A stretch of 64,000 nucleotides of DNA from Spiribacter salinus M19-40. Its GTDB lineage: Bacteria; Pseudomonadota; Gammaproteobacteria; Nitrococcales; Nitrococcaceae. Of the stretch, positions 1 through 64,000 are shown in pieces. Position numbers and translations under genes: made by a program. Location: contig NC_021291.1 of NCBI RefSeq assembly GCF_000319575.2, positions 620,001 to 684,000 on the forward strand, read 5' to 3'. The notes beneath the pieces were generated by a model. That model saw only the letters and a program-made list of their open reading frames with translations. It was not told where the DNA came from and made no database searches. Within the stretch, counting starts at the first letter, position 1. Each line of letters opens with the position of its first letter.

Positions 1-2374
1 TGTGCAGTTTGCCATCAACCCGGATAACGGCCGGCTGGTGGTGATCGAGATGAACCCGCGCGTCTCCCGCTCCTCAGCGCTGGCATCCAAGGCCACGGGT
101 TTCCCAATTGCCAAGGTCGCCGCAAAACTGGCTGTGGGCTATACCCTCGATGAGCTGCGGAACGAGATCACGGGTGGCCTGACGCCCGCCTCTTTTGAGC
201 CCAGCATTGACTACGTCGTCACCAAGATCCCGCGTTTTACCTTCGAGAAGTTCATGCGCACCAAGCCGGTGCTGACCACGCAGATGAAATCAGTGGGCGA
301 GGTCATGGCCATCGGGCGGACTTTTCAGGAGTCTTTGCAAAAGGCGCTGCGTGGGCTTGAGAACGGACTGGAGGGGCTTGATCCGCGGCTGCCGGCGACG
401 GATAGCGACTTCGTCGACACGGTGACGCGCGAGCTCAGATTGCCGGGACCCGAGCGCTTGCTCTGGGTGGCCGATGGTTTTCGCGCGGGCCTCGAGCTGG
501 ACACCGTCTTTGGCCACACGTGGATTGATCGCTGGTTTCTTGCGCAAGTTGAGGACCTGGTCAGCCGTGAGCAGGCGCTGGCAGGCTGCGCGCTTGCCAA
601 TCTCGATGAGGCGGCGATGCGGTCGCTGAAGCGCCGAGGCTTTTCGGATGCGCGTATTGCGCGACTCATTGATGAAGACGAGCATGCCGTGCGAGCGCAT
701 CGCCGCGGACTTGGCGTGCGCCCGGTTTACAAGCGCGTTGACTCTTGTGCGGCCGAGTTCGCAACGGCAACCGCCTACATGTACTCCACTTACGAAGAAG
801 AGGACGAGGCCGCGCCGACCGACCGGCGCAAGATCATGATCCTCGGGGGCGGCCCTAACCGGATCGGCCAGGGCATCGAGTTCGACTATTGTTGCGTCCA
901 CGCGGCGCTTGCGCTGCGCGAGGACGGTTACGAGACGATCATGGTCAACTGTAACCCCGAGACAGTTTCGACCGATTACGACACCTCGGATCGCCTGTAT
1001 TTCGAACCACTCACGCTGGAGGACGTGCTCGAGATCGTCGAGACCGAGCAGCCCGAGGGCATTGTCATTCAGTACGGCGGCCAGACCCCACTGAAACTGG
1101 CGCGGGATCTCGAGGCCTTCGGTGCGCCGATTATCGGGACGACGCCCGATTCCATCGACCTGGCGGAGGATCGCGAGCGCTTTCAGGGTCTGATCAACGC
1201 AGCCGCCCTGCAGCAGCCGCCGAACCGAACCGCCACCAGTGCGGATGAGGCCTTTCGCCTGGCTGAGGAGATCGGGTACCCGCTCGTCGTGCGTCCCTCT
1301 TATGTTCTGGGTGGTCGGGCGATGGAAATCGTGTATCAAGAGTCCGAGCTCGCGCAGTACATGCGCGAGGCGGTCAAGGTCTCCAATGACTCACCGGTCT
1401 TGCTAGACCGCTTCCTGGACGATGCCATCGAGGTTGATGTGGATGCCATCTGCGATGGCCAGGACGTCCTGATTGGCGGGATCATGGAGCATATCGAGCA
1501 GGCCGGCGTGCATTCGGGTGACTCGGCCTGCTCGCTGCCGCCTTACAGCCTTGCGCCGCAGGTGAGTGACCGGCTGCGTGAGCAGATGCGCGAGATGGCT
1601 TTGCGGCTGGGGGTTGTCGGCCTGATGAACGCCCAGTTCGCCATTAAAGGCGACGAGGTCTTCGTTCTGGAGGTCAATCCGCGTGCCTCACGAACCGTGC
1701 CATTCGTTTCGAAGGCCATTGGCCTGCCGCTGGCGAAAATTGCCGCTCGGTGCATGGTAGGGCAAATGCTTGCAGACCAGGGCGTCACCCGCGAGGTCGT
1801 GCCAGCGGTCTATGCCGTCAAGGAGGCGGTCTTCCCCTTTATTAAGTTCCCGGGAGTCGACCCGATCCTCGGCCCGGAGATGAAGTCCACCGGTGAGGTC
1901 ATGGGGATCGGGCCCCACTTCGGTGAGGCCTATGCCAAGTCCCAACTCGCCGCCGGGGTTGAGTTGCCCCAGAGTGGTTGTGTATTCATCAGTGTCCGTG
2001 ATGAAGACAAGCCCTCTGCGCCAGCGGTTGCTCGTGACCTGCTGCGTAAGGGCTTTCGACTGGTGGCGACGCAGGGAACCGCAGCGATACTCCATCAGGC
2101 GGGGATCGATTGCGAAGGGATCAATAAGGTCGCTGAGGGGCGTCCGCATATTGTTGATGCCATCAAAAATGGTGGTATTGATCTGATTATCAACACAACT
2201 GAGGGTCGCCAGGCGATTGCGGACTCCTTCTCTATTCGCCGCGAAGCACTCCATCATAAGGTGTGCTACACCACGACGATGGCCGGTGCGCGTGCGACCT
2301 GTCAGGCCCTCGATTACCTGGAGTCAAACACCGTTCGATCACTCCAGGATCTGCACACGGAGGCCAGTGCATGA
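1..2374 (+). CDS. carB: Carbamoyl-phosphate synthase large subunit, 5'-truncated by window edge
   Basis: Makes carbamoyl phosphate from bicarbonate, ATP and glutamine-derived ammonia for arginine and pyrimidine synthesis, with CarA. The visible 790 residues begin inside the first ATP-grasp domain ([17 protein letters not shown]) and continue through the oligomerisation domain, the second carbamate-forming ATP-grasp domain ([33 protein letters not shown]) and the C-terminal MGS-like allosteric domain that in E. coli binds UMP and ornithine. Family members are about 1070 residues, so roughly 280 N-terminal residues lie upstream of the window. The first in-frame GTG at position 2 is an internal Val codon, not a start. 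The stop overlaps the greA start (ATGA), which implies translational coupling. Confidence 0.97.
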
Positions 2375-2847
2375 GCAAAACACCACTGACTGTGCGCGGC
2401 GCCGAAAAGCTGCGCGAAGAGCTGAATCAACTCAAGGGCACCGACCGTCCGGCCGTGATCAAGGCGATCGCTGAGGCCCGGGCCCATGGTGATCTGAAAG
2501 AGAATGCCGAGTATCACGCGGCGCGCGAGCAACAGGGGTTTATTGAGGGGCGGATCGCCGAAATCGAATCAAAGCTCTCAAACGCGCAGGTCATCGACGT
2601 CACGGCATTGCCTGCGACGGGCAAAGTCGTCTTCGGCGTCACCGTGGTGCTGTCGGATGAAGCCGATGGCACGGAGAAAACCTACCAAATCGTTGGCGAG
2701 GACGAAGCGGACATCAAGGCCGGTCGAGTTTCGGTGCAGTCACCGATTGCCCGGGCACTCATCGGTAAGGAAGAAGGGGATGTCGTGGATGTCCAGGCGC
2801 CGGGCGGGCAGCGTGCCTATGAGATCGTCGAGGTTCGGTACGAGTAA
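2371..2847 (+). CDS. greA: Transcription elongation factor GreA
   Basis: Rescues backtracked RNA polymerase by stimulating cleavage of the extruded 3' RNA end through the secondary channel. It is 158 residues long, exactly the usual length. The N-terminal coiled-coil hairpin carries the tip acidic residues D41 and E44 in the [12 protein letters not shown] motif, followed by the FKBP-like C-terminal domain ([20 protein letters not shown]). The ATG at 2371 overlaps the carB stop and has GGAGG just upstream. A longer open frame exists upstream, but family length and the ribosome binding site favour this start. The carB-greA order is usual in pseudomonads. Confidence 0.97.
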
Positions 2848-3058
2848 GCCGCCTGGCCCGTTAGACGCGGTCAAACTCGAGTTGGCCGTCGTGCTGGGCC
2901 TGGTGGTGGGTGTGGTCATTGTGATCTGGCGTCTGGATCTTGGCCACTGGACCGAACTGGGGCTGTTGGCGGGTTCAGGTTTTGGGCTGGGTGGCTGGCT
3001 TGCCTTGCGGACGCGCCGGGCGGTTGGCCAAGTCCGATCCACCGATGAGGACGCGTGA
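2819..3058 (+). CDS. Small two-helix membrane protein of unknown function
   Basis: I do not recognise this 79-residue protein. After a basic N-terminus it has a strong hydrophobic helix ([16 protein letters not shown]), a short polar turn (LDLGHW), then a glycine-rich second helix ([18 protein letters not shown]) and a charged tail, so two membrane segments with both ends probably cytoplasmic. The ATG at 2819 overlaps the last 29 bases of greA; no strong Shine-Dalgarno is visible and TTG 2882 is a weaker alternative. It ends 3 bases before rlmE, so it looks co-transcribed. The pocket between greA and rlmE often holds yhbY, but this is not a YhbY protein. The hydrophobic pattern and operon fit support a real gene; function is unknown. 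Confidence 0.55.
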
Positions 3059-3061
3059 GCG

Positions 3062-3682
3062 ATGCCCCGGAGTCGCGGCAGTCAGCGCTGGCTAAAAGAG
3101 CACTTCAACGATCCCTACGTTCGAGAGGCACAGCGGCGCGGCTTGCGATCCCGCGCGGTTTTCAAGCTCGAGGAGATCGATGAGCGTGATCAGCTACTGA
3201 GCCGCGGTCAGTCTGTGGTGGATCTGGGTGCCGCCCCGGGCGGGTGGAGCGCCTACGCGGCAAGCAAAGTCGGACCCTCAGGGCGGGTTGTCGCCATCGA
3301 CCTGCTGGAGATGCTGCCGGTGCCGAATGTCACGTTCGTGCAGGCCGACTTTAGTCGCGATGAGGGGCTGGCGCAGCTCGATGCGGCACTCGCTGGGTCG
3401 GGCGTAGACCTTGTAATGTCGGACATGGCCCCCAATCTCTCAGGACAGAAAGCGGTTGATCAGCCGCGCTCGATGTTTCTTGCCGAACTGGCGCTCGATT
3501 TCTGCCAGGAGCGGTTGAACCCGGGTGGCGGCCTTCTGGTCAAAGTTTTTCAGGGTCAAGGGTTTGATGAATTGCTAAAGGCCATGCGCGAGCGCTTCGC
3601 CAAGGTGCAATCCAGAAAGCCTGAGGCCTCTAGAAATCGAAGTCGCGAGGTCTATTTGCTGGCCCGGGGCTTTCGGGCGTAG
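3062..3682 (+). CDS. rlmE: 23S rRNA (uridine-2'-O-)-methyltransferase RlmE (FtsJ/RrmJ)
   Basis: Methylates the 2'-O of U2552 (E. coli numbering) in the A loop of 23S rRNA, using SAM, late in 50S assembly. It has 206 residues with a Rossmann methyltransferase fold. The SAM loop is VVDLGAAPGGWS near residues 52-63, and the catalytic tetrad K-D-K-E is visible as K35 (RAVFKL), D121 (MSDMAPN), K161 (LLVKVFQG) and E196 (SREVYLLAR). The start ATG follows the preceding small gene by 3 bases. It is followed by ftsH, the heat-shock partner seen in most proteobacteria. Confidence 0.97.
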   Translation: MPRSRGSQRWLKEHFNDPYVREAQRRGLRSRAVFKLEEIDERDQLLSRGQSVVDLGAAPGGWSAYAASKVGPSGRVVAIDLLEMLPVPNVTFVQADFSRDEGLAQLDAALAGSGVDLVMSDMAPNLSGQKAVDQPRSMFLAELALDFCQERLNPGGGLLVKVFQGQGFDELLKAMRERFAKVQSRKPEASRNRSREVYLLARGFRA

Positions 3683-3722
3683 TAGGGTTTGTAGTCAAAA
3701 CCACGATTTGAGGTAAGCCGTC

Positions 3723-5660
3723 TTGAACGACATGGCCAAGAATCTGATCCTCTGGGTCGTCATCGCTGTTGTGTTGATGTCGGTCTTCAGTAATTTCCAG
3801 GGTCAGGGAACAACCGCGCAAGAAGTCCCGTACTCGCAGTTCCTTGGCGAGGTTGATAGCGGCCGGGTAGATTCGGTGACGATTAAAGGGCCGGTCATCC
3901 GCGGTACCCGCTCCGATGGGTCGAACTTCAGCACCTACAGCCCGGAGAGTGAGAACAACGCGCTCATCGGACAGCTGATGGACAACGGGGTCAGTATCCG
4001 TGCCGAAGAGCCCGAAGGTCGCAGCATGCTGCTGCAGATTCTCATCTCCTGGTTCCCCTTCCTGCTCCTGATCGGTGTGTGGATCTATTTCATGCGCCAG
4101 ATGCAGGGCGGTGGCGGTGGTCGGGGCGCCATGTCGTTCGGTAAAAGCCGCGCCAAAATGATGTCTGACGAGCAGGTCAAGGTGACCTTCAAGGACGTTG
4201 CCGGCGTGGAAGAGGCCAAGCAGGACGTTGTCGAGCTGGTCGAGTTTTTGCGAGATCCGTCCAAGTTCCAGCGCCTTGGCGGCACGATTCCTCGTGGCGT
4301 GTTGATGGTCGGCCCACCGGGTACAGGTAAGACCCTGCTGGCCAAGGCCATCGCCGGCGAGGCGCGGGTGCCGTTTTTCAGCATCTCCGGCTCGGACTTC
4401 GTGGAAATGTTCGTGGGCGTGGGTGCCTCCCGCGTACGCGACATGTTCGCGCAGGCCAAGAAACAGGCCCCCTGCATTATCTTTATTGACGAGCTGGACG
4501 CTGTGGGGCGCCAGCGCGGCGCGGGGCTCGGCGGTGGTCATGACGAGCGCGAGCAGACACTCAACCAGATGCTGGTCGAGATGGACGGTTTCGAGGGCAA
4601 TGAGGGCATCATCGTCATCGCAGCGACTAACCGCCCGGACGTGCTGGATCCCGCGTTGCTGCGTCCGGGCCGGTTTGACCGCCAGGTCGTGGTGCCGCTG
4701 CCGGATGTTCGCGGCCGGGAACAGATTCTCTCGGTGCACATGAACAAGACACCGATCGCCGAGGACGTCGATGCACGTATCATCGCCCGTGGCTGTCCTG
4801 GGTTCTCGGGTGCCGACCTGGCGAACCTGGTAAATGAGGCGGCCTTGTTCGCGGCTCGGCGTAACAAGCGCGTCGTCGACCAGCAGGATTTCGAGGACGC
4901 CAAGGACAAGATCATGATGGGCGCCGAGCGCAAGTCCATGGTCATGACCGAGGATGAAAAGCGCCTAACCGCCTATCATGAGGCGGGTCACGCCATTGTT
5001 GGCTTGCGGGTTCCGGAGCACGATCCGGTGCACAAGGTGACGATTATCCCGCGCGGCCGCGCGTTGGGTGTCACGATGTTCTTGCCCGAGGAAGACCGGT
5101 ATAGCTACACCAAGCTGCGCTTGAATAGTTCGATCTGTGGGCTGTTTGGTGGCCGCATCGCTGAGGAGATGATCTTTGGAACGGAGCGGGTGACCACGGG
5201 TGCGCAGAACGATATTCAGCGAGTGACTGAGATCGCGCGCAACATGGTCACTAAGTGGGGTCTGTCCGACAAGATGGGGCCACTGGCCTACGGTGAAGAT
5301 GAAGGCGAGGTCTTTCTGGGGCATCAGGTCACCCAGCACAAGACGATCTCGGATGAGACCGCGCATGCGATCGATGAAGAGGTCCGTCGGATCGTTGAGG
5401 AAAATTACGCCGAGGCGAAACGAATCCTCGAGAACAACGTCGAGATCCTGCATGCCATGGCGGATGCCTTGATGAAGTTCGAGACCATCGATCGCGATCA
5501 AATCGACGACGTCATGAACGGTCGCCCGCCGCGGCCGCCGAAGGAAGCCGGCCGGCCAGCTGGGCCTAGTGCCCCCTCAGGTGAGTCGGATACGGCAGAC
5601 GACGCTGATTCGGCTGGAGAGCAGGGCGGCGATGTGGGCAAACCTGCAAGCGAACACTAG
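3723..5660 (+). CDS. ftsH: ATP-dependent zinc metalloprotease FtsH
   Basis: Membrane-anchored AAA+ protease that degrades unneeded membrane proteins and regulators such as LpxC or sigma32 in E. coli. The 645-residue protein has an N-terminal helix, a periplasmic domain, a second helix near residues 100-122, Walker A GPPGTGKT at 197-204, Walker [12 protein letters not shown], the second region of homology (RPGRFDRQV) and the zinc motif HEAGH at 419-423. The C-terminal tail is rich in Pro, Gly, Ser and acidic residues. The start is TTG at 3723, preceded by GAGGT with 8-base spacing; the in-frame ATG at 3732 is too far from that site. E. coli ftsH is also often given a TTG start three codons before the same MAKN sequence. 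Confidence 0.97.
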
Positions 5661-5666
5661 CCGATC

Positions 5667-6509
5667 ATGACGACAACCCTCGATTGCGGGGGGCGGACGC
5701 TGGATCTCAGCCGCCCCTGTGTCATGGGTATCCTCAACGTCACCCCCGATTCCTTCTCGGACGGGGGTGTTTTTGTGGGCGCTGACCAGGCGCTCGCCCA
5801 TGCCCGGCAGATGGAAGCGGATGGCGCGGCCATTATTGACGTGGGCGGCGAATCCACACGGCCCGGGTCGCGGGGTGTGTCCGTTGACGAGGAGCTCTCC
5901 CGTGTCATCCCGGTGCTCGAAGCACTGCATGGTGAGGTCTCGGTGCCGCTGTCTGTGGATACGTCCAAACCGGCCGTTATGCGGGCAGCCGTGGATGCCG
6001 GGGCGGGGCTGATTAACGATGTCATGGCACTGCGCCGGGACGGCGCCCTGGCCGCAGCTCGCGACCTGAGTGTCCCGGTCTGCCTCATGCACATGCAGGG
6101 CACGCCGGAGACCATGCAGGACAAGCCGTGTTACCAGCACGTGGTCAAGGAAGTGGTGACCTTTCTGTTAGAGCGGGTGGAGGCGGCAGAAGCTGCCGGC
6201 ATCGAACGGTGTAACCTGATGCTTGATCCAGGGTTCGGGTTTGGCAAGACCGATCCTCACAACGCTGAGCTACTCAAGGGTCTGCCTAAACTGGTGGGTC
6301 ATGGATTGCCGGTGCTCGCTGGGCTATCCAGGAAGTCCCTGGTGGGCCGCGTGCTGGGCCGCGCCATGGAAGAGCGCCTCGCTGGCAGTGTTGCCTTGGC
6401 GACAATGGCAACGATGCATGGGGCGCGTATTATTCGGGCGCATGATGTCCGAGAGACGGTGGATGCCGTTCGCCTGGTCAATTATGTAATGGCAGCGCAA
6501 GGGGCTTAG
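5667..6509 (+). CDS. folP: Dihydropteroate synthase
   Basis: Joins p-aminobenzoate to 6-hydroxymethyl-dihydropterin pyrophosphate in folate synthesis; the target of sulfonamides. The 280-residue TIM-barrel carries the two family signatures: MGILNVTPDSFSDGG near residue 20 and DVGGESTRPGS near residue 58, plus the phosphate/pterin-binding region LAGLSRKSLVGR around 218-229 and the terminal RAHDV. The ATG at 5667 lies 6 bases after the ftsH stop. The ftsH-folP-glmM order is conserved in gammaproteobacteria. Confidence 0.97.
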   Translation: MTTTLDCGGRTLDLSRPCVMGILNVTPDSFSDGGVFVGADQALAHARQMEADGAAIIDVGGESTRPGSRGVSVDEELSRVIPVLEALHGEVSVPLSVDTSKPAVMRAAVDAGAGLINDVMALRRDGALAAARDLSVPVCLMHMQGTPETMQDKPCYQHVVKEVVTFLLERVEAAEAAGIERCNLMLDPGFGFGKTDPHNAELLKGLPKLVGHGLPVLAGLSRKSLVGRVLGRAMEERLAGSVALATMATMHGARIIRAHDVRETVDAVRLVNYVMAAQGA

Positions 6510-6515
6510 CGGGCC

Positions 6516-7886
6516 ATGGAAAAGCAGTATTTTGGCACCGACGGGATACGCGGCCGGGTCGGAGAATATCCGATTACCGCCGATTTTGTCCTCAAGCTCG
6601 GCTGGGCAGCGGGACGAGTGCTAAGCGCGCGCGCGGGCTCAGGGCAGGTTCTGATCGGCAAGGACACGCGGTTATCCAATTACATGTTTGAATCGGCGCT
6701 TGAGGCTGGGTTATCGGCAGCGGGGGTCAATATCCAGCTGCTTGGCCCTATGCCGACACCAGCGATTGCCTATTTGACGCGGACGTTGCGGGCCAATGCC
6801 GGAATCGTGATCAGCGCTTCCCACAATGGTCATGACGACAACGGCATCAAATTCTTTAGCAGCCAAGGTTTCAAGCTTGACGATGAGGCGGAGCTTGCGA
6901 TCGAGGCGCAACTCCATGAGCCACTCGAGACAGTCTCTTCCGCAGCGCTGGGCAAAGCCTCCCGGCTGATGGATGCGCCGGGCCGCTACATCGAGTTCTG
7001 TAAACACACGCTGACACCCGGTGTCGGGCTCCACGGCTTGACCTTGGTTGTCGACTGCGCCAATGGCGCGGGATACCAGGTTGCGCCGGCGGTTTTCGAG
7101 GAGCTCGGGGCCCGCGTCATTCGCCGCGGGACCCAGCCGGATGGACTCAATATCAACGTCGAGTGTGGCTCCATGCATCCCGAGGCGCTGAGCCATGCGG
7201 TGCTCGAGGCAGGCGCTGATGCGGGCATCGCCCTGGATGGCGATGGGGATCGCGTCATCATGGTGGATGAAACCGGCGCGGTGCTGGACGGCGACCAGCT
7301 CCTTTGGGTGATCGCGCGCAGTCGACAGGCAGCGGGTTGTCTGGCCGGGCCGGTGATTGGCACCCAGATGAGCAATCTGGGGCTTGAGTTGGCGCTTGCC
7401 AAACTTGATATCGAATTTCGACGGGCGCGCGTGGGCGACCGTTACGTCCTCGAGATGCTGCAGGCCCATAACGGACTGGTTGGTGGTGAGTCCTCCGGGC
7501 ATATTGTCTGCCTTGACCGCACTACAACTGGCGATGGTGTTGTCTCAGCGCTGCAAGTGCTGGGGGCGGCTACAGAGCGCGACGAGCCATTGAGTGCGCT
7601 TGTCCGCGGTATGGATAAACTGCCGCAGCATATGATTAACGTGCCCATTGCCCGGGGCATGGAGCCTGTGACGGATCCGGCGATCTCGGCGGCTGTGGCG
7701 GATGTAGAGGCCAAGCTTGGAAGTGGTGGCCGCGTTCTGCTTCGCCCGTCCGGGACCGAGCCTGTACTGCGCGTCATGGTGGAAGGTGAAGATGAAACGG
7801 CCGTCGTGGCCCATGCCACGTGGCTGGCTGAACAGGTGAGTGCTGCATGTCGTGCCGGCGCGCCAGAGACCACGGGAAGCAATTGA
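6516..7886 (+). CDS. glmM: Phosphoglucosamine mutase
   Basis: Interconverts glucosamine-6-phosphate and glucosamine-1-phosphate, feeding UDP-GlcNAc for peptidoglycan and lipopolysaccharide. It has 456 residues. The phosphoserine loop [12 protein letters not shown] places the catalytic serine at S102 as in E. coli; the metal-binding loop DGDGDR is at 241-246; the sugar-binding GGESSGH and the C-terminal phosphate-binding [11 protein letters not shown] are present. The ATG follows folP by 6 bases. The C-terminus runs slightly longer than the E. coli protein. Confidence 0.97.
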
Positions 7887-7942
7887 TTCCCGGAGCACGC
7901 CCGAGTAACCTTCCGAGCTTTTACACGCACCCCGGATGAGTC

Positions 7943-8704
7943 ATGCGGACACCTTTGATTGCCGGTAACTGGAAAATGAATGGCCGGCGCGGCGACGCTG
8001 AGGCCTTGGCGCGGGCAGTCGAAGTCAAAGTCGCGGCATTGAGCGGCGTTGAAATCTGCGTTTGCCCGCCCTTTGTGCATCTACAAGCCGTGCAGTCGGT
8101 GCTGAGCGGCGAACACGTGGCGCTGGGCGCCCAGAACTGTGCTGATGCGGGTCCAGGCGCGCGGACTGGCGAAATTGCGGCTGAGATGCTCCTCGATTAT
8201 GGCGTCTCCCATGTGATCCTCGGGCATTCCGAGCGTCGGGCGCACTACGGTGAGACTGACGAGGTCATTGCGGCGCGCTATCAAGAGGCGCAAAACGCCG
8301 GATTGATCCCAATCCTGTGTGTTGGCGAGACGTTAGCGGAACGCGAGGCCGATCAAACGGAAGCGATCGTCGGTGGGCAGATTCGGGGCGTGACCGAGCG
8401 TCTTGAGGGTACAGGCCTCGGCAATGGCGTTATTGCGTACGAGCCTGTCTGGGCCATTGGAACCGGGCGGACCGCAACGGCGGATCAGGCAGAGCACATG
8501 CACGCCTTCATTCGGGAACAGCTCGCCATGCTTGAAGGCCATGCCAATGCGTCGGCGCGGCGGATACTCTATGGTGGCAGCATGAAACCCGCCAACGCCG
8601 GTGAACTGCTAGCGCAGCCGGACGTTGATGGTGGCCTGATTGGCGGCGCGTCGCTTGATGCGGACGATTTCGTAGCAATCTGTGCTGCAGCGCAGGGCGG
8701 TTGA
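7943..8704 (+). CDS. tpiA: Triosephosphate isomerase
   Basis: Interconverts dihydroxyacetone phosphate and glyceraldehyde-3-phosphate in glycolysis and gluconeogenesis. The 253-residue TIM barrel shows the substrate lysine in GNWKMN (K11), electrophile H95 in GHSERR, catalytic base E167 in AYEPVWAIGTG with flexible loop 6, and the phosphate-binding YGGSMKPAN and GGASL segments. It lies 56 bases after glmM and 27 bases before secG. The glmM-tpiA-secG order is typical of Pseudomonas and relatives and differs from E. coli, where tpiA is elsewhere. Confidence 0.97.
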   Translation: MRTPLIAGNWKMNGRRGDAEALARAVEVKVAALSGVEICVCPPFVHLQAVQSVLSGEHVALGAQNCADAGPGARTGEIAAEMLLDYGVSHVILGHSERRAHYGETDEVIAARYQEAQNAGLIPILCVGETLAEREADQTEAIVGGQIRGVTERLEGTGLGNGVIAYEPVWAIGTGRTATADQAEHMHAFIREQLAMLEGHANASARRILYGGSMKPANAGELLAQPDVDGGLIGGASLDADDFVAICAAAQGG

Positions 8705-8731
8705 GCCGCCTGACATTCATTCGGGAGACCC

Positions 8732-9100
8732 ATGTATACCATCGTTCTGACCATCCATCTGGTATTGGCCTTAACCCTCATCGGCGTTGTGCTCATGCAG
8801 CATGGCAAGGGGGCTGATGCGGGTGCCGCGTTCGGTAGCGGTGCCTCGAGCACAGTCTTCGGTGCACGGGGTTCGGCCTCTTTTTTGGGACGGCTCACCG
8901 GTATTCTGGGCGTCGGGTTCTTTATCACCAGTCTGACGCTGGCGATCATGGCGGGCACGTTCAGTAGTGGGGGTGATAGCGTGGTCGAGCAGGTCGAGGA
9001 AGTCCCTGAGCGCAGTGAAGGCGTTGCTCCCGCACCTGAAGGTGCTGCCGACGGAGCGGGAGAGGGCTCAGAGCCTGCACCTGCACCAGCGCCCGATTGA
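8732..9100 (+). CDS. secG: Protein-export membrane protein SecG
   Basis: Small auxiliary subunit of the SecYEG translocon in the inner membrane. It has 122 residues: helix 1 (IVLTIHLVLALTLIGVVLMQ), the conserved cytoplasmic loop HGKGADAGAAFGSGAS with TVFGARGS, helix 2 (FLGRLTGILGVGFFITSLTLAI), then an acidic tail rich in Glu, Ala and Pro. The tail is low-complexity and varies between species. The ATG at 8732 has GGGAG about 7 bases upstream. Last protein gene before tRNA-Leu, as in E. coli and Pseudomonas. Confidence 0.96.
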   Translation: MYTIVLTIHLVLALTLIGVVLMQHGKGADAGAAFGSGASSTVFGARGSASFLGRLTGILGVGFFITSLTLAIMAGTFSSGGDSVVEQVEEVPERSEGVAPAPEGAADGAGEGSEPAPAPAPD

Positions 9101-9153
9101 TGAGGGCAGACGCAGAAAACTGTCGGCCAAGGGGCTCAAAGGCGCGGTTTTCG

Positions 9154-9182
9154 TTGTCCACAAGGACCGGGCCTGTTACGAT
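9154..9182 (+). promoter_or_regulatory. Predicted sigma70 promoter for tRNA-Leu (and probably nuo)
   Basis: A TTGTCC -35 (9154-9159) and a TACGAT -10 (9177-9182) are separated by exactly 17 bases and end 26 bases before the mature tRNA-Leu. Each hexamer matches consensus at 4 of 6 positions. The site lies in the 108-base gap after secG, which otherwise holds no gene. Because nuoA begins 43 bases after the tRNA with no terminator between them, the same promoter may also feed the nuo operon. Confidence 0.5.
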
Positions 9183-9208
9183 TTCAACCTGGATATGACT
9201 ACCGTTAC

Positions 9209-9293
9209 GCGGATGTGGTGGAACTGGTAGACACGCTGTCTTGAGGGGGCAGTGGCGCAAGCCGTGCCGGTTCGAGTCCGGCCATCCGCACCA
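9209..9293 (+). tRNA. leuU: tRNA-Leu (anticodon GAG)
   Basis: An 85-base class II tRNA with encoded CCA. Acceptor arms GCGGATG and CATCCGC pair fully, with A73 and CCA at the end. The anticodon stem CTGTC/GGCAG encloses loop TTGAGGG, giving anticodon GAG, which reads CUC and CUU. The long variable arm typical of tRNA-Leu and the T arm with GGTTCGAGTCC are present. E. coli leuU, directly after secG, has the same anticodon, so this is the positional ortholog. Confidence 0.95.
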
Positions 9294-9335
9294 TTGGTCA
9301 ATCGTTCATTTCCGCAATCAGGATCCCTTGGGCGT

Positions 9336-9692
9336 ATGATCGAGAGCTATCTTCCGGTCCTAGTCTTCATCGTGATGGCCATGGGCATCGGTATCCTGCC
9401 GCTGGTCGCCGGTTTTATCCTGGCGCCGCATCGGCCTGATCACGAAAAGCTCACCCCGTATGAGTGCGGGTTCGAGGCTTTCGAGGACTCGCGCATGCAA
9501 TTTGACGTGCGCTATTACCTGGTCGCGATTCTGTTCATCATCTTCGATCTGGAGATTGCCTTCCTCTTCCCGTGGGCGATTGTGCTCGATGACATCGGGC
9601 TCTTTGGTTTCGGGGCGATGGCAGTGTTCATTGGTGTTCTCCTGGTCGGTTTTCTTTACGAGTGGAAGAAGGGGGCGCTGGAATGGGAATAG
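9336..9692 (+). CDS. nuoA: NADH-quinone oxidoreductase subunit A
   Basis: Membrane subunit at the junction of the peripheral and membrane arms of complex I. It has 118 residues and three transmembrane helices. The conserved loop after helix 1, [21 protein letters not shown], carries the Cys whose accessibility reflects active/deactive state in mitochondrial ND3, and [12 protein letters not shown] is the helix 2 signature. The ATG at 9336 is chosen from family length; the upstream open frame runs through the tRNA and cannot be coding. It overlaps nuoB. Confidence 0.95.
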
Positions 9693-10159
9693 AGGGCGCA
9701 CTCGAGAAGGGCTTTGTTACGACGTCAGCCGACAAGCTCATTAATTGGGCGCGGACTGGCTCGCTCTGGCCCATGACCTTCGGGCTGGCCTGCTGCGCGG
9801 TTGAGATGATGCATGCGGGTGCGGCGCGATATGACATGGATCGCCTTGGGCTCATTTTTCGGCCATCGCCACGGCAGTCGGATGTCATGATTGTTGCGGG
9901 CACGCTGGTCAACAAAATGGCGCCGGCGCTGCGTCGGGTCTACGATCAGATGCCTGATCCCAAGTGGGTAATCTCCATGGGCTCCTGTGCCAATGGCGGT
10001 GGCTACTACCATTATTCGTATTCGGTCACTCGGGGCTGCGACCGCATCGTCCCCGTGGATATCTATGTTCCCGGCTGTCCGCCAACTGCCGAAGCGCTGC
10101 TTTACGGCGTTGTCCAGTTGCAGAACAAGATCCGGCGGACCAACACGATCGCACGCTGA
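9683..10159 (+). CDS. nuoB: NADH-quinone oxidoreductase subunit B
   Basis: Carries the terminal [4Fe-4S] cluster N2 that passes electrons to ubiquinone. It has 158 residues. Cluster ligands are the tandem Cys in [11 protein letters not shown], the Cys in [10 protein letters not shown] and the Cys in [12 protein letters not shown]. The ATG at 9683 ([11 protein letters not shown]) overlaps the last 10 bases of nuoA, the common arrangement; the upstream in-frame ATG at 9662 lies deep in nuoA and is unlikely. Confidence 0.96.
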
Positions 10160-10168
10160 GGTTTCGCA

Positions 10169-10900
10169 ATGGCATGGTCTGCCGAGAAAACCCTGGAACA
10201 GGCGCTAACAGTACTGGGCGACTCAGTAATTGCTTCACGGTGCGATTATGGTGACGCCGAGGTTGAAGTCAGCCCCGGCAACCTCTATAGCGTCATGCAG
10301 ACGCTTCGGGACACGCCCGCTTTGGCATTTGAGCAGCTGCTCGACATCGCCGGTGTTGATTACGCGGCGTACGGCGAAGATGAGTGGATTACCGAAGAGG
10401 CCACCAACACCGGCTTCAGTCGCGGGGTAGATGGCTTCAGTACCGGGCGGCTCGGGCTGACCGGGATTTACGGCGTGCAATCAGTGGAGTCCAGTACTGG
10501 CCGGCGGTTTGCCGCGGTCTATCATTTGCTCTCGGTGACGCATAACCACCGTCTGCGGGTGCGTTGTTTCGCCGCTGATGATGACTTGCCGATGCTCGAC
10601 TCAATTGTGCCGATCTGGGCGTCCGCCAACTGGCAGGAGCGTGAGGCCTTCGACCTGTTCGGCATCGTCTTCAATGGCCACCCAGACCTGCGTCGTATCC
10701 TCACCGATTACGGGTTCGTCGGGCATCCATTCCGCAAGGATTTTCCGTTGATTGGCAATGTCGAAGTTCGGTACGACGAGTCCCGCGGCCGCGTTGTTTA
10801 CGAGCCCGTATCCATCGAGCCCCGCGTGCTCGTTCCCCGCGTGATTCGGGACGATAACCGCTACGCAGACCCAGCGGCCGAGGAGGCGCGTGATGCCTGA
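10169..10900 (+). CDS. nuoC: NADH-quinone oxidoreductase subunit C
   Basis: The 30 kDa hydrophilic subunit of the complex I Q-module; a separate gene here, not fused to nuoD as in E. coli. It has 243 residues. The signature ERExFDLFGIxFxGHPDLRR appears around residues 153-174. Between GVDY and the FAAVYHLLS strand there is an insert of about 40 residues ([13 protein letters not shown]...GFSRGVDG) that I believe related gammaproteobacteria such as Xanthomonas share. The stop overlaps nuoD by 8 bases. Confidence 0.95.
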
Positions 10901-12146
10901 GATCAATAGCTACACTGTCAACTTCGGGCCGCAGCATCCGGCTGCCCATGGCGTGCTGCGCCTCGTCCTCGAGATGGAAGGTGAAACCGTCCGGCGTGCC
11001 GATCCCCACATTGGGCTGCTGCATCGGGCCACGGAAAAGCTTGCCGAGACCAAGCCGTTCAACCAGAGCATCGGGTATATGGACCGGCTCGATTACGTCT
11101 CGATGATGTGTAATGAGCACGCCTACGTGCTTGCCATCGAGAAGCTGCTTGGCATTACCCCACCGGAGCGGGCGCGCTACATCCGCGTGATGCTTGATGA
11201 GATCACGCGGATTCTGAACCACCTGCTGTGGATTGGCGCCCATGGCCTCGATGTCGGTGCGATGACGGTGTTCCTGTACGCGTTTAAAGAGCGTGAGGAG
11301 CTGATGGACTGCTATGAGGCAGTCAGTGGCACACGCATGCACGCGACCTATTACCGCCCGGGCGGTGTCTATCGGGATCTCCCGGAGCGCATGCCGAAAT
11401 ACCGCGAGTCCGAGTTCCGCAACGATAAGGCCCTGAAGCGGATGAACGCGGATCGGGAAGGCAGCATGCTCGATTTCATCGAGGCCTTCTGCGACCGATT
11501 CGTGGGCACAGTTGATGAAATTGAAACGCTTCTCACTGACAACCGAATCTGGAAGCAGCGCCTGGTGGATGTCGCTGTGGTCTCGCCGGAGCGGGCGCTG
11601 CAGCTGGGATTCACGGGGCCAATGCTGCGCGGCTCTGGCGTGGAGTGGGATCTGCGCCGCAAACAGCCTTACGAAGTCTACGACCGGATGGATTTCGATA
11701 TTCCTGTTGGCACGAACGGCGACTGCTATGACCGCTACCTGGTCCGCATGGAAGAGTTGCGGGAGTCAGTAAAGATTATCCGGCAATGCATTGGCTGGCT
11801 GCGTAAAAACAGCGGCCCGGTCATTCTGAATGATCACAAGGTCGTCCCGCCGAGCCGCGAAGAGATGAAAGACGACATGGAGTCGCTGATTCATCACTTC
11901 AAACTGTTCACCGAGGGTTATTGCCCCCCGGCGGGCGAGGTCTATGCCTCGATAGAAGCGCCCAAAGGCGAGTTTGGCGCCTACATTGTCTCTGATGGCG
12001 CCAACAAGCCCTACCGGCTCAAATTGCGGGCGCCGGGGTTCGCCCATATGGCGGCCATGGATGAGATGGTGGCCGGCCACATGCTCGCGGATGTCGTGAC
12101 GGTGATGGGGACGATGGATATTGTATTTGGAGAGGTGGACCGGTGA
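10893..12146 (+). CDS. nuoD: NADH-quinone oxidoreductase subunit D
   Basis: The 49 kDa subunit; with NuoB it forms the quinone-binding pocket and descends from the large subunit of NiFe hydrogenase. It has 417 residues from the ATG at 10893, which sits 6 bases after AGGAGG; the adjacent GTG at 10890 would be too close to that site. The quinone-site motif [14 protein letters not shown] near residue 11 contains the conserved His that contacts the quinone headgroup, and [20 protein letters not shown]-like helices and the C-terminal [14 protein letters not shown] complete the family pattern. Confidence 0.97.
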
Positions 12147-12655
12147 GCAGTGCGGAAGAGCAGGTTCTCTCAGGTTTGACGGCGACGGAGCAGGCCGAGA
12201 TTGACGCCTGGCTCAAGCGCTTCCCGGACGATCCGGCCGGGCGGCAGTCCGCAGTCATTCCGGCACTGCATATCGTTCAGCACAATAGCGGCGGCTGGCT
12301 GCCGCGTGAGCGAATGGATGCGGTCGCCGACTATCTCGACATGGCGCCGGCCCGTGTTTACGAAGTGGCGACCTTTTACGGGATGTTTGATGTAAAGCCG
12401 GTCGGGCGGCACAAGGTCAACATTTGCACCAATATCTCCTGCATGCTGCGGGGTGCGGATGAGATCGTTGAGCACGTCGAAAAGCGCCTGGGGATTAGCC
12501 TGGGTGATACGACAGCGGACGGGCGCATCACGCTCAAGCGCGAGGAAGAGTGCCTGGCCGCCTGCACAGGCGCTCCGATGATGCTGGTTGACGAAGCGTT
12601 TTACACCGATCTCACCCCGGAGAAGATCGACCGAATACTCGACGACCTGGAGTAG
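12143..12655 (+). CDS. nuoE: NADH-quinone oxidoreductase subunit E
   Basis: The 24 kDa thioredoxin-fold subunit of the NADH-dehydrogenase module, carrying [2Fe-2S] cluster N1a. It has 170 residues. The four Cys ligands appear in two pairs, CTNISC and CLAACTGAP. The start is GTG at 12143, overlapping the nuoD stop as GTGA. It is followed 2 bases later by nuoF. Confidence 0.96.
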
Positions 12656-12657
12656 TT

Positions 12658-13935
12658 ATGACCAACGTCTGCTACACAACGCTGCATTTTGACCAGCCGT
12701 GGACGCTCGAGAATTACCGGGCCGTTGGCGGTTACCAGGCGCTTGAGAAAGTGCTGCGCGATGGGATGAGCCAGGAAGACGTGATCGAAGAGATCAAGGC
12801 GTCAAACCTACGCGGTCGCGGCGGCGCGGGTTTCCCGGCGGGCATGAAGTGGAGCTTCATGCCGCGCAGTGCGCCAGGGCCCAAATACCTGCTGTGCAAC
12901 TCGGATGAGTCCGAGCCTGGGACCTGCAAGGACCGCGACATCCTGCGCTACAACCCGCATGCGCTCATCGAGGGCATGATTATCGCTGGATACTGCATGG
13001 GCGCTACGATTGGCTATAACTACATGCGTGGCGAGTTCATGAAAGAACCTGCCGAGCGCATGGAACAAGCCGTGCGGGAAGCGCGTGAGGCCGGGTACCT
13101 CGGCGAAAACATCCTGGGCTCCGGCTATGATTACGAAGTGCATAACTACGTGGGTGCCGGGGCGTATATTTGCGGCGAGGAGTCGGCCCTGATGGAGTCC
13201 ATTGAGGGCAAGAAAGGCATGCCGCGCAACAAGCCGCCCTTCCCAGCACAGGCTGGCGTATACGGTCGCCCGACGACGATCAACAACACCGAAACGCTGG
13301 CGTCAGTGCCGGCCATCATTCGCAATGGCGCGGACTGGTTCCTTGAGCTTGGCAAGCCGAATAACGGCGGCATGAAGATCTTTTGTGTCTCCGGGCATGT
13401 CGAGAAGCCGGGCAACTTCGAGGTTCCCCTCGGGACGCCTTTCCGCGACCTGCTGGACATGGCGGGTGGCGTGCTGGGTGGGCGTCAGCTCAAGGCGGTC
13501 ATTCCCGGTGGGTCATCAATGCCGATGGTGCCCGGTGAGCAGATGCTCGAACTCGATATGGACTACGACTCACTCATGCAGGCGGGAACGGCACTCGGTT
13601 CTGGCGGCGTCGTCGTCATGGACGAGACAACGGATATGGTGCGCGCCATCATGCGCGTGAGCCGCTTCTACTACGCGGAGTCCTGCGGCCAGTGCACGCC
13701 CTGCCGGGAAGGCACGGGCTGGATGTATCGCGTCATCCGGCGGATTTATGAAGGCCATGGTCGGCCGGAAGACATCGAGCTGCTTGAATCAGCAGCCGGG
13801 CAGATTGCCGGACATACCATATGTGCGTTCGGCGAGGCCGCAGCCTGGCCGGTGCAAAGCGTACTCAAACACTGGCGACACGAGTTTGAGTATTACATTG
13901 AGCACAAGCGATCCATCGTTGAGGCGGCGGCATGA
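12658..13935 (+). CDS. nuoF: NADH-quinone oxidoreductase subunit F
   Basis: The NADH-binding catalytic subunit with FMN and [4Fe-4S] cluster N3. It has 425 residues. The glycine-rich nucleotide/FMN motif is [15 protein letters not shown] near residues 50-63; the FMN region [16 protein letters not shown] follows; [14 protein letters not shown] contributes to the NADH site; the cluster motif [11 protein letters not shown] has three Cys, with the fourth in HTICAFGEA. The ATG overlaps nothing upstream (2-base gap), and the stop overlaps the nuoG ATG. Confidence 0.97.
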
Positions 13936-16346
13936 GCGCAGAGGTCCAGACCCAGAACCCGGAGACTGTCACGGTCGAGATTGACGGGCGCGCCATCGAC
14001 GCGCCCAAAGGCGCCTCGATTATCTCGGTAGCAGACGAGCACGGTATCGATATCCCGCGTTTTTGCTACCACAGCAAGTTGTCCGCGCCTGCCAACTGCC
14101 GGATGTGCCTTGTCGATGTGGAAATGGGTGGCCGGCCCGCGCCGAAGCCGCTACCGGCCTGCATCACCACGGTTGCTGACGGCATGGTGGTGCGGACCAC
14201 GTCTGAGCGGGCCTTGAAGGCCCAGCGCGGCGTGATGGAGTTTTTGCTGATCAACCACCCGCTCGACTGCCCGATCTGCGATCAGGGCGGCGAGTGCGAA
14301 CTCCAGGACCTTGCCTTGGGTTATGGCCGAGGCATCTCCCGGTTTGTTGAGCGCAAGCGTGTGGTCAAGGATGAAAACCTCGGTCCGCTGGTTGCGACCG
14401 AAATGACGCGTTGTATTCATTGCACGCGGTGTGTCCGGTTCCTGGATGAGGTGGCGGGTACCTCAGAGCTCGGCGCGATGTTCCGCGGTGAACACACCGA
14501 AATCAGCACGCTGGTTGGCGCCGGTGTGCACTCCGAACTCTCTGGCAACATCATCGACCTCTGTCCGGTGGGCGCGCTCACCAGCCGTCCGTATCGCTAT
14601 ACCGCCCGCGCCTGGGAGATGCTGAGCCACGCGACCATAGCGCCACATGACTGCATCGGCTCAAACATTGATCTCCACCAGGTCCGTGGCACGGTCAAGC
14701 GGGTCGTACCCCGAGATAACGAGGCGGTTAACGAGTGCTGGATCAGCGATCGTGACCGATTCTCTTATGAAGGGATCTACAGCGCGGAGCGTTTGCTCTC
14801 GCCGCAGATCCGTGAAGATGGCGAATGGCACAGCGTTGATTGGCAGACCGCGATCGAGGCGGCGGCCAATGCCCTGAAAACCGTCGTCGAAAAGCATGGT
14901 GAGCAGGCACTCGGGGCGTTGATCTCGCCGTCATCGACCCTAGAGGAGATGACGCTCGCCGCGCGGATCATTCGGGCACTGGGTAGCGACAACATCGACA
15001 CGCGGCTGCGTCGCGGTGACTTCCGTGATGGCGTGCGGGGTGACGGTTTTCCTGGCCTCGGCCTGCCGATCCCCGAGTTGGAGCAGCTCGACGCAGCGCT
15101 GATCGTGGGCGCTTATCCGCGGCATGAACAACCGTTGCTCAATCACCGGCTCAGAAAAGCCGCCTTGCGGGGCGGTGACGTCATGGCGCTCAATCCATGC
15201 GGTTTTGATTGGAACATTGAGCTTACCCATGAGCAGGTGGTGTCAGCCGCCGCCATGCCACGGCGCCTTGCCGCCATCGCACGGGCTGTTGCCGGGCATC
15301 AGGGCGTGTCCGAACCCCAAGGCTTGTCCGACTGGCTGGGTGACACGCCGGCGGATACAGCGAGCCAGGCGATCGCGGCGACATTGTGTGCTGACGGCAA
15401 GGCCGCCGTTCTACTGGGTGGTCTGGCCGACGCCCATCCAGCGGGTGCCGAGCTTCGGTATCTGGCCGCGCAGATCGCCCGGATGGCGGGTGCTAACTAC
15501 GGTGAACTCACCGAGGGCGCCAATACGGCGGGTGGTTGGCTGAGCGGTGCTTTACCCCAGCGCGGGCCAGACGGCGCTACCCGCCCAGGGCTCGATGCCA
15601 AGGCCATGCTCGAGGCACCGCGCCCGGGTTATCTGCTGATGGGCATTGAGCCGGAGCACGACCTCAATGATGCGGCGTTGGCGGCAGACGCCCTCGGGCA
15701 AGCCGAACAGGTCATTGGGCTTGTCGCCTACGACTCCCCGATGTTGCGTGAGCACGCGGATATCCTGCTGCCGATCGGCACCCTCGGTGAAACGGCTGGC
15801 ACGCTGGTCAACGCCGAGGGGCGTTGGCAGAGCTTTGCGGGCGTTGCACAGCCTCAGGGTGATGCGCGGCCGGCTTGGCGGTTGCTACGCGTCTTAGCGA
15901 ATGTGCTTGAGCTTGACGGTTACGAGTATCAGGCCGTGGATGAGATTCATGCGGAAATGCAGGCAGTGGCGAGTCAGTACACGAGCGCCGCGCCGGATGT
16001 CGTGGTGTCACCACAGCCTGGCGAAGCCGCGGACATGCTGCGTGTTGGTTACCCCGCCATGTTTAATGTCGACCCATTGAGTCGTCACGCGCCATCGCTT
16101 CAGGCCACTGACCATGCAGCGGATGCCGAAGTCGTGATCAACCCGGATGATGCCGCACGTCTTGGCGTCGAAGCAGGTGCGACGGTTCAGGTGAACCAGC
16201 GTGGCGTCGCTCGGTCGTTGCCCGTGCGCATCAGGGAGGCGATGCCCGTGGGCACCTTCTGGGTGGCGGCTGGTCTCGAGGGGACGCAGGGCCTGGGTTC
16301 ACTGATCGGGCCGGCAACGCTTGAACCGGTTGAGGCTCGCGCATGA
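13932..16346 (+). CDS. nuoG: NADH-quinone oxidoreductase subunit G
   Basis: The large 75 kDa iron-sulfur subunit of the electron-input module. It has 804 residues. A plant-ferredoxin-like N-terminus holds the [2Fe-2S] Cys ([15 protein letters not shown]), then [18 protein letters not shown] (His/Cys cluster N5) and CIHCTRC with the later Cys of cluster N4. The Cys set for the extra N7 cluster of E. coli NuoG is not complete: only two Cys remain in HDCIGSN and NECWISD. The rest is a molybdopterin-oxidoreductase-like domain with no cofactor role in complex I, ending in a short beta-barrel region. Confidence 0.96.
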
Positions 16347-17362
16347 GCGAACTCATCGAGCTCAGTTGGATCGTTGCAAAAATCACGGCACTCATCGTGC
16401 CGCTGTTTTTGGCGGTCGCGTACATGACCTACGCCGAGCGCAAGGTGATTAGTGCGATGCAGCTGCGGCGCGGTCCGAACCGCGTAGGCTGGCACGGCCT
16501 GCTCCAGCCGATCGCGGATGCGCTCAAGTTGCTCATGAAAGAGGTGGTGCTGCCGCAAAACGCCAACCGGTTTTTGTTCGTGCTCGCGCCCATGCTCTCC
16601 ATCATGCCTGCGCTGGCGGCATGGGCTGTGCTGCCGCTGGGTGACGGCATGGTGATCGCGGATATCAACGCGGGCCTGCTGTATGTGCTGGCGATGACCT
16701 CTATGGGGGTCTACGGGATTATCCTTGCCGGATGGGCATCCAATTCGAAATATGCACTGCTCGGTGCATTGCGGGCTGGAGCCCAGGTGGTGTCTTACGA
16801 GATCGCCATGGGCTTTGCGCTGGTCGGGGTGCTGATGGCCTCCGGCAGTCTCAACATGGGGGAGATCATCCAGGCGCAGGAAGGCCCGATCTGGAACTGG
16901 TTCTGGTTGCCCTTGTTGCCGTTGTTCGTTGTCTACTGGATCTCCGGCGTGGCCGAGACGAACCGGCTGCCATTCGATGTCGCCGAGGGTGAGTCCGAAA
17001 TCGTGGCCGGATTCCATGTCGAGTACTCCGGCATGGCCTTCGCGATTTTCTTCCTGGCGGAGTATGCCAACATGATCCTGATCTCGGGCCTGGCCGCGAT
17101 CATGTTTCTGGGTGGTTGGTACTCGCCGTTTCACGGGCTACCGCTGCTTGGGCCGGCCTTTGCCTGGGTGCCTGGGTTCGTCTGGTTTGCGCTCAAGACG
17201 TGTCTGTTTTTGTTTCTCTACATTTGGTTTCGCGGGACGTTTCCGCGCTACCGCTACGACCAGATCATGCGGCTCGGCTGGAAGGTATTGATTCCCGTCA
17301 CGGTGGTTTGGCTGATTGTGCTCTCGGGACTCATTCTCGGCGAGGTGGGTCCATGGTTTTGA
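16343..17362 (+). CDS. nuoH: NADH-quinone oxidoreductase subunit H
   Basis: The ND1-type membrane subunit that houses the quinone entry channel and the E-channel of acidic residues. It has 339 residues and eight predicted helices. Signature loops are [21 protein letters not shown] and the conserved [19 protein letters not shown]-type segment near residues 198-215, followed by [15 protein letters not shown]. The ATG overlaps the nuoG stop as ATGA. Confidence 0.97.
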
Positions 17363-17381
17363 ATAGGCTGGGTGATTGACC

Positions 17382-17870
17382 ATGCAAGCAGTAAGAGAAT
17401 TCTTCGGCACGTTCATGCTGACGGAGCTGCTCAAGGGCATGCGGCTGACCGGACGTCACCTGTTCGACGACAAGTACACACTGGAGTACCCCGAGGAAAA
17501 GGCGCCGCAGTCGCCGCGATTCCGTGGTCTGCACGCGCTGCGGCGGTATCCGAATGGTGAGGAGCGTTGTATTGCCTGCAAGCTCTGTGAGGCCGTCTGC
17601 CCCGCGCTCGCAATCACCATTGAGTCAGAACAGCGTGATGACGGCACGCGCCGCACAACGCGCTATGACATCGATCTGTTCAAGTGCATTTATTGTGGTT
17701 TCTGTGAAGAATCCTGCCCGGTGGATTCCATCGTCGAGACGCGGATTCACGAGTATCATTTCGAGCGCCGCGGCGAGCAGGTAATCCACAAGGACGAGTT
17801 GCTCGCGATGGGCGAAAAATATGAGGCGCAGCTAGCCGAAGATCGGGCAGCTGATGCGCCCTTCCGCTAG
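17382..17870 (+). CDS. nuoI: NADH-quinone oxidoreductase subunit I
   Basis: The 23 kDa ferredoxin-like subunit with two [4Fe-4S] clusters (N6a and N6b) between NuoG and NuoB. It has 162 residues. Both CxxCxxCxxxCP motifs are clear: [12 protein letters not shown] and [12 protein letters not shown]. The ATG at 17382 has GGGTGA 6 bases upstream; a TTG at 17376 would add two residues but lacks spacing. An amphipathic N-terminal helix docks it to the membrane. Confidence 0.96.
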
Positions 17871-17893
17871 ACGACTGACGCCGGGGACCGGAT

Positions 17894-18505
17894 GTGATTG
17901 AGAAAGTCATTTTCTATGTGTTTGCTGCCATCCTGCTGGCGGCTGCCACGCTGGTGATCACGGCGCGCAATCCGGTGCACTCTGCGCTCTCGTTGGTGCT
18001 GGCGTTTTTCTCGAGCGCTGCGCTATGGCTTCTCGCTGAGGCCGAGTTTCTGGGGATTGCGCTGATTCTCGTCTATGTTGGCGCCGTTATGGTCCTCTTC
18101 CTGTTCGTGGTGATGATGCTCGACATCAATCTATCGGTGCTGCGTGAGGGCTTTGCGCGTTATCTGCCGCTGGGGGCGCTGGTCGGCGTCATCATGGTTT
18201 TGCAGATGCTGCTTGTGCTCGGATCAGCGGAGGTCGATCTCGCGACACTCAGTGCGGAGGCCAGCTCAGCGAGTACAGAGAGCAACAACATTCGGTTGCT
18301 GGGCAGCGTGCTTTACACCGTTTATGTCTATCCGTTCGAGCTTGCCGCGATGGTGCTGCTGCTGGCGATTATCGCCGCGATCATGCTGACTCATCGGCGC
18401 CGTGGCGGGACGAAGCATCAGGATATTTCGGCACAGGTCCGGACCCGCAAGGAAGACCGGCTGCGCATGGTGCGCATACCAACTGAACGCAAGAACGACT
18501 CATAA
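17894..18505 (+). CDS. nuoJ: NADH-quinone oxidoreductase subunit J
   Basis: The ND6-type membrane subunit, which has the pi-bulge helix important in the coupling mechanism. It has 203 residues and five predicted helices. The segment [20 protein letters not shown] is the family signature. The start is GTG at 17894 (GTGATTGAG); the nearby ATG at 17892 is out of frame. The C-terminus is a basic cytoplasmic tail. Confidence 0.94.
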
Positions 18506-18519
18506 CATTCGGGGCATCC

Positions 18520-18825
18520 ATGTTAGCGCTTTCCGATTATTTGGTTCTCAGCGCGCTGCTGTTTTCCATTGGCATGGCGGGCATATTCCTTAACCGGAAG
18601 AATGCCATCGTCCTATTGATGTCGATTGAGCTCATCCTGCTAGCCGTCAACTTTAACTTCATCGCTTTTTCGAGCTTCCTTGGAGACATCCACGGGCAGG
18701 TTTTTGTGTTCTTCATCCTTACCGTTGCTGCGGCGGAGTCCGCGATCGGGCTGGCCATCCTCGTGGTGCTGTTCCGTAATCGCGGCAGCATCAACGTGGG
18801 CGACCTGGATACGATGAGGGGCTAG
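18520..18825 (+). CDS. nuoK: NADH-quinone oxidoreductase subunit K
   Basis: The ND4L-type membrane subunit: 101 residues and three helices. The conserved membrane glutamates used in proton transfer lie in [14 protein letters not shown] and [13 protein letters not shown]. It is the standard length for the family. The gene starts 14 bases after nuoJ and ends 2 bases before nuoL. Confidence 0.95.
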
Positions 18826-18827
18826 GG

Positions 18828-20804
18828 ATGAAGACGGTTTATCTGTTGATTGTCCTTGCGCCTTTGCTGGGCGCGATCCTGGCCGGCCTTGCCGGGCAAC
18901 GTCTCGGGCGTCAGGCCTCGGCGGCGCTGACTGTGGCAGCAGTGGGCGTCTCAGCGTTGCTCTCGTTGTGGGTCTTGTATCAGCACGCCACGGGTGGCGC
19001 GCCTGTCTTCAACGAGACGATTTACCGCTGGGCCACTGCCGGCGGACTCAATCTGGAAGTTGGCTTTCTCGTGGATCGTCTCACGGCGCTGATGATGGTC
19101 GTGGTGACCTCCGTGTCGCTCGCCGTCCATGTCTACACCATCGGCTACATGCACGATGATGCGGGCTATCAGCGGTTCTTTAGCTATATCAACCTCTTTA
19201 CCTTCGCCATGCTCATGCTGGTGATGGCGAATAACTTCCTGCAGCTGTTCTTTGGCTGGGAGGCCGTTGGCCTGGTCTCGTATCTCCTGATCGGCTTTTG
19301 GTATCGCAAGGAAACCGCAATCTTTGCCAACCTGAAGGCTTTTTTGGTCAACCGGGTCGGCGATTTCGGCTTCTTACTTGGTATCGCGGCCGTTTTGATG
19401 TACTACGGCAGTCTTGATTACGTCGAGGTATTCGAAGCCGCGGCCCAGACACCTGGCCTGACCATGCAGCTCTTTGGCGCCGAGGCGCTGGTCGCAACGG
19501 TCGCGGCTGTCCTGTTGTTCATCGGCGCAATGGGTAAATCGGCTCAAGTCCCATTGCACGTCTGGCTGCCGGATTCCATGGAAGGCCCAACGCCGATCTC
19601 CGCGCTGATTCATGCGGCGACCATGGTCACGGCCGGCATTTTTCTGGTCGCGCGCATGTCGCCGATCTTCGAGATGTCTGATGCCGCGTTATCGGTTGTT
19701 CTGATCCTCGGTGCCATCACCGCCTTGTTCATGGGGCTGGTCGGGCTGGTTCAGACGGACATCAAACGCGTCATTGCATATTCGACGCTCTCCCAGCTCG
19801 GCTATATGTTCGTTGCCCTGGGCGCCTCGGCCTATGCTGCTGGCGTCTTTCACTTGATGACCCACGCCTTTTTCAAGGCGCTGCTCTTTCTCGGGGCGGG
19901 GGCGGTGATTGTGGCGCTTCACCACGAGCAGGATATGCGCCGGATGGGCAATCTGCGTCGGTATCTACCCATTACCCACGTCACGATGCTGCTGGGCACG
20001 CTGGCGCTTGTGGGTACGCCATTCTTCTCAGGGTATTACTCCAAAGACGTCATTATTGAGGCCGCGCACTACGCGGACCGGACGGGCGCCGGGTTCGCTT
20101 ACCTGGCCGTGTTGCTTGGGGTCTTTATTACCTCACTCTACAGTTTCAGGCTCTATTTTCTGGTTTTCTGGGGCGAGGAGCGCATCGATCCGCACGCCAA
20201 GGCCCATATTCAGCATCTGCCGCGCTACGTACTGCCCGTGATGGAGTGGCCACTCATCGCTCTGGCCATTCCCTCGGTGCTGATCGGTTATTTCACGATT
20301 GCACCGATGCTCTTTGGTGATTTCTTCGCTGGATCGATCCAGGTCGCGGCGGGCAATGATGTCCTCGCCAACGTCGCGGCGCATTTTCACGGGCCGTTTG
20401 CCTTCGGATTGCACGCCGCCGTGAACCCCGCGTTCTGGCTGGCCGTTGCCGGGGCAGTGACCGCCTGGTTCTTCTATATCCTCCGGCCTGATTTGCTGCC
20501 GGGTATCAACCGACTGTTTGCGCCGGTCATCAATGTATTACAGCGTAAATATGGGTTTGATGCGCTCTACAGCACGGGCTTCGCTGGCGGAGGACGGCTC
20601 ATGGGCCGAGCGCTCTGGCGAGGCGGCGACCAGGGGGTAATCGATGGTGTATTGGTCAATGGCACGGCCCGCACGATAGGCCGTGTTGGAGCGCTGGTTC
20701 GCGGTTTCCAATCCGGTTACCTCTATCACTATGCCTTTGTGATGATCGTGGGTCTGCTCCTGCTGCTGACCGTTTTCGTAGGTAGCTGGCGGGGGTGGTT
20801 CTGA
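18828..20804 (+). CDS. nuoL: NADH-quinone oxidoreductase subunit L
   Basis: The distal ND5-type antiporter-like proton-pumping subunit, with the lateral amphipathic helix HL running along the membrane arm. It has 658 residues and about 16 helices. The pump signatures are visible: FFGWEAVGLVSYLLIGFWY (conserved Glu of helix 5), AQVPLHVWLPDSMEGPTPIS with SALIHAATMVTAGIFLVAR (helix 7-8), and KRVIAYSTLSQLGYM. The stop overlaps the region just before the nuoM start. Confidence 0.97.
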   Translation: MKTVYLLIVLAPLLGAILAGLAGQRLGRQASAALTVAAVGVSALLSLWVLYQHATGGAPVFNETIYRWATAGGLNLEVGFLVDRLTALMMVVVTSVSLAVHVYTIGYMHDDAGYQRFFSYINLFTFAMLMLVMANNFLQLFFGWEAVGLVSYLLIGFWYRKETAIFANLKAFLVNRVGDFGFLLGIAAVLMYYGSLDYVEVFEAAAQTPGLTMQLFGAEALVATVAAVLLFIGAMGKSAQVPLHVWLPDSMEGPTPISALIHAATMVTAGIFLVARMSPIFEMSDAALSVVLILGAITALFMGLVGLVQTDIKRVIAYSTLSQLGYMFVALGASAYAAGVFHLMTHAFFKALLFLGAGAVIVALHHEQDMRRMGNLRRYLPITHVTMLLGTLALVGTPFFSGYYSKDVIIEAAHYADRTGAGFAYLAVLLGVFITSLYSFRLYFLVFWGEERIDPHAKAHIQHLPRYVLPVMEWPLIALAIPSVLIGYFTIAPMLFGDFFAGSIQVAAGNDVLANVAAHFHGPFAFGLHAAVNPAFWLAVAGAVTAWFFYILRPDLLPGINRLFAPVINVLQRKYGFDALYSTGFAGGGRLMGRALWRGGDQGVIDGVLVNGTARTIGRVGALVRGFQSGYLYHYAFVMIVGLLLLLTVFVGSWRGWF

Positions 20805-20806
20805 GC

Positions 20807-22318
20807 ATGGTTGGGCAATGGCCATTATTGAGTCTGCTGATCTGGGTGCCGATTCTTGGCGGTATCGGGGTGCTTGCTGCGGGCAACGACAACGCCGATC
20901 GCGCGCGCTGGACGGCACTGGCTGTCGCGGTTGTTACGCTGGGAATCGGGCTTGCGCTCTGGTTAGGGTTCGAGAGCGGCATTGCCGGCATGCAGTTCGT
21001 GGAAAAAGCGGCCTGGATCCGGGCATTTGATATTCACTACCACCTTGGGGTGGATGGCATCTCAATGCCGCTGGTCGTGCTAACCGCGTTCTCCACGCTG
21101 CTTGTGATCGGTGCAGCCTGGGAGGTTGTTCGCTATAAGCCCGCCCAGTACCTGGCTGCCTTTTTAATCATGGAAGGCATCATGATCGGGGTGTTCAGTG
21201 CCCTCGATGCCATCCTGTTCTACGTCTTTTTCGAGGCGATGCTGATCCCGATGTTCCTCATTATCGGTATCTGGGGTGGGCCAAACCGCATCTACGCCAC
21301 CATCAAGTTCTTCCTCTATACCTTCCTTGGGTCGGTCATGATGCTGATCGCGCTGATCTACCTGCGCACGCAAGCGGGTAGTTTTGCGATTGAGGACTTC
21401 TATGGCCTGCAGTTGCCGCTTGCAACGCAAACGCTGATTTTCCTGGCGTTCCTGGCGGCCTTCGCCGTTAAGGTGCCGATGTTTCCAGTGCATACCTGGC
21501 TACCCGATGCTCACGTGGAAGCCCCCACGGGTGGTTCGGTTATTCTGGCGGCGATTACGCTGAAAATCGGCGGGTACGGCTTCCTGCGTTTCAGTCTGCC
21601 CATTGCGCCAGAGGCCAGCCTGGCGCTGGACTGGCTGCTAATTGGCCTGTCGCTCATCGCGGTGGTGTATATCGGACTGGTCGCGATGGTTCAGGAAGAC
21701 CTGAAAAAGCTGATCGCCTACTCCTCCATTGCCCATATGGGGTTTGTCACCCTCGGATTTTTCCTCATCTTCCGAATCGTTGCCAATACCGATCGCCCGG
21801 ACGGTGCACTGCTCGCGCTGGAGGGCGGGATGGTGCAGATGATTTCCCACGGGTTCGTCTCGGCTGCGATGTTCTTGTGCGTCGGTGTGCTCTACGACCG
21901 CATGCACACTCGGCGCATCGCGGATTACGGGGGTGTTGCCAACCGAATGCCCGTCTTTGCCGGATTCTTTGTGCTCTTTGCCATGGCCAACGCCGGGTTA
22001 CCCGGTACCTCTGGCTTTGTCGGCGAGTTCATGGTGATCCTGGCCAGCTTCCAGGCGGGGTTCTGGTATGCCGCTATCGCGGGGCTCACACTGATTCTGG
22101 GTGCGGCCTACAGCCTGTGGATGATTAAACGGGTGGTGTACGGCGAAGTCCGGAACGAGGCGGTTGGCGAGCTAAAAGACATTAGCGCACGCGAAAAACT
22201 GCTGCTTGGCAGTCTTGCCGTCGTCATTCTGTTTTTCGGTATCTACCCGGCCCCGTTGATTGATGTGATGACGCCGTCGCTGGACGCGCTTTTACGTGTC
22301 GTGATGCCGACCCTTTAA
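20807..22318 (+). CDS. nuoM: NADH-quinone oxidoreductase subunit M
   Basis: The ND4-type antiporter-like proton-pumping subunit. It has 503 residues from the ATG at 20807, 2 bases after the nuoL stop; an in-frame GTG at 20795 inside nuoL is a less likely start. Signatures are FFEAMLIPMFLIIGIWGG (helix 5 Glu), VKVPMFPVHTWLPDAHVEAP, GGSVILAAITLKIGGYGFLR and KKLIAYSSIAHMGFV. Confidence 0.96.
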   Translation: MVGQWPLLSLLIWVPILGGIGVLAAGNDNADRARWTALAVAVVTLGIGLALWLGFESGIAGMQFVEKAAWIRAFDIHYHLGVDGISMPLVVLTAFSTLLVIGAAWEVVRYKPAQYLAAFLIMEGIMIGVFSALDAILFYVFFEAMLIPMFLIIGIWGGPNRIYATIKFFLYTFLGSVMMLIALIYLRTQAGSFAIEDFYGLQLPLATQTLIFLAFLAAFAVKVPMFPVHTWLPDAHVEAPTGGSVILAAITLKIGGYGFLRFSLPIAPEASLALDWLLIGLSLIAVVYIGLVAMVQEDLKKLIAYSSIAHMGFVTLGFFLIFRIVANTDRPDGALLALEGGMVQMISHGFVSAAMFLCVGVLYDRMHTRRIADYGGVANRMPVFAGFFVLFAMANAGLPGTSGFVGEFMVILASFQAGFWYAAIAGLTLILGAAYSLWMIKRVVYGEVRNEAVGELKDISAREKLLLGSLAVVILFFGIYPAPLIDVMTPSLDALLRVVMPTL

Positions 22319-22335
22319 ACGGTCAGAGGACAAAC

Positions 22336-23775
22336 ATGACCTTTGAGATGCCTCAATTTGCACTGGCTGCTCCGGAGATCTGGCTCGGGATCATGATCTG
22401 CGTGGTCCTGGTTGCGGATCTGTTTGATCGTAGCCAGGAGAGCCAGCTGGCGTTCTTCCTGACCCAATTAACCCTGGTGGTGATGATTTGGCTGGCGTTT
22501 GCCACGCACTGGGGGAGTGGATCGGAGATCACCTTCAATGGCATGTACGTCTCAGATGGGTTGGCGGCCATCCTCAAGGGGGCCGTCGCTGGCCTGACGG
22601 CGATCACGGTTGGCTATAGTCGCGATTATCTCCGGCAACGCGGGCTGCTGACCGGTGAGTTCTTTCTTTTGACGCTCATCGCCACACTCGGGATGTCGGT
22701 GATGGCCTCGGCATCCAGCATGCTGGTGCTCTACATTGGGCTGGAACTGCTGTCGCTCAGCCTCTACGCCATGGTGGCCTTTGACCGGGATAGCCGGGAT
22801 GGCTCGGAAGCGGCCATGAAGTATTTTGTCCTGGGGGCGTTGGCATCCGGGATGCTCTTGTATGGCATGTCCATGATTTATGGCGCGGCAGGCAGCCTGC
22901 TCATCGGGGATATCGCCGCTGCCGCCGCGGCTGGAGAAAATCAGCTGCTGATGGCCTTTGGCATGACATTCGCCTTTGTTGGTGTCGCATTCAAGTTTGG
23001 TGCGGCCCCGTTTCACATGTGGATTCCGGATGTCTATCAGGGGGCGCCGACGGCCGTCACTGCGTTCCTGGGCAGTGCTCCGAAGGTGGCGGCACTCGCT
23101 TTGTTCTTGCGTTTGCTCGCCGAAGGGCTCGGTGATTTACATGCCCAGTGGCAAACCATGGCCATGATCCTGGCTGTGGCGTCGCTGGTGATCGGCAATC
23201 TTTTCGCGCTGGTGCAGACCAACTTGAAGCGCATGCTGGCCTACTCCACGGTCTCGCATATCGGGTTTCTTTTTCTGGGCCTCATTGCCGGCACCGATGA
23301 GGGGTTTGCGGCTGCGCTGTTCTATGCCATTAGCTACGGCATTATGGCGGCCGGCGCCTTTGGCATGATTATTTTGCTGTCTCGGCAGGGTTTCGAGGCG
23401 GAGATGATCGACGACATGCGTGGCCTGAATGACCGGCATAGTGGCTTTGCGCTGGTGATGCTCTTGCTGATGTTCTCGATGACTGGGATCCCGGGCACGG
23501 TCGGCTTCTATGCCAAATGGCTTGTTCTGCAGGCTCTGATTGCATCGGGTCACATCTGGCTCGCTATTCTCGCGGTGGTGTTTGCCGTGATTGGCGCGTT
23601 TTACTACTTGCGCGTCCTCAAGGCCGTCTACTTTGACCGCGTGGAATCGCCAGAGCCACTGGCCGCACCGACAGGTCAGCGTGTGGTTATTGCCGCTAAC
23701 GGTGGGCTTGTCCTGCTCCTTGGCCTGTTCCCGGATCTGTTGATCTCCGCTTGTCGAGCTGCCTTCGGGCTGTGA
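22336..23775 (+). CDS. nuoN: NADH-quinone oxidoreductase subunit N
   Basis: The ND2-type antiporter-like proton-pumping subunit next to NuoK. It has 479 residues and about 14 helices. Signatures are LVLYIGLELLSLSLYAMVAF, FKFGAAPFHMWIPDVYQGAP, TAFLGSAPKVAAL and KRMLAYSTVSHIGFLFLG. Last nuo gene; a DUF2818 gene follows after 7 bases. Confidence 0.96.
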   Translation: MTFEMPQFALAAPEIWLGIMICVVLVADLFDRSQESQLAFFLTQLTLVVMIWLAFATHWGSGSEITFNGMYVSDGLAAILKGAVAGLTAITVGYSRDYLRQRGLLTGEFFLLTLIATLGMSVMASASSMLVLYIGLELLSLSLYAMVAFDRDSRDGSEAAMKYFVLGALASGMLLYGMSMIYGAAGSLLIGDIAAAAAAGENQLLMAFGMTFAFVGVAFKFGAAPFHMWIPDVYQGAPTAVTAFLGSAPKVAALALFLRLLAEGLGDLHAQWQTMAMILAVASLVIGNLFALVQTNLKRMLAYSTVSHIGFLFLGLIAGTDEGFAAALFYAISYGIMAAGAFGMIILLSRQGFEAEMIDDMRGLNDRHSGFALVMLLLMFSMTGIPGTVGFYAKWLVLQALIASGHIWLAILAVVFAVIGAFYYLRVLKAVYFDRVESPEPLAAPTGQRVVIAANGGLVLLLGLFPDLLISACRAAFGL

Positions 23776-23782
23776 CGGTCGG

Positions 23783-24118
23783 ATGAGTAGCGGACTGGCC
23801 ATTGCCCTACTGCTGGTGGTGGCGCTCGTTGCAGCGAACCTGCCTTGGGTCTCGGATCGCGTGGGACTGGTTTATCGGGCGCCGGGTGGGCGCAAGCGCG
23901 AGTGGGTGCGTCTGATTGAGTGGAGTGTTCTGTTTGGGCTGGTCGCACTGGTCGGCGCGGGTCTTGAGATGCGTACCCAAGGCCAGCTCCAGGCGCAGGG
24001 CTGGGAGTTTTGGGTTATCGGCTTGTGTCTTTTCGCCGTGTTTGCGCTGCCCGGGTTCATTTACCACCACGATCTGCGACGGCGTCTGGCCAAACGGCAT
24101 CCGCGCGTTTCCCCTTGA
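23783..24118 (+). CDS. DUF2818 family membrane protein linked to nuo operon
   Basis: A 111-residue membrane protein with three predicted helices: residues 5-24, 43-62 and 75-93. The LPWVSDR motif after helix 1, the charged KREWVRLIEW segment before helix 2 and FALPGFIYHHDLRRR near the end match the DUF2818 family as I know it, which sits directly after nuoN in many beta- and gammaproteobacteria. Its role is not established; the position 7 bases after nuoN suggests a link to complex I assembly or stability, which is inference. Its stop codon lies inside the predicted promoter of the initiator tRNA. Confidence 0.85.
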   Translation: MSSGLAIALLLVVALVAANLPWVSDRVGLVYRAPGGRKREWVRLIEWSVLFGLVALVGAGLEMRTQGQLQAQGWEFWVIGLCLFAVFALPGFIYHHDLRRRLAKRHPRVSP

Positions 24119-24143
24119 AAATAGTGGGCCGTGTCCCTATTCT
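24115..24143 (+). promoter_or_regulatory. Predicted sigma70 promoter for initiator tRNA
   Basis: TTGAAA at 24115-24120 (5 of 6 to the -35 consensus) and TATTCT at 24138-24143 (4 of 6 to the -10) with an ideal 17-base spacer. It overlaps the stop codon of the DUF2818 gene and puts transcription start near 24150, a few bases before the tRNA. It resets transcription between the nuo operon and the rimP-nusA-infB block. Confidence 0.6.
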
Positions 24144-24156
24144 GTCCGATGTCGGT

Positions 24157-24233
<77 letters not shown>

Positions 24234-24249
24234 ATTAGGCATCTTCGAG

Positions 24250-24274
24250 AAGGCCGTTTGCGGCCTTTTTTTTT
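24250..24274 (+). terminator. Intrinsic terminator after metY
   Basis: A 7-bp stem AAGGCCG/CGGCCTT with a TTTG loop, followed by an uninterrupted T run to 24274. It starts 17 bases after the tRNA. First of two tandem terminators before rimP. Confidence 0.85.
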
Positions 24275-24307
24275 GCCGGTGCTTCGAGGAGCAGCCGGGG
24301 TGTCAGG

Positions 24308-24330
24308 AATGGGCCTTTGGCCCATTTTTT
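24308..24330 (+). terminator. Second tandem intrinsic terminator before rimP
   Basis: A perfect 8-bp stem AATGGGCC/GGCCCATT with a 3-base TTT loop, then TTTT. It ends 24 bases before the rimP start. E. coli also has terminators between metY and rimP, where read-through supplies the nusA operon; the same attenuation is inferred here. Confidence 0.75.
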
Positions 24331-24353
24331 GTTCCGGTCGGAACCGGAAGCGG

Positions 24354-24812
24354 ATGGACATGAAAGCGCCTGAACGCGTCATCAATCTGTTGGAGCCCGT
24401 GGTAGAGGGCCTGGGCTACGAATTGGTCGGGGTGGAATACCAGCCGGGACGGCCACAGGGGATGTTGCGTCTTTATATTGACCATCCGGAAGGCATTGAA
24501 GTCGATGACTGCGCCCGGGTAAGTCACCAGGTGAGCGGCGTTCTCGATGTGGAGAATCCGATCGCTGGGGAGTATCTGCTTGAGGTGTCCTCACCAGGGC
24601 TGGATCGGCCCGTATTCAAAACCGATGACTATGACCGGTTTGCGGGTGAAATGATCCGTGTACGGCTACGAGGACGGCTGGACGGTCGGCGCAAATTTCA
24701 TGGTCGCTTGCTTGGTCTGGAAAATGATCAGGTACGCATAGACGAACAGGGCGAGGAGATTACCGTCCCACTGACGGAAATTGATCGCGCGCATCTGGAG
24801 TTGGAACCCTGA
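24354..24812 (+). CDS. rimP: Ribosome maturation factor RimP
   Basis: Helps 30S subunit maturation by binding near S12 and S5. It has 152 residues. The conserved stretch [17 protein letters not shown] then [12 protein letters not shown] marks the family; the C-terminal Sm-like barrel ends in [10 protein letters not shown]. Two in-frame ATGs exist, at 24354 and 24360; GGAAG lies close upstream and either could be used. The open frame extends further up across the terminator, but homology begins here. First protein of the rimP-nusA-infB-rbfA-truB-rpsO-pnp block. Confidence 0.94.
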
Positions 24813-24846
24813 CGCTCAGGGCATGCCATCGGGAGAGCAAACAACG

Positions 24847-26343
24847 ATGAGCAAGGAAATTCTGCTGGTAGTCGACGCCATCGCCAACGAGAAAGGCGTC
24901 GAACAGGAGGTCATTTTCGAGGCCATTGAGGCCGCGCTCGCATCTGCGACGCAAAAGCGCCATGAGGGCGAGATTGACGTGCGCGTGGACGTGGACCGCA
25001 AGACCGGGGAATACGAGACCTTTCGACGATGGACGGTGATCGCTGACGACGACGAGGTCGAGCTACCGGATCAGCAGATCCCGGTTACTGAAGCGAAGCA
25101 GTCGGATCCGTCGCTCGAGGTGGGTAGCGTGATCGAAACGCCAATGGAATCGGTGGACTTCGGTCGGATCGCTGCCCAGGCCGCGAAGCAGGTCATTGTT
25201 CAGAAAGTGCGGGAAGCCGAGCGGGCGAAGGTGGTCGAAGCCTATCGGAACCGCGCCGGCGAGCTCATCACCGGCATCGTTAAGCGCGTGGAGCGCGGCA
25301 ACGTCTATTTGGACCTGGGGAGTAATGCCGAGGCCTTTATACCGCGCGAGGAAATGATCCCGCGCGAGGCCGTTCGCCCTGGTGATCGGCTTCGAGCCTG
25401 GTTACGGGAGGTGCGCGAGGAGGTGCGTGGGCCGCAGCTGTTCGCCAGCCGCTCAGCGCCGGAGTTCCTGGTGGAGCTTTTCAAACTCGAGGTGCCCGAG
25501 GTCAGTCAGGACCTGCTGGAGATCCTTGGCGCTGCGCGTGATCCGGGGATGCGCGCCAAGATCTCGGTGAACGCCCTGGATAGCCGGGTTGATCCAGTCG
25601 GAGCCTGTGTGGGCATGCGAGGATCCCGCGTTCAGGCTGTCTCGAACGAACTCTCTGGCGAGCGGATCGACATTATTCTCTGGAACGACAATCCGGCGCA
25701 ATTTGTGATTAACGCCATGGCGCCAGCTGAAGTGGAGTCCATTGTGGTCGATGAAGATCGGGACAGCATGGACATCGCGGTTGGCGAGGATCAGCTCTCC
25801 CAGGCGATCGGCCGGGGTGGGCAGAATGTCCGTCTGGCCAGTGAGCTGACGGGCTGGGAGCTGAACGTCATGACGGCGGAAGAGGCCGAGGCGAAAAGCG
25901 AGGCGGAAGCGGCCGAGCTCGTCGATCTCTTCATTCGTGAGCTGGATGCGGACGAGGATCTGGCGGGTCTGCTCGTGGAGGAGGGCTTCTCCAGCGTGGA
26001 AGAAGTTGCCTACGTGCCGACTGGCGAACTGCTCGATATTGAAGGCTTTAGCGAGGACCTCGTGAATGCACTGCGTCAGCGGGCTCGCGATGTGTTGACC
26101 GAGCGCGAGGCTGCGGCGGCTGAAGCCGAAGCGCCAGCAGAGGATTTGCTTGGTCTGGAGGGCATGGATGATGTGACGGCCGCGAGGCTCGCACAGCAGG
26201 GAATACGCACCATGGAAGATCTCGCCGAGCAGTCGGTGGATGATCTGGTCGAAATCGAGGGGCTTGATGCGGAGCGCGCTGGCGCGCTGATCATGAAGGC
26301 CCGTGAGCCGTGGTTTGCCGAGCAAGAGGGCAACCAGGCCTAA
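24847..26343 (+). CDS. nusA: Transcription termination/antitermination factor NusA
   Basis: RNA polymerase-binding factor that modulates pausing, intrinsic termination and Nus-dependent antitermination. It has 498 residues: the N-terminal RNAP-binding domain ([17 protein letters not shown]), S1 domain at roughly 135-200 ([18 protein letters not shown]), KH1 ([19 protein letters not shown]) and KH2 ([18 protein letters not shown]), then two helix-hairpin-helix acidic repeats at the C-terminus ([29 protein letters not shown]) as in other gammaproteobacteria. The ATG at 24847 follows GGGAGAG; the upstream open frame lacks homology. Confidence 0.97.
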
Positions 26344-26374
26344 GCCCGGAGAACCCGGGACGGAGGGAATGCAT

Positions 26375-28990
26375 ATGTCGCAGAGCACAGTCAGAGATTT
26401 TTCCGAACGCACGGGGGTTCCCCTGGAGCGTCTGATTGCACAGCTTCGCGATGCCGGTCTTGAGTATGACGACCCGGACGCTGAGTTTGCTGAAGCGGAT
26501 AAGTCGGTTCTACTCGATCATCTGCGCAAAACGCATGGGCGGCGTGAAGATGACGAAGAGGGCGGGCCGTCACAGATTACCCTGAAGCGTCGAAGTCACA
26601 GTCAGTTGCGCATGCCCTCGGGCGGCGGTGCCGAGCGTCGAAGTGCACGTGGCCCCCGCGCGGGCACGGGTGGGCGTACGGTCAACGTCGAGGTGCGAAA
26701 GAAGCGCACGTACGTGAAGCGCAGCGTGGTTGAGGCAGAGGCGGCCGAACAGGATGCCCAGGTCCTTGAGCGAGCGTTGCAGCAGGATGTGAAGGCGGCC
26801 GAGGCCGCTCAGGCGGCGGAGGCCGAGCGCCAGCGCGAGGCGGAAGCCGCGGCTGAAGCCGCTCGGGAAGCGGAAGCAGCCGCTGTAGCCGCTCGTGAGG
26901 AAGGCGAGTCGACATCGCCTGAGGCTGATCAGGAGGCCGTGGCCGACTCCGAGGAACCGGTGACTACGGTGGCCGACCTCGAAGCGGAGCAGCAGAAGAC
27001 CGACTCTGAGGCGGCGCGCAAGAAAGAGATCGAAGACGAAAAAGAGCGCAAGCGCCTGGAGGCAGAGGCTAAGCGTGAGCGTGAAGCCGAGGAGCGCGCG
27101 GCGCGCAAGGCGGCCCGCGGCAAGGGCAAAGCCAAGAAGCGCGCAGACAGTGCGACGCGTCAGGGGCGGCGAGGTGCCGCTGGCGTGGCAAGCTCGGCAA
27201 TCCAGCAGGAATTTGAGAAGCCCACTGCGCCCGTGGTGCGTGACGTTCAAGTCCCCGAGACCATCACCGTTGGTGAGCTTGCCCAGCGCATGAGCGTCAA
27301 GGCTGCGGATCTCATCAAGGAGATGATGAAGCAGGGCGTGATGGCCACCATTAACCAGGCCATCGATCAGGACACGGCGGTGCTGCTCGTCGAGGAGATG
27401 GGGCACCGCCCGCACACCGTCCGCGAGGATGACCTTGAGGAAGCACTGCTGGGTCAAGCGACTGAGCCCAGCGGCACCGAGGAGCCACGTTCGCCCGTGG
27501 TGACGATCATGGGGCATGTCGACCATGGCAAGACCACCCTGCTCGACTACATTCGCCGCGCCAAGGTCGCCGCGGGTGAGGCGGGCGGCATCACGCAGCA
27601 CATCGGCGCCTATCGGGTGAATACCGAGCGTGGAGACTTGACCTTCCTCGATACGCCAGGCCATGAGGCGTTTACTGCCATGCGGGCGCGGGGTGCCCAG
27701 GTGACAGATGTTGTCATCCTGGTTGTCGCCGCGGATGACGGCGTGATGCCGCAGACCGAAGAAGCGGTCAAACACGCCCGCGCTGCCGGTGTGCCGATCG
27801 TGGTCGCGGTGAACAAGATGGATCGCGAAGATGCGGACCCGGATCGTGTGAAAAACGAGCTGGCCGCCCGCGAAGTCATCCCTGAAGAATGGGGCGGTGA
27901 TACGCAGTTCATTCACTGCTCCGCGCTCGCGGGTGACGGCGTCGAGAATCTACTCGAAGCAGTGGCGCTGCAGGCGGAGTTGCTGGAGCTGAAAGCGGTA
28001 CGGGACTGCCCGGCCTCAGGCATCGTCGTCGAGTCCAGCCTCGACCGCGGTCGTGGCCCGGTTGCAACGGTATTGGTCCAGAACGGCGTGCTTCATCAAG
28101 GCGATACGATTATCTCGGGTAGCGAGTTCGGCCGAGTCCGCGCCCTCCTTGATGAGCGGGGTGACCGAGTCCAGGAAGCGGGGCCATCCACACCGGCGGT
28201 CGTCCTGGGGCTCTCTGGCTTGCCGGAGGCAGGTGATGAAGTGCTGGTCGTCGAGGACGAGCGTAAGGCTCGGGAACTGGCCGATCACCGGCGCGAGAAG
28301 AGTCGTGACAAGCGCTTGCAGGCGCAGAAAGCCGCGAAGATGGACGAGCTGTTCACCCAAATGGGGGACCAGGAGGTCATGACCGTCAACCTGGTGGTCA
28401 AAGGCGATGTGCAGGGCTCAGTCGAGGCGCTTACGCAGTCTCTGACCAACCTCTCCAATGAGGAAGTGCGGATCACGCCGATCGCGACCGGTGTGGGCGC
28501 AATCAACGAGTCGGACGTCAACCTTGCTCTGGCTTCTGAGGCGCTGTTGATCGGCTTTAACGTGCGCGCGGATGCGAAGGCACGACGGCTGGCTCAGGAA
28601 ACAGGGGTGGAGCTGCGTTACTACAGCATCATCTATGATGCGATTGATCAGCTGCGTAACGCGATTAGCGGCATGCTCGAGCCGGAAACCCAAGAGCAGA
28701 TTATTGGTACAGCCGAAGTGCGCGAGGTTTACCGCTCCTCCCAGCTTGGTCAAATTGCTGGCTGTCTGGTGGTTGATGGGGTCGTCCGCCGTAGTAACCC
28801 GATTCGTGTCCTGCGCGAAAACGTGGTGGTCTTCGAGGGTGATCTCGAATCGTTGCGTCGCTTCAAGGATGACGTTAAGGAAGTGCAGTCGGGTACCGAA
28901 TGTGGCATTGGCGTGCGTAACTACAACGATGTTCGCGCCGGTGACCAGATCGAGTGTTACGAGCGGGTCACGATCCAGCGCTCGCTCTAG
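26375..28990 (+). CDS. infB: Translation initiation factor IF-2
   Basis: GTPase that brings initiator fMet-tRNA to the 30S subunit and promotes subunit joining. It has 871 residues. A short IF2 N-terminal domain ([20 protein letters not shown]) is followed by a long Ala/Glu/Arg-rich coiled segment (about residues 120-270), a second IF2_N domain ([17 protein letters not shown]), the G domain with GHVDHGKT at 380-387, DTPGHEAF and NKMD, and two beta-barrel domains binding fMet-tRNA. The ATG at 26375 is 6 bases after GGAGGGA; the ATG at 26369 is too close to that site. Alternative internal starts (IF2-beta type) were not resolved. Confidence 0.97.
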
Positions 28991-29005
28991 CGCGGTGGGA
29001 CGGTT

Positions 29006-29380
29006 ATGGCGAACGACTATCCGCGTAGCCGCCGAGTCGCTGACCAGGTGCAGCGCGAGTTGGCGACTCTCATCCGGGATGAGGTGCGCGACCCGCGCGT
29101 GGGCTCTGTGACAGTCTCTGAAGTGAAGGTCAGTCGAGACTTCGCGCATGCCGAGGTCTATGTCACGGGCCTAGGCATGGAGGAGGCGGACTCGCGGGCA
29201 ATGGTTGATGCCCTCAACGGGGCGGCCGGTTTCTTGCGTGGCCAGCTTGCCCGGCAAATGCGCTTGAGAAAGGTCCCGGCCCTGCACTTCTACTATGACC
29301 CGGTGTTCGATCAAGGTGCACGGCTCAACCGGCTGATTGATGAGGTGGCCCCGGACAATGGCTCGCAAGAAGGGCCGTAA
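29006..29380 (+). CDS. rbfA: 30S ribosome-binding factor RbfA
   Basis: Late 30S assembly factor that acts on helix 1 of 16S rRNA and is linked to cold adaptation. It has 124 residues with a KH-like fold. The conserved N-terminal RSRRVADQVQRELATLIRDE, VGSVTVSEVKVSRDFAHAEVY and the C-terminal RKVPALHFYYDPVFDQGARL are clear. The stop overlaps truB by 23 bases. Confidence 0.96.
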   Translation: MANDYPRSRRVADQVQRELATLIRDEVRDPRVGSVTVSEVKVSRDFAHAEVYVTGLGMEEADSRAMVDALNGAAGFLRGQLARQMRLRKVPALHFYYDPVFDQGARLNRLIDEVAPDNGSQEGP

Positions 29381-30284
29381 TGTTGACGGGATCCTGCTGC
29401 TCGACAAGCCGAGCGGGCTGACCTCGAATGCGGCATTGCGCCGCGTCAGTCGTTATCTGGACGCGCGCAAGGCCGGGCACACCGGCAGCCTTGATCCATT
29501 GGCAACCGGGCTGCTGGTGCTTTGCTTTGGCGAGGCCACCAAAGTCAGTGGCTGGCTGCTCGATGCAGACAAGTCGTACACGTGTCTTGCCCGATTGGGC
29601 ATGACCACCGACAGCGCGGATGCGGATGGACAGATCCTCCAGCGCCGTCAGGTGCCCGCAGTGGATGATGAGGCGCTTGAGGACGTGCTGTCAGGTTTCC
29701 GGGGGCAACAGGCCCAAGTGCCGCCGATGTTTTCTGCGCTCAAACACGAGGGTCAACGGCTGCATGAGTTGGCCCGGCAGGGGATTGAGGTTGAGCGGCC
29801 ACCGCGGCAGGTCTGCATCCATGACTTGAACGCCACCCGCGTGGCGCCCGATGCATTGCGACTGGAAGTGACCTGCTCGAAAGGCACGTATATCCGGAGC
29901 CTTGTGGCCGATATCGGCGAGCAGCTGGGATGCGGCGCCCACGTGGAGCAGCTGCGGCGTACCGGGTTGGGGCCATTTAAAGGGCCGTCGATGTGGTCAC
30001 TCGAGACGCTGGAGCGCTTGAGTGGGCAGGGAGCCGGCGCGCTGGATGCATGTCTGTTGCCGACTGATACCGCATTGGCGGATTATCCCGCGGTCACTCT
30101 AGCGGCGTCGGCGGCGGAGCGGTTCTGTCACGGTCAGGCGGTCAGCGCGGACCGTCCCACCGAGGCGGCGTCCATCTTGACGGTTTACGGGCCCGATGCT
30201 GCGTTTCTTGGTATCGGTGCCTGGCGTGACGATGGTGCAATTGCACCGCGTCGTTTGCTTGTTCAGCGAACCGCCCGGGGATAG
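29358..30284 (+). CDS. truB: tRNA pseudouridine(55) synthase TruB
   Basis: Makes pseudouridine 55 in the T loop of all elongator tRNAs. It has 308 residues. The catalytic Asp is D46 in [13 protein letters not shown]; the [20 protein letters not shown] motif and [15 protein letters not shown] follow; a C-terminal PUA-like domain ends the protein. The ATG at 29358 lies inside rbfA, a common overlap. The end of the gene carries a likely promoter for rpsO. Confidence 0.96.
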
Positions 30285-30287
30285 AAT
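30259..30287 (+). promoter_or_regulatory. Predicted sigma70 promoter for rpsO-pnp
   Basis: TTGTTC at 30259-30264 and TAGAAT at 30282-30287, 17 bases apart; the -10 matches consensus at 5 of 6 positions and the -35 at 3 of 6. It straddles the truB stop and places the start about 35 bases before rpsO. E. coli also has an rpsO promoter at the end of truB. Confidence 0.45.
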
Positions 30288-30328
30288 GCCCCATTCTGTT
30301 AAATCAGCGAGTTAACCAGGAGTCATTG

Positions 30329-30598
30329 ATGACACTCACCGCCACTCAGAAGCAGGAGATCGTCCGTGATTACGGCCGCTCCGACGGCGATACCGGGTCT
30401 CCGGAGGTGCAAATCGCCCTTCTGACCGCCCGCATCCAGTATCTCACCGAGCATTTCGGTACGCACAAGCAGGATCACCACTCCCGGCGTGGGCTGCTCA
30501 AGCTGGTTAACCAGCGCCGGCAGCTCCTTGATTATCTGCATCGCAAAAGCCTTGAGCGCTATCAGTCCGTGATTGAGCGGCTCGGCCTGCGCAAGTAG
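30329..30598 (+). CDS. rpsO: 30S ribosomal protein S15
   Basis: Primary 16S rRNA-binding protein of the central domain; also forms bridge B4 with the 50S. It has 89 residues, identical in length to E. coli S15, with the conserved [17 protein letters not shown] and [20 protein letters not shown] segments. The ATG at 30329 has AGGAG upstream; the in-frame TTG at 30326 is ignored. In E. coli S15 represses its own translation through a pseudoknot leader; a corresponding fold was not worked out here. Confidence 0.97.
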
Positions 30599-30631
30599 AG
30601 CAACAAACAAACGACCAGGGGTGAAATCGCA

Positions 30632-32746
30632 GTGACTCCAACCGCCGTCAAGAAATCTTTCCAGTTCGGTGAGCAGACCGTCACGCTGGAAACTGGGAAA
30701 ATCGCGCGCCAGGCAACCGGCGCTGTCCTCGTCAATATGGCCGATACCGTGGTGCTCGTCACCGTGGTGGGCAAACGCGAAGAGGTGCCAGGCCGCAGCT
30801 TCCTGCCCTTGACGGTGAACTACCAGGAGCGCACCTACGCGGCCGGTAAGATTCCCGGCGGTTTTTTCAAGCGCGAGGGACGGCCTTCCGAGAAAGAGAC
30901 GCTGGTCTGTCGGTTGATTGACCGGCCGATTCGTCCGCTCTTCCCAGCCGGTTTCTCCAACGAGGTGCAGGTGGTCGCGACAGTGATCTCGCTGAATCCG
31001 GAGGTCGATCCGGATATCCCCGCCATGATCGGCACTTCGGCTGCGCTTGCCATCTCGGGTATTCCTTTTGACGGCCCGATCGGTGCGGCCCGCGTGGGCT
31101 ATCACAATGGGGATTTCCTGCTGAACCCCACGCTAAGCCAACTTGAAGAATCCCAGCTGGATCTGGTGGTTGCGGGCACGAATGATGCCGTCCTGATGGT
31201 GGAGTCGGAGGCAGACCGTCTGCCTGAGCAGACCATGCTGGATGCCGTTCTCTACGGCCATGAGCAGATGCAGACGGCGATTACCGCGATCAACGAACTC
31301 GCTGCCGAGACAGGTAAGCCGCGCTGGGATTGGGTTGCGCCGGCTGCCGATGAAACACTCGCAGAGCGTGTACGCGCACATGCTGAGGCCCCGCTGACCG
31401 AGGCCTACGGTGTGGCCGATAAGCAGGCGCGTCAGGAAGCGATTGCCCAGGTCCGCGCCCAAGTCAACGAAGCGCTGGTCGCGACCGAAGAGGGTGGCGA
31501 AGGCTGGTCGGCTGATGGGGTGGGTGAGGCCTTCAAGGGCCTGGAGAAAAAGATTGTTCGCGGTCGTATTCTGGCCGGGGAGCCCCGAATCGACGGACGT
31601 GATCAGCACACGGTGCGACCGATCGATATCGAAGTGGGCACGCTGCCACGGACGCATGGCTCGGCCATCTTTACCCGTGGTGAGACCCAGGCCATTGTGG
31701 TGACCACGCTGGGCACCGGCCGTGACGCGCAGGTCATCGACGCCATCGAGGGCGAGCGTCGCGAGCCCTTCATGCTGCACTACAACTTCCCGCCGTACTG
31801 TGTGGGTGAGACTGGGTTCATGGGGACGCCCAAGCGCCGTGAGATCGGCCATGGCAAGCTCGCCAAGCGCGGTATCGAAGCGGTCATGCCTGCCCCGGAG
31901 GACTGTCCTTATGTCGTCCGCGTGGTCTCGGAGATCACCGAGTCCAATGGTTCAAGCTCTATGGCCTCGGTGTGTGGCACCAGTCTCTCGCTCATGGATG
32001 CGGGTATTCCGATCAAGGCGCCTGTTGCGGGTATCGCCATGGGTCTGATCAAGGAAGGCGATGACTTTGCCGTATTAACGGATATCCTGGGCGACGAGGA
32101 CCACCTCGGCGATATGGACTTCAAAGTGGCTGGCTCGGAGAACGGCGTCACTGCTTTGCAGATGGATATCAAGATTAACGGCATCACCCGCGAAATCATG
32201 GAACAGGCCCTGGGCCAGGCCCGTGACGGTCGCCTGCATATCCTGGGCCGGATGAACGAGGTGATTGGTGAGCATCGCGAAGAGATGTCGGCCTACGCGC
32301 CGCGCCTGATCACCCTGCGCATCGACCCGGAGAAGATCCGTGACGTCATTGGCAAGGGCGGCGCGACGATTCGCCAGCTCACCGAGGAAACGGGTACGAC
32401 GATCGACATCACTGACGACGGTACGGTCACCATTGGTTCAGTGGATAAGGCAGCGGGTGAGGAGGCCCGGCGCCGCATCGAACTGCTGACCGCTGACGTC
32501 GAGGTCGGCCAGGTCTACGAAGGCAAGGTCAACAAGCTCATGGACTTCGGAGCGTTTGTGAACATCCTGCCTGGGCGTGATGGCCTCGTTCACATCTCGC
32601 AGATCTCCCATCGCCGTGTCGAAAGCGTTGGCGACGAGCTAAGCGAGGGGCAGAGCGTTCAGGTGAAGGTGCTTGAGGTGGATCGGCAGGGCCGGATTCG
32701 CCTGAGTATTAAAGCGCTTGAAGAAGAAGAGGGCGTCGAGAGCTAA
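30632..32746 (+). CDS. pnp: Polyribonucleotide nucleotidyltransferase (PNPase)
   Basis: Phosphorolytic 3'-5' exoribonuclease, a component of the RNA degradosome. It has 704 residues: two RNase PH domains separated by an alpha-helical linker (first core [17 protein letters not shown]; second [18 protein letters not shown] and [13 protein letters not shown]), then KH ([20 protein letters not shown]) and S1 ([21 protein letters not shown]) domains. The start is GTG at 30632, 7 bases after AGGGGTGA. Its stop codon overlaps the stop of the convergent gene. Confidence 0.97.
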
Positions 32747-34836
32747 AAGGCGCGCTGCTGCCGACGGAATTCGATCATGCGCTCTTGAGCCGTGATCGCC
32801 TCACTCAGGGTGCGAATGGACTCGCCCGGTAGCAGGTCAATCAGTCGCATGAAGATCTCGGCGGTGGTCAGAGAATCGCCGAGGGCTGTATGCCGGCCAC
32901 CAACGCCTACCCCCAGTCGCTCGGCAATGCTCTCCATGGTGTGCTCACCGGTGTGATCGTGCAGCATTATCGACAATAGCAAGGCGTCTAGCGTCGGGTT
33001 ATCGAACCGGACCCCGGTGACGCGTTGCTTGAGCTTGAGGAACCGCAAGTCGAAAGCCGTGTTAAAGCCGACCAGCACGGCGTTGCCGGCAAATGCGTGA
33101 AACCGGCGGATCACCTCCTCGACCGGCGGTGCTTCCATTACATCCTCATCGTAAATGCCATGGATACTGCTCGCGAGCGCGGGGATCGGGCGCCCGGGAT
33201 TGGCGAGCAGTTCGAACGTCTCACCATGCATGACCTGGCCGCGATGAATACGGACCGCGCCAATCGAGACAATTTCATCGCCTCGGCTTGGCTCCAGTCC
33301 CGTGGTCTCACAATCGAATACCACATAGTCCAGGGTCTCGAGTGATGCATCCGCTGTATCACCGAGCGGTCTGTCGGCGTCTTCGATTGCGAAGTCGTAA
33401 TACTCTGGCCGCGCCGGCACCGTCTCGACCACGGTTGCCTTCTTGGGCGCGCCGGGCAGGGGTAGCCGAAGCATCGCCCGGCCTTCTTTGGAGAGATCCG
33501 GTTGGCTCCAGGCAGTCGTGTCATGTCGCTGCAGCACTTCTCGCAGGCTCACGGTGCCACCGACATCCTCCAGGCCAGCGTCCAGCCAGTGATCCAGCTG
33601 ATCTGCCGCAATGACATCCCCTGACCAGTTCAGGTCAACGTAGACCAGGCTGCCTTCTTCCCGGCCACTCAGGGCCAGCGCTGTGACCCCGAGCTCTTCT
33701 CTCAGCCGTGCAAGCAGGGCCTCAATGACCCGAGAAAGCAGGTAGGGCTCGGCTGATAGCCAGACATCAGCTCGGCACTGCAAGCGCGGGATCACCTCCG
33801 CTGCAACGCTGACTTTGATGCCCTCGATGAGACTGCCCAGATGGACGTCTTCCAGACGCCAGTTGTCAGTCACCACGGAAGCGGTTTCATCAGAGAGTGT
33901 CGTGAAGCGGTGGGTTAACTTTTCGTTCTCTTCAGCGATGATACGGGCGAATTGCTCTGTTTGCTCATGCAGACCCTCCTCTTGTGCAAGCCGCAGGCTT
34001 TCCGTGGCGGCATTGAGGCTGGTGAGGGGATTGCGGAGGCTTTCCACCGCGTCGCGTAGTGCCTGCTCTCGGCGCAGTGTTTCGCGTGTTTGCCGCGAGA
34101 CGTCTTGCAGCGTCATCACAAAACCGGAGGTCTCGGGATCATCGGTGACCAGGCGTGCAACCCGGCAGCGCAATAGCCGCTCCCCACTCGCCGTGGCGCA
34201 GACCAGTTCGGCATCCGCCGGTGCGGCGTTTTCGTTCGTGGGGACAAGGAGACGGAGGGTGTGATTCAACGGTCCCTCGTTGAGCACCTCGCTGATATTG
34301 CGGCCAAGCCCCAGTGCGGGCTCGCTGGACAGGAGATCGCGGGTGGTCCGGTTGTACAGCTGAATCCGCCCCTCCCGGTCACACACCATCACCCCGTCCC
34401 GGATCTCCCGGAGAATGGTCTCAAGTCGGGTCCGGCGGGCCTCGACTTTGGTGGCCACTGCCTGAGCCGCTTCGTCCATGTCCTGCTGGTTTCTGACCAG
34501 CGCGCTCCCGAGTTGCTCGAGGGTATCGGGCAGGCGGTCAAGCCAGTGCCGGCCGCTAATCTCGAGGTGATGCTGGGGGTTGGAGCTTGCAAGAATATCG
34601 GCGCCGCGCGCTGTAGCGACCAGTGGTCGAGCCAGGCGGCGATCGATAATTATGCCCGTCACAAGCAGTCCCGCCAGGCTGATGAGCCAGGCTGTGATGA
34701 GTGCGCCGCCTGCCGATGAACCCTGCGCCCGGTTCATGGTGGCCAGGCCAGCCATCAGGACGCTCTGTCCTGCGCCGACGACACCGATGACGGCCCAGAG
34801 CCGCTTTCTTAACCGCGGCAGCCGATAGGCCCGCAC
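32743..34836 (-). CDS. Membrane pseudo-histidine-kinase fused to DEDDh 3'-5' exonuclease
   Basis: A 697-residue fusion. Two N-terminal helices (about 13-34 and 44-65) are followed by a HAMP-like linker, a coiled region and a PAS domain (about 137-245, [18 protein letters not shown]). Next is a kinase-like core in which the expected phosphoacceptor His is Glu265 ([12 protein letters not shown]) and the ATP-binding N and G boxes are not recognisable. The C-terminal 200 residues are a DnaQ/epsilon-like exonuclease with all DEDDh residues visible: D508 and E510 (FDCETTGL), D596 (FNTAFDLRF), H649 and D654 (HTALGDS). Such fusions are known in gammaproteobacteria next to DUF294 and symporter genes, but their job is not established. 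The response regulator gene lies 2 bases upstream, so the two are co-transcribed. Replicative epsilon is unlikely given the membrane anchor. Confidence 0.85.
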
Positions 34837-34838
34837 CC

Positions 34839-35213
34839 TTAGGCGGCCTCGCTAACCAGCTCCCGCACCCTGCCCAGTACTGCGGCCGGGTTAAATGGCT
34901 TGACGATGAAATCGACAGCACCCAGTGACAGCGCTTTTTCGCGCTCCACCTCGAGCCCTCGGGTCGTCAGCATCAGCACTGGCAGGTTTTCGAACCCGGG
35001 CAATGCCAGCAGACTCTGGCAGAGGTCGTAGCCACTGCGGTCGGACAGCACGGCATCCATGAGTACGAGATCTGGGCAGAAGTCGTTCACCGATGCCATG
35101 GCCTCTTCATAACCGCATGCGCTATGCACTGAAAAGCCGGCGTGTCCAAGCAGGAAACTTAACGACGCAGCGATGTTGGCCTCGCTGTCGACGATCAAGA
35201 TATTTTTGATCAT
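34839..35213 (-). CDS. Single-domain response regulator (REC only)
   Basis: A 124-residue CheY-like receiver with no output domain. The phosphoacceptor is D53 (LVLMDAVLSD), with the switch Thr in LMLTTRG and the invariant Lys in FIVKPFNP. The N-terminal acid pocket reads VDSE: D9 is present but the second acidic residue is Ser10, so Mg binding and phosphorylation may be altered. The ATG at 35213 lies 2 bases upstream of the pseudo-kinase/exonuclease gene in the same direction, so the products probably work together. Partner and output are unknown. Confidence 0.9.
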   Translation of the reverse strand: MIKNILIVDSEANIAASLSFLLGHAGFSVHSACGYEEAMASVNDFCPDLVLMDAVLSDRSGYDLCQSLLALPGFENLPVLMLTTRGLEVEREKALSLGAVDFIVKPFNPAAVLGRVRELVSEAA

Positions 35214-35223
35214 ATGACTCCGC

Positions 35224-35270
35224 TACCCAGTGGGTAACGCCTCCTCCTCTCTCTACCCCAGTATAGGGTA
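35224..35270. promoter_or_regulatory. Twin TACCC/GGGTA inverted repeats (operator-like)
   Basis: Two inverted repeats with the same arms lie in the divergent gap: TACCC-AGT-GGGTA at 35224-35236 and TACCC-CAGTATA-GGGTA at 35254-35270. Their centres are 32 bases apart, about three helical turns. The second exactly encloses the predicted -10 of the leftward promoter and the first lies in its leader. They look like sites for a dimeric regulator; none is identified. Confidence 0.4.
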
Positions 35271-35290
35271 TTCCGGTGGGGGTTTGTCGA
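35260..35290 (-). promoter_or_regulatory. Predicted sigma70 promoter for response regulator-exonuclease operon
   Basis: On the minus strand TCGACA (35290-35285) and TATACT (35265-35260) each match consensus at 5 of 6 positions; the 19-base spacer is longer than ideal. Transcription would start near 35253, about 40 bases before the regulator ATG. Confidence 0.4.
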
Positions 35291-35336
35291 GGTAATCTAC
35301 TGACCTCCATCGAAAAAGGATCATCAGGAGGGCTGG

Positions 35337-37241
35337 ATGGCAGATGCCATGCCCGATTCGGAAGTCGGCCAGATCGCCCGGGAGTTTCTCAGTTCGCACG
35401 CGCCGTTCGATCGATTCTCGGCGCGGCTACGGCAATACTTCCTTGACCACTGTGAAATGCGCCGATACGAGGCGGGTGAGCGGATTCTGGATCCTGGTTT
35501 CGGCCAGGTGGGTTACCTCCACCTCATTGCCGGTGGTCGTGTCGATGCTGAGCGCCCGGGGGTTGGTGAGGAGGGCGTCGAGCAATTCGAACTCGAAGCC
35601 GGTGATAACTTCCCGATGGCCGCACTGCTTGGTGAGCGGGCGACCCGCACGGTCTACACCGCGGGGACCGCCGTGGTGTGCTTGCGCCTGCCGCGATCGG
35701 CTTTCAAACAATTACTAGCGGAGAGTGCCGCATTCCGGGACTTTTGTCTGCGGGGCGTGAGCAGTTTGCTCGATCAGGTGCAGCGGGATATTCAGCAACA
35801 CGCGGCGGGTAATCTCGGCGGTGACTCGTCACTGGATACGCCGCTGGGCCAGATGATGCACATTAATCCAGTGTCTTGCGGGCCAGACACCGCGGTGCGG
35901 GAAGTCGTGGAAATCATGCATGCCCGCAAAGTCGGCAGCATGCTCATTACCGATGAGCGGCGCCAACCCCTCGGAATCTTCACGCTGCACGACTTGCGCT
36001 CAGTGATTGCCCGATCCGAAGACCTGGAACAACCCATCCAACAGGTCATGACCGCGCAACCTTGCACCCTCAGCACCGATACGTATGCCTTCGAGGCCGT
36101 TGTTGAAATGGCGCGCCGTAATATTCGGCACATGATCATCACGGAGCCTGCGGGAGGCGTCGCTGGCGTGATTTCCGAGCGCGATGTCTTTGCCCTCCAG
36201 CGAATTAACCTGGTTCATCTGGCCCGCGCCATCACGGGCGCGGGAGATGTGGACGCCCTGGTTAGGGCGCGGGGTGACGTCGGTGCGTTGATCGATACCA
36301 TGATGGCGCATGGTGCGGGGGTTGAGCAGATTACCCGGATCATTACGCTTTTAAATGACCGCACCGTTGCCCGCGCGATTGAGCTCTGCCTTGAGGATGC
36401 AGATGACCCCGGCGTGGCATTTACCTGGATTGCCTTTGGTAGCGAGGGGCGCAGTGAGCAGACGCGTGTCACGGATCAGGACAATGCCATGTTGTTCGAT
36501 CCTGGGGCAGAGGCTGAGGATGAGGTCAGGGCACGGCTGCTACCGCTGGCGCGCCGCATTAATGAGGTGCTCGATCAGTGCGGCTTCACGCTGTGCACGG
36601 GCAATGTCATGGCCAGTAATCCGGCCTTGTGCCTGAGCTTTGCCGAGTGGGAGCAGCTGTTTCGGGGCATGGTCGAGAGCGCGACACCACAGAACTTGCT
36701 CAAATCGACGATTTATTTTGATTTTCGCACCATCTGGGGAGATACCGCAGCGGGCGAGGCATTGCATCGGCGCGTGGTCGAAATCGCCGCGCATAACAGC
36801 TTGTTCCTGCACACGATGGCGGGCAACTGCATGGCCATCAAACCGCCATTGGCCATGTTCCGTGACTTCGCCACGGAAAAGGATGCCGATGGCACGCATC
36901 GACTGGATCTGAAGGTTCGTGGCCTCACCCCCTTTGTCGACGCGGCGCGTGTGCTGGCTCTCGAGAGCGGCATTCTGGAGGCCAATACACCAAAGCGGCT
37001 GCGGGCGCTGGTAAAAGCGGGCATTTTAAGCGACGAGGATGCCGGGGCCTTTGAGCGCTCATTTGCGTTTGTTCAGTTGCTGCGGATGCGTGAGCATCAG
37101 CGTCAGTCCGCAGCCGGTGAGCCGATGAACAATCGTCTCGACCCGGAAGATTTGAACCCGATGGACCGCCGCATTCTGAAAGAGGCCTTTCGGGAGGCCC
37201 GGCGGTTGCAGAAAAAGCTCGAGGTTCGCTACCAGCTCTAG
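35337..37241 (+). CDS. cNMP-binding/CBS/DUF294 nucleotidyltransferase-like signalling protein
   Basis: A 634-residue cytoplasmic protein. An N-terminal cyclic-nucleotide-binding-like domain (about 20-140) is followed by a pair of CBS domains (about 172-290, MHINPVSCGPDTAVREVVEIM and VMTAQPCTLSTDT). A DUF294 nucleotidyltransferase domain has GSEGRSEQ at 368-375 and D380/D382 (TDQDNAM), matching the GSxGRxE...DxD catalytic pattern of the GlnD/KNTase superfamily. A DUF294 C-terminal helical domain ends it. The ATG at 35337 is 4 bases after AGGAGGG. Divergent from the regulator/exonuclease operon and convergent with the symporter. Probably senses nucleotides and modifies or controls a partner, perhaps the neighbouring transporter; substrate unknown. 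Confidence 0.85.
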   Translation: MADAMPDSEVGQIAREFLSSHAPFDRFSARLRQYFLDHCEMRRYEAGERILDPGFGQVGYLHLIAGGRVDAERPGVGEEGVEQFELEAGDNFPMAALLGERATRTVYTAGTAVVCLRLPRSAFKQLLAESAAFRDFCLRGVSSLLDQVQRDIQQHAAGNLGGDSSLDTPLGQMMHINPVSCGPDTAVREVVEIMHARKVGSMLITDERRQPLGIFTLHDLRSVIARSEDLEQPIQQVMTAQPCTLSTDTYAFEAVVEMARRNIRHMIITEPAGGVAGVISERDVFALQRINLVHLARAITGAGDVDALVRARGDVGALIDTMMAHGAGVEQITRIITLLNDRTVARAIELCLEDADDPGVAFTWIAFGSEGRSEQTRVTDQDNAMLFDPGAEAEDEVRARLLPLARRINEVLDQCGFTLCTGNVMASNPALCLSFAEWEQLFRGMVESATPQNLLKSTIYFDFRTIWGDTAAGEALHRRVVEIAAHNSLFLHTMAGNCMAIKPPLAMFRDFATEKDADGTHRLDLKVRGLTPFVDAARVLALESGILEANTPKRLRALVKAGILSDEDAGAFERSFAFVQLLRMREHQRQSAAGEPMNNRLDPEDLNPMDRRILKEAFREARRLQKKLEVRYQL

Positions 37242-37245
37242 TCAT

Positions 37246-37285
37246 AAAAAAACCCCGGGATGGCCACGCCACCCCGGGGTTTTTT
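37246..37285. terminator. Bidirectional intrinsic terminator
   Basis: A 13-bp inverted repeat AAAAAACCCCGGG/CCCGGGGTTTTTT with a 13-base loop sits between the convergent DUF294 gene and symporter gene. The A and T tracts make it work in both directions. Confidence 0.85.
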
Positions 37286-37322
37286 AGTGCGTCCGTTTGG
37301 ACGCGGTTAACGGATCCGCTGG

Positions 37323-39077
37323 TTATGAAGCCCGCGGCACCCGAATGCTCTCGACGAGCTCCTGAATCTCCTTCGGCGGCGGTGCCGTCATTCGAGAGAC
37401 CAGCAGCGCAAAGAACACGTTGATGATGGCACCGACAGCACCAATCGACTGCGGCCCAATGCCCATGACCCAGAACTCCGGCGTATCCGGCAGCATGTTC
37501 GTGCCCGGTACAAAGAACCAGCCCTTGTAGACGAACACGTAGATCAGGGTGAAGCTCAGGCCCGTGATCATGCCTGCCATCGCACCGGCGCTGTTCATGC
37601 GCCGGCTGAAGATGCCGAGCATGAGGACCGGGAACAGTGACGAGGCTGCCAGACCGAAGGCGAGGGCAACCACCTGTGCCGCGAACCCAGGTGGGTTCAG
37701 GCCCAGATAACCCGCCACCACGATGGCACCCGCCATCGCGATTCGCGCCGATAGCAGTTCACCCTTTTCGCTGATGCCGGGGTTGATCACACCCTTGATC
37801 AGGTCATGCGATATGGCGGAAGAAATTGCCATCAACAAGCCAGCTGCCGTTGACAGCGCAGCCGCCAGGCCACCGGCCACCGTCAGGGCAATCACCCAGG
37901 CGGGAAGCTGTGCGATCTCCGGGTTCGCCATCACCATGATGTCGCGGTCAACGCTGAGCTCGTTGCCTTCCCAGCCATATTCCTCGGCCGTCGGCGCAAA
38001 GTCCTCGTTGTCAGCGTTGTAGTACTGGATCCGGCCATCGTCGTTTTTGTCTTCAAAACCAAGTAGGCCAGTCTCCTCCCAGCGGGAGAACCACTCTGGT
38101 ACGTCCTCATAGGCCAGGTTGCCTTCTTCAGCGCCGATCTCGCCCGGCTGTACCGTGTTGATCAGGTTGTAGAAGGACATGGCGCCCACGGCGGGTGCCG
38201 TGGTGTAGAGGATGGCGATGAAGATCAGCGTCCAACCGGCTGACAGGCGGGCATCACGCACACGCGGTACGGTGAAGAACCGAATGATGACGTGGGGTAG
38301 ACCCGCTGTACCGATCATCAGCGACATGGTCAGGAAGAACATGTTGAGCGTGGTGCCCTTCATGATCGTGTACTGACTAAAGCCAAGATCGACGAGGATG
38401 TTATCGAGACGCTCAAGCAGGAAAGTCCCGTCGGCGACCGTGCCACCCAAGCCCAGCTGGGGCAGGGGGTTGCCAGTGATGGCCAGCGAGATGAACACCG
38501 CTGGGATCGTGTAGGCAAAGATCATCACGCAGTACTGCGCAATCTGGGTATAGGTAATACCCTTCATACCGCCGAACACCGCGTAGATGAACACAATGGC
38601 CATACCCGAGAGCAGCCCGATTTCGTAGCTTGTCTCCAGGAAGCGCGAGAACGCCACGCCGATGCCGCGCATCTGACCGATGACATATGTCACCGAAGCC
38701 ACGATCAACGCAACGACCGCAATGACGCGTGCTGGCTTGGAGTAGAACCGGTCACCGATGAACTCGGGCACCGTAAACTTCCCGAACTTGCGCAAGTACG
38801 GCGCAAGTAGCAGGGCAAGCAGCACATAGCCACCCGTCCATCCCATGAGATAGACCGAGGCGTCATAGCCCAGGAAGGCGATCAGTCCGGCCATCGAAAT
38901 GAACGAGGCCGCCGACATCCAGTCGGCTGCCGTGGCCATGCCGTTGGCGATCGGGTTGACGCCCTTGCCGGCGACGTAGAACTCGCCGGTGCTTCCGGCT
39001 TTCGCCCAGATGGCGATGCCGATGTACAGCGCGAAGGTCGCGCCGACAATCAGATAGGTAGTTAATGTAAGACCCAT
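37323..39077 (-). CDS. Sodium:solute symporter, large subunit (VC_2705-like, acetate permease-related)
   Basis: A 584-residue SSS-family transporter with about 13 helices. Conserved features are FYVAGKGVNPIANGMATAAD, MSAASFISMAGLIAFLGYD and ALSTAAGLLMAISSAISHDL, all shared with ActP. It differs from ActP by a long acidic extracytoplasmic loop at about 312-378, which includes an EF-hand-like DKNDDGRIQYYN segment (343-354). This loop, with a DUF4212 small-subunit gene 18 bases upstream, marks the VC_2705 subfamily (two-component SSS). The substrate is likely a small monocarboxylate such as acetate, inferred from the neighbouring acs. Sodium coupling suits a halophile. Confidence 0.88.
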   Translation of the reverse strand: MGLTLTTYLIVGATFALYIGIAIWAKAGSTGEFYVAGKGVNPIANGMATAADWMSAASFISMAGLIAFLGYDASVYLMGWTGGYVLLALLLAPYLRKFGKFTVPEFIGDRFYSKPARVIAVVALIVASVTYVIGQMRGIGVAFSRFLETSYEIGLLSGMAIVFIYAVFGGMKGITYTQIAQYCVMIFAYTIPAVFISLAITGNPLPQLGLGGTVADGTFLLERLDNILVDLGFSQYTIMKGTTLNMFFLTMSLMIGTAGLPHVIIRFFTVPRVRDARLSAGWTLIFIAILYTTAPAVGAMSFYNLINTVQPGEIGAEEGNLAYEDVPEWFSRWEETGLLGFEDKNDDGRIQYYNADNEDFAPTAEEYGWEGNELSVDRDIMVMANPEIAQLPAWVIALTVAGGLAAALSTAAGLLMAISSAISHDLIKGVINPGISEKGELLSARIAMAGAIVVAGYLGLNPPGFAAQVVALAFGLAASSLFPVLMLGIFSRRMNSAGAMAGMITGLSFTLIYVFVYKGWFFVPGTNMLPDTPEFWVMGIGPQSIGAVGAIINVFFALLVSRMTAPPPKEIQELVESIRVPRAS

Positions 39078-39095
39078 GTCGACTCTCCCCTCTCG

Positions 39096-39362
39096 TTATT
39101 CTTCGTGGACGTCGTACTTTCGATCCAACGCGTTCATCTTGAACACGTAGGTGAAAATGAGCGCGATGAAAATGTAGATCGAACCCTGTTGGGCAAACCA
39201 GAACCCCAGGGGATAGCCGGCGATCACGATATTATTGAGAACCGGGGCAAGTATGATCCCGAGTCCGTAGGCAACGACAAACCAGATCACCAGCAGCGTG
39301 ATCAGGAGTCTGACGTTCTCCTTCCAATAGGCCTTTGCGGCCTCTTCTTTGCCTGAAGCCAT
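39096..39362 (-). CDS. DUF4212 sodium:solute symporter small subunit
   Basis: An 88-residue membrane protein with two helices (LLITLLVIWFVVAYGLGIIL and FWFAQQGSIYIFIALIFTYVF), matching the DUF4212 family found almost always next to VC_2705-type symporters. It probably pairs with the large subunit. ATG 39362 (MASGKEEAAKAYW) has a near-perfect AGGAGGAG with 8-base spacing; an upstream ATG at 39389 would add nine residues but lacks such a site. It is first in the symporter operon and is preceded by a sigma54-like promoter. Confidence 0.88.
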   Translation of the reverse strand: MASGKEEAAKAYWKENVRLLITLLVIWFVVAYGLGIILAPVLNNIVIAGYPLGFWFAQQGSIYIFIALIFTYVFKMNALDRKYDVHEE

Positions 39363-39427
39363 TGGCTTTGCTCCTCCTGCAGACGTCATTGTTATCGAGT
39401 GGGCAAGCCCAACTCACTCATTAGCTA

Positions 39428-39443
39428 TGCAAGAACCGTGCAA
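39428..39443 (-). promoter_or_regulatory. Sigma54-like (-24/-12) promoter for DUF4212-symporter operon
   Basis: On the minus strand the sequence TTGCACGGTTCTTGCA fits the sigma54 consensus TGGCACG-N4-TTGCW except for one base (G-25 to T); spacing between the -24 and -12 elements is exact. Transcription would start near 39417, leaving a 55-base leader before ATG 39362. A sigma54 activator (CbrB-like) is encoded 2 kb upstream on the same strand. Confidence 0.5.
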
Positions 39444-39475
39444 GCTTGTTCTTTTGCCTTTTTGACCAGAATCCC

Positions 39476-39511
39476 CCGTGGGACGGGCTTTGGCTGTATG
39501 CCGCCCCACGG
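39476..39511 (-). repeat. 11-bp inverted repeat upstream of sigma54-like promoter
   Basis: Arms CCGTGGGACGG (39476-39486) and CCGCCCCACGG (39501-39511) around a 14-base loop. On the minus strand all 11 pairs form (one G-U wobble). No T run follows in either direction, so it is not a standard terminator. It is centred about 77 bases upstream of the predicted start, where enhancer sites of sigma54 activators often lie; it could also be an acs 3' stem. Confidence 0.5.
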
Positions 39512-39557
39512 AGTCATTACAAAACGTTACCAAACGTAGCGATTGGTGATCCGTTCC

Positions 39558-39568
39558 GTAACAGTTAC
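39558..39568. promoter_or_regulatory. GTAAC-A-GTTAC palindrome, possible activator site
   Basis: A perfect 11-base palindrome overlapping the acs stop codon, about 145 bases upstream of the predicted sigma54-dependent start. Further half-sites occur at 39526-39530 (GTTAC) and 39516-39520 (ATTAC). Similar GTTAC and GTAAC words occur at 46026-46030 and 46074-46078 near the cbr operon start. Candidate upstream activating sites; unproven. Confidence 0.3.
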
Positions 39569-41502
39569 TGGTTGGCTCGGTTGCTGATGAGTTCATCGAC
39601 CACCGACGGGTCAGCGAGCGTGCTCGTGTCACCCAGGCTGTCCAGTTCGTTGGTGGCGACCTTGCGCAAAATGCGCCGCATGATCTTGCCGGACCGGGTT
39701 TTCGGCAGGCCCGGTGCCCACTGAATCACGTCTGGCTTGGCAATTGGTCCGATCTCTTTGCGTACCAGAGCCGCCAACTCGGCCTGCAGATCATCGGTAG
39801 GGTCGACGCCGTTGATCAGCGTGACGTAGCAGTAAATGCCCTGTCCCTTCAGATCATGCGGATAACCCACCACAGCGGCTTCAGCCACCGCGTCATGCAG
39901 CACAAGGGCACTTTCGATCTCGGCGGTGCCCATGCGATGACCCGAGACGTTAAGCACGTCATCCACGCGGCCGGTAATCCAGTAATACCCATCGGCATCA
40001 CGCCGGGCGCCGTCGCCGGTGAAGTACTTGCCCTTGTAGGTCGTCAGGTAAGTGTTCATGAACCGCTCATGATCGCCGTAAATCGTGCGCATCATGCTCG
40101 GCCACGCCTGATTGATGCACAGATTCCCTTCGGTAGCGCCCTCAAGGACGTTCCCTTCGTTGTCGACGAGCTGGGGCTCAACGCCGAAGAATGGCAATGT
40201 CGCTGAGCCAGGCTTGAGATCGACCGCCCCAGGGAGCGCCGAGATCATGATCGCGCCGGTCTCGGTTTGCCACCAGGTATCCACGATCCGGCAGCGCTCG
40301 TCGCCCACCACGCGGTAGTACCACTCCCAGGCTTCGGGGTTGATGGGCTCGCCCACCGTGCCGAGGATTCGCAGGCTCTGCCGCGAGTATTGCTTGACCA
40401 GCGCTTCGCCCTGGCCCATCAGCGAGCGGATCGCGGTTGGCGCGGTGTAGAAGATGTTGACCTGATGGTCATCAATGACCTGCCAGAAGCGCCCGGCGTC
40501 CGGATAGGTCGGGACGCCTTCGAAGATCAGCGTTGTCGCACCATTCGCCATCGGGCCGTAGACAATATAGCTGTGTCCCGTTACCCAGCCGACATCCGCG
40601 GTGCACCAGTAAATCTCGCCATCCTGGTAGTCAAAGATGTACTTGAAGGTCATGGCAGCTTGCAGCAAATAGCCGCCCGTGGTGTGCAGCACGCCCTTCG
40701 GTTTCCCGGTTGAACCGGAGGTATACAGGATGAACAGCGGATCCTCGGCGTCCATGGGTTCTGGCTCGCAGTCGGCCGAAGCCTCGGCGATTGCCTCCTG
40801 GTACCAGATATCGCGATCGGGGTTCCACGTCACCTCGTTGCCGGTGTGCCGGACGGTGACCACGGTATGCACGCTATCCAGGCCCTCAATGGCCTTTTCC
40901 ACGTTCTCTTTGAGCGGGACGGGCTTACCGCTGCGCAAGCCCTGATCCGCGGTAATGATCGTGCGGCAATCGGCATCTTCAATCCGATCACGGAGGGCAT
41001 GCGGCGAGAATCCCCCGAAAACGATCGAGTGCACGGCACCGATGCGTGTGCAGGCCAGCATCGCCACGGCTGCTTCCGGAATCATGGGCATGTAAATGGA
41101 TACCCGGTCGCCTTTTTTGACACCACGGCTTTTGAGCACGTTGGCGAGGCGACAGACCGCGTCATGGAGTTCGCGATAAGTGATGTGGCGGGTTTTGCCC
41201 GGCTCGTCGGCTTCCCAGATGATGGCGTTGCGATCACCGTGTGTTGCCAGGTGACGATCCACGCAGTTGTAGCTCACATTAAGTTTGCCGCCCTCGAACC
41301 AACGGATCTGACCGGTGGTCAGGTCGTTGTTACTGACCTTATCCCAGCGGGTAAACCAGCTCAGGAAGCGGTCGGCCTGCTCCCCCCAGAATGCGTCGGG
41401 CTCTTCAAGCGAGCGCCGGTACATCGTTTCGTATTCTGAGCGGCTCAACAGAGCCTGGTTCGCGACGGTCTCGGGGACCGGGTAGATTTTTTCTGCGGAC
41501 AT
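39565..41502 (-). CDS. acs: Acetyl-CoA synthetase
   Basis: Activates acetate to acetyl-CoA through acetyl-AMP. It has 645 residues, typical length. The AMP-binding P-loop [12 protein letters not shown], the [12 protein letters not shown] motif, the hinge/A8 region [21 protein letters not shown] and the C-terminal [11 protein letters not shown] are all present; K606 in the last motif corresponds to the lysine regulated by acetylation in the Salmonella enzyme. The ATG at 41502 has GGAGGAG upstream. It lies 52 bases downstream of the cbrB-like gene on the same strand and upstream of the symporter operon. Confidence 0.97.
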
Positions 41503-41554
41503 GCCGTTACTCCTCCATCGTTTGCATTCGTCGCATTGGGTCTGCGTTTACTGC

Positions 41555-42889
41555 CTATCCTGCTTGTCGTCGGCGCTGGAGTCCAAGTCTTTGCCGTCGC
41601 TCCCACAGGGCTTTGCGGCTGATGCCGAGCCGTTTGGCCAGTTCTGTCTCGGTCAGCGCCGCCTCGTGTGTCCGGACAAAGGCCCGGAAATACTCCTCCA
41701 GCGACAGGTCCATTCTCTCTGCTGCAGGATCGCCGTCGGCGTCTTTGAGCGCCAGATCGCTGGCCGATACCTCGCTGCCATCGGTGAGAATGACCGCGCG
41801 CTCGATGACGTTCTCCAGTTCACGGACGTTGCCGGGCCAGTGATGGGCCTGGATTTGCACAAGCGCGTCCTTGCTGAATGCCATGGTCGGTCGATTAAGC
41901 CGCCGGCAGGCCTTTTCCAGGAGAAACTGCGCCAGTTCGGGCAGATCCTCGCTGCGCTCACGTAACGGCGGCAACCGAATCTCCATGACATTGATTCTGA
42001 AATACAAATCGTCACGAAAATCTCCGACCCGGATCAGGGCTGGAAGATCCTGATGGGTCGCCGCAATAAGCCGGATATCGACGCGTCTTGATTGGGACGC
42101 GCCAACCCGCCGAATCTCTGATTCTTGCAGAACCCGCAGCAGCCGGCCCTGGGCAGCGGTGGGGAGCTCGGCAATTTCATCGAGAAATAGCGTCCCGCCA
42201 TTCGCGGCCTCAACCAGACCCTCACGGGCACGCTCGGCGCCGGTAAATGCCCCTTTCTCATGGCCGAACAGCTCGGCCTCGATCAGTGTTTCTGGTATGG
42301 AGGCGCAGTTCACGGCGATGAGCGGGCCATCGCGACGGTGGCTTTGCTCGTGCAGTGAACGGGCCACCAGCTCCTTGCCAGTGCCGGATTCTCCCAGGAT
42401 CAAGACCGTTGTGTCGGTCGGGGCCACTCGGTTGATGCGCTCGAACACACCCTGCATTGGCGCGCAGTGACCGACGATGCCGGTCACCGGGTAGTCCGCG
42501 TCGATCTGCGCCCGCAGCGCTGCATTCTGGCGCTGCAGCGTATGCTCGCGCAGGGCACGCTCCACGGTCATCCGCAGCTCGTCATTGTCAAAAGGCTTGG
42601 GGATATAATCGACCGCGCCGCGCCGCATGGCGTCGACAGCAGAGCGCACACTGGCATAGCTGGTCATGATAATGACCGGGACATCGCCCGCCGCCTCGAT
42701 CAAGTCCATCCCGTTGCGCCCGGGGAGGCGAATGTCCGCAACGATTAAATCATGGTGGCTGAGCGGGCCATTCGCTAGCGCCTCTTCAACGGACTCTGCG
42801 CCAGTGACATGCAGGCCATCGCGTTCGAGCAGACGCATGATGGCCTGGCGGATGATGGTTTCGTCTTCAATGATCAGCACGTCAGCCAT
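41555..42889 (-). CDS. cbrB: Sigma54-dependent response regulator, CbrB-like
   Basis: An NtrC-family activator of 444 residues. Receiver domain with IIEDE and phosphoacceptor D52 ([10 protein letters not shown]); AAA+ domain with Walker A GESGTGKE at 166-173, the sigma54-contacting loop GAFTGA at 213-218 and Walker [10 protein letters not shown] at 231-239; C-terminal Fis-type helix-turn-helix ([21 protein letters not shown]). The ATG overlaps the upstream kinase gene by 8 bases. The name rests on synteny: gluQ, small membrane protein, CbrA-type kinase and this regulator occur in the same order as in Pseudomonas. In Pseudomonas CbrAB governs carbon/nitrogen balance and the Crc/Hfq system. Here acs follows in place of pcnB. 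Confidence 0.87.
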
Positions 42890-45821
42890 GCGCTTGCAGT
42901 TCTCCCGGCAGATCAGCGACAGGTAACCGGATGACCACCTCCGTACCCGAGGTGCGACCGCGGCGAGGCTGCAGGTTCAAGCTGCCCTGGTAGTCGCTGA
43001 CGATGTTGTAGGCGAGTGATAGCCCAAGGCCGGTGCCTTGTCCCGGTGCTTTGGTGGTGAAAAACGGCTCCAGTACTTTGTCCCGGATGCCGGCCGGGAT
43101 CCCATGGCCCGAGTCAGTAATGCGAATCGTGACCGTATCGCGCTGGCGCTTGGCCGTGGTGCGGATCTCGTCACCGGGCGCACAGGCGTCGACTGCATTG
43201 CTGTAAAAGTTCACGAACACCTGCACCAGACGCTGGTGTTCGGCCATGACGGCGAGGCCGGCTGGGATATCGTTGTGAAAAGAGAGCGCCCGGGCGCGAC
43301 TGGCCAGCCTAACCAGCCGTTTGGCCTCCTCGGTGACCGCCGCGAGATCGGTGGGCTCGGGTGTGCGGGGCTCGTTCACCCGGCCTGCGTGGGCGTAGCC
43401 AACCAAGGTCTGGACGATATGGTTGATGCGCTGCGTCTGCTCCAGGATCTGCGTCGATCGCGCTCGATCGGGGTCTTCCTCATGCAGTTCCTGAGCCAGA
43501 CAGGCAATGCCCGTTACCGGATTGCCGATTTCGTGGGCAACCCCTGCTGCCAAGCGCCCAATCGAGGCAAGGCGCTCGCTATGGGTCAGCTCATCCTCGA
43601 GGCGCTGGACGTCGGTGACATCCTCGAGCAAGACGAGTTGATCCCCATTCTCGTCTCCCGCAGGACCACCGATCAGTGCCTTGTGCAGGGTGAGCCAGCG
43701 GCGCTGATCGGGCAGGGCGAGTGGCCGTTTGTAGGCCTTGTTGCTGTCCTCACTGATGAACGACGCCAGGAGCTCTCCCCAAGGCGCCGGCACTTCTCGA
43801 AGGTGTCGGCTCAGCACACGGGGTGCCCGAATTCCGGTCATCGCGTCCATGGCCGGATTCCAGCGCGCGATGTGGCCCGCCGGCGTAATGGCGACGACAC
43901 CGAGGGGTAGGTCTTCGAGAATCTGGCGATGATAGCGGCGCAGCGTGTCGAGCTCGGCGGCGATGCCCCGTAGCCCACCCTGGGAGCGCTCCAGGCGCTC
44001 TTCAATCAAGCGCACATTCTGGGCAATGGCCCCGCGGCTGTCAGCGTCGAGCCGCAGACATTGATCCACAATATCCCGGGCCAGGACGGGCCCCATCATC
44101 CCGGAGAGATTTCGTTGCACCTGCTCACGCAGCTGATGCAGTCGGTCAGGCCGGTTTTCGGACCAGGCGAGATCCATGTCATCGAGCGCTTTGGCAATTT
44201 CGGCCTCCGCGGCCGGGGCGCCCATGACGGGAGTGAGTTGCTCGACGAATTGTTGCGGTGAGGTGGCCAGTAGCGCACCGCTTGGCATGCTCGTGCTGAC
44301 ATCGCGACAGGCACCGGCAGCGGCCACTTCACGGCGGTCTTGTCGTGTGAAGGTGGATACGGCGATAAACACCAGCAGATTTGCACTGACCGACCAGAAG
44401 GCCATGCTCCCGAAGTGGGCCGGCGTCTGCGCAGCCAGCAGATCAACGCCGACCACCTCGATCGGGCCAACGGTGGAGAGTGCCGGGAAGAGACCCGCAA
44501 TGCCCCAGAGACTGCCGCCAGCCACCAGCCCGGCGATGAATCCGGATCGGGTCGCGCCGGGCCAGTAGAGCAGCGCTATAACGCCGGGGATAAGCTGGGC
44601 CATAGCCAGAAAGGAAATCAGCCCCCAGGACACCAGCCCGTCACTGCGCTCCAGGGTGAGGTAGAAAACGTAGCCAGCACCGATGATGGCAACGATCAGC
44701 ATCCGCCGCACCCAGCGCAGGGTGCCGTAAAGATCGCCCAGGGGCGCCAGCCTGATCAAAGGCAGCACCAAGTGGTTGAGGCACATCGACGAGAGCGCCA
44801 GCGTTGAGACAATGATCATGGCGCTGGCGGCCGAGATACCACCCAGATAGACAAACAACGCGACAGCGGGTGACTCAGTTAATTGGGCGATGCCCAACAC
44901 GGTGTAATCCGTGGGTGTGTCGAGTCCGATGGCCTGGCCAGACCAGAGCAGCGGCGGGATCGCCGCGGCAATCACCAGCAGGAACAGCGGAAAGGCCCAG
45001 CTCGCCGTGCGCAGCCCGGCATCCTGGAGATTCTCGGTGAACAGCATGTGGAACTGTCGCGGCAGCAGAAAGGCGGCTGCGAAGGCAAGAAACATCAGCC
45101 CGGTCCATTCTCCACCACCGACACCGCGCGTGAACTGCGATAACCGCCTGGGATCCTGATTCAGCCAGTCCTGAAGCCCGCTCCAATGACCGAAGGCCAT
45201 GCTCACGGCCAGGCCCGTGATGAACACCAGGGCGGCCATTTTGACCACCGATTCGAAGGCAATGGCGGCGACGAGGCCACTGTGCTTTTCGCGTGGCGTG
45301 ACATGCCGGGCCCCAAAAATGATCGCGAACACCGTCACGATCACACAGAACACGATGGCAATTAGCTGAGGTGGTGAGTCGCCGGTGAGGATTTGGGTGG
45401 ACTCGGACACGGCCCGCACCTGGAGCGCAAGGTAGGGCAGGCTCCCCGTCAGGATCATCAGTGTCACCAGGATGCCGGCGAGTTGACTGTCAAAGCGGAA
45501 AGCAAACAAGTCGGCCACGGAGGTGAGCTGATGGCGTCGGGTGAGCCTGAGCAGCGGCATCAGCAAAACGGGCGTGAGCGCAAAGGCGAGCGTGACGCCT
45601 ACGTAGATCGTGATAAAGACAAGCCCTGAGCTCCCGGCAAAACCCACGCTGCCGTAATAGCTCCACGTTGTCGCGTAGACGCCGAGTGAGAGCACGTAGA
45701 CGGCTGGGTGACGGACAATTCGACTGGGTATCCAGCCGCGTTCGCTGGCATGAGCAACGAGAAACAGCAGCGACAGATAGACCGTCGCGCCGATGAAAAG
45801 TGTGGTCAGGCTAAAGGTCAC
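42882..45821 (-). CDS. cbrA: SSS-transporter-like sensor histidine kinase, CbrA-like
   Basis: A 979-residue membrane sensor. Residues 1-490 form a sodium:solute symporter-like module of about 13 helices. A STAC-like linker (about 520-600) and a PAS domain (about 625-735, [18 protein letters not shown]) follow. The kinase core has H763 in GVAHEIGNP, the N box around N871-N875 (NFYSNAVDA), DSGHG at 903-907 and GTGLGLS at 929-935. This architecture is that of CbrA (about 983 residues in Pseudomonas) and of the related CrbS; the absence of a C-terminal receiver and the NtrC-type partner favour CbrA. It overlaps cbrB by 8 bases and the upstream small gene by 11. Confidence 0.88.
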
Positions 45822-46005
45822 GCCGGCCCCCGAGCAGGTTGGTCATCGCGACCACGCCGATATAGCCAAGCCAGAGGGCGAAGGGCAGATACCAGGGTGC
45901 CGAGAGCCCGGACCACCAGATCGCAAAGGGAGAGACGAACAGCACCAGTCCGATGCCTAGCAGCAATAGACTGACAGAGCCCGTAGACGCTTCTTGCCTG
46001 GGCAT
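45811..46005 (-). CDS. cbrX: CbrX-like small membrane protein
   Basis: A 64-residue protein with two predicted helices (VSLLLLGIGLVLFVSPFAIWW and YLPFALWLGYIGVVAMTNLL). It overlaps the start of the CbrA-like gene by 11 bases. In Pseudomonas a small ORF of this kind, called cbrX, lies between gluQ and cbrA and is translationally coupled to cbrA; position and topology agree. ATG 46005 is chosen because GGAGGAGG lies 7 bases upstream; GTG 46011 would add two residues. Sequence identity to CbrX could not be checked. Confidence 0.7.
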   Translation of the reverse strand: MPRQEASTGSVSLLLLGIGLVLFVSPFAIWWSGLSAPWYLPFALWLGYIGVVAMTNLLGGRRDL

Positions 46006-46066
46006 CGGCACACCTCCTCCTTCCTGTTACTGAACGTATCACAGGTTGGGTGAAGGAAGGGAAGCC

Positions 46067-46954
46067 CTAGGCTGTAACAGCCGGGATCTGGTGGGTGGCC
46101 CAGTTTGCGGTGGCCCAGTCCAGGATCTCCAGCGGGCTGGCTTGATGAAGAGACGAGGGGGGTGCCTGACCCAGGAAGGTCAGTGCTGCCAGAAGTGACG
46201 GTGCCGGGTGAGTCGGGTCCACGGCCGGGGCCTGGTTGGTTTTGCTGAGTTTTCGTCCGCGCGCATCCAGGGCAATTGGCAGGTGTAGATAGCGCGGCGT
46301 CGAGAGCCCAAGGGCGTGTTGCAGCGTGACCTGAGGTGCCGTGGCCGCGCGCAGATCACCCCCCCGTACCACGTCGGTAACGCCAAGCTCGGCGTCATCG
46401 ATCGCCATGGCCAGGTGGTAGGCGTGGAGGCCGTCACCCCGAAGAAGGATGAAATCGCCAATGTCTCGGTAGACGTTGACCGTTATCGCGGGACAGTGTC
46501 GGTCTTCGATGACCCATTCGCCGGGCTCGGTCCGAAAGCGCCAGCTGCGGGCCTCACGGCCGGAGGGGAGACCGGCCCGGCAGGTGCCTGGATAGATCAT
46601 GCCGGCTGGCCCCTCGCGACCGACGGCGGCCACCTCACGACGGGTACAGCCACAGGGATAGGCCCGACCGGCCGCGATCAGTGTCTCGAGTACGGCCTGA
46701 TATCGTGATCGGTTTCCGTCCTGGGTCTGTACGGGGCCGTCCCAGTGCAGGCCAAAAGCCTCCAGTGTTGCCTGGATGTCGGCGGCTGCGCCCGGTTGAC
46801 AGCGGGTCTGGTCCACATCATCAATCCGTAAGTGCCACTGGCCGCCGGCAGCACGTGCGTCCACATAGCTGGCGACGGCTGCAATGAGTGAACCGAAGTG
46901 CAGCGGGCCGGTTGGGCTGGGGGCGAAGCGCCCGATAACGGGATTGTGAGTCAT
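46067..46954 (-). CDS. gluQ: Glutamyl-Q tRNA(Asp) synthetase
   Basis: Attaches glutamate to the queuosine base at position 34 of tRNA-Asp; a truncated GluRS lacking the anticodon-binding half. It has 295 residues. Signatures: HIGH-like APSPTGPLHFGS at 11-22, zinc site with C101, C103, Y121 and C125 (CGCTRREV; YPGTC), and KMSKS-like GRKLSKTNQ. Fills the same place beside the cbr genes as gluQ (yadB) in Pseudomonas. Divergent from smc. Confidence 0.95.
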   Translation of the reverse strand: MTHNPVIGRFAPSPTGPLHFGSLIAAVASYVDARAAGGQWHLRIDDVDQTRCQPGAAADIQATLEAFGLHWDGPVQTQDGNRSRYQAVLETLIAAGRAYPCGCTRREVAAVGREGPAGMIYPGTCRAGLPSGREARSWRFRTEPGEWVIEDRHCPAITVNVYRDIGDFILLRGDGLHAYHLAMAIDDAELGVTDVVRGGDLRAATAPQVTLQHALGLSTPRYLHLPIALDARGRKLSKTNQAPAVDPTHPAPSLLAALTFLGQAPPSSLHQASPLEILDWATANWATHQIPAVTA

Positions 46955-46996
46955 GGTGTCATCCTAGCCGGTGTTGCACGCTCCGCCGACAGCGAT

Positions 46997-47025
46997 TTCC
47001 CAGAAGCGAGTAAAGGCGGTATTTT
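46997..47025 (+). promoter_or_regulatory. Possible sigma70 promoter for smc-zipA-ligA
   Basis: TTCCCA (46997-47002) and TATTTT (47020-47025) with 17-base spacing, each 4 of 6 to consensus, in the 107-base divergent gap between gluQ and smc. Start expected near 47032, 30 bases before the smc ATG. Confidence 0.35.
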
Positions 47026-47061
47026 TACGCTTTTTCCGCCGTCGGGTGATGGACCACTGTA

Positions 47062-50000
47062 ATGCGCCTCAGCAAGATCCGGCTGACCGGTTTTAAATCG
47101 TTTGTGGATGCCACACCGGTACCCTTTCCGGGCGGCATCACTGCCATCGTCGGACCCAATGGTTGCGGTAAATCCAACATCATCGACGCCGTTCGATGGG
47201 TGATGGGGGAGAGCTCTGCGCGGCATCTGCGGGGAGGCTCCATGGCGGATGTCATCTTTAGCGGATCGGGGAGTCGCAAGCCCGTCGGTCAGGCCAGCAT
47301 CGAGCTGGTTTTCGACAACAGCGATGGCGCCCTCGGGGGGCAGTACGCCAGCTTCAGTGAGATCTCGGTCCGCCGACAGGTCAACCGTGACGGGCAGTCC
47401 GCCTACTATCTCAATGGCACGCGTTGCCGGCGTCGAGACATTACCGACGTCTTTCTGGGCACCGGCTTGGGTCCGCGCAGTTACTCCATTATCGAGCAGG
47501 GCACGATATCGCGCCTGATTGAGGCAAAGCCCGAGGAGTTGCGGGGCTACCTTGAGGAAGCCGCGGGCATCAGCCTCTACAAAGAGCGCCGGCGGGAGAC
47601 CGAGCGGCGCATGCGCGATACCCGCGAGAATCTCGAGCGGCTCGAGGACGTCCGTGATGAGGTCGGGCGGCAGCTGGAAAAACTCGCGAAGCAAGCGGAG
47701 ACCGCAGAGCGTTACCGCAGCCTGAAAGGCGAAGAGCGCCAACGCCGGGCCGAGCTGCTGATGCTGCGCATTCGCGGCCTTGAGAACAGCCGCGCTGAGC
47801 TCGCCCGGGAGCTCGCCGAGCGCAACAACGCGCTGGAGTCACGGATTGCTGAGCAGCGCAGTGTTGAGCGGGACATGGAGTCGCTGCGCGCACGGCATGC
47901 CGAGGACAGCGACGCGCTCAACGAAATACAGGGGCGGTACTACCAGATCGGTTCAGATATCGCGCGGATTGAGCAGCGGATCAGTCATCGGCGCGAATTA
48001 AGAGACAGCAGTGCCCGTGAGCTTGAGCGCAATCGCGAGGCGCTGGAGCGCACCGAGGCCGAACTGGCTGAGGATTCCGAAAAAAAGGCCCTGTTGGTTG
48101 AGCGCCTGGCTACCCTTGAGCCAGAGCTTACCGCCACAGACACCGAGCTCGAGGATGCCGACCAGAAAGCGCGAGAAGCCCGACTGAGCCTCGATCAGGC
48201 GCGAGAACAGCTCGACGTGCTGAACGAACGGCGGGGCGATGCCGAGCGTCAGGCCGAGGTCGAGCGGGCCCGAATTGAGCAGCTTGAAGCCCGCCAAACC
48301 GAGCGCCAGCGCCGTCAGGCCCAGTTGGCAGCGGAGCTTGACGAGCTGCCGGGCGGAGACAACAGCCCCGGGTCAGGCCTTGAGGCGGAGATTGCACAGT
48401 TGACTGCCTCACGCGCTGAGCTCGGCCAGCGGCTGGAGCAGCTCGATGCGGAGCGGACGCAAGCACGTGAGCATATTGACACGACCCGCACTGCGCTCGA
48501 TGGCCACCGTGAGGCGCTCAGCGAGGCCCGAGCTCGCCACACCTCCCTGGAGACGTTGCAGGCCGCTGCGCTGGGTGCTGATGGCGAGGTGAGTGACTGG
48601 CTTGATCGCCTCGGACTGCGTGGTGCACCGCGTCTGGGTGAGGGCATCGAAGTGGCACCGGGGTGGGAGCGAGCACTGGAGGCGGTGCTCGGCGATGCGT
48701 TGCAGGCCATTGCCGCATCAGACCTCGAGACACTCGCCGCCAGGGCCGAATCGCTCGCCGGCGGCCAGGTCATGCTGTATGACGCGGGCGCAGAGCTGAC
48801 TGGCGCACCCGGGGCAGACGCAGCAGGGCTGAGCACGCTTGGATCCCTGGTGAGCGGGCCAGCGTTGATCCATGAATTGCTCGCGGGCGTTCACATCGCC
48901 GAGGACACGGAGACGGCATCGCGGCATCTCTCCGCGCTGGGTCCCGGGCAGTCCGTCGTGACGCGCGATGGCCGGTGGTTTGGCCCCCATTGGGTACGCG
49001 TTCGGTCTGAAGAAACAGCGGAAGGTGCCAGCGTGCTGGCGCGTGGTCGCGAGATTGAGGCGCTCGCCGGCCAAATCGCTGAGTTCGCCAGCGCGGTTAC
49101 GGATGCCGAAAAGGCGCTTGCCGACGCGGAGTCGGCCCTCACGATGATCGAGGCGCGAGGCACGGAGCAACAAGAGGCAATAGCGGCGACAGAGCGCGAT
49201 TTGGCGGGTGCCCGGGCCCGTCAGGAGGCCGAGGCCGAGCGAGCGCGTGAACAGCATCGCCGGCGTGAGGGTTTGGTGCAGGAACAAGCGGAACTGCAGT
49301 CAGCCATGGAAGCCGCAGATGACGAGGTCCGCGCCGCTCGTGACCGTCTCGAGGCCGCGCTGACCGATGCAGAAGCCGTCGATCGGTCGCGAGCGCCACT
49401 GGAGGAGACTGCCGAGGAAGCGCGTGAGGCCGTGGAAGCGGCGCGCGAGCACACAGAGGAGGTGCGTGGTCGCCGCCAGGATATCGCGCTTCGTATCGAG
49501 AGCGCGCAGACGGCGCGTGGCTCACTGGATGAGGCCATTGCCCGGCTTGAGCGCCAGAAAGCCCAACTTGAATCTCGCAACCAGGAGTTGGGGGCGGCGC
49601 TGGATGAGGTCTCTGACTCGGATGAAACCCTGGAGGCAGAGCGCCAGTCGTTGCTTGAGCAACGGGTCGCTGTGGAGACAGAGCTTGCCGAGGCGCGTCG
49701 CCGTCTTGAGGACGCCGATGCCGGTCTGCGTGAGCGAGATCAGCAAAGAAGTGCGGCCGAGGCGGCGGTGAGTGAGTTGCGGGAGGCGGCAGAGAGCGCG
49801 CGTTACCGCGATTACGAGATCGAGGCGCGCTTGCAGACCCAACGCGAACAGCTCGATGGCCTGGAGGTTGATGTCGCCGCTGTCACGGCGGCTTTACCAG
49901 AGACAGCGGACGAAGCGGAATGGGAAACGGAGCTCGAGCGGCTCGATGCCAGAATTCGGCGCCTCGGCCCGATCAACCTGGCGGCCATTGACGAACATCG

Positions 50001-50583
50001 AACGCTATCCGAGCGTAAAGGTTATCTCGACACGCAGCAGGCTGATCTGACCGAGGCACTGGAGACCCTTCAGACCGCAATCCAGCGAATCGACCGGGAG
50101 ACACGAGCGCGCTTCCGCGAGACCTTCGACAAGGTCAATGCCGGGCTTCAGCGGCTCTTTCCAAGGTTGTTTGGTGGTGGTCAGGCCTATCTCGAGATGA
50201 CGGATGATGATCTGCTCGAGACCGGTGTCACTATCATGGCCAAGCCGCCGGGTAAGCGGATCACCAACATTCATCTGCTGTCCGGGGGCGAGAAGGCGCT
50301 GGCGGCCGTGTCGCTTGTTTTTGCCATCTTCGAGCTCAATCCTGCCCCGTTCTGCATGCTGGATGAGGTTGATGCGCCGCTCGATGAGGCCAACGTGGGG
50401 CGTTTTTGTGATTTGCTAAGAGAGATGTCTTCTCGGGTGCAATTCATCGTCATTACGCATAACAAAACGACCATGGAGTCGGCGAGCCACCTCGCCGGCG
50501 TTACCATGGCGGAGCCAGGGGTGTCGCGGCTGGTTGCAGTGGATGTTGAAGCCGCGGTGGAAATGGCCGAGGCGGACACTTGA
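47062..50583 (+). CDS. smc: Chromosome segregation protein SMC
   Basis: ATPase of the SMC-ScpAB condensin complex that organises and helps segregate the chromosome. It has 1173 residues: head with Walker A GPNGCGKSN at 31-39, long coiled coils (about 170-500 and 680-1000, rich in Glu, Arg and Ala), the hinge around 510-660 (DRLGLRGAPRLGEGIEVAPG), then the signature LSGGEK at 1073-1078 and Walker B LDEVDAPLDEANV with D1101-E1102. Its partners scpA and scpB are encoded at 56792-58188. The presence of SMC rather than MukBEF agrees with a Pseudomonas- or Ectothiorhodospira-like lineage. Confidence 0.97.
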   Translation: MRLSKIRLTGFKSFVDATPVPFPGGITAIVGPNGCGKSNIIDAVRWVMGESSARHLRGGSMADVIFSGSGSRKPVGQASIELVFDNSDGALGGQYASFSEISVRRQVNRDGQSAYYLNGTRCRRRDITDVFLGTGLGPRSYSIIEQGTISRLIEAKPEELRGYLEEAAGISLYKERRRETERRMRDTRENLERLEDVRDEVGRQLEKLAKQAETAERYRSLKGEERQRRAELLMLRIRGLENSRAELARELAERNNALESRIAEQRSVERDMESLRARHAEDSDALNEIQGRYYQIGSDIARIEQRISHRRELRDSSARELERNREALERTEAELAEDSEKKALLVERLATLEPELTATDTELEDADQKAREARLSLDQAREQLDVLNERRGDAERQAEVERARIEQLEARQTERQRRQAQLAAELDELPGGDNSPGSGLEAEIAQLTASRAELGQRLEQLDAERTQAREHIDTTRTALDGHREALSEARARHTSLETLQAAALGADGEVSDWLDRLGLRGAPRLGEGIEVAPGWERALEAVLGDALQAIAASDLETLAARAESLAGGQVMLYDAGAELTGAPGADAAGLSTLGSLVSGPALIHELLAGVHIAEDTETASRHLSALGPGQSVVTRDGRWFGPHWVRVRSEETAEGASVLARGREIEALAGQIAEFASAVTDAEKALADAESALTMIEARGTEQQEAIAATERDLAGARARQEAEAERAREQHRRREGLVQEQAELQSAMEAADDEVRAARDRLEAALTDAEAVDRSRAPLEETAEEAREAVEAAREHTEEVRGRRQDIALRIESAQTARGSLDEAIARLERQKAQLESRNQELGAALDEVSDSDETLEAERQSLLEQRVAVETELAEARRRLEDADAGLRERDQQRSAAEAAVSELREAAESARYRDYEIEARLQTQREQLDGLEVDVAAVTAALPETADEAEWETELERLDARIRRLGPINLAAIDEHRTLSERKGYLDTQQADLTEALETLQTAIQRIDRETRARFRETFDKVNAGLQRLFPRLFGGGQAYLEMTDDDLLETGVTIMAKPPGKRITNIHLLSGGEKALAAVSLVFAIFELNPAPFCMLDEVDAPLDEANVGRFCDLLREMSSRVQFIVITHNKTTMESASHLAGVTMAEPGVSRLVAVDVEAAVEMAEADT

Positions 50584-50636
50584 GTTGCCCTGGCGGCCAT
50601 TGCAACCTGACTTAATGGAGGGCAACGGAAACCGAC

Positions 50637-53338
<2,702 letters not shown>

Positions 53339-53372
53339 GCCCTCTCATCGCAGGTTTCGGAACAGCTCAACG

Positions 53373-54206
53373 TTAGTCTGTTGGCTCTGCCCAGTTCGCC
53401 TCGTAGTCAATGTCCGCGGACTCGCGAAGCGCATTGATCCGGTCCTGGATACGGCGGTTAATCAGGCCCATACGAAGCTCATCGGCCACGTCTTCGAAGG
53501 CGGGTGCCTCACCTTCGCGAGTCTCATCCAGACGAATGACATGCCAGCCAAATCCGGTCTGGACAGGGGTCTGGGTCAGCTCTCCTTCCGAGAGCCCCGT
53601 GACGGCCTCCGAGAAAGGCTCCACCATGTCGCCAGGGGTAAACCAGCCGAGGTCACCCCCGTTGTCTGAGCTGCCGTCCTGGGAATGCTGCTCGGCAAGC
53701 GCCTCGAAGGCCTCACCGTCGTTGAGCCGGTCGATCAGCCCCTGGGCCTGCTCGCGCTCCCCAACCAGGATATGCCGAGCCCGATACTCGCGCGGGGCTT
53801 CGCCGCCATATTGGTCTTCATAGCGCGCGCGCAGCGTGTCTTCATCAATCGGGTCACCCGTGGTGTTCTCCCGAACAAACGACTGCGCTAGTGCGCGACG
53901 GCGGTTGTTGGTGATTTGCGCCTGGAGCTCCGGGTTGAGCTCAAGCCCCGCCTCCTCCCCGGCCTGGGCGAGGAGCACCAGGTTAATGATCTCCTCAAGG
54001 AACTGACGCCGCTGCACGGCCGGCAGATCGGTTTCCCCACCGGTTTGCTGACCGACCAGCTGGTTGAGTTCCAGTTCATTGATGGGTTCGCCGTTGATTT
54101 CGGCAACGACATCGCCCTGATCCTGGGCCAGCGGTGTGCCTGCCACCGCAAGCAGGGCGAGGATTGTCAGGAGGCGGGTCAGTCGGGGTTGTACAGTCTG
54201 TTTCAT
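53373..54206 (-). CDS. Periplasmic parvulin-type peptidyl-prolyl isomerase
   Basis: A SurA/PpiC-like folding helper for exported proteins. It has 277 residues: a signal peptide (LTRLLTILALLAVAGTPLAQ), an N-terminal SurA-like helical region, then a single parvulin domain at roughly 145-245 (YRARHILVGEREQAQGLIDR, DLGWFTPGDMVEPF, GWHVIRL) and a C-terminal helix. Very acidic, as expected for a periplasmic protein in a halophile. ATG 54206 is chosen over 54209 and GTG 54218 because of spacing from GTGAGAG. It overlaps the GTG region near bolA; bolA and yciI precede it in one tight operon. Confidence 0.88.
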   Translation of the reverse strand: MKQTVQPRLTRLLTILALLAVAGTPLAQDQGDVVAEINGEPINELELNQLVGQQTGGETDLPAVQRRQFLEEIINLVLLAQAGEEAGLELNPELQAQITNNRRRALAQSFVRENTTGDPIDEDTLRARYEDQYGGEAPREYRARHILVGEREQAQGLIDRLNDGEAFEALAEQHSQDGSSDNGGDLGWFTPGDMVEPFSEAVTGLSEGELTQTPVQTGFGWHVIRLDETREGEAPAFEDVADELRMGLINRRIQDRINALRESADIDYEANWAEPTD

Positions 54207-54214
54207 CATGGCTC

Positions 54215-54526
54215 TCACTCAGGTGTCAGATCACCGCTGGCATCTTCATCCGGCGTCAATGCCTCGATGCTCAGGGCGTGAATGCAGTCATTGCGCATGG
54301 CATCACCCATGGCTTGATAGACCAGGCGGTGCCGGGCGACCTGACTGTGGTTGGCGAAATCATCGCTCACGATGCGTACGTGAAAGTGGCCGCCTCCGGC
54401 TTGCGCCCCGGCGTGGCCGGTATGCAAGTGACTGTCGTCTCGCACGGACAGCGATTCAATGCTCAGCCCTTGCTCGAGGCGCTCTCGGATCATGGCAGGC
54501 CGTTCACTACGCAGGTTGGCCGTCAT
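54215..54526 (-). CDS. BolA family protein
   Basis: A 103-residue BolA-like protein with the class II KH-like fold. The conserved segment [20 protein letters not shown], followed by [21 protein letters not shown] and [16 protein letters not shown], is typical. BolA proteins act with monothiol glutaredoxins in iron-sulfur trafficking or as stress regulators; which applies here is open. It overlaps yciI by 4 bases (ATGA) and ends just before the isomerase gene. Confidence 0.92.
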
Positions 54527-54822
54527 GGCAGCACCCGTCGAAATGGCTTGACCTTGACTGAGGCGTATACGCCGGCGCTGACGTACGGATCCGCATCAGC
54601 CCAGGTTCGGGCCGCCTCGAGAGACTCGAATTCGGCAATGACAAGGCTGCCAGAAAATCCGGCCGGGCCGGGGTCTTCAGCATCAATCGCCGGGTGCGGT
54701 CCCGCGAGCAGCAGTCTGCCCTCATCGCGCAATGTCTCCAGGCGGGCGAGGTGGGCTGGACGGGCCTCTGTCCGACGGCCCAGGCTGTCCTCGACATCCT
54801 CGCTGATGATGGCGTAGTACAT
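54523..54822 (-). CDS. YciI family protein
   Basis: A 99-residue ferredoxin-like-fold protein of the YciI family ([74 protein letters not shown]). The family has a conserved His/Asp pair thought to be catalytic, but no activity is established. First gene of the yciI-bolA-parvulin operon; stop and the bolA start overlap. Confidence 0.9.
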
Positions 54823-54901
54823 GTTCGTGCCTTTCAGGTCTCGTGAATCACTCGCGAAACGCTACCATACACGTCGACAGACAAGCACCGACGGAGGGCG
54901 C

Positions 54902-55525
54902 ATGAGCCAGTATTTCGAGATCCATCCCGATACCCCGCAGCCGCGACTGATCCGCCGAGCCGTTGAGATCCTCCGCAGCGGCGGGGTGATCGTTTATCCC
55001 AGCGGTACAACCTATGCGCTCGGTTGTGCGATGGGTGAAAAAGCCGCGATCGACCGTATTCGTGCGCTGCGTCGGCTGGGTGAACGACATCATTTTACAC
55101 TGGCCTGTCGCGATCTCTCGGACATTGGCAGCTATACCCGCCTTGATAACACGGCCTTTCGGCTATTGAAGGCGCATACCCCAGGGCCATACACCTTTGT
55201 GCTGCGCGCCACGGCTGAGGTTCCGAAGCGATTGCAACACGACCGCCGTCGAACCATCGGTATTCGTGTGCCGCACCACCCTGTCGCCCAGGCCCTGTTG
55301 GCGGAGCTCGGTGAGCCGCTAACCACCAGTACTCTACTGTTGCCGGATGAGGACGAGCCGATGACGGATCCGGTGGACATCCGGGATCGCATTGGCGGAC
55401 AGGTCGATCTGATCGTGGATGCCGGTGCGGGCGGCCTTGAGCCGAGTACGGTCATTGATCTGAGTGGTGAAGCACCCGCGGTGATTCGTCATGGAGCGGG
55501 TGACGCCCACGTGTTCGAGCTCTGA
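54902..55525 (+). CDS. yciO: YciO/Sua5 family (threonylcarbamoyl-AMP synthase-like) protein
   Basis: A 207-residue YrdC-fold protein. The N-terminus MSQYFEIHPDTPQPRL closely matches E. coli YciO, with VIVYPSGTTYALGC and the GIRVPHHPVAQALL core, which makes it a YciO ortholog rather than TsaC. YciO has a weak or unclear role in threonylcarbamoyl-AMP formation. ATG 54902 follows GGAGGG. Gene order yciO-trpS-scpA-scpB-rluB recurs in pseudomonads. Confidence 0.9.
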   Translation: MSQYFEIHPDTPQPRLIRRAVEILRSGGVIVYPSGTTYALGCAMGEKAAIDRIRALRRLGERHHFTLACRDLSDIGSYTRLDNTAFRLLKAHTPGPYTFVLRATAEVPKRLQHDRRRTIGIRVPHHPVAQALLAELGEPLTTSTLLLPDEDEPMTDPVDIRDRIGGQVDLIVDAGAGGLEPSTVIDLSGEAPAVIRHGAGDAHVFEL

Positions 55526-55571
55526 TGGGCTATCATGGATGATTGGAATACCGGAATCAGCGGAGGTCAAT

Positions 55572-56795
55572 TTGAGCAATCCTGTCTCTCGTGGTGATCG
55601 CATCCTCTCGGGTATGCGGCCTACTGGCCGTTTACACCTTGGGCATTATCACGGGGTGCTCCGGAACTGGGTCGAGCTGCAGCAGGAGCATGAGTGCTTT
55701 TTCTTCATTGCCGATTGGCATGCATTGACCACCGCCTACGAAGAGCGAGAGATCATCTCCCAGAATGTCTGGGACATGGTCGTGGATTGGCTGGCCTGTG
55801 GCGTTAATCCCAACCTGGCAACCCTGTTTATCCAGTCCCGTGTAATCGAGCACGCCGAATTGCACCTCCTGCTTTCCATGATCGCGCCGCTTGGCTGGCT
55901 TGAACGGGTGCCGACCTATAAGGACCAGATTGAGCAGCTGCGTGAAAAAGATCTGGCTACCTACGGGTTTCTCGGTTATCCGGTGCTGCAAAGTGCCGAC
56001 ATTCTGGTGTACGGCGCGGCTGGCGTGCCAGTCGGCGAGGATCAGGTCTCCCATGTGGAGCTGACCCGGGAGCTCGCCCGTCGTTTCAACCACCTGTTTG
56101 GCCGTGAGCCGGGCTTCGAAGACAAAGCTGAGGCCGCGGTCAGCAAAATGGGCAAGAAGCAGGCGCGGCTCTATCGCGAACTGCGTCGCCGCTACCAAGA
56201 AAACGGTGATGCCGAGGCGCTGCATGAGGCCCAGGCACTTCTCGAGAGCCAGCAGAACCTGACCGTGGCGGATAGTGCGCGGCTTGCCGGGTATCTGGAA
56301 GGCGGCGGCCGGACGGTGTTACCCGAACCCCAGGCGCTGCTCACCCACGCGCCAAGAATGCCGGGACTGGACGGGCGCAAGATGTCCAAGTCATACGGCA
56401 ATACCCTGTCTTTGCGAGAGCCGGCGGCGGATATTGAACACAAAATCCGCACCATGCCCACCGATCCGGCCCGGGTTCGACGTAACGACCCGGGTGATCC
56501 GGATAAATGCCCGGTCTTCGACCTCCACAGGGTTTACTCCGATGCGGACGTCCGCCAGTGGGCAGAGACCGGTTGTCGGTCGGCCGGCATTGGATGTTTG
56601 GACTGCAAGGGCCCGTTGATCGAGTCGGTGAAGGCCGAGGTCGCTCCGATCCGGGAGCGGGCGGAGGCACTCGAGGATGATCCCGAGCATGTCCGTCAGG
56701 TGATTGGTGAGGGTTGTGAGCGGGCGCAAGGCGTGGCGCGCTCCACCATGCAGGAAGTCCGTAGTGCCATGGGTCTGGATTATCGCGCCCGATGA
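55572..56795 (+). CDS. trpS: Tryptophanyl-tRNA synthetase
   Basis: Charges tRNA-Trp. It has 407 residues from TTG 55572, preceded by GGAGGT. The HIGH-type motif is GRLHLGHYHG, KMSKS is GRKMSKSYGN, and SADILVYGAAGVPVGEDQ is the family signature. A segment of about 70 residues before KMSKS (KMGKKQARLYRELRRRYQEN onward) is longer than in E. coli and resembles the longer Pseudomonas-type TrpS. An upstream in-frame ATG near 55536 would add residues with no homology. Its stop overlaps scpA. Confidence 0.95.
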   Translation: MSNPVSRGDRILSGMRPTGRLHLGHYHGVLRNWVELQQEHECFFFIADWHALTTAYEEREIISQNVWDMVVDWLACGVNPNLATLFIQSRVIEHAELHLLLSMIAPLGWLERVPTYKDQIEQLREKDLATYGFLGYPVLQSADILVYGAAGVPVGEDQVSHVELTRELARRFNHLFGREPGFEDKAEAAVSKMGKKQARLYRELRRRYQENGDAEALHEAQALLESQQNLTVADSARLAGYLEGGGRTVLPEPQALLTHAPRMPGLDGRKMSKSYGNTLSLREPAADIEHKIRTMPTDPARVRRNDPGDPDKCPVFDLHRVYSDADVRQWAETGCRSAGIGCLDCKGPLIESVKAEVAPIRERAEALEDDPEHVRQVIGEGCERAQGVARSTMQEVRSAMGLDYRAR

Positions 56796-57625
56796 CAGAG
56801 ACCGATGCCCCTGATCTGCTTGATACCGAGGTAACCGCCCGGGTTCGCGGTGAGCCCTATGGTGAGTTGCCGCGCGATCTCTATATCCCTCCCGATGCGC
56901 TAGAGGTTTTTCTGGAGGCCTTCGAGGGCCCGCTCGATCTGCTGCTTTATCTCATTCGCCGGCAGAATCTCGAGATTCTGGATATCCCGATTGCCGAGAT
57001 CACGCGGCAGTACATGGGTTACGTCGACCTCATGAAGGATCTGCGCCTCGAGCTTGCCGCGGAGTATCTGGTGATGGCGGCTATGCTGGCCGAAATCAAA
57101 TCCCGGATGCTGCTGCCGCGGCCGCCTGCCGGTGACGATGATGAAGCGCTTGATCCCCGCGCCGAGCTGGTTCGTCGTCTCCAGGCGTACGAGCAGTTCA
57201 AGGAGGCCGGTCGACAGGTGGATCATCTGCCCCGAGTGGCGCGGGATGTATTCCCCGCCTCGGCGGCGACACCACCGATGGAGGAGGCCACGCGGGCCCC
57301 ACAAGTCGACCTCGCAGAATTGCTTGCGGCGTTTGCCGAGGTACTGAGCCGCGCCGAGATGTTCAATCATCATCAAATCAGGCGCGAAGCCTTGTCCGTG
57401 CGGGAGCGCATGAGCGAGACGCTGACCCGCTTGAGTCGCGAGCATTTCGTGTCACTGGATGAGCTGCTCCGTCCTGATGAAGGGCGCGCCGGGGTGGTCG
57501 TGACTTTCCTGGCGGTCCTCGAACTGCTCAAGGCCGCACTCGTCGAGCTCGTGCAGGCGGAGCCGTTCGCACCCCTGTACCTGCGTGGAGGTGAACTGAT
57601 GGCTGAAGGGGAGGGCGGCGAATGA
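56792..57625 (+). CDS. scpA: Segregation and condensation protein A (kleisin)
   Basis: Kleisin subunit that bridges SMC heads. It has 277 residues: conserved FEGPLDLLLYLIRRQNLEIL near residue 43, LAAEYLVMAAMLAEIKSRMLLP near 88, and the C-terminal winged-helix segment that contacts the SMC cap. ATGA overlap with trpS upstream and with scpB downstream. Acts with smc (47062) and scpB. Confidence 0.95.
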   Translation: MTETDAPDLLDTEVTARVRGEPYGELPRDLYIPPDALEVFLEAFEGPLDLLLYLIRRQNLEILDIPIAEITRQYMGYVDLMKDLRLELAAEYLVMAAMLAEIKSRMLLPRPPAGDDDEALDPRAELVRRLQAYEQFKEAGRQVDHLPRVARDVFPASAATPPMEEATRAPQVDLAELLAAFAEVLSRAEMFNHHQIRREALSVRERMSETLTRLSREHFVSLDELLRPDEGRAGVVVTFLAVLELLKAALVELVQAEPFAPLYLRGGELMAEGEGGE

Positions 57626-58188
57626 ATGAGCCGGCACTTGAATCCATTCTGGAAGCGGCTTTGCTGGCCGCGGGCGAACCGTTATCGGTCGAGCAACTGC
57701 GAGGGCTCTTTCCTGAGGAGGCGCAGCCCGCACCGCGGGATATTGAGGCCGCGCTGGTTCGCTTGCAGGGCCAGCTCGACGGGCGGGGCGTGGTGCTCAG
57801 GCAAGTCGCCAGTGGCTATCGACTCCAGGTGCCTGAAACCTTTGCGCCCTGGGTCGCACGCCTCTGGGAAGAGAAACCCGCACGCTACTCCCGGGCGATT
57901 CTCGAAACCCTGGCGATCATTGCCTACCGACAGCCCATTACCCGAGGGGAAATCGAGGAGATTCGCGGGGTGAGTTTGAGTAGCAGCATCATGCGCACGC
58001 TTCAGGAGCGGGGCTGGGTCCGCGTTGCCGGGCACCGGGATGCGCCGGGCCGCCCGGCAGTCTATGCGACGACACGCGATTTTCTGGACCACTTCAACCT
58101 GGCAGGCTTGAGTGATCTGCCGAGTCTGATGGAGTTGGGGGATCACGGCCCCGAGCATCCCGAACTGGATCTGGAGATGCCCGTTTGA
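57622..58188 (+). CDS. scpB: Segregation and condensation protein B
   Basis: Dimeric winged-helix partner of ScpA in the SMC complex. It has 188 residues with the hallmark segments LESILEAALLAAGEPLSVEQL, RAILETLAIIAYRQPITRGEIEEIRGV and GRPAVYATTRDFLDHF. It overlaps scpA (ATGA) and rluB (TTGA). Confidence 0.95.
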   Translation: MNEPALESILEAALLAAGEPLSVEQLRGLFPEEAQPAPRDIEAALVRLQGQLDGRGVVLRQVASGYRLQVPETFAPWVARLWEEKPARYSRAILETLAIIAYRQPITRGEIEEIRGVSLSSSIMRTLQERGWVRVAGHRDAPGRPAVYATTRDFLDHFNLAGLSDLPSLMELGDHGPEHPELDLEMPV

Positions 58189-58973
58189 GCTCGGAGAAAC
58201 TTCAGAAAGTTCTTGCCCGGGCAGGGGTCGGTTCCCGGCGCGAGTTGGAGCGCTGGATCGCTGATGGCCGGGTCCGGGTCGATGGGCAAAAGGCCACGCT
58301 GGGCGATCGCGTCGAGCCAGGCGCGCGAATTCATGTTGATGGCCGACTGGTGAATACGGCGAGTCTGGAGGCGCCGGCCCGCCGGGTGATTGCCTACCAC
58401 AAGCCAACCGGTGAGTTGGTCACGCGCTCCGACCCGGAAGGGCGCCGCACGGTCTTTACCCGTTTGCCGCGCGTGAAAGGCGCACGCTGGATCGCCATTG
58501 GCCGACTGGATATCAACACCGCGGGTCTATTGCTCGTCACCACGGATGGCGAGCTGGCCAATCGTTTGATGCACCCGCGCCATGAAATTGCCCGGGACTA
58601 TGCCGTTCGTGTCTACGGACGGGTTGATGAGGCGACCCGCCAGCGCCTGACGCAGGGCGTGGACCTGGAGGATGGCCGAGCGGCCTTTGATGCGCTGGCG
58701 CCGCTGGATACCGATCGCGCCGCCAATGAGTGGTATCGCGTTCGGCTGCGTGAGGGCCGGAATCGTTTGGTCCGGCGTCTCTGGGAGTCTCAGGGCCTTC
58801 AGGTCAGTCGATTGATGCGTGTCCAGTACGGCCCGATCGAAATGCCAGCCGGGCTGCGGGAAGGCCAGTTTGATGAACTGGATACCCCACGGATCAATGC
58901 GCTCCTCGAAGCGGTCGGGCTAGACCCTGAGCCCACCCGTCCCCGCCCAGCACGGCGCCCAAGGCGTCGATAA
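58185..58973 (+). CDS. rluB: 23S rRNA pseudouridine(2605) synthase RluB-type
   Basis: Converts U2605 (E. coli numbering) of 23S rRNA to pseudouridine. It has 262 residues: N-terminal S4 domain (LQKVLARAGVGSRRELERWI) and an RsuA-type catalytic domain with D109 in GRLDINTAGLL and the RNRLVRRLWESQGLQV motif. The tail is basic (RPRPARRPRRR). The start is TTG 58185, overlapping the scpB stop. Position after scpB is the usual one for rluB. Confidence 0.93.
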   Translation: MSSEKLQKVLARAGVGSRRELERWIADGRVRVDGQKATLGDRVEPGARIHVDGRLVNTASLEAPARRVIAYHKPTGELVTRSDPEGRRTVFTRLPRVKGARWIAIGRLDINTAGLLLVTTDGELANRLMHPRHEIARDYAVRVYGRVDEATRQRLTQGVDLEDGRAAFDALAPLDTDRAANEWYRVRLREGRNRLVRRLWESQGLQVSRLMRVQYGPIEMPAGLREGQFDELDTPRINALLEAVGLDPEPTRPRPARRPRRR

Positions 58974-58979
58974 CCCCGG

Positions 58980-59645
58980 GTGGGTGCTTTCGCCGAACTG
59001 TATGAGGATCTCCACGGGGCGCTTGGCCCGCAGGCCTGGTGGCCAGCGGAAAGCCGCTTCGAGGTGTTGGTCGGGGCGGTGCTGACGCAGAATGCAGCGT
59101 GGCGGAATGTAGAGCAGGCGATTACGCGACTGCGGGATGCCGCGCTGTTTGCCCCTGAGGCCATCCTGGCCGCGCCGGTGGCGCGCGTCGCCGAGTGCAT
59201 TCGTCCGAGTGGTTACTACAACATCAAAACCCAGCGGTTGCGGGCGGCCTGCGAGGCCTGGCTAGCGCTCGGCGGTGAGCAGGGGATGGCGGCTATGCCC
59301 ACTCTGGCGTTGCGCAATGCCTTGCTGGCTGTGCATGGGCTTGGCCCGGAGAGTGTGGATGACGTGCTGCTCTATGGATTTGAGCGGCCCGTGTTTGTGA
59401 TTGATGCCTATACCCGTCGCATCTTCTCGCGCATCGGCGTGGTCGACCCGCGTGCCGGGTACGACACGCTTCAGCAACAATTTCAGGCCGATTTGCCTGT
59501 CGACGCCCAGCAGTTCAATGAGTATCACGCGTTGATCGTGCAGCTGGGCAAATCCTTTTGCCGGCCGCGGCAGCCGCGCTGTGGCGACTGTCCTTTGCTG
59601 TCACGGTGTGCCCACGGGCGGGCGGAGATGAATCAGCGCTCGTAG
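58980..59645 (+). CDS. Endonuclease III-like DNA glycosylase (COG2231 type)
   Basis: A 221-residue HhH-GPD protein. The helix-hairpin-helix is VHGLGPESVDDVLLYG and the catalytic Asp D142 lies in VIDAYTRRIF. The C-terminal iron-sulfur loop has C194, C201, C204 and C210, the exact CX6CX2CX5C spacing of endonuclease III. The position of the EndoIII catalytic Lys is E124, so this is not Nth; the pattern resembles Helicobacter MagIII and COG2231 monofunctional glycosylases acting on alkylated bases. The start is GTG 58980, 6 bases after rluB. Its 3' end overlaps the convergent PEBP gene by 13 bases. Confidence 0.85.
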   Translation: MGAFAELYEDLHGALGPQAWWPAESRFEVLVGAVLTQNAAWRNVEQAITRLRDAALFAPEAILAAPVARVAECIRPSGYYNIKTQRLRAACEAWLALGGEQGMAAMPTLALRNALLAVHGLGPESVDDVLLYGFERPVFVIDAYTRRIFSRIGVVDPRAGYDTLQQQFQADLPVDAQQFNEYHALIVQLGKSFCRPRQPRCGDCPLLSRCAHGRAEMNQRS

Positions 59646-60106
59646 GTGCCAATCAGCCGGTTCATGCCGATAACGTGCGGCTCAACCTGATCAAGGAATT
59701 GCCAGAGGGTGAGTCCCGGCTCGAGGTTCAAGGCCTGATCGAGCGCCAGGACCCAGAAGTAGTAGTGGTGCAGCCCGTGGCCTTCCGGCGGCATTGGCCC
59801 GCCATAGGCCTGCCGGCCGAAGTCGGTCACGCCGTTGGTGTACGCCTCGCTGCCCTCTTCGAGGCCGTTCACCTCACCCGGGATGTTGTAGTAGACCCAG
59901 TGCACGAACCCGTAGCTGCCTGGGCTGATCAGTGGCGCATCTGGGTCGTGACAGATCACTGCAAAGCCCTGCGTGCCCTCGGGTGCGCCCTGCCAATAAA
60001 TTGATGGCGCAACATCGTCTCCATCACCGGTGTAGCGCACCGGGATCGGCTCGTGGGTTCCGAAGGCACTGCTTCTGACTTGCAGCGACGAAAGCGCAAA
60101 TCCCAT
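59633..60106 (-). CDS. YbhB/YbcL family (PEBP-like) protein
   Basis: A 157-residue phosphatidylethanolamine-binding-protein fold. Markers are HEPIPVRYTGDGDDVAPSIYW, VICHDPDAP, FVHWVYYNIPG, AYGGPMPPEGHGLHHYYFWV and the C-terminal GTYER. Conserved Asp and His residues form the anion-binding pocket. No signal peptide. Biochemical role of bacterial members is unclear. Confidence 0.92.
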   Translation of the reverse strand: MGFALSSLQVRSSAFGTHEPIPVRYTGDGDDVAPSIYWQGAPEGTQGFAVICHDPDAPLISPGSYGFVHWVYYNIPGEVNGLEEGSEAYTNGVTDFGRQAYGGPMPPEGHGLHHYYFWVLALDQALNLEPGLTLWQFLDQVEPHVIGMNRLIGTYER

Positions 60107-60156
60107 TTAGTTTCTCCAATCGGTTGGATCAAGTGTGGGCAAGGATGCCATATCTG

Positions 60157-60918
60157 TCAGGTCGTCACCTTATACTGACCACCGTTCTTCGGGGAGCCCT
60201 CCGTTCCGAGCAGTGAGAGAATCGCCGCGGCCGCGCCCTCCGGAATCGGTGCTTCTTCAGGCATCTCCCCCGCATAGGCGCGGCGCCGAAGCCCGCTACG
60301 CAGGGGGCCAGGGTCGATGCTGCAGGCGGTTACCGGGTGCGCTTCCGACGACTCGGCTGCCAGCGTTTGCATCAGGCCCTCAAGGCCCCATTTACTCACA
60401 GCGTATGCCCCCATGGCGGCTTGTCCGCTGCGACCACAGGCGTCGCTAATAAACAACATGGCGCCCGCACTCTCGCGAAGTAACGGAAGGCAGGCCTGGG
60501 TCATCATGAACGCCCCGTTCAGGTTGACATGCAGGGTCTCCAGCCATTGTTGCGGCGCATACAGACCGATGGGGGCCGGTTCGCCGAGTGCCGCCGCGGC
60601 CTGAATGACGACATCGAGCCCGCCGAGTGCCGAGCGAATGCGTTCAGCCAATTCCGTGTAGTCATCTGGTGACGCGCCCATGAGATCCAGCGGATAAAGC
60701 CCGGGCTGCCCATGTCCAGCGGCCTCGATGCGGTCGTGAAGCGCTTCAAGACCTTTGAGATCGCTGTCCAGCAGCACTAGCTCACCGCCCTCGGCCGCGA
60801 TCATCTCGGCAAGCGCGCCCCCCAGACTGCCGGCCGCGCCTGTGATGAGCAGCCGTTGTCCCGCCAGCCGACCAGAGACGGGTTGTGGGTTTTTTACGAA
60901 GGGCAGTTCAAGGGTCAT
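60157..60918 (-). CDS. YciK-like short-chain dehydrogenase/reductase
   Basis: A 253-residue SDR. The cofactor loop is ITGAAGSLGG near residues 30-39; catalytic Tyr and Lys appear in AYAVSKWGLEG; the catalytic Ser region is MLFISDACG. Resembles YciK of E. coli and the SDR that follows mupP in Pseudomonas, whose substrate is unknown. It overlaps the upstream squalene-synthase-like gene by 4 bases (ATGA). Confidence 0.88.
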   Translation of the reverse strand: MTLELPFVKNPQPVSGRLAGQRLLITGAAGSLGGALAEMIAAEGGELVLLDSDLKGLEALHDRIEAAGHGQPGLYPLDLMGASPDDYTELAERIRSALGGLDVVIQAAAALGEPAPIGLYAPQQWLETLHVNLNGAFMMTQACLPLLRESAGAMLFISDACGRSGQAAMGAYAVSKWGLEGLMQTLAAESSEAHPVTACSIDPGPLRSGLRRRAYAGEMPEEAPIPEGAAAAILSLLGTEGSPKNGGQYKVTT

Positions 60919-61784
60919 TTCGGGATTTCTCCAGGCCCAGGTTTGACGGCGCCTGGCCTTCGCGCCGTTCGCCAGGCCAGCCAGAATTTTCTCAACGGGG
61001 TGAGGTGGTGCTCCCGGGCCACCACCGGATAGCCCTCATGCGCGAGCGTATCCAGTAGACGCCGATACAAGACCGCAAGGACCAGGCCATGGGTCTGACC
61101 GCGTCGAGCATCGCCGGGCAGCTGCGCAATGGCGCTGTCAAGAAAGCGCCGGGCGCGCGCGCCCTGGCGCTCCATGAGTTCCTGGCGGGCCTGGCTTGGG
61201 TGCTCATCGAGGAGCGTTTCCGTATCCAGTCCGGCGAGGGTGAGTTCATCCTCCGGGATATACACGCGTCCCGCACGCACATCACGGCGGACATGGCGGA
61301 TCATTCGCGTCAGCTCCAGGCCCATGGACAGATCATGTGCGAACGGCGCCACCTCATCGCCGCGGGCACCCGTCAATCGCCAGGCGAGATCGGCGATGGC
61401 GCCACCAGCGCGGTGGCAGTATAGCGTGAGCTCCCGCAGGGTCGGGTAGCGACCGTATTCAAGGTCCATTCGGGCCGCCTCGATGACCTCGCCTAGCCCT
61501 TCCAGATTCAGTCCATGCGACTGGGCGCTCGGTAAAAGGGCCTGCATGACTGGGTGCCGTGGCGCGCCGTTTCGCAGACGCTCCAGCTCTTCCTGCCACC
61601 AAGTGAGCTTAACCGCACCCACACCGGCCTCGCTGACCTCACGCGGGATCTCGAGAATCTCGGCGCGGTAAGCCGCAAGGGCGGTAAGGCCCGCCCGCGC
61701 CTCGTTGGGTGCGAACAGCAGTGCGTAGTAAATACTGGACCCGTCGGGCGCGACCTTTTGCCGGCAGTAATCCAGTGGGTCCAT
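60915..61784 (-). CDS. Squalene/phytoene synthase-like protein with degraded active site
   Basis: A 289-residue all-helical protein of the squalene/phytoene synthase superfamily (YCRQKVAPDGSSIYYALLF; KLTWWQEELERL; GRVYIPEDEL). The first Asp-rich motif (DDxxD) reads AEILE at 41-45, and in the second the leading Asp is H164 and the Glu is R167 (IRHVRRDVRAGRVYIP). It therefore probably does not condense prenyl diphosphates. Similar loss occurs in NDUFAF6, a mitochondrial complex I assembly factor of the same fold. ATG 61784 is just past the mupP stop; a TTG at 61832 would overlap mupP. No other carotenoid or hopanoid gene is in the window. Confidence 0.8.
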   Translation of the reverse strand: MDPLDYCRQKVAPDGSSIYYALLFAPNEARAGLTALAAYRAEILEIPREVSEAGVGAVKLTWWQEELERLRNGAPRHPVMQALLPSAQSHGLNLEGLGEVIEAARMDLEYGRYPTLRELTLYCHRAGGAIADLAWRLTGARGDEVAPFAHDLSMGLELTRMIRHVRRDVRAGRVYIPEDELTLAGLDTETLLDEHPSQARQELMERQGARARRFLDSAIAQLPGDARRGQTHGLVLAVLYRRLLDTLAHEGYPVVAREHHLTPLRKFWLAWRTARRPGAVKPGPGEIPK

Positions 61785-61788
61785 GTGG

Positions 61789-62490
61789 TCAGGCAGTCGC
61801 AGACTGAGCGGTCGATGCAACCCCAAGGTCAACCCAGCGCAAGGTCTCGAGCGGATGACTGATCAGGCCATCAGCCCCCCAGCGCTCGGCGTGATCGTCG
61901 CCGGAGAGGTAGCCATACAGGGCGGCCAGGGTCATCGTACCGGCGCCGCGGCCCGCCTGAATATCCCGTTCCGCATCACCAACGACCACACATTCGGCGG
62001 GCGCCAGGCCGAGCCGCCGACAGCCTTCGAGGACTTGGTGCGGATGCGGTTTGCGCAAGGCGATGTCATCGCCGGTCACCAGACAGTCCGGGCGTTCGTG
62101 ATAGCCGAGTTCGTTGATCAGAGGGCGGGTCAGCCAGCCAGGCTTGTTGGTCACAATACCCCAGGGTACGCCAGCGGCCTCCAGCGTCTCTAGCATGGGT
62201 TCCATGCCCTCGTAGGGGAGGGTCTCAGCACTCAGGCTCTCATGGTAAAGCTCGAGAAAGCGCACCCGCAGCGGCTCAAAACGCGGCTGGTCAGGAGACA
62301 GGTGAAAGGCCCGTGCAATCATGGGTGCGCTGCCATGGCCGACCGCGTTGGCGAATTCCGCGGCCGGCAGCGGCGGTAGCGATTGCTCTTCGCGCAGGGT
62401 ATTCATCGCGTTGATCAGGTCGGGTGCGGTATCGAAGAGTGTCCCATCCAGGTCCAAAAGTACGCCGCGGGCCAGGGCAAACGGGGTCAT
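61789..62490 (-). CDS. mupP: N-acetylmuramic acid 6-phosphate phosphatase MupP (HAD family)
   Basis: A HAD phosphatase of 233 residues: nucleophile and acid D13/D15 in LLDLDGTLFDT, TNKPGW with the conserved Thr, Lys in DDIALRKPHP, and VVVGDAERDIQAG. By sequence it could be called phosphoglycolate phosphatase (Gph), but its place directly after ubiG and before a YciK-type SDR is that of mupP in Pseudomonas, where it serves peptidoglycan recycling before MurU. The start overlaps the ubiG stop (ATGA). Confidence 0.82.
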   Translation of the reverse strand: MTPFALARGVLLDLDGTLFDTAPDLINAMNTLREEQSLPPLPAAEFANAVGHGSAPMIARAFHLSPDQPRFEPLRVRFLELYHESLSAETLPYEGMEPMLETLEAAGVPWGIVTNKPGWLTRPLINELGYHERPDCLVTGDDIALRKPHPHQVLEGCRRLGLAPAECVVVGDAERDIQAGRGAGTMTLAALYGYLSGDDHAERWGADGLISHPLETLRWVDLGVASTAQSATA

Positions 62491-63197
62491 CGCACCTCCG
62501 GACGGGTTGCCTGCATCAGGTAGTTCACTGAAATGTCTTCGCTGAGAGCGTAAGTCTGAGTGAGTGGGTTGTACTGCAAGCCCGTCATGTCCTCGATTGA
62601 GAGCCCGCCCCGTCGCGACCAGCGTGCAAGTTCTGCGGGTTGAATAAACGACCGGGCATCGTGTGTCCCGCGGGGAAGCAGGCGCAGGAGATGCTCAGCG
62701 CCGACAATGGCAAACAGCCAGGCCCGCGCGTTGCGATTGATCGTTGAAAAATAGACCTGGCCGCCCGGGCGCACGAGCGCCGCGCAGGCGTAGACGATCG
62801 ATGCGGGATCCGGGACGTGCTCTAGTAACTCCAGGCAGGTCACGACATCCCATTCGCCCGGAGCCTCGTCAGCCAGTGACTCAGCAGCAATCGCACGATA
62901 ATCGACCTCGACCCCGGTTTCGAGGGCATGCAGGCCGGCGATCTCCAGGCTGTGCTCGGCCAAATCAATGCCAGTGACCTGAGCGCCGCGCTCCGCCATT
63001 GCCTCAGAAAGGATTCCCCCACCACAACCCACATCCAGCACGCGCCTTCCGCGCAGGGGCCCGGCGTGACGTTCAATGTAGTCAAGGCGAAGTGGGTTGA
63101 TGGCATGCAGCGGCGCGAAGGGTCCGGCAGGATCCCACCAGGCGCTGGCATCCTCATCAAACTTGGCGATTTCAGCCTGATCCGCGTTCTGGCTCAT
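62487..63197 (-). CDS. ubiG: Ubiquinone biosynthesis O-methyltransferase UbiG
   Basis: Performs both O-methylations in ubiquinone synthesis using SAM. It has 236 residues. N-terminal FDEDASAWWDPAGPFAPLHAINPLRLDYI, the SAM motif VLDVGCGGGILSEAMA, and LELLEHVPDP are all characteristic; the C-terminal QYNPLTQTYALSEDISVNYL also fits. Ubiquinone is the electron acceptor of the nuo complex encoded in this window. It shares one base with the upstream amidohydrolase stop. Confidence 0.96.
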   Translation of the reverse strand: MSQNADQAEIAKFDEDASAWWDPAGPFAPLHAINPLRLDYIERHAGPLRGRRVLDVGCGGGILSEAMAERGAQVTGIDLAEHSLEIAGLHALETGVEVDYRAIAAESLADEAPGEWDVVTCLELLEHVPDPASIVYACAALVRPGGQVYFSTINRNARAWLFAIVGAEHLLRLLPRGTHDARSFIQPAELARWSRRGGLSIEDMTGLQYNPLTQTYALSEDISVNYLMQATRPEVR

Positions 63198-64000
63198 TAG
63201 CGTTGGAGTTTATCACGCCATTCGGCTGCTCGGGCGCGGATTGCCGGGACATCGAGTGTGACGGGTTCGCGCGCCTTCAACACATGCCGGCCGGCGATCC
63301 AGACGTCCCGAACGGCCTCGCGGCCACAGGCATAAACGACTTGGGAGGCCACGTCGTGGAGGGGGTCTGCTTCCGGGGTGTTGAGATCGAGGCTGACCAA
63401 GTCGGCCGCCTTGCCAACGACCAGGCTGCCGATCTCCTGGTCACGGCCAATCGCTCGGGCGCCACCGAGGGTGGCTATTTCCAAGGCCTGGTGAGCTGGG
63501 AGCGCGGTCGCATCCAGGCTTGCTCCCTTGGCTAGCATTGCCGCGGTTCGCATTTCACCAAGGATATCGAGGTTGTTGTTACTGGCAGCGCCATCCGTGC
63601 CGAGGGCAAGGCCAACTCCACGCGCCGCAAGGTCGGCGATGGGACAGATGCCACTGGCGAGTTTGAGATTGGCCTCAGGGCAGTGGATCACGTGGGCACC
63701 GGTCGCGCTGATGCGATCGCGTTCGCGTTCATCCAGGTGCGTCATGTGGACGGCGAGCAACTGCGGTCCGACCAGACCCAGCGCATCCAGACGCATCAGG
63801 GGCCGGCTGCCGGTCTTCTCGACACTGGCGTCAATTTCGCCAAGCGTCTCGTGGATGTGCATGTGCAGGCGGCGACCATGCCTCTCAGCCAGCTCAGCCG
63901 CGCGCACGAGGTGCGGTTCGCTCACTGTGTAAGGGGCATGCGGGGCCATTGTCGTGTCAATCAACGGGTCGTTTGCCCACTGTGCATGGAGGGCTTCGCC
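63197..64000 (-). CDS. TRZ/ATZ family amidohydrolase (MtaD-like deaminase), 5'-truncated
   Basis: C-terminal 267 residues of a metal-dependent amidohydrolase; the reading frame stays open to the window edge, so the true start lies beyond 64000. Visible metal and catalytic residues: HMHIHET, HMTHLDERE and LGTDGAASNNN, then the C-terminal IGSLVVGKAADLVSLDL. Family members of this type deaminate 5'-methylthioadenosine or S-adenosylhomocysteine (MtaD) or related nucleosides. The order amidohydrolase-ubiG-mupP is as in Pseudomonas. The nearest start-like codon at 63964 is internal. Confidence 0.9.
   Translation of the reverse strand, partial: GEALHAQWANDPLIDTTMAPHAPYTVSEPHLVRAAELAERHGRRLHMHIHETLGEIDASVEKTGSRPLMRLDALGLVGPQLLAVHMTHLDERERDRISATGAHVIHCPEANLKLASGICPIADLAARGVGLALGTDGAASNNNLDILGEMRTAAMLAKGASLDATALPAHQALEIATLGGARAIGRDQEIGSLVVGKAADLVSLDLNTPEADPLHDVASQVVYACGREAVRDVWIAGRHVLKAREPVTLDVPAIRARAAEWRDKLQR

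Follow-up and report, generated by a model that had tools for sequence, protein, structure and literature searches.

A predicted CbrB-activated sigma54 promoter upstream of the DUF4212-symporter operon of Spiribacter salinus M19-40

Gene order and promoter elements at the locus

The window analyzed here is a 64,000-nucleotide stretch of the Spiribacter salinus M19-40 genome. On its minus strand, a cbrX-like open reading frame (ORF), a sensor kinase gene, an activator gene, acs, the putative promoter, a DUF4212 gene, and the gene of a VC_2705-family symporter follow each other in this order. The cbrX-like ORF (45811..46005, 64 amino acids) shares 11 bases with the start of the kinase gene and shows weak similarity to an ORF of Pseudomonas loci (35% over 51 amino acids, E ~1e-4 in a small database). 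The kinase (42882..45821) has an SLC5/STAC-like N terminus and PAS, HisKA, and HATPase domains; the domain search gave no Response_reg match. Its residues 1-589 match PDB 10ED at 1.6e-156, an entry presented as CbrXA SLC5-STAC in the available part of a preprint (PMC13022988). The activator (41555..42889) is composed of REC, AAA+, and Fis-type helix-turn-helix (HTH) domains, and its AAA+ domain is intact, with Walker A, GAFTGA (residue 213), and Walker B. Downstream lie acs (39565..41502; acetate--CoA ligase, above the cut-off of TIGR02188), the DUF4212 gene (39096..39362; Na_symport_sm, PF13937 at 1.9e-34, TIGR03647), and the sodium/solute symporter gene (37323..39077; TIGR03648 at 2.2e-250, PF00474). 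The sequence-only reading had put a CbrB-like sigma54 activator just upstream on the same strand. Its nature and strand were borne out, while acs sits between it and the DUF4212 gene.

The activator had its best matches in Pseudomonas indica, Pseudomonas sp. PIC25, and Stutzerimonas urumqiensis, with identities of 60-61%, or of 57% when tblastn was run over the full length. Other activators of these three Pseudomonads reached 42-45%, compared with 57-61% for the best match, and the kinase adjoining the best-match activator was 45-46% identical to the window kinase. In both of the three Pseudomonad loci that were searched (L305 and L307), an Rfam CrcZ match was located ~170-220 bases behind the activator gene, showing that both are cbrAB-crcZ loci. 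The window pair is therefore taken, by similarity, as CbrA and CbrB orthologs. The genome contains one rpoN (PF04552, 5.8e-68) and two strong PF00158 proteins, NtrC and the CbrB ortholog, both with GAFTGA; three further PF00158 matches are weak. A third PF00158 protein, which we take to be NtrX, has no GAFTGA.

The putative promoter core is TTGCACGGTTCTTGCA (39428..39443, minus strand). The position and strand, the single departure from the consensus, and the exact -24/-12 spacing proposed from the sequence alone were all reproduced by the pattern scan, in which the core deviates from TGGCACN5TTGCW by a T instead of G at -25. Thus, the -24 G alone of the GG at -25/-24 is present, and the -12 element is TTGCA with N5 spacing. 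At a limit of two mismatches the window had 23 sites; at a limit of one, this core was the sole site left. Dinucleotide shuffles gave a mean of 35.6 sites at the two-mismatch limit, indicating that the two-mismatch sites are due to chance. Genome-wide, 48 sites (25 + 23) with at most one mismatch were counted, and 47 (24 + 23) for the reversed pattern. Because matches equal the reversed control, consensus counting was rejected as evidence, and the "near-consensus" match emphasized by the sequence-only reading has, by itself, no statistical weight in the genome-wide scan that it had called for. By a simple codon model, 38 of the 48 sites are inside genes and 10 outside, the latter including those before glnA, a presumed ntrB, a Peripla_BP_5 gene, and the DUF4212 gene. 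The site before the Peripla_BP_5 gene, at genome position 955002, is an exact match; further sigma54-like sites outside genes are at 246482, 754997, 846959, 946962, 960440, and 1098388. Spread over 3.48 Mb of strand, these 48 sites give any one 175-base gap a chance of ~0.2% of containing a one-mismatch site on a specified strand. What makes a sigma54 promoter plausible at this place is its position; the number of matches does not.

From the end of the core, it is ~49 bases to the ribosome site of the DUF4212 gene, AGGAGGAG (39378-39371), which corrects the 55 bases first claimed, and 65 bases to the ATG at 39362-39360. The AGGAGGAG..ATGGCTTC arrangement is present in 12 of 16 family loci and the codon model also selects 39362, so this start codon is more likely than the longest-ORF start at 39389. 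The -24/-12 register predicts transcription initiation 11 bases past -11, at 39417 (±2), and hence a leader of ~55 nt. A stretch resembling ATAACAAGGCGnCAGG recurs in the DUF4212 leader of several members of the genus (e.g., L020-L022).

Upstream of the core are two copies of a dyad of the form GTTAC-N5-GTAAC, both imperfect, which we propose as CbrB enhancer sites. The proximal copy, GCTACGTTTGGTAAC (39526..39540, minus strand, one mismatch), starts 97 bases before the core start. The distal copy, GTTACGGAACGGATC (39548..39562, minus strand, two mismatches), starts 119 bases before it, 22 bases from the proximal copy; it overlaps no gene and falls 3 bases short of the acs stop region. A third dyad, GATACGTTCAGTAAC (46026..46040, minus strand), lies 20 bases before the ATG of the cbrX-like ORF. 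No sigma54 core paired with it was found, and it probably serves autoregulation of cbrX-cbrA.

Distribution of the core and of CbrB in the family

Among 23 family genomes, all contain rpoN and 16 contain DUF4212. Ten of these 16 have an intact CbrB ortholog, G017 has a reduced one, and 5 have none; the kinase is present or absent together with the activator, except in G017, which keeps the kinase. When the 480 bases upstream of the DUF4212 domain were scanned for a -24/-12 element with at most two mismatches, as the sequence-only reading had suggested for related genomes, the element was detected in 9 of the 10 that have an intact CbrB but in none of the other 6 (Fisher 9e-4, uncorrected for kinship). 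The tenth genome, G014, has GTGCATGATTTTTGCA, with three mismatches, which was recognized after the scan. Among intergenic gaps, the core pattern with at most two mismatches was found in 8 of 10 between acs and DUF4212 and in 15 of 36 between cbrB and acs. Both numbers exceeded every one of 200 letter shuffles, and the five gaps from CbrB-less genomes had none.

The acs tree places four of the five genomes without CbrAB in one clade and G002 apart from it, which indicates at least two separate losses of CbrAB. The symporter tree is poorly resolved and needs three label changes, and the G014 symporter is divergent. Relatives share ancestry, so the counts overstate independence; the independent losses amount to two plus one AAA+ deletion.

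In elements picked by score, the GC at -12 is present in 9 of 9 DUF4212-type and 16 of 16 acs-type elements. The acs-type elements have GG at -25/-24 in 16 of 16 and are variable at -14. The orthologous DUF4212-type elements have T at -25 in 7 of 9 and TTGCA at -12 in 8 of 9. Since the T recurs in this way, the single mismatch of TTGCACGGTTCTTGCA is, on this comparison, a conserved trait of the DUF4212-type promoter.

These data bear on whether the core is a chance match, with transcription reaching the operon from acs or starting at a sigma70 promoter missed by the scan. The 48 sites versus 47 for the reversed control, and the 38 sites inside genes, are what such an explanation would predict. 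Against it stand the conservation and joint loss of core and CbrB, the upstream dyad, and a scan of 39340-39620 in which neither sigma70-type nor terminator-type matches were found. We consider a chance match very improbable.

The upstream dyad and its targets across the order

The dyad was first spotted by eye in some of the upstream sequences in which it was later counted, and for this reason the counts are descriptive. With at most one mismatch, it was present in all 10 acs-DUF4212 gaps behind CbrA (G017 included), in 22 of 36 cbrB-acs gaps, and in 30 of 32 pre-cbrA regions; the last number refers to 32 of 41 loci, nine having been dropped for a short flank or an incomplete kinase match. 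By comparison, 59 letter permutations of the half-sites reached at most 2 (pre-cbrA), 2 (cbrB-acs), and 1 (acs-DUF4212), and other spacers from 0 to 20 reached at most 1, 6, and 5, respectively, the larger values probably coming from tandem copies. Tandem dyads 20-23 bases apart were also seen in L196, L201-L203, and L205. Before cbrA, the dyad has the form GATAC/GCTAC-N5-GTAAC, with a perfect GTTACCCCCAGTAAC in L308-L310.

Dyads and cores were then paired, choosing the best site per region. At DUF4212 and acs the dyad-to-core distances are 55-140, mostly 67-97 bases; unusual values are those of L203 (132) and L197 (140, for acs). A scripted list of 25 distances to the nearest dyad clustered with a period of ~10.5 (R 0.57, p ~3e-4, uncorrected for kinship and for the choice of period), and an earlier list of 24 distances without outliers gave R 0.61 at 10.5.

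In the S. salinus genome as a whole, the dyad was not in excess: allowing one mismatch, it matched at 23 places and the reversed control at 55. Eight of eight places evaluated by the codon model are inside genes, and the other 15 were compared with open frames only. A larger CbrB regulon in this genome was rejected, as DUF4212 alone among the 23 places has a nearby core with at most one mismatch. Two places, L207 and L215, have two-mismatch cores and may be further targets; L207 fits in direction and distance but is inside an open frame.

Could the promoter instead be driven by NtrC, the other sigma54-competent activator, under nitrogen limitation? NtrC carries GAFTGA, and sigma54-like sites stand before glnA and the presumed ntrB. 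However, the element tracks CbrB and not rpoN, which all 23 family genomes have, and the dyad upstream of it is the one common to the cbrA and acs promoter regions. Control by NtrC is therefore highly unlikely.

In G017, the activator gene (L200, 10070-10597, minus strand; the contig is the same as that of L033) encodes 176 residues in which REC (1-114) is joined in frame to the HTH (380-444), the AAA+ domain being wholly deleted; this deletion rests on one metagenome bin. The kinase and the dyads are kept. In the gap before DUF4212 the dyad is perfect, and the -24/-12 place reads TTGCGTGGGGATTGCT, with three mismatches. A core used by sigma54 and a dyad used by the DNA-binding domain would be expected to diverge in this way. 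The pattern also fits a CbrB ortholog that acts mainly as a repressor or as a sigma70-type regulator via the dyads, the sigma54 core being a relic, and the dyad found in pre-cbrA regions, which has no paired core in the window, points in the same direction. Yet the conserved core stands at the distances given above after the dyad at both DUF4212 and acs, and the AAA+ domain of the window protein is intact. We regard a relic core as a slim prospect and an active, CbrB-dependent promoter as the better reading.

A CbrB ortholog was detected at E <= 1e-150 in 40 of 54 genomes of the order. The 40 loci fetched are those of 39 of these genomes and the truncated locus of G017. In all 40, the kinase gene precedes the activator gene, and in 35 acs lies behind cbrB; the remaining five contigs stop soon after cbrB, one of them showing a CBS-domain gene instead of acs. 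In families f2 and f3, 16 of 17 cbrB-acs gaps contained the dyad, compared with 0 of 7 in f4. Two related families have both dyad and core ahead of acs. In f4, dyad and core are further off in L185, L186, L187, and L189 (near 10.4-12.3 kb), divergent from a CBS-domain gene, and in L185 and L187 they precede the gene of an SSS-type symporter (763 and 716 residues, below the NCBIfam cut-offs).

A fairer check of the dyad than counts in sequences where it was spotted is a scan of named loci, of which 79 were scored (80 less one too short). Five contained the dyad. Four of these (L033-L036) duplicate bins or species of family genomes that had been analyzed before; L037 is the only one outside the family, and in its genome the activator later turned up on another contig. 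In 74 loci outside the family, cores with at most one mismatch occurred in two and with at most two mismatches in seven, all without the dyad; these cores are unexplained or due to chance. The two (L058 and L078) are from Pseudoalteromonas, with the sigma54-like element 63 and 53 bases before DUF4212. Outside the order, a CbrB-type protein (53-61%) was found in 11 of 36 named genomes queried, and in 0 of 11 was there a dyad at DUF4212, showing that the dyad wiring is a lineage trait. The direct regulatory prediction made from the sequence alone, CbrB acting on the sigma54 promoter, is thus supported by sequence comparison, joint conservation and loss, and the upstream dyad, but does not extend to the 11 CbrB-type genomes found outside the order.

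A CrcZ-like RNA behind cbrB in the order was also considered and rejected: nine order loci (the window not among them) gave no Rfam match to CrcZ, and 28 gaps behind cbrB contained 0-1 AAnAAnAA motifs each. Two successive sigma54-like cores were observed behind cbrB-type genes in L309:6487-7500 (a Gammaproteobacteria bin) and L310:6492-7600 (a Bermanella bin). A-rich repeats follow each core, with 21 (L309) and 26 (L310) overlapping AAnAAnAA matches in ~1 kb, of 31 per 10.5-kb locus. They possibly represent twin CrcZ-like RNAs; L309, which alone of the two was searched, had no Rfam match.

Proposed circuit and comparison with known systems

The best explanation, to which we assign a probability of roughly 85%, is that TTGCACGGTTCTTGCA is the core of a CbrB-activated sigma54 promoter transcribing the DUF4212-symporter operon. 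Points against it are the absence of a genome-wide excess of either sigma54-like sites or the dyad, the missing first G of the -24 box, the imperfect dyads of the window, the unusual distances in L203 and L197, the cores lacking a dyad in loci outside the family, and the 11 CbrB-type genomes outside the order whose DUF4212 has no dyad. In this halophilic bacterium, the short DNA switch would probably turn on a nutrient importer via an alternative RNA polymerase factor and a sensor-regulator pair of which Pseudomonas provides the best-known example. The parts, their order, and their joint conservation and loss, as seen by comparison, suggest a sequence of phosphotransfer, binding, looping, and activation. 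The CbrA ortholog, a transporter-like sensor kinase, would phosphorylate the CbrB ortholog, which would then bind the tandem dyads at 39562-39526. The DNA would loop, the AAA+ domain of CbrB would remodel the sigma54-RNA polymerase waiting at the core, and transcription would start near the predicted position 39417. The linkage to acs hints that the circuit may be tied to acetate or another short organic acid.

More tentatively, and with the odds somewhat against it, CbrAB in this order may be a dedicated switch for uptake of short organic acids (probably acetate), in which CbrB drives acs and symporter operons, not crcZ, from sigma54 promoters with the 15-bp dyad. The promoter would have moved between targets: acs in f2 and f3, the DUF4212 symporter in the genus of the window, and another SSS-type symporter in f4. 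The CbrB of G017 may have become a small sigma54-independent regulator on the old dyads and would, if so, be a regulator caught leaving sigma54 control. The order offers a natural record of how targets of a sigma54 regulator are exchanged and lost. With 1.74 Mb, two strong sigma54 activators, and one clear CbrB target within the scan, the S. salinus genome would offer a simple setting for identifying the CbrA transceptor's signal.

NtrC-type sigma54 promoters such as that of glnA resemble the present one in core, activator architecture, and upstream dyads, but the dyad and the signal of NtrC are different. The CrbS/R (MxtR/ErdR) acetate system also has an SLC5/STAC kinase and controls acs and actP in its species, according to the available parts of PMC5715377 and PMC7918813. 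There, however, a hybrid kinase with a C-terminal REC is paired with a LuxR-type regulator at the ACTU motif; identity of the window pair with CrbS/R was rejected on domain content, the kinase having no REC and the regulator being REC-AAA+-HTH. RpuS/R of Sinorhizobium fredii likewise has an SLC5/STAC kinase and controls an SSS symporter, MctP, but its regulator is of the LuxR type and its kinase a hybrid, and in the available text of PMC9100948 no role of sigma54 was seen. The accessible sections of a sigma54 regulon survey (PMC12316311) do not mention CbrB or acetyl-CoA synthetase. We found no paper on wiring between CbrB, sigma54, and acs or DUF4212 in the literature on DUF4212, CbrB or CbrA in Ectothiorhodospira, Spiribacter, and relatives, sigma54 and acetate genes, and SLC5/STAC, a body represented mostly by titles and thinly covered for subscription journals.

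The closest relative is CbrAB-crcZ of Pseudomonas and Azotobacter. As far as its available descriptions go, CbrAB is called exclusive of the Pseudomonads (PMC6296734; much the same in PMC8871633), cbrX and crcZ are described, and the activating signal is given as not identified (both PMC8871633). A CbrA/CbrB-homologous system is listed in the available part of a report on a sulfur-oxidizing gammaproteobacterium (PMC4136832), so homologs outside the Pseudomonads have not gone wholly unnoticed. Shared with CbrAB-crcZ of Pseudomonas and Azotobacter, as far as the accessible accounts show, are the cbrX-cbrA-cbrB order, CbrA as an SLC5/STAC transceptor, CbrB as a sigma54 activator, the half-site GTTAC/GTAAC, and a sigma54 promoter downstream of cbrB or near it. 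The sites differ: P. putida has one forward and two reverse subsites (F1, R1, and R2, with centers 20-25 bp apart, in the available part of PMC6296734), a layout not matched here, where the dyad has a spacer of 5 bases only and is often doubled at ~22 bases. The targets differ as well, being the acs and symporter operons, with no CrcZ in the nine order loci searched. Sequence comparison gives a well-supported prediction of a promoter of known kind, with target genes that differ from those in Pseudomonas.
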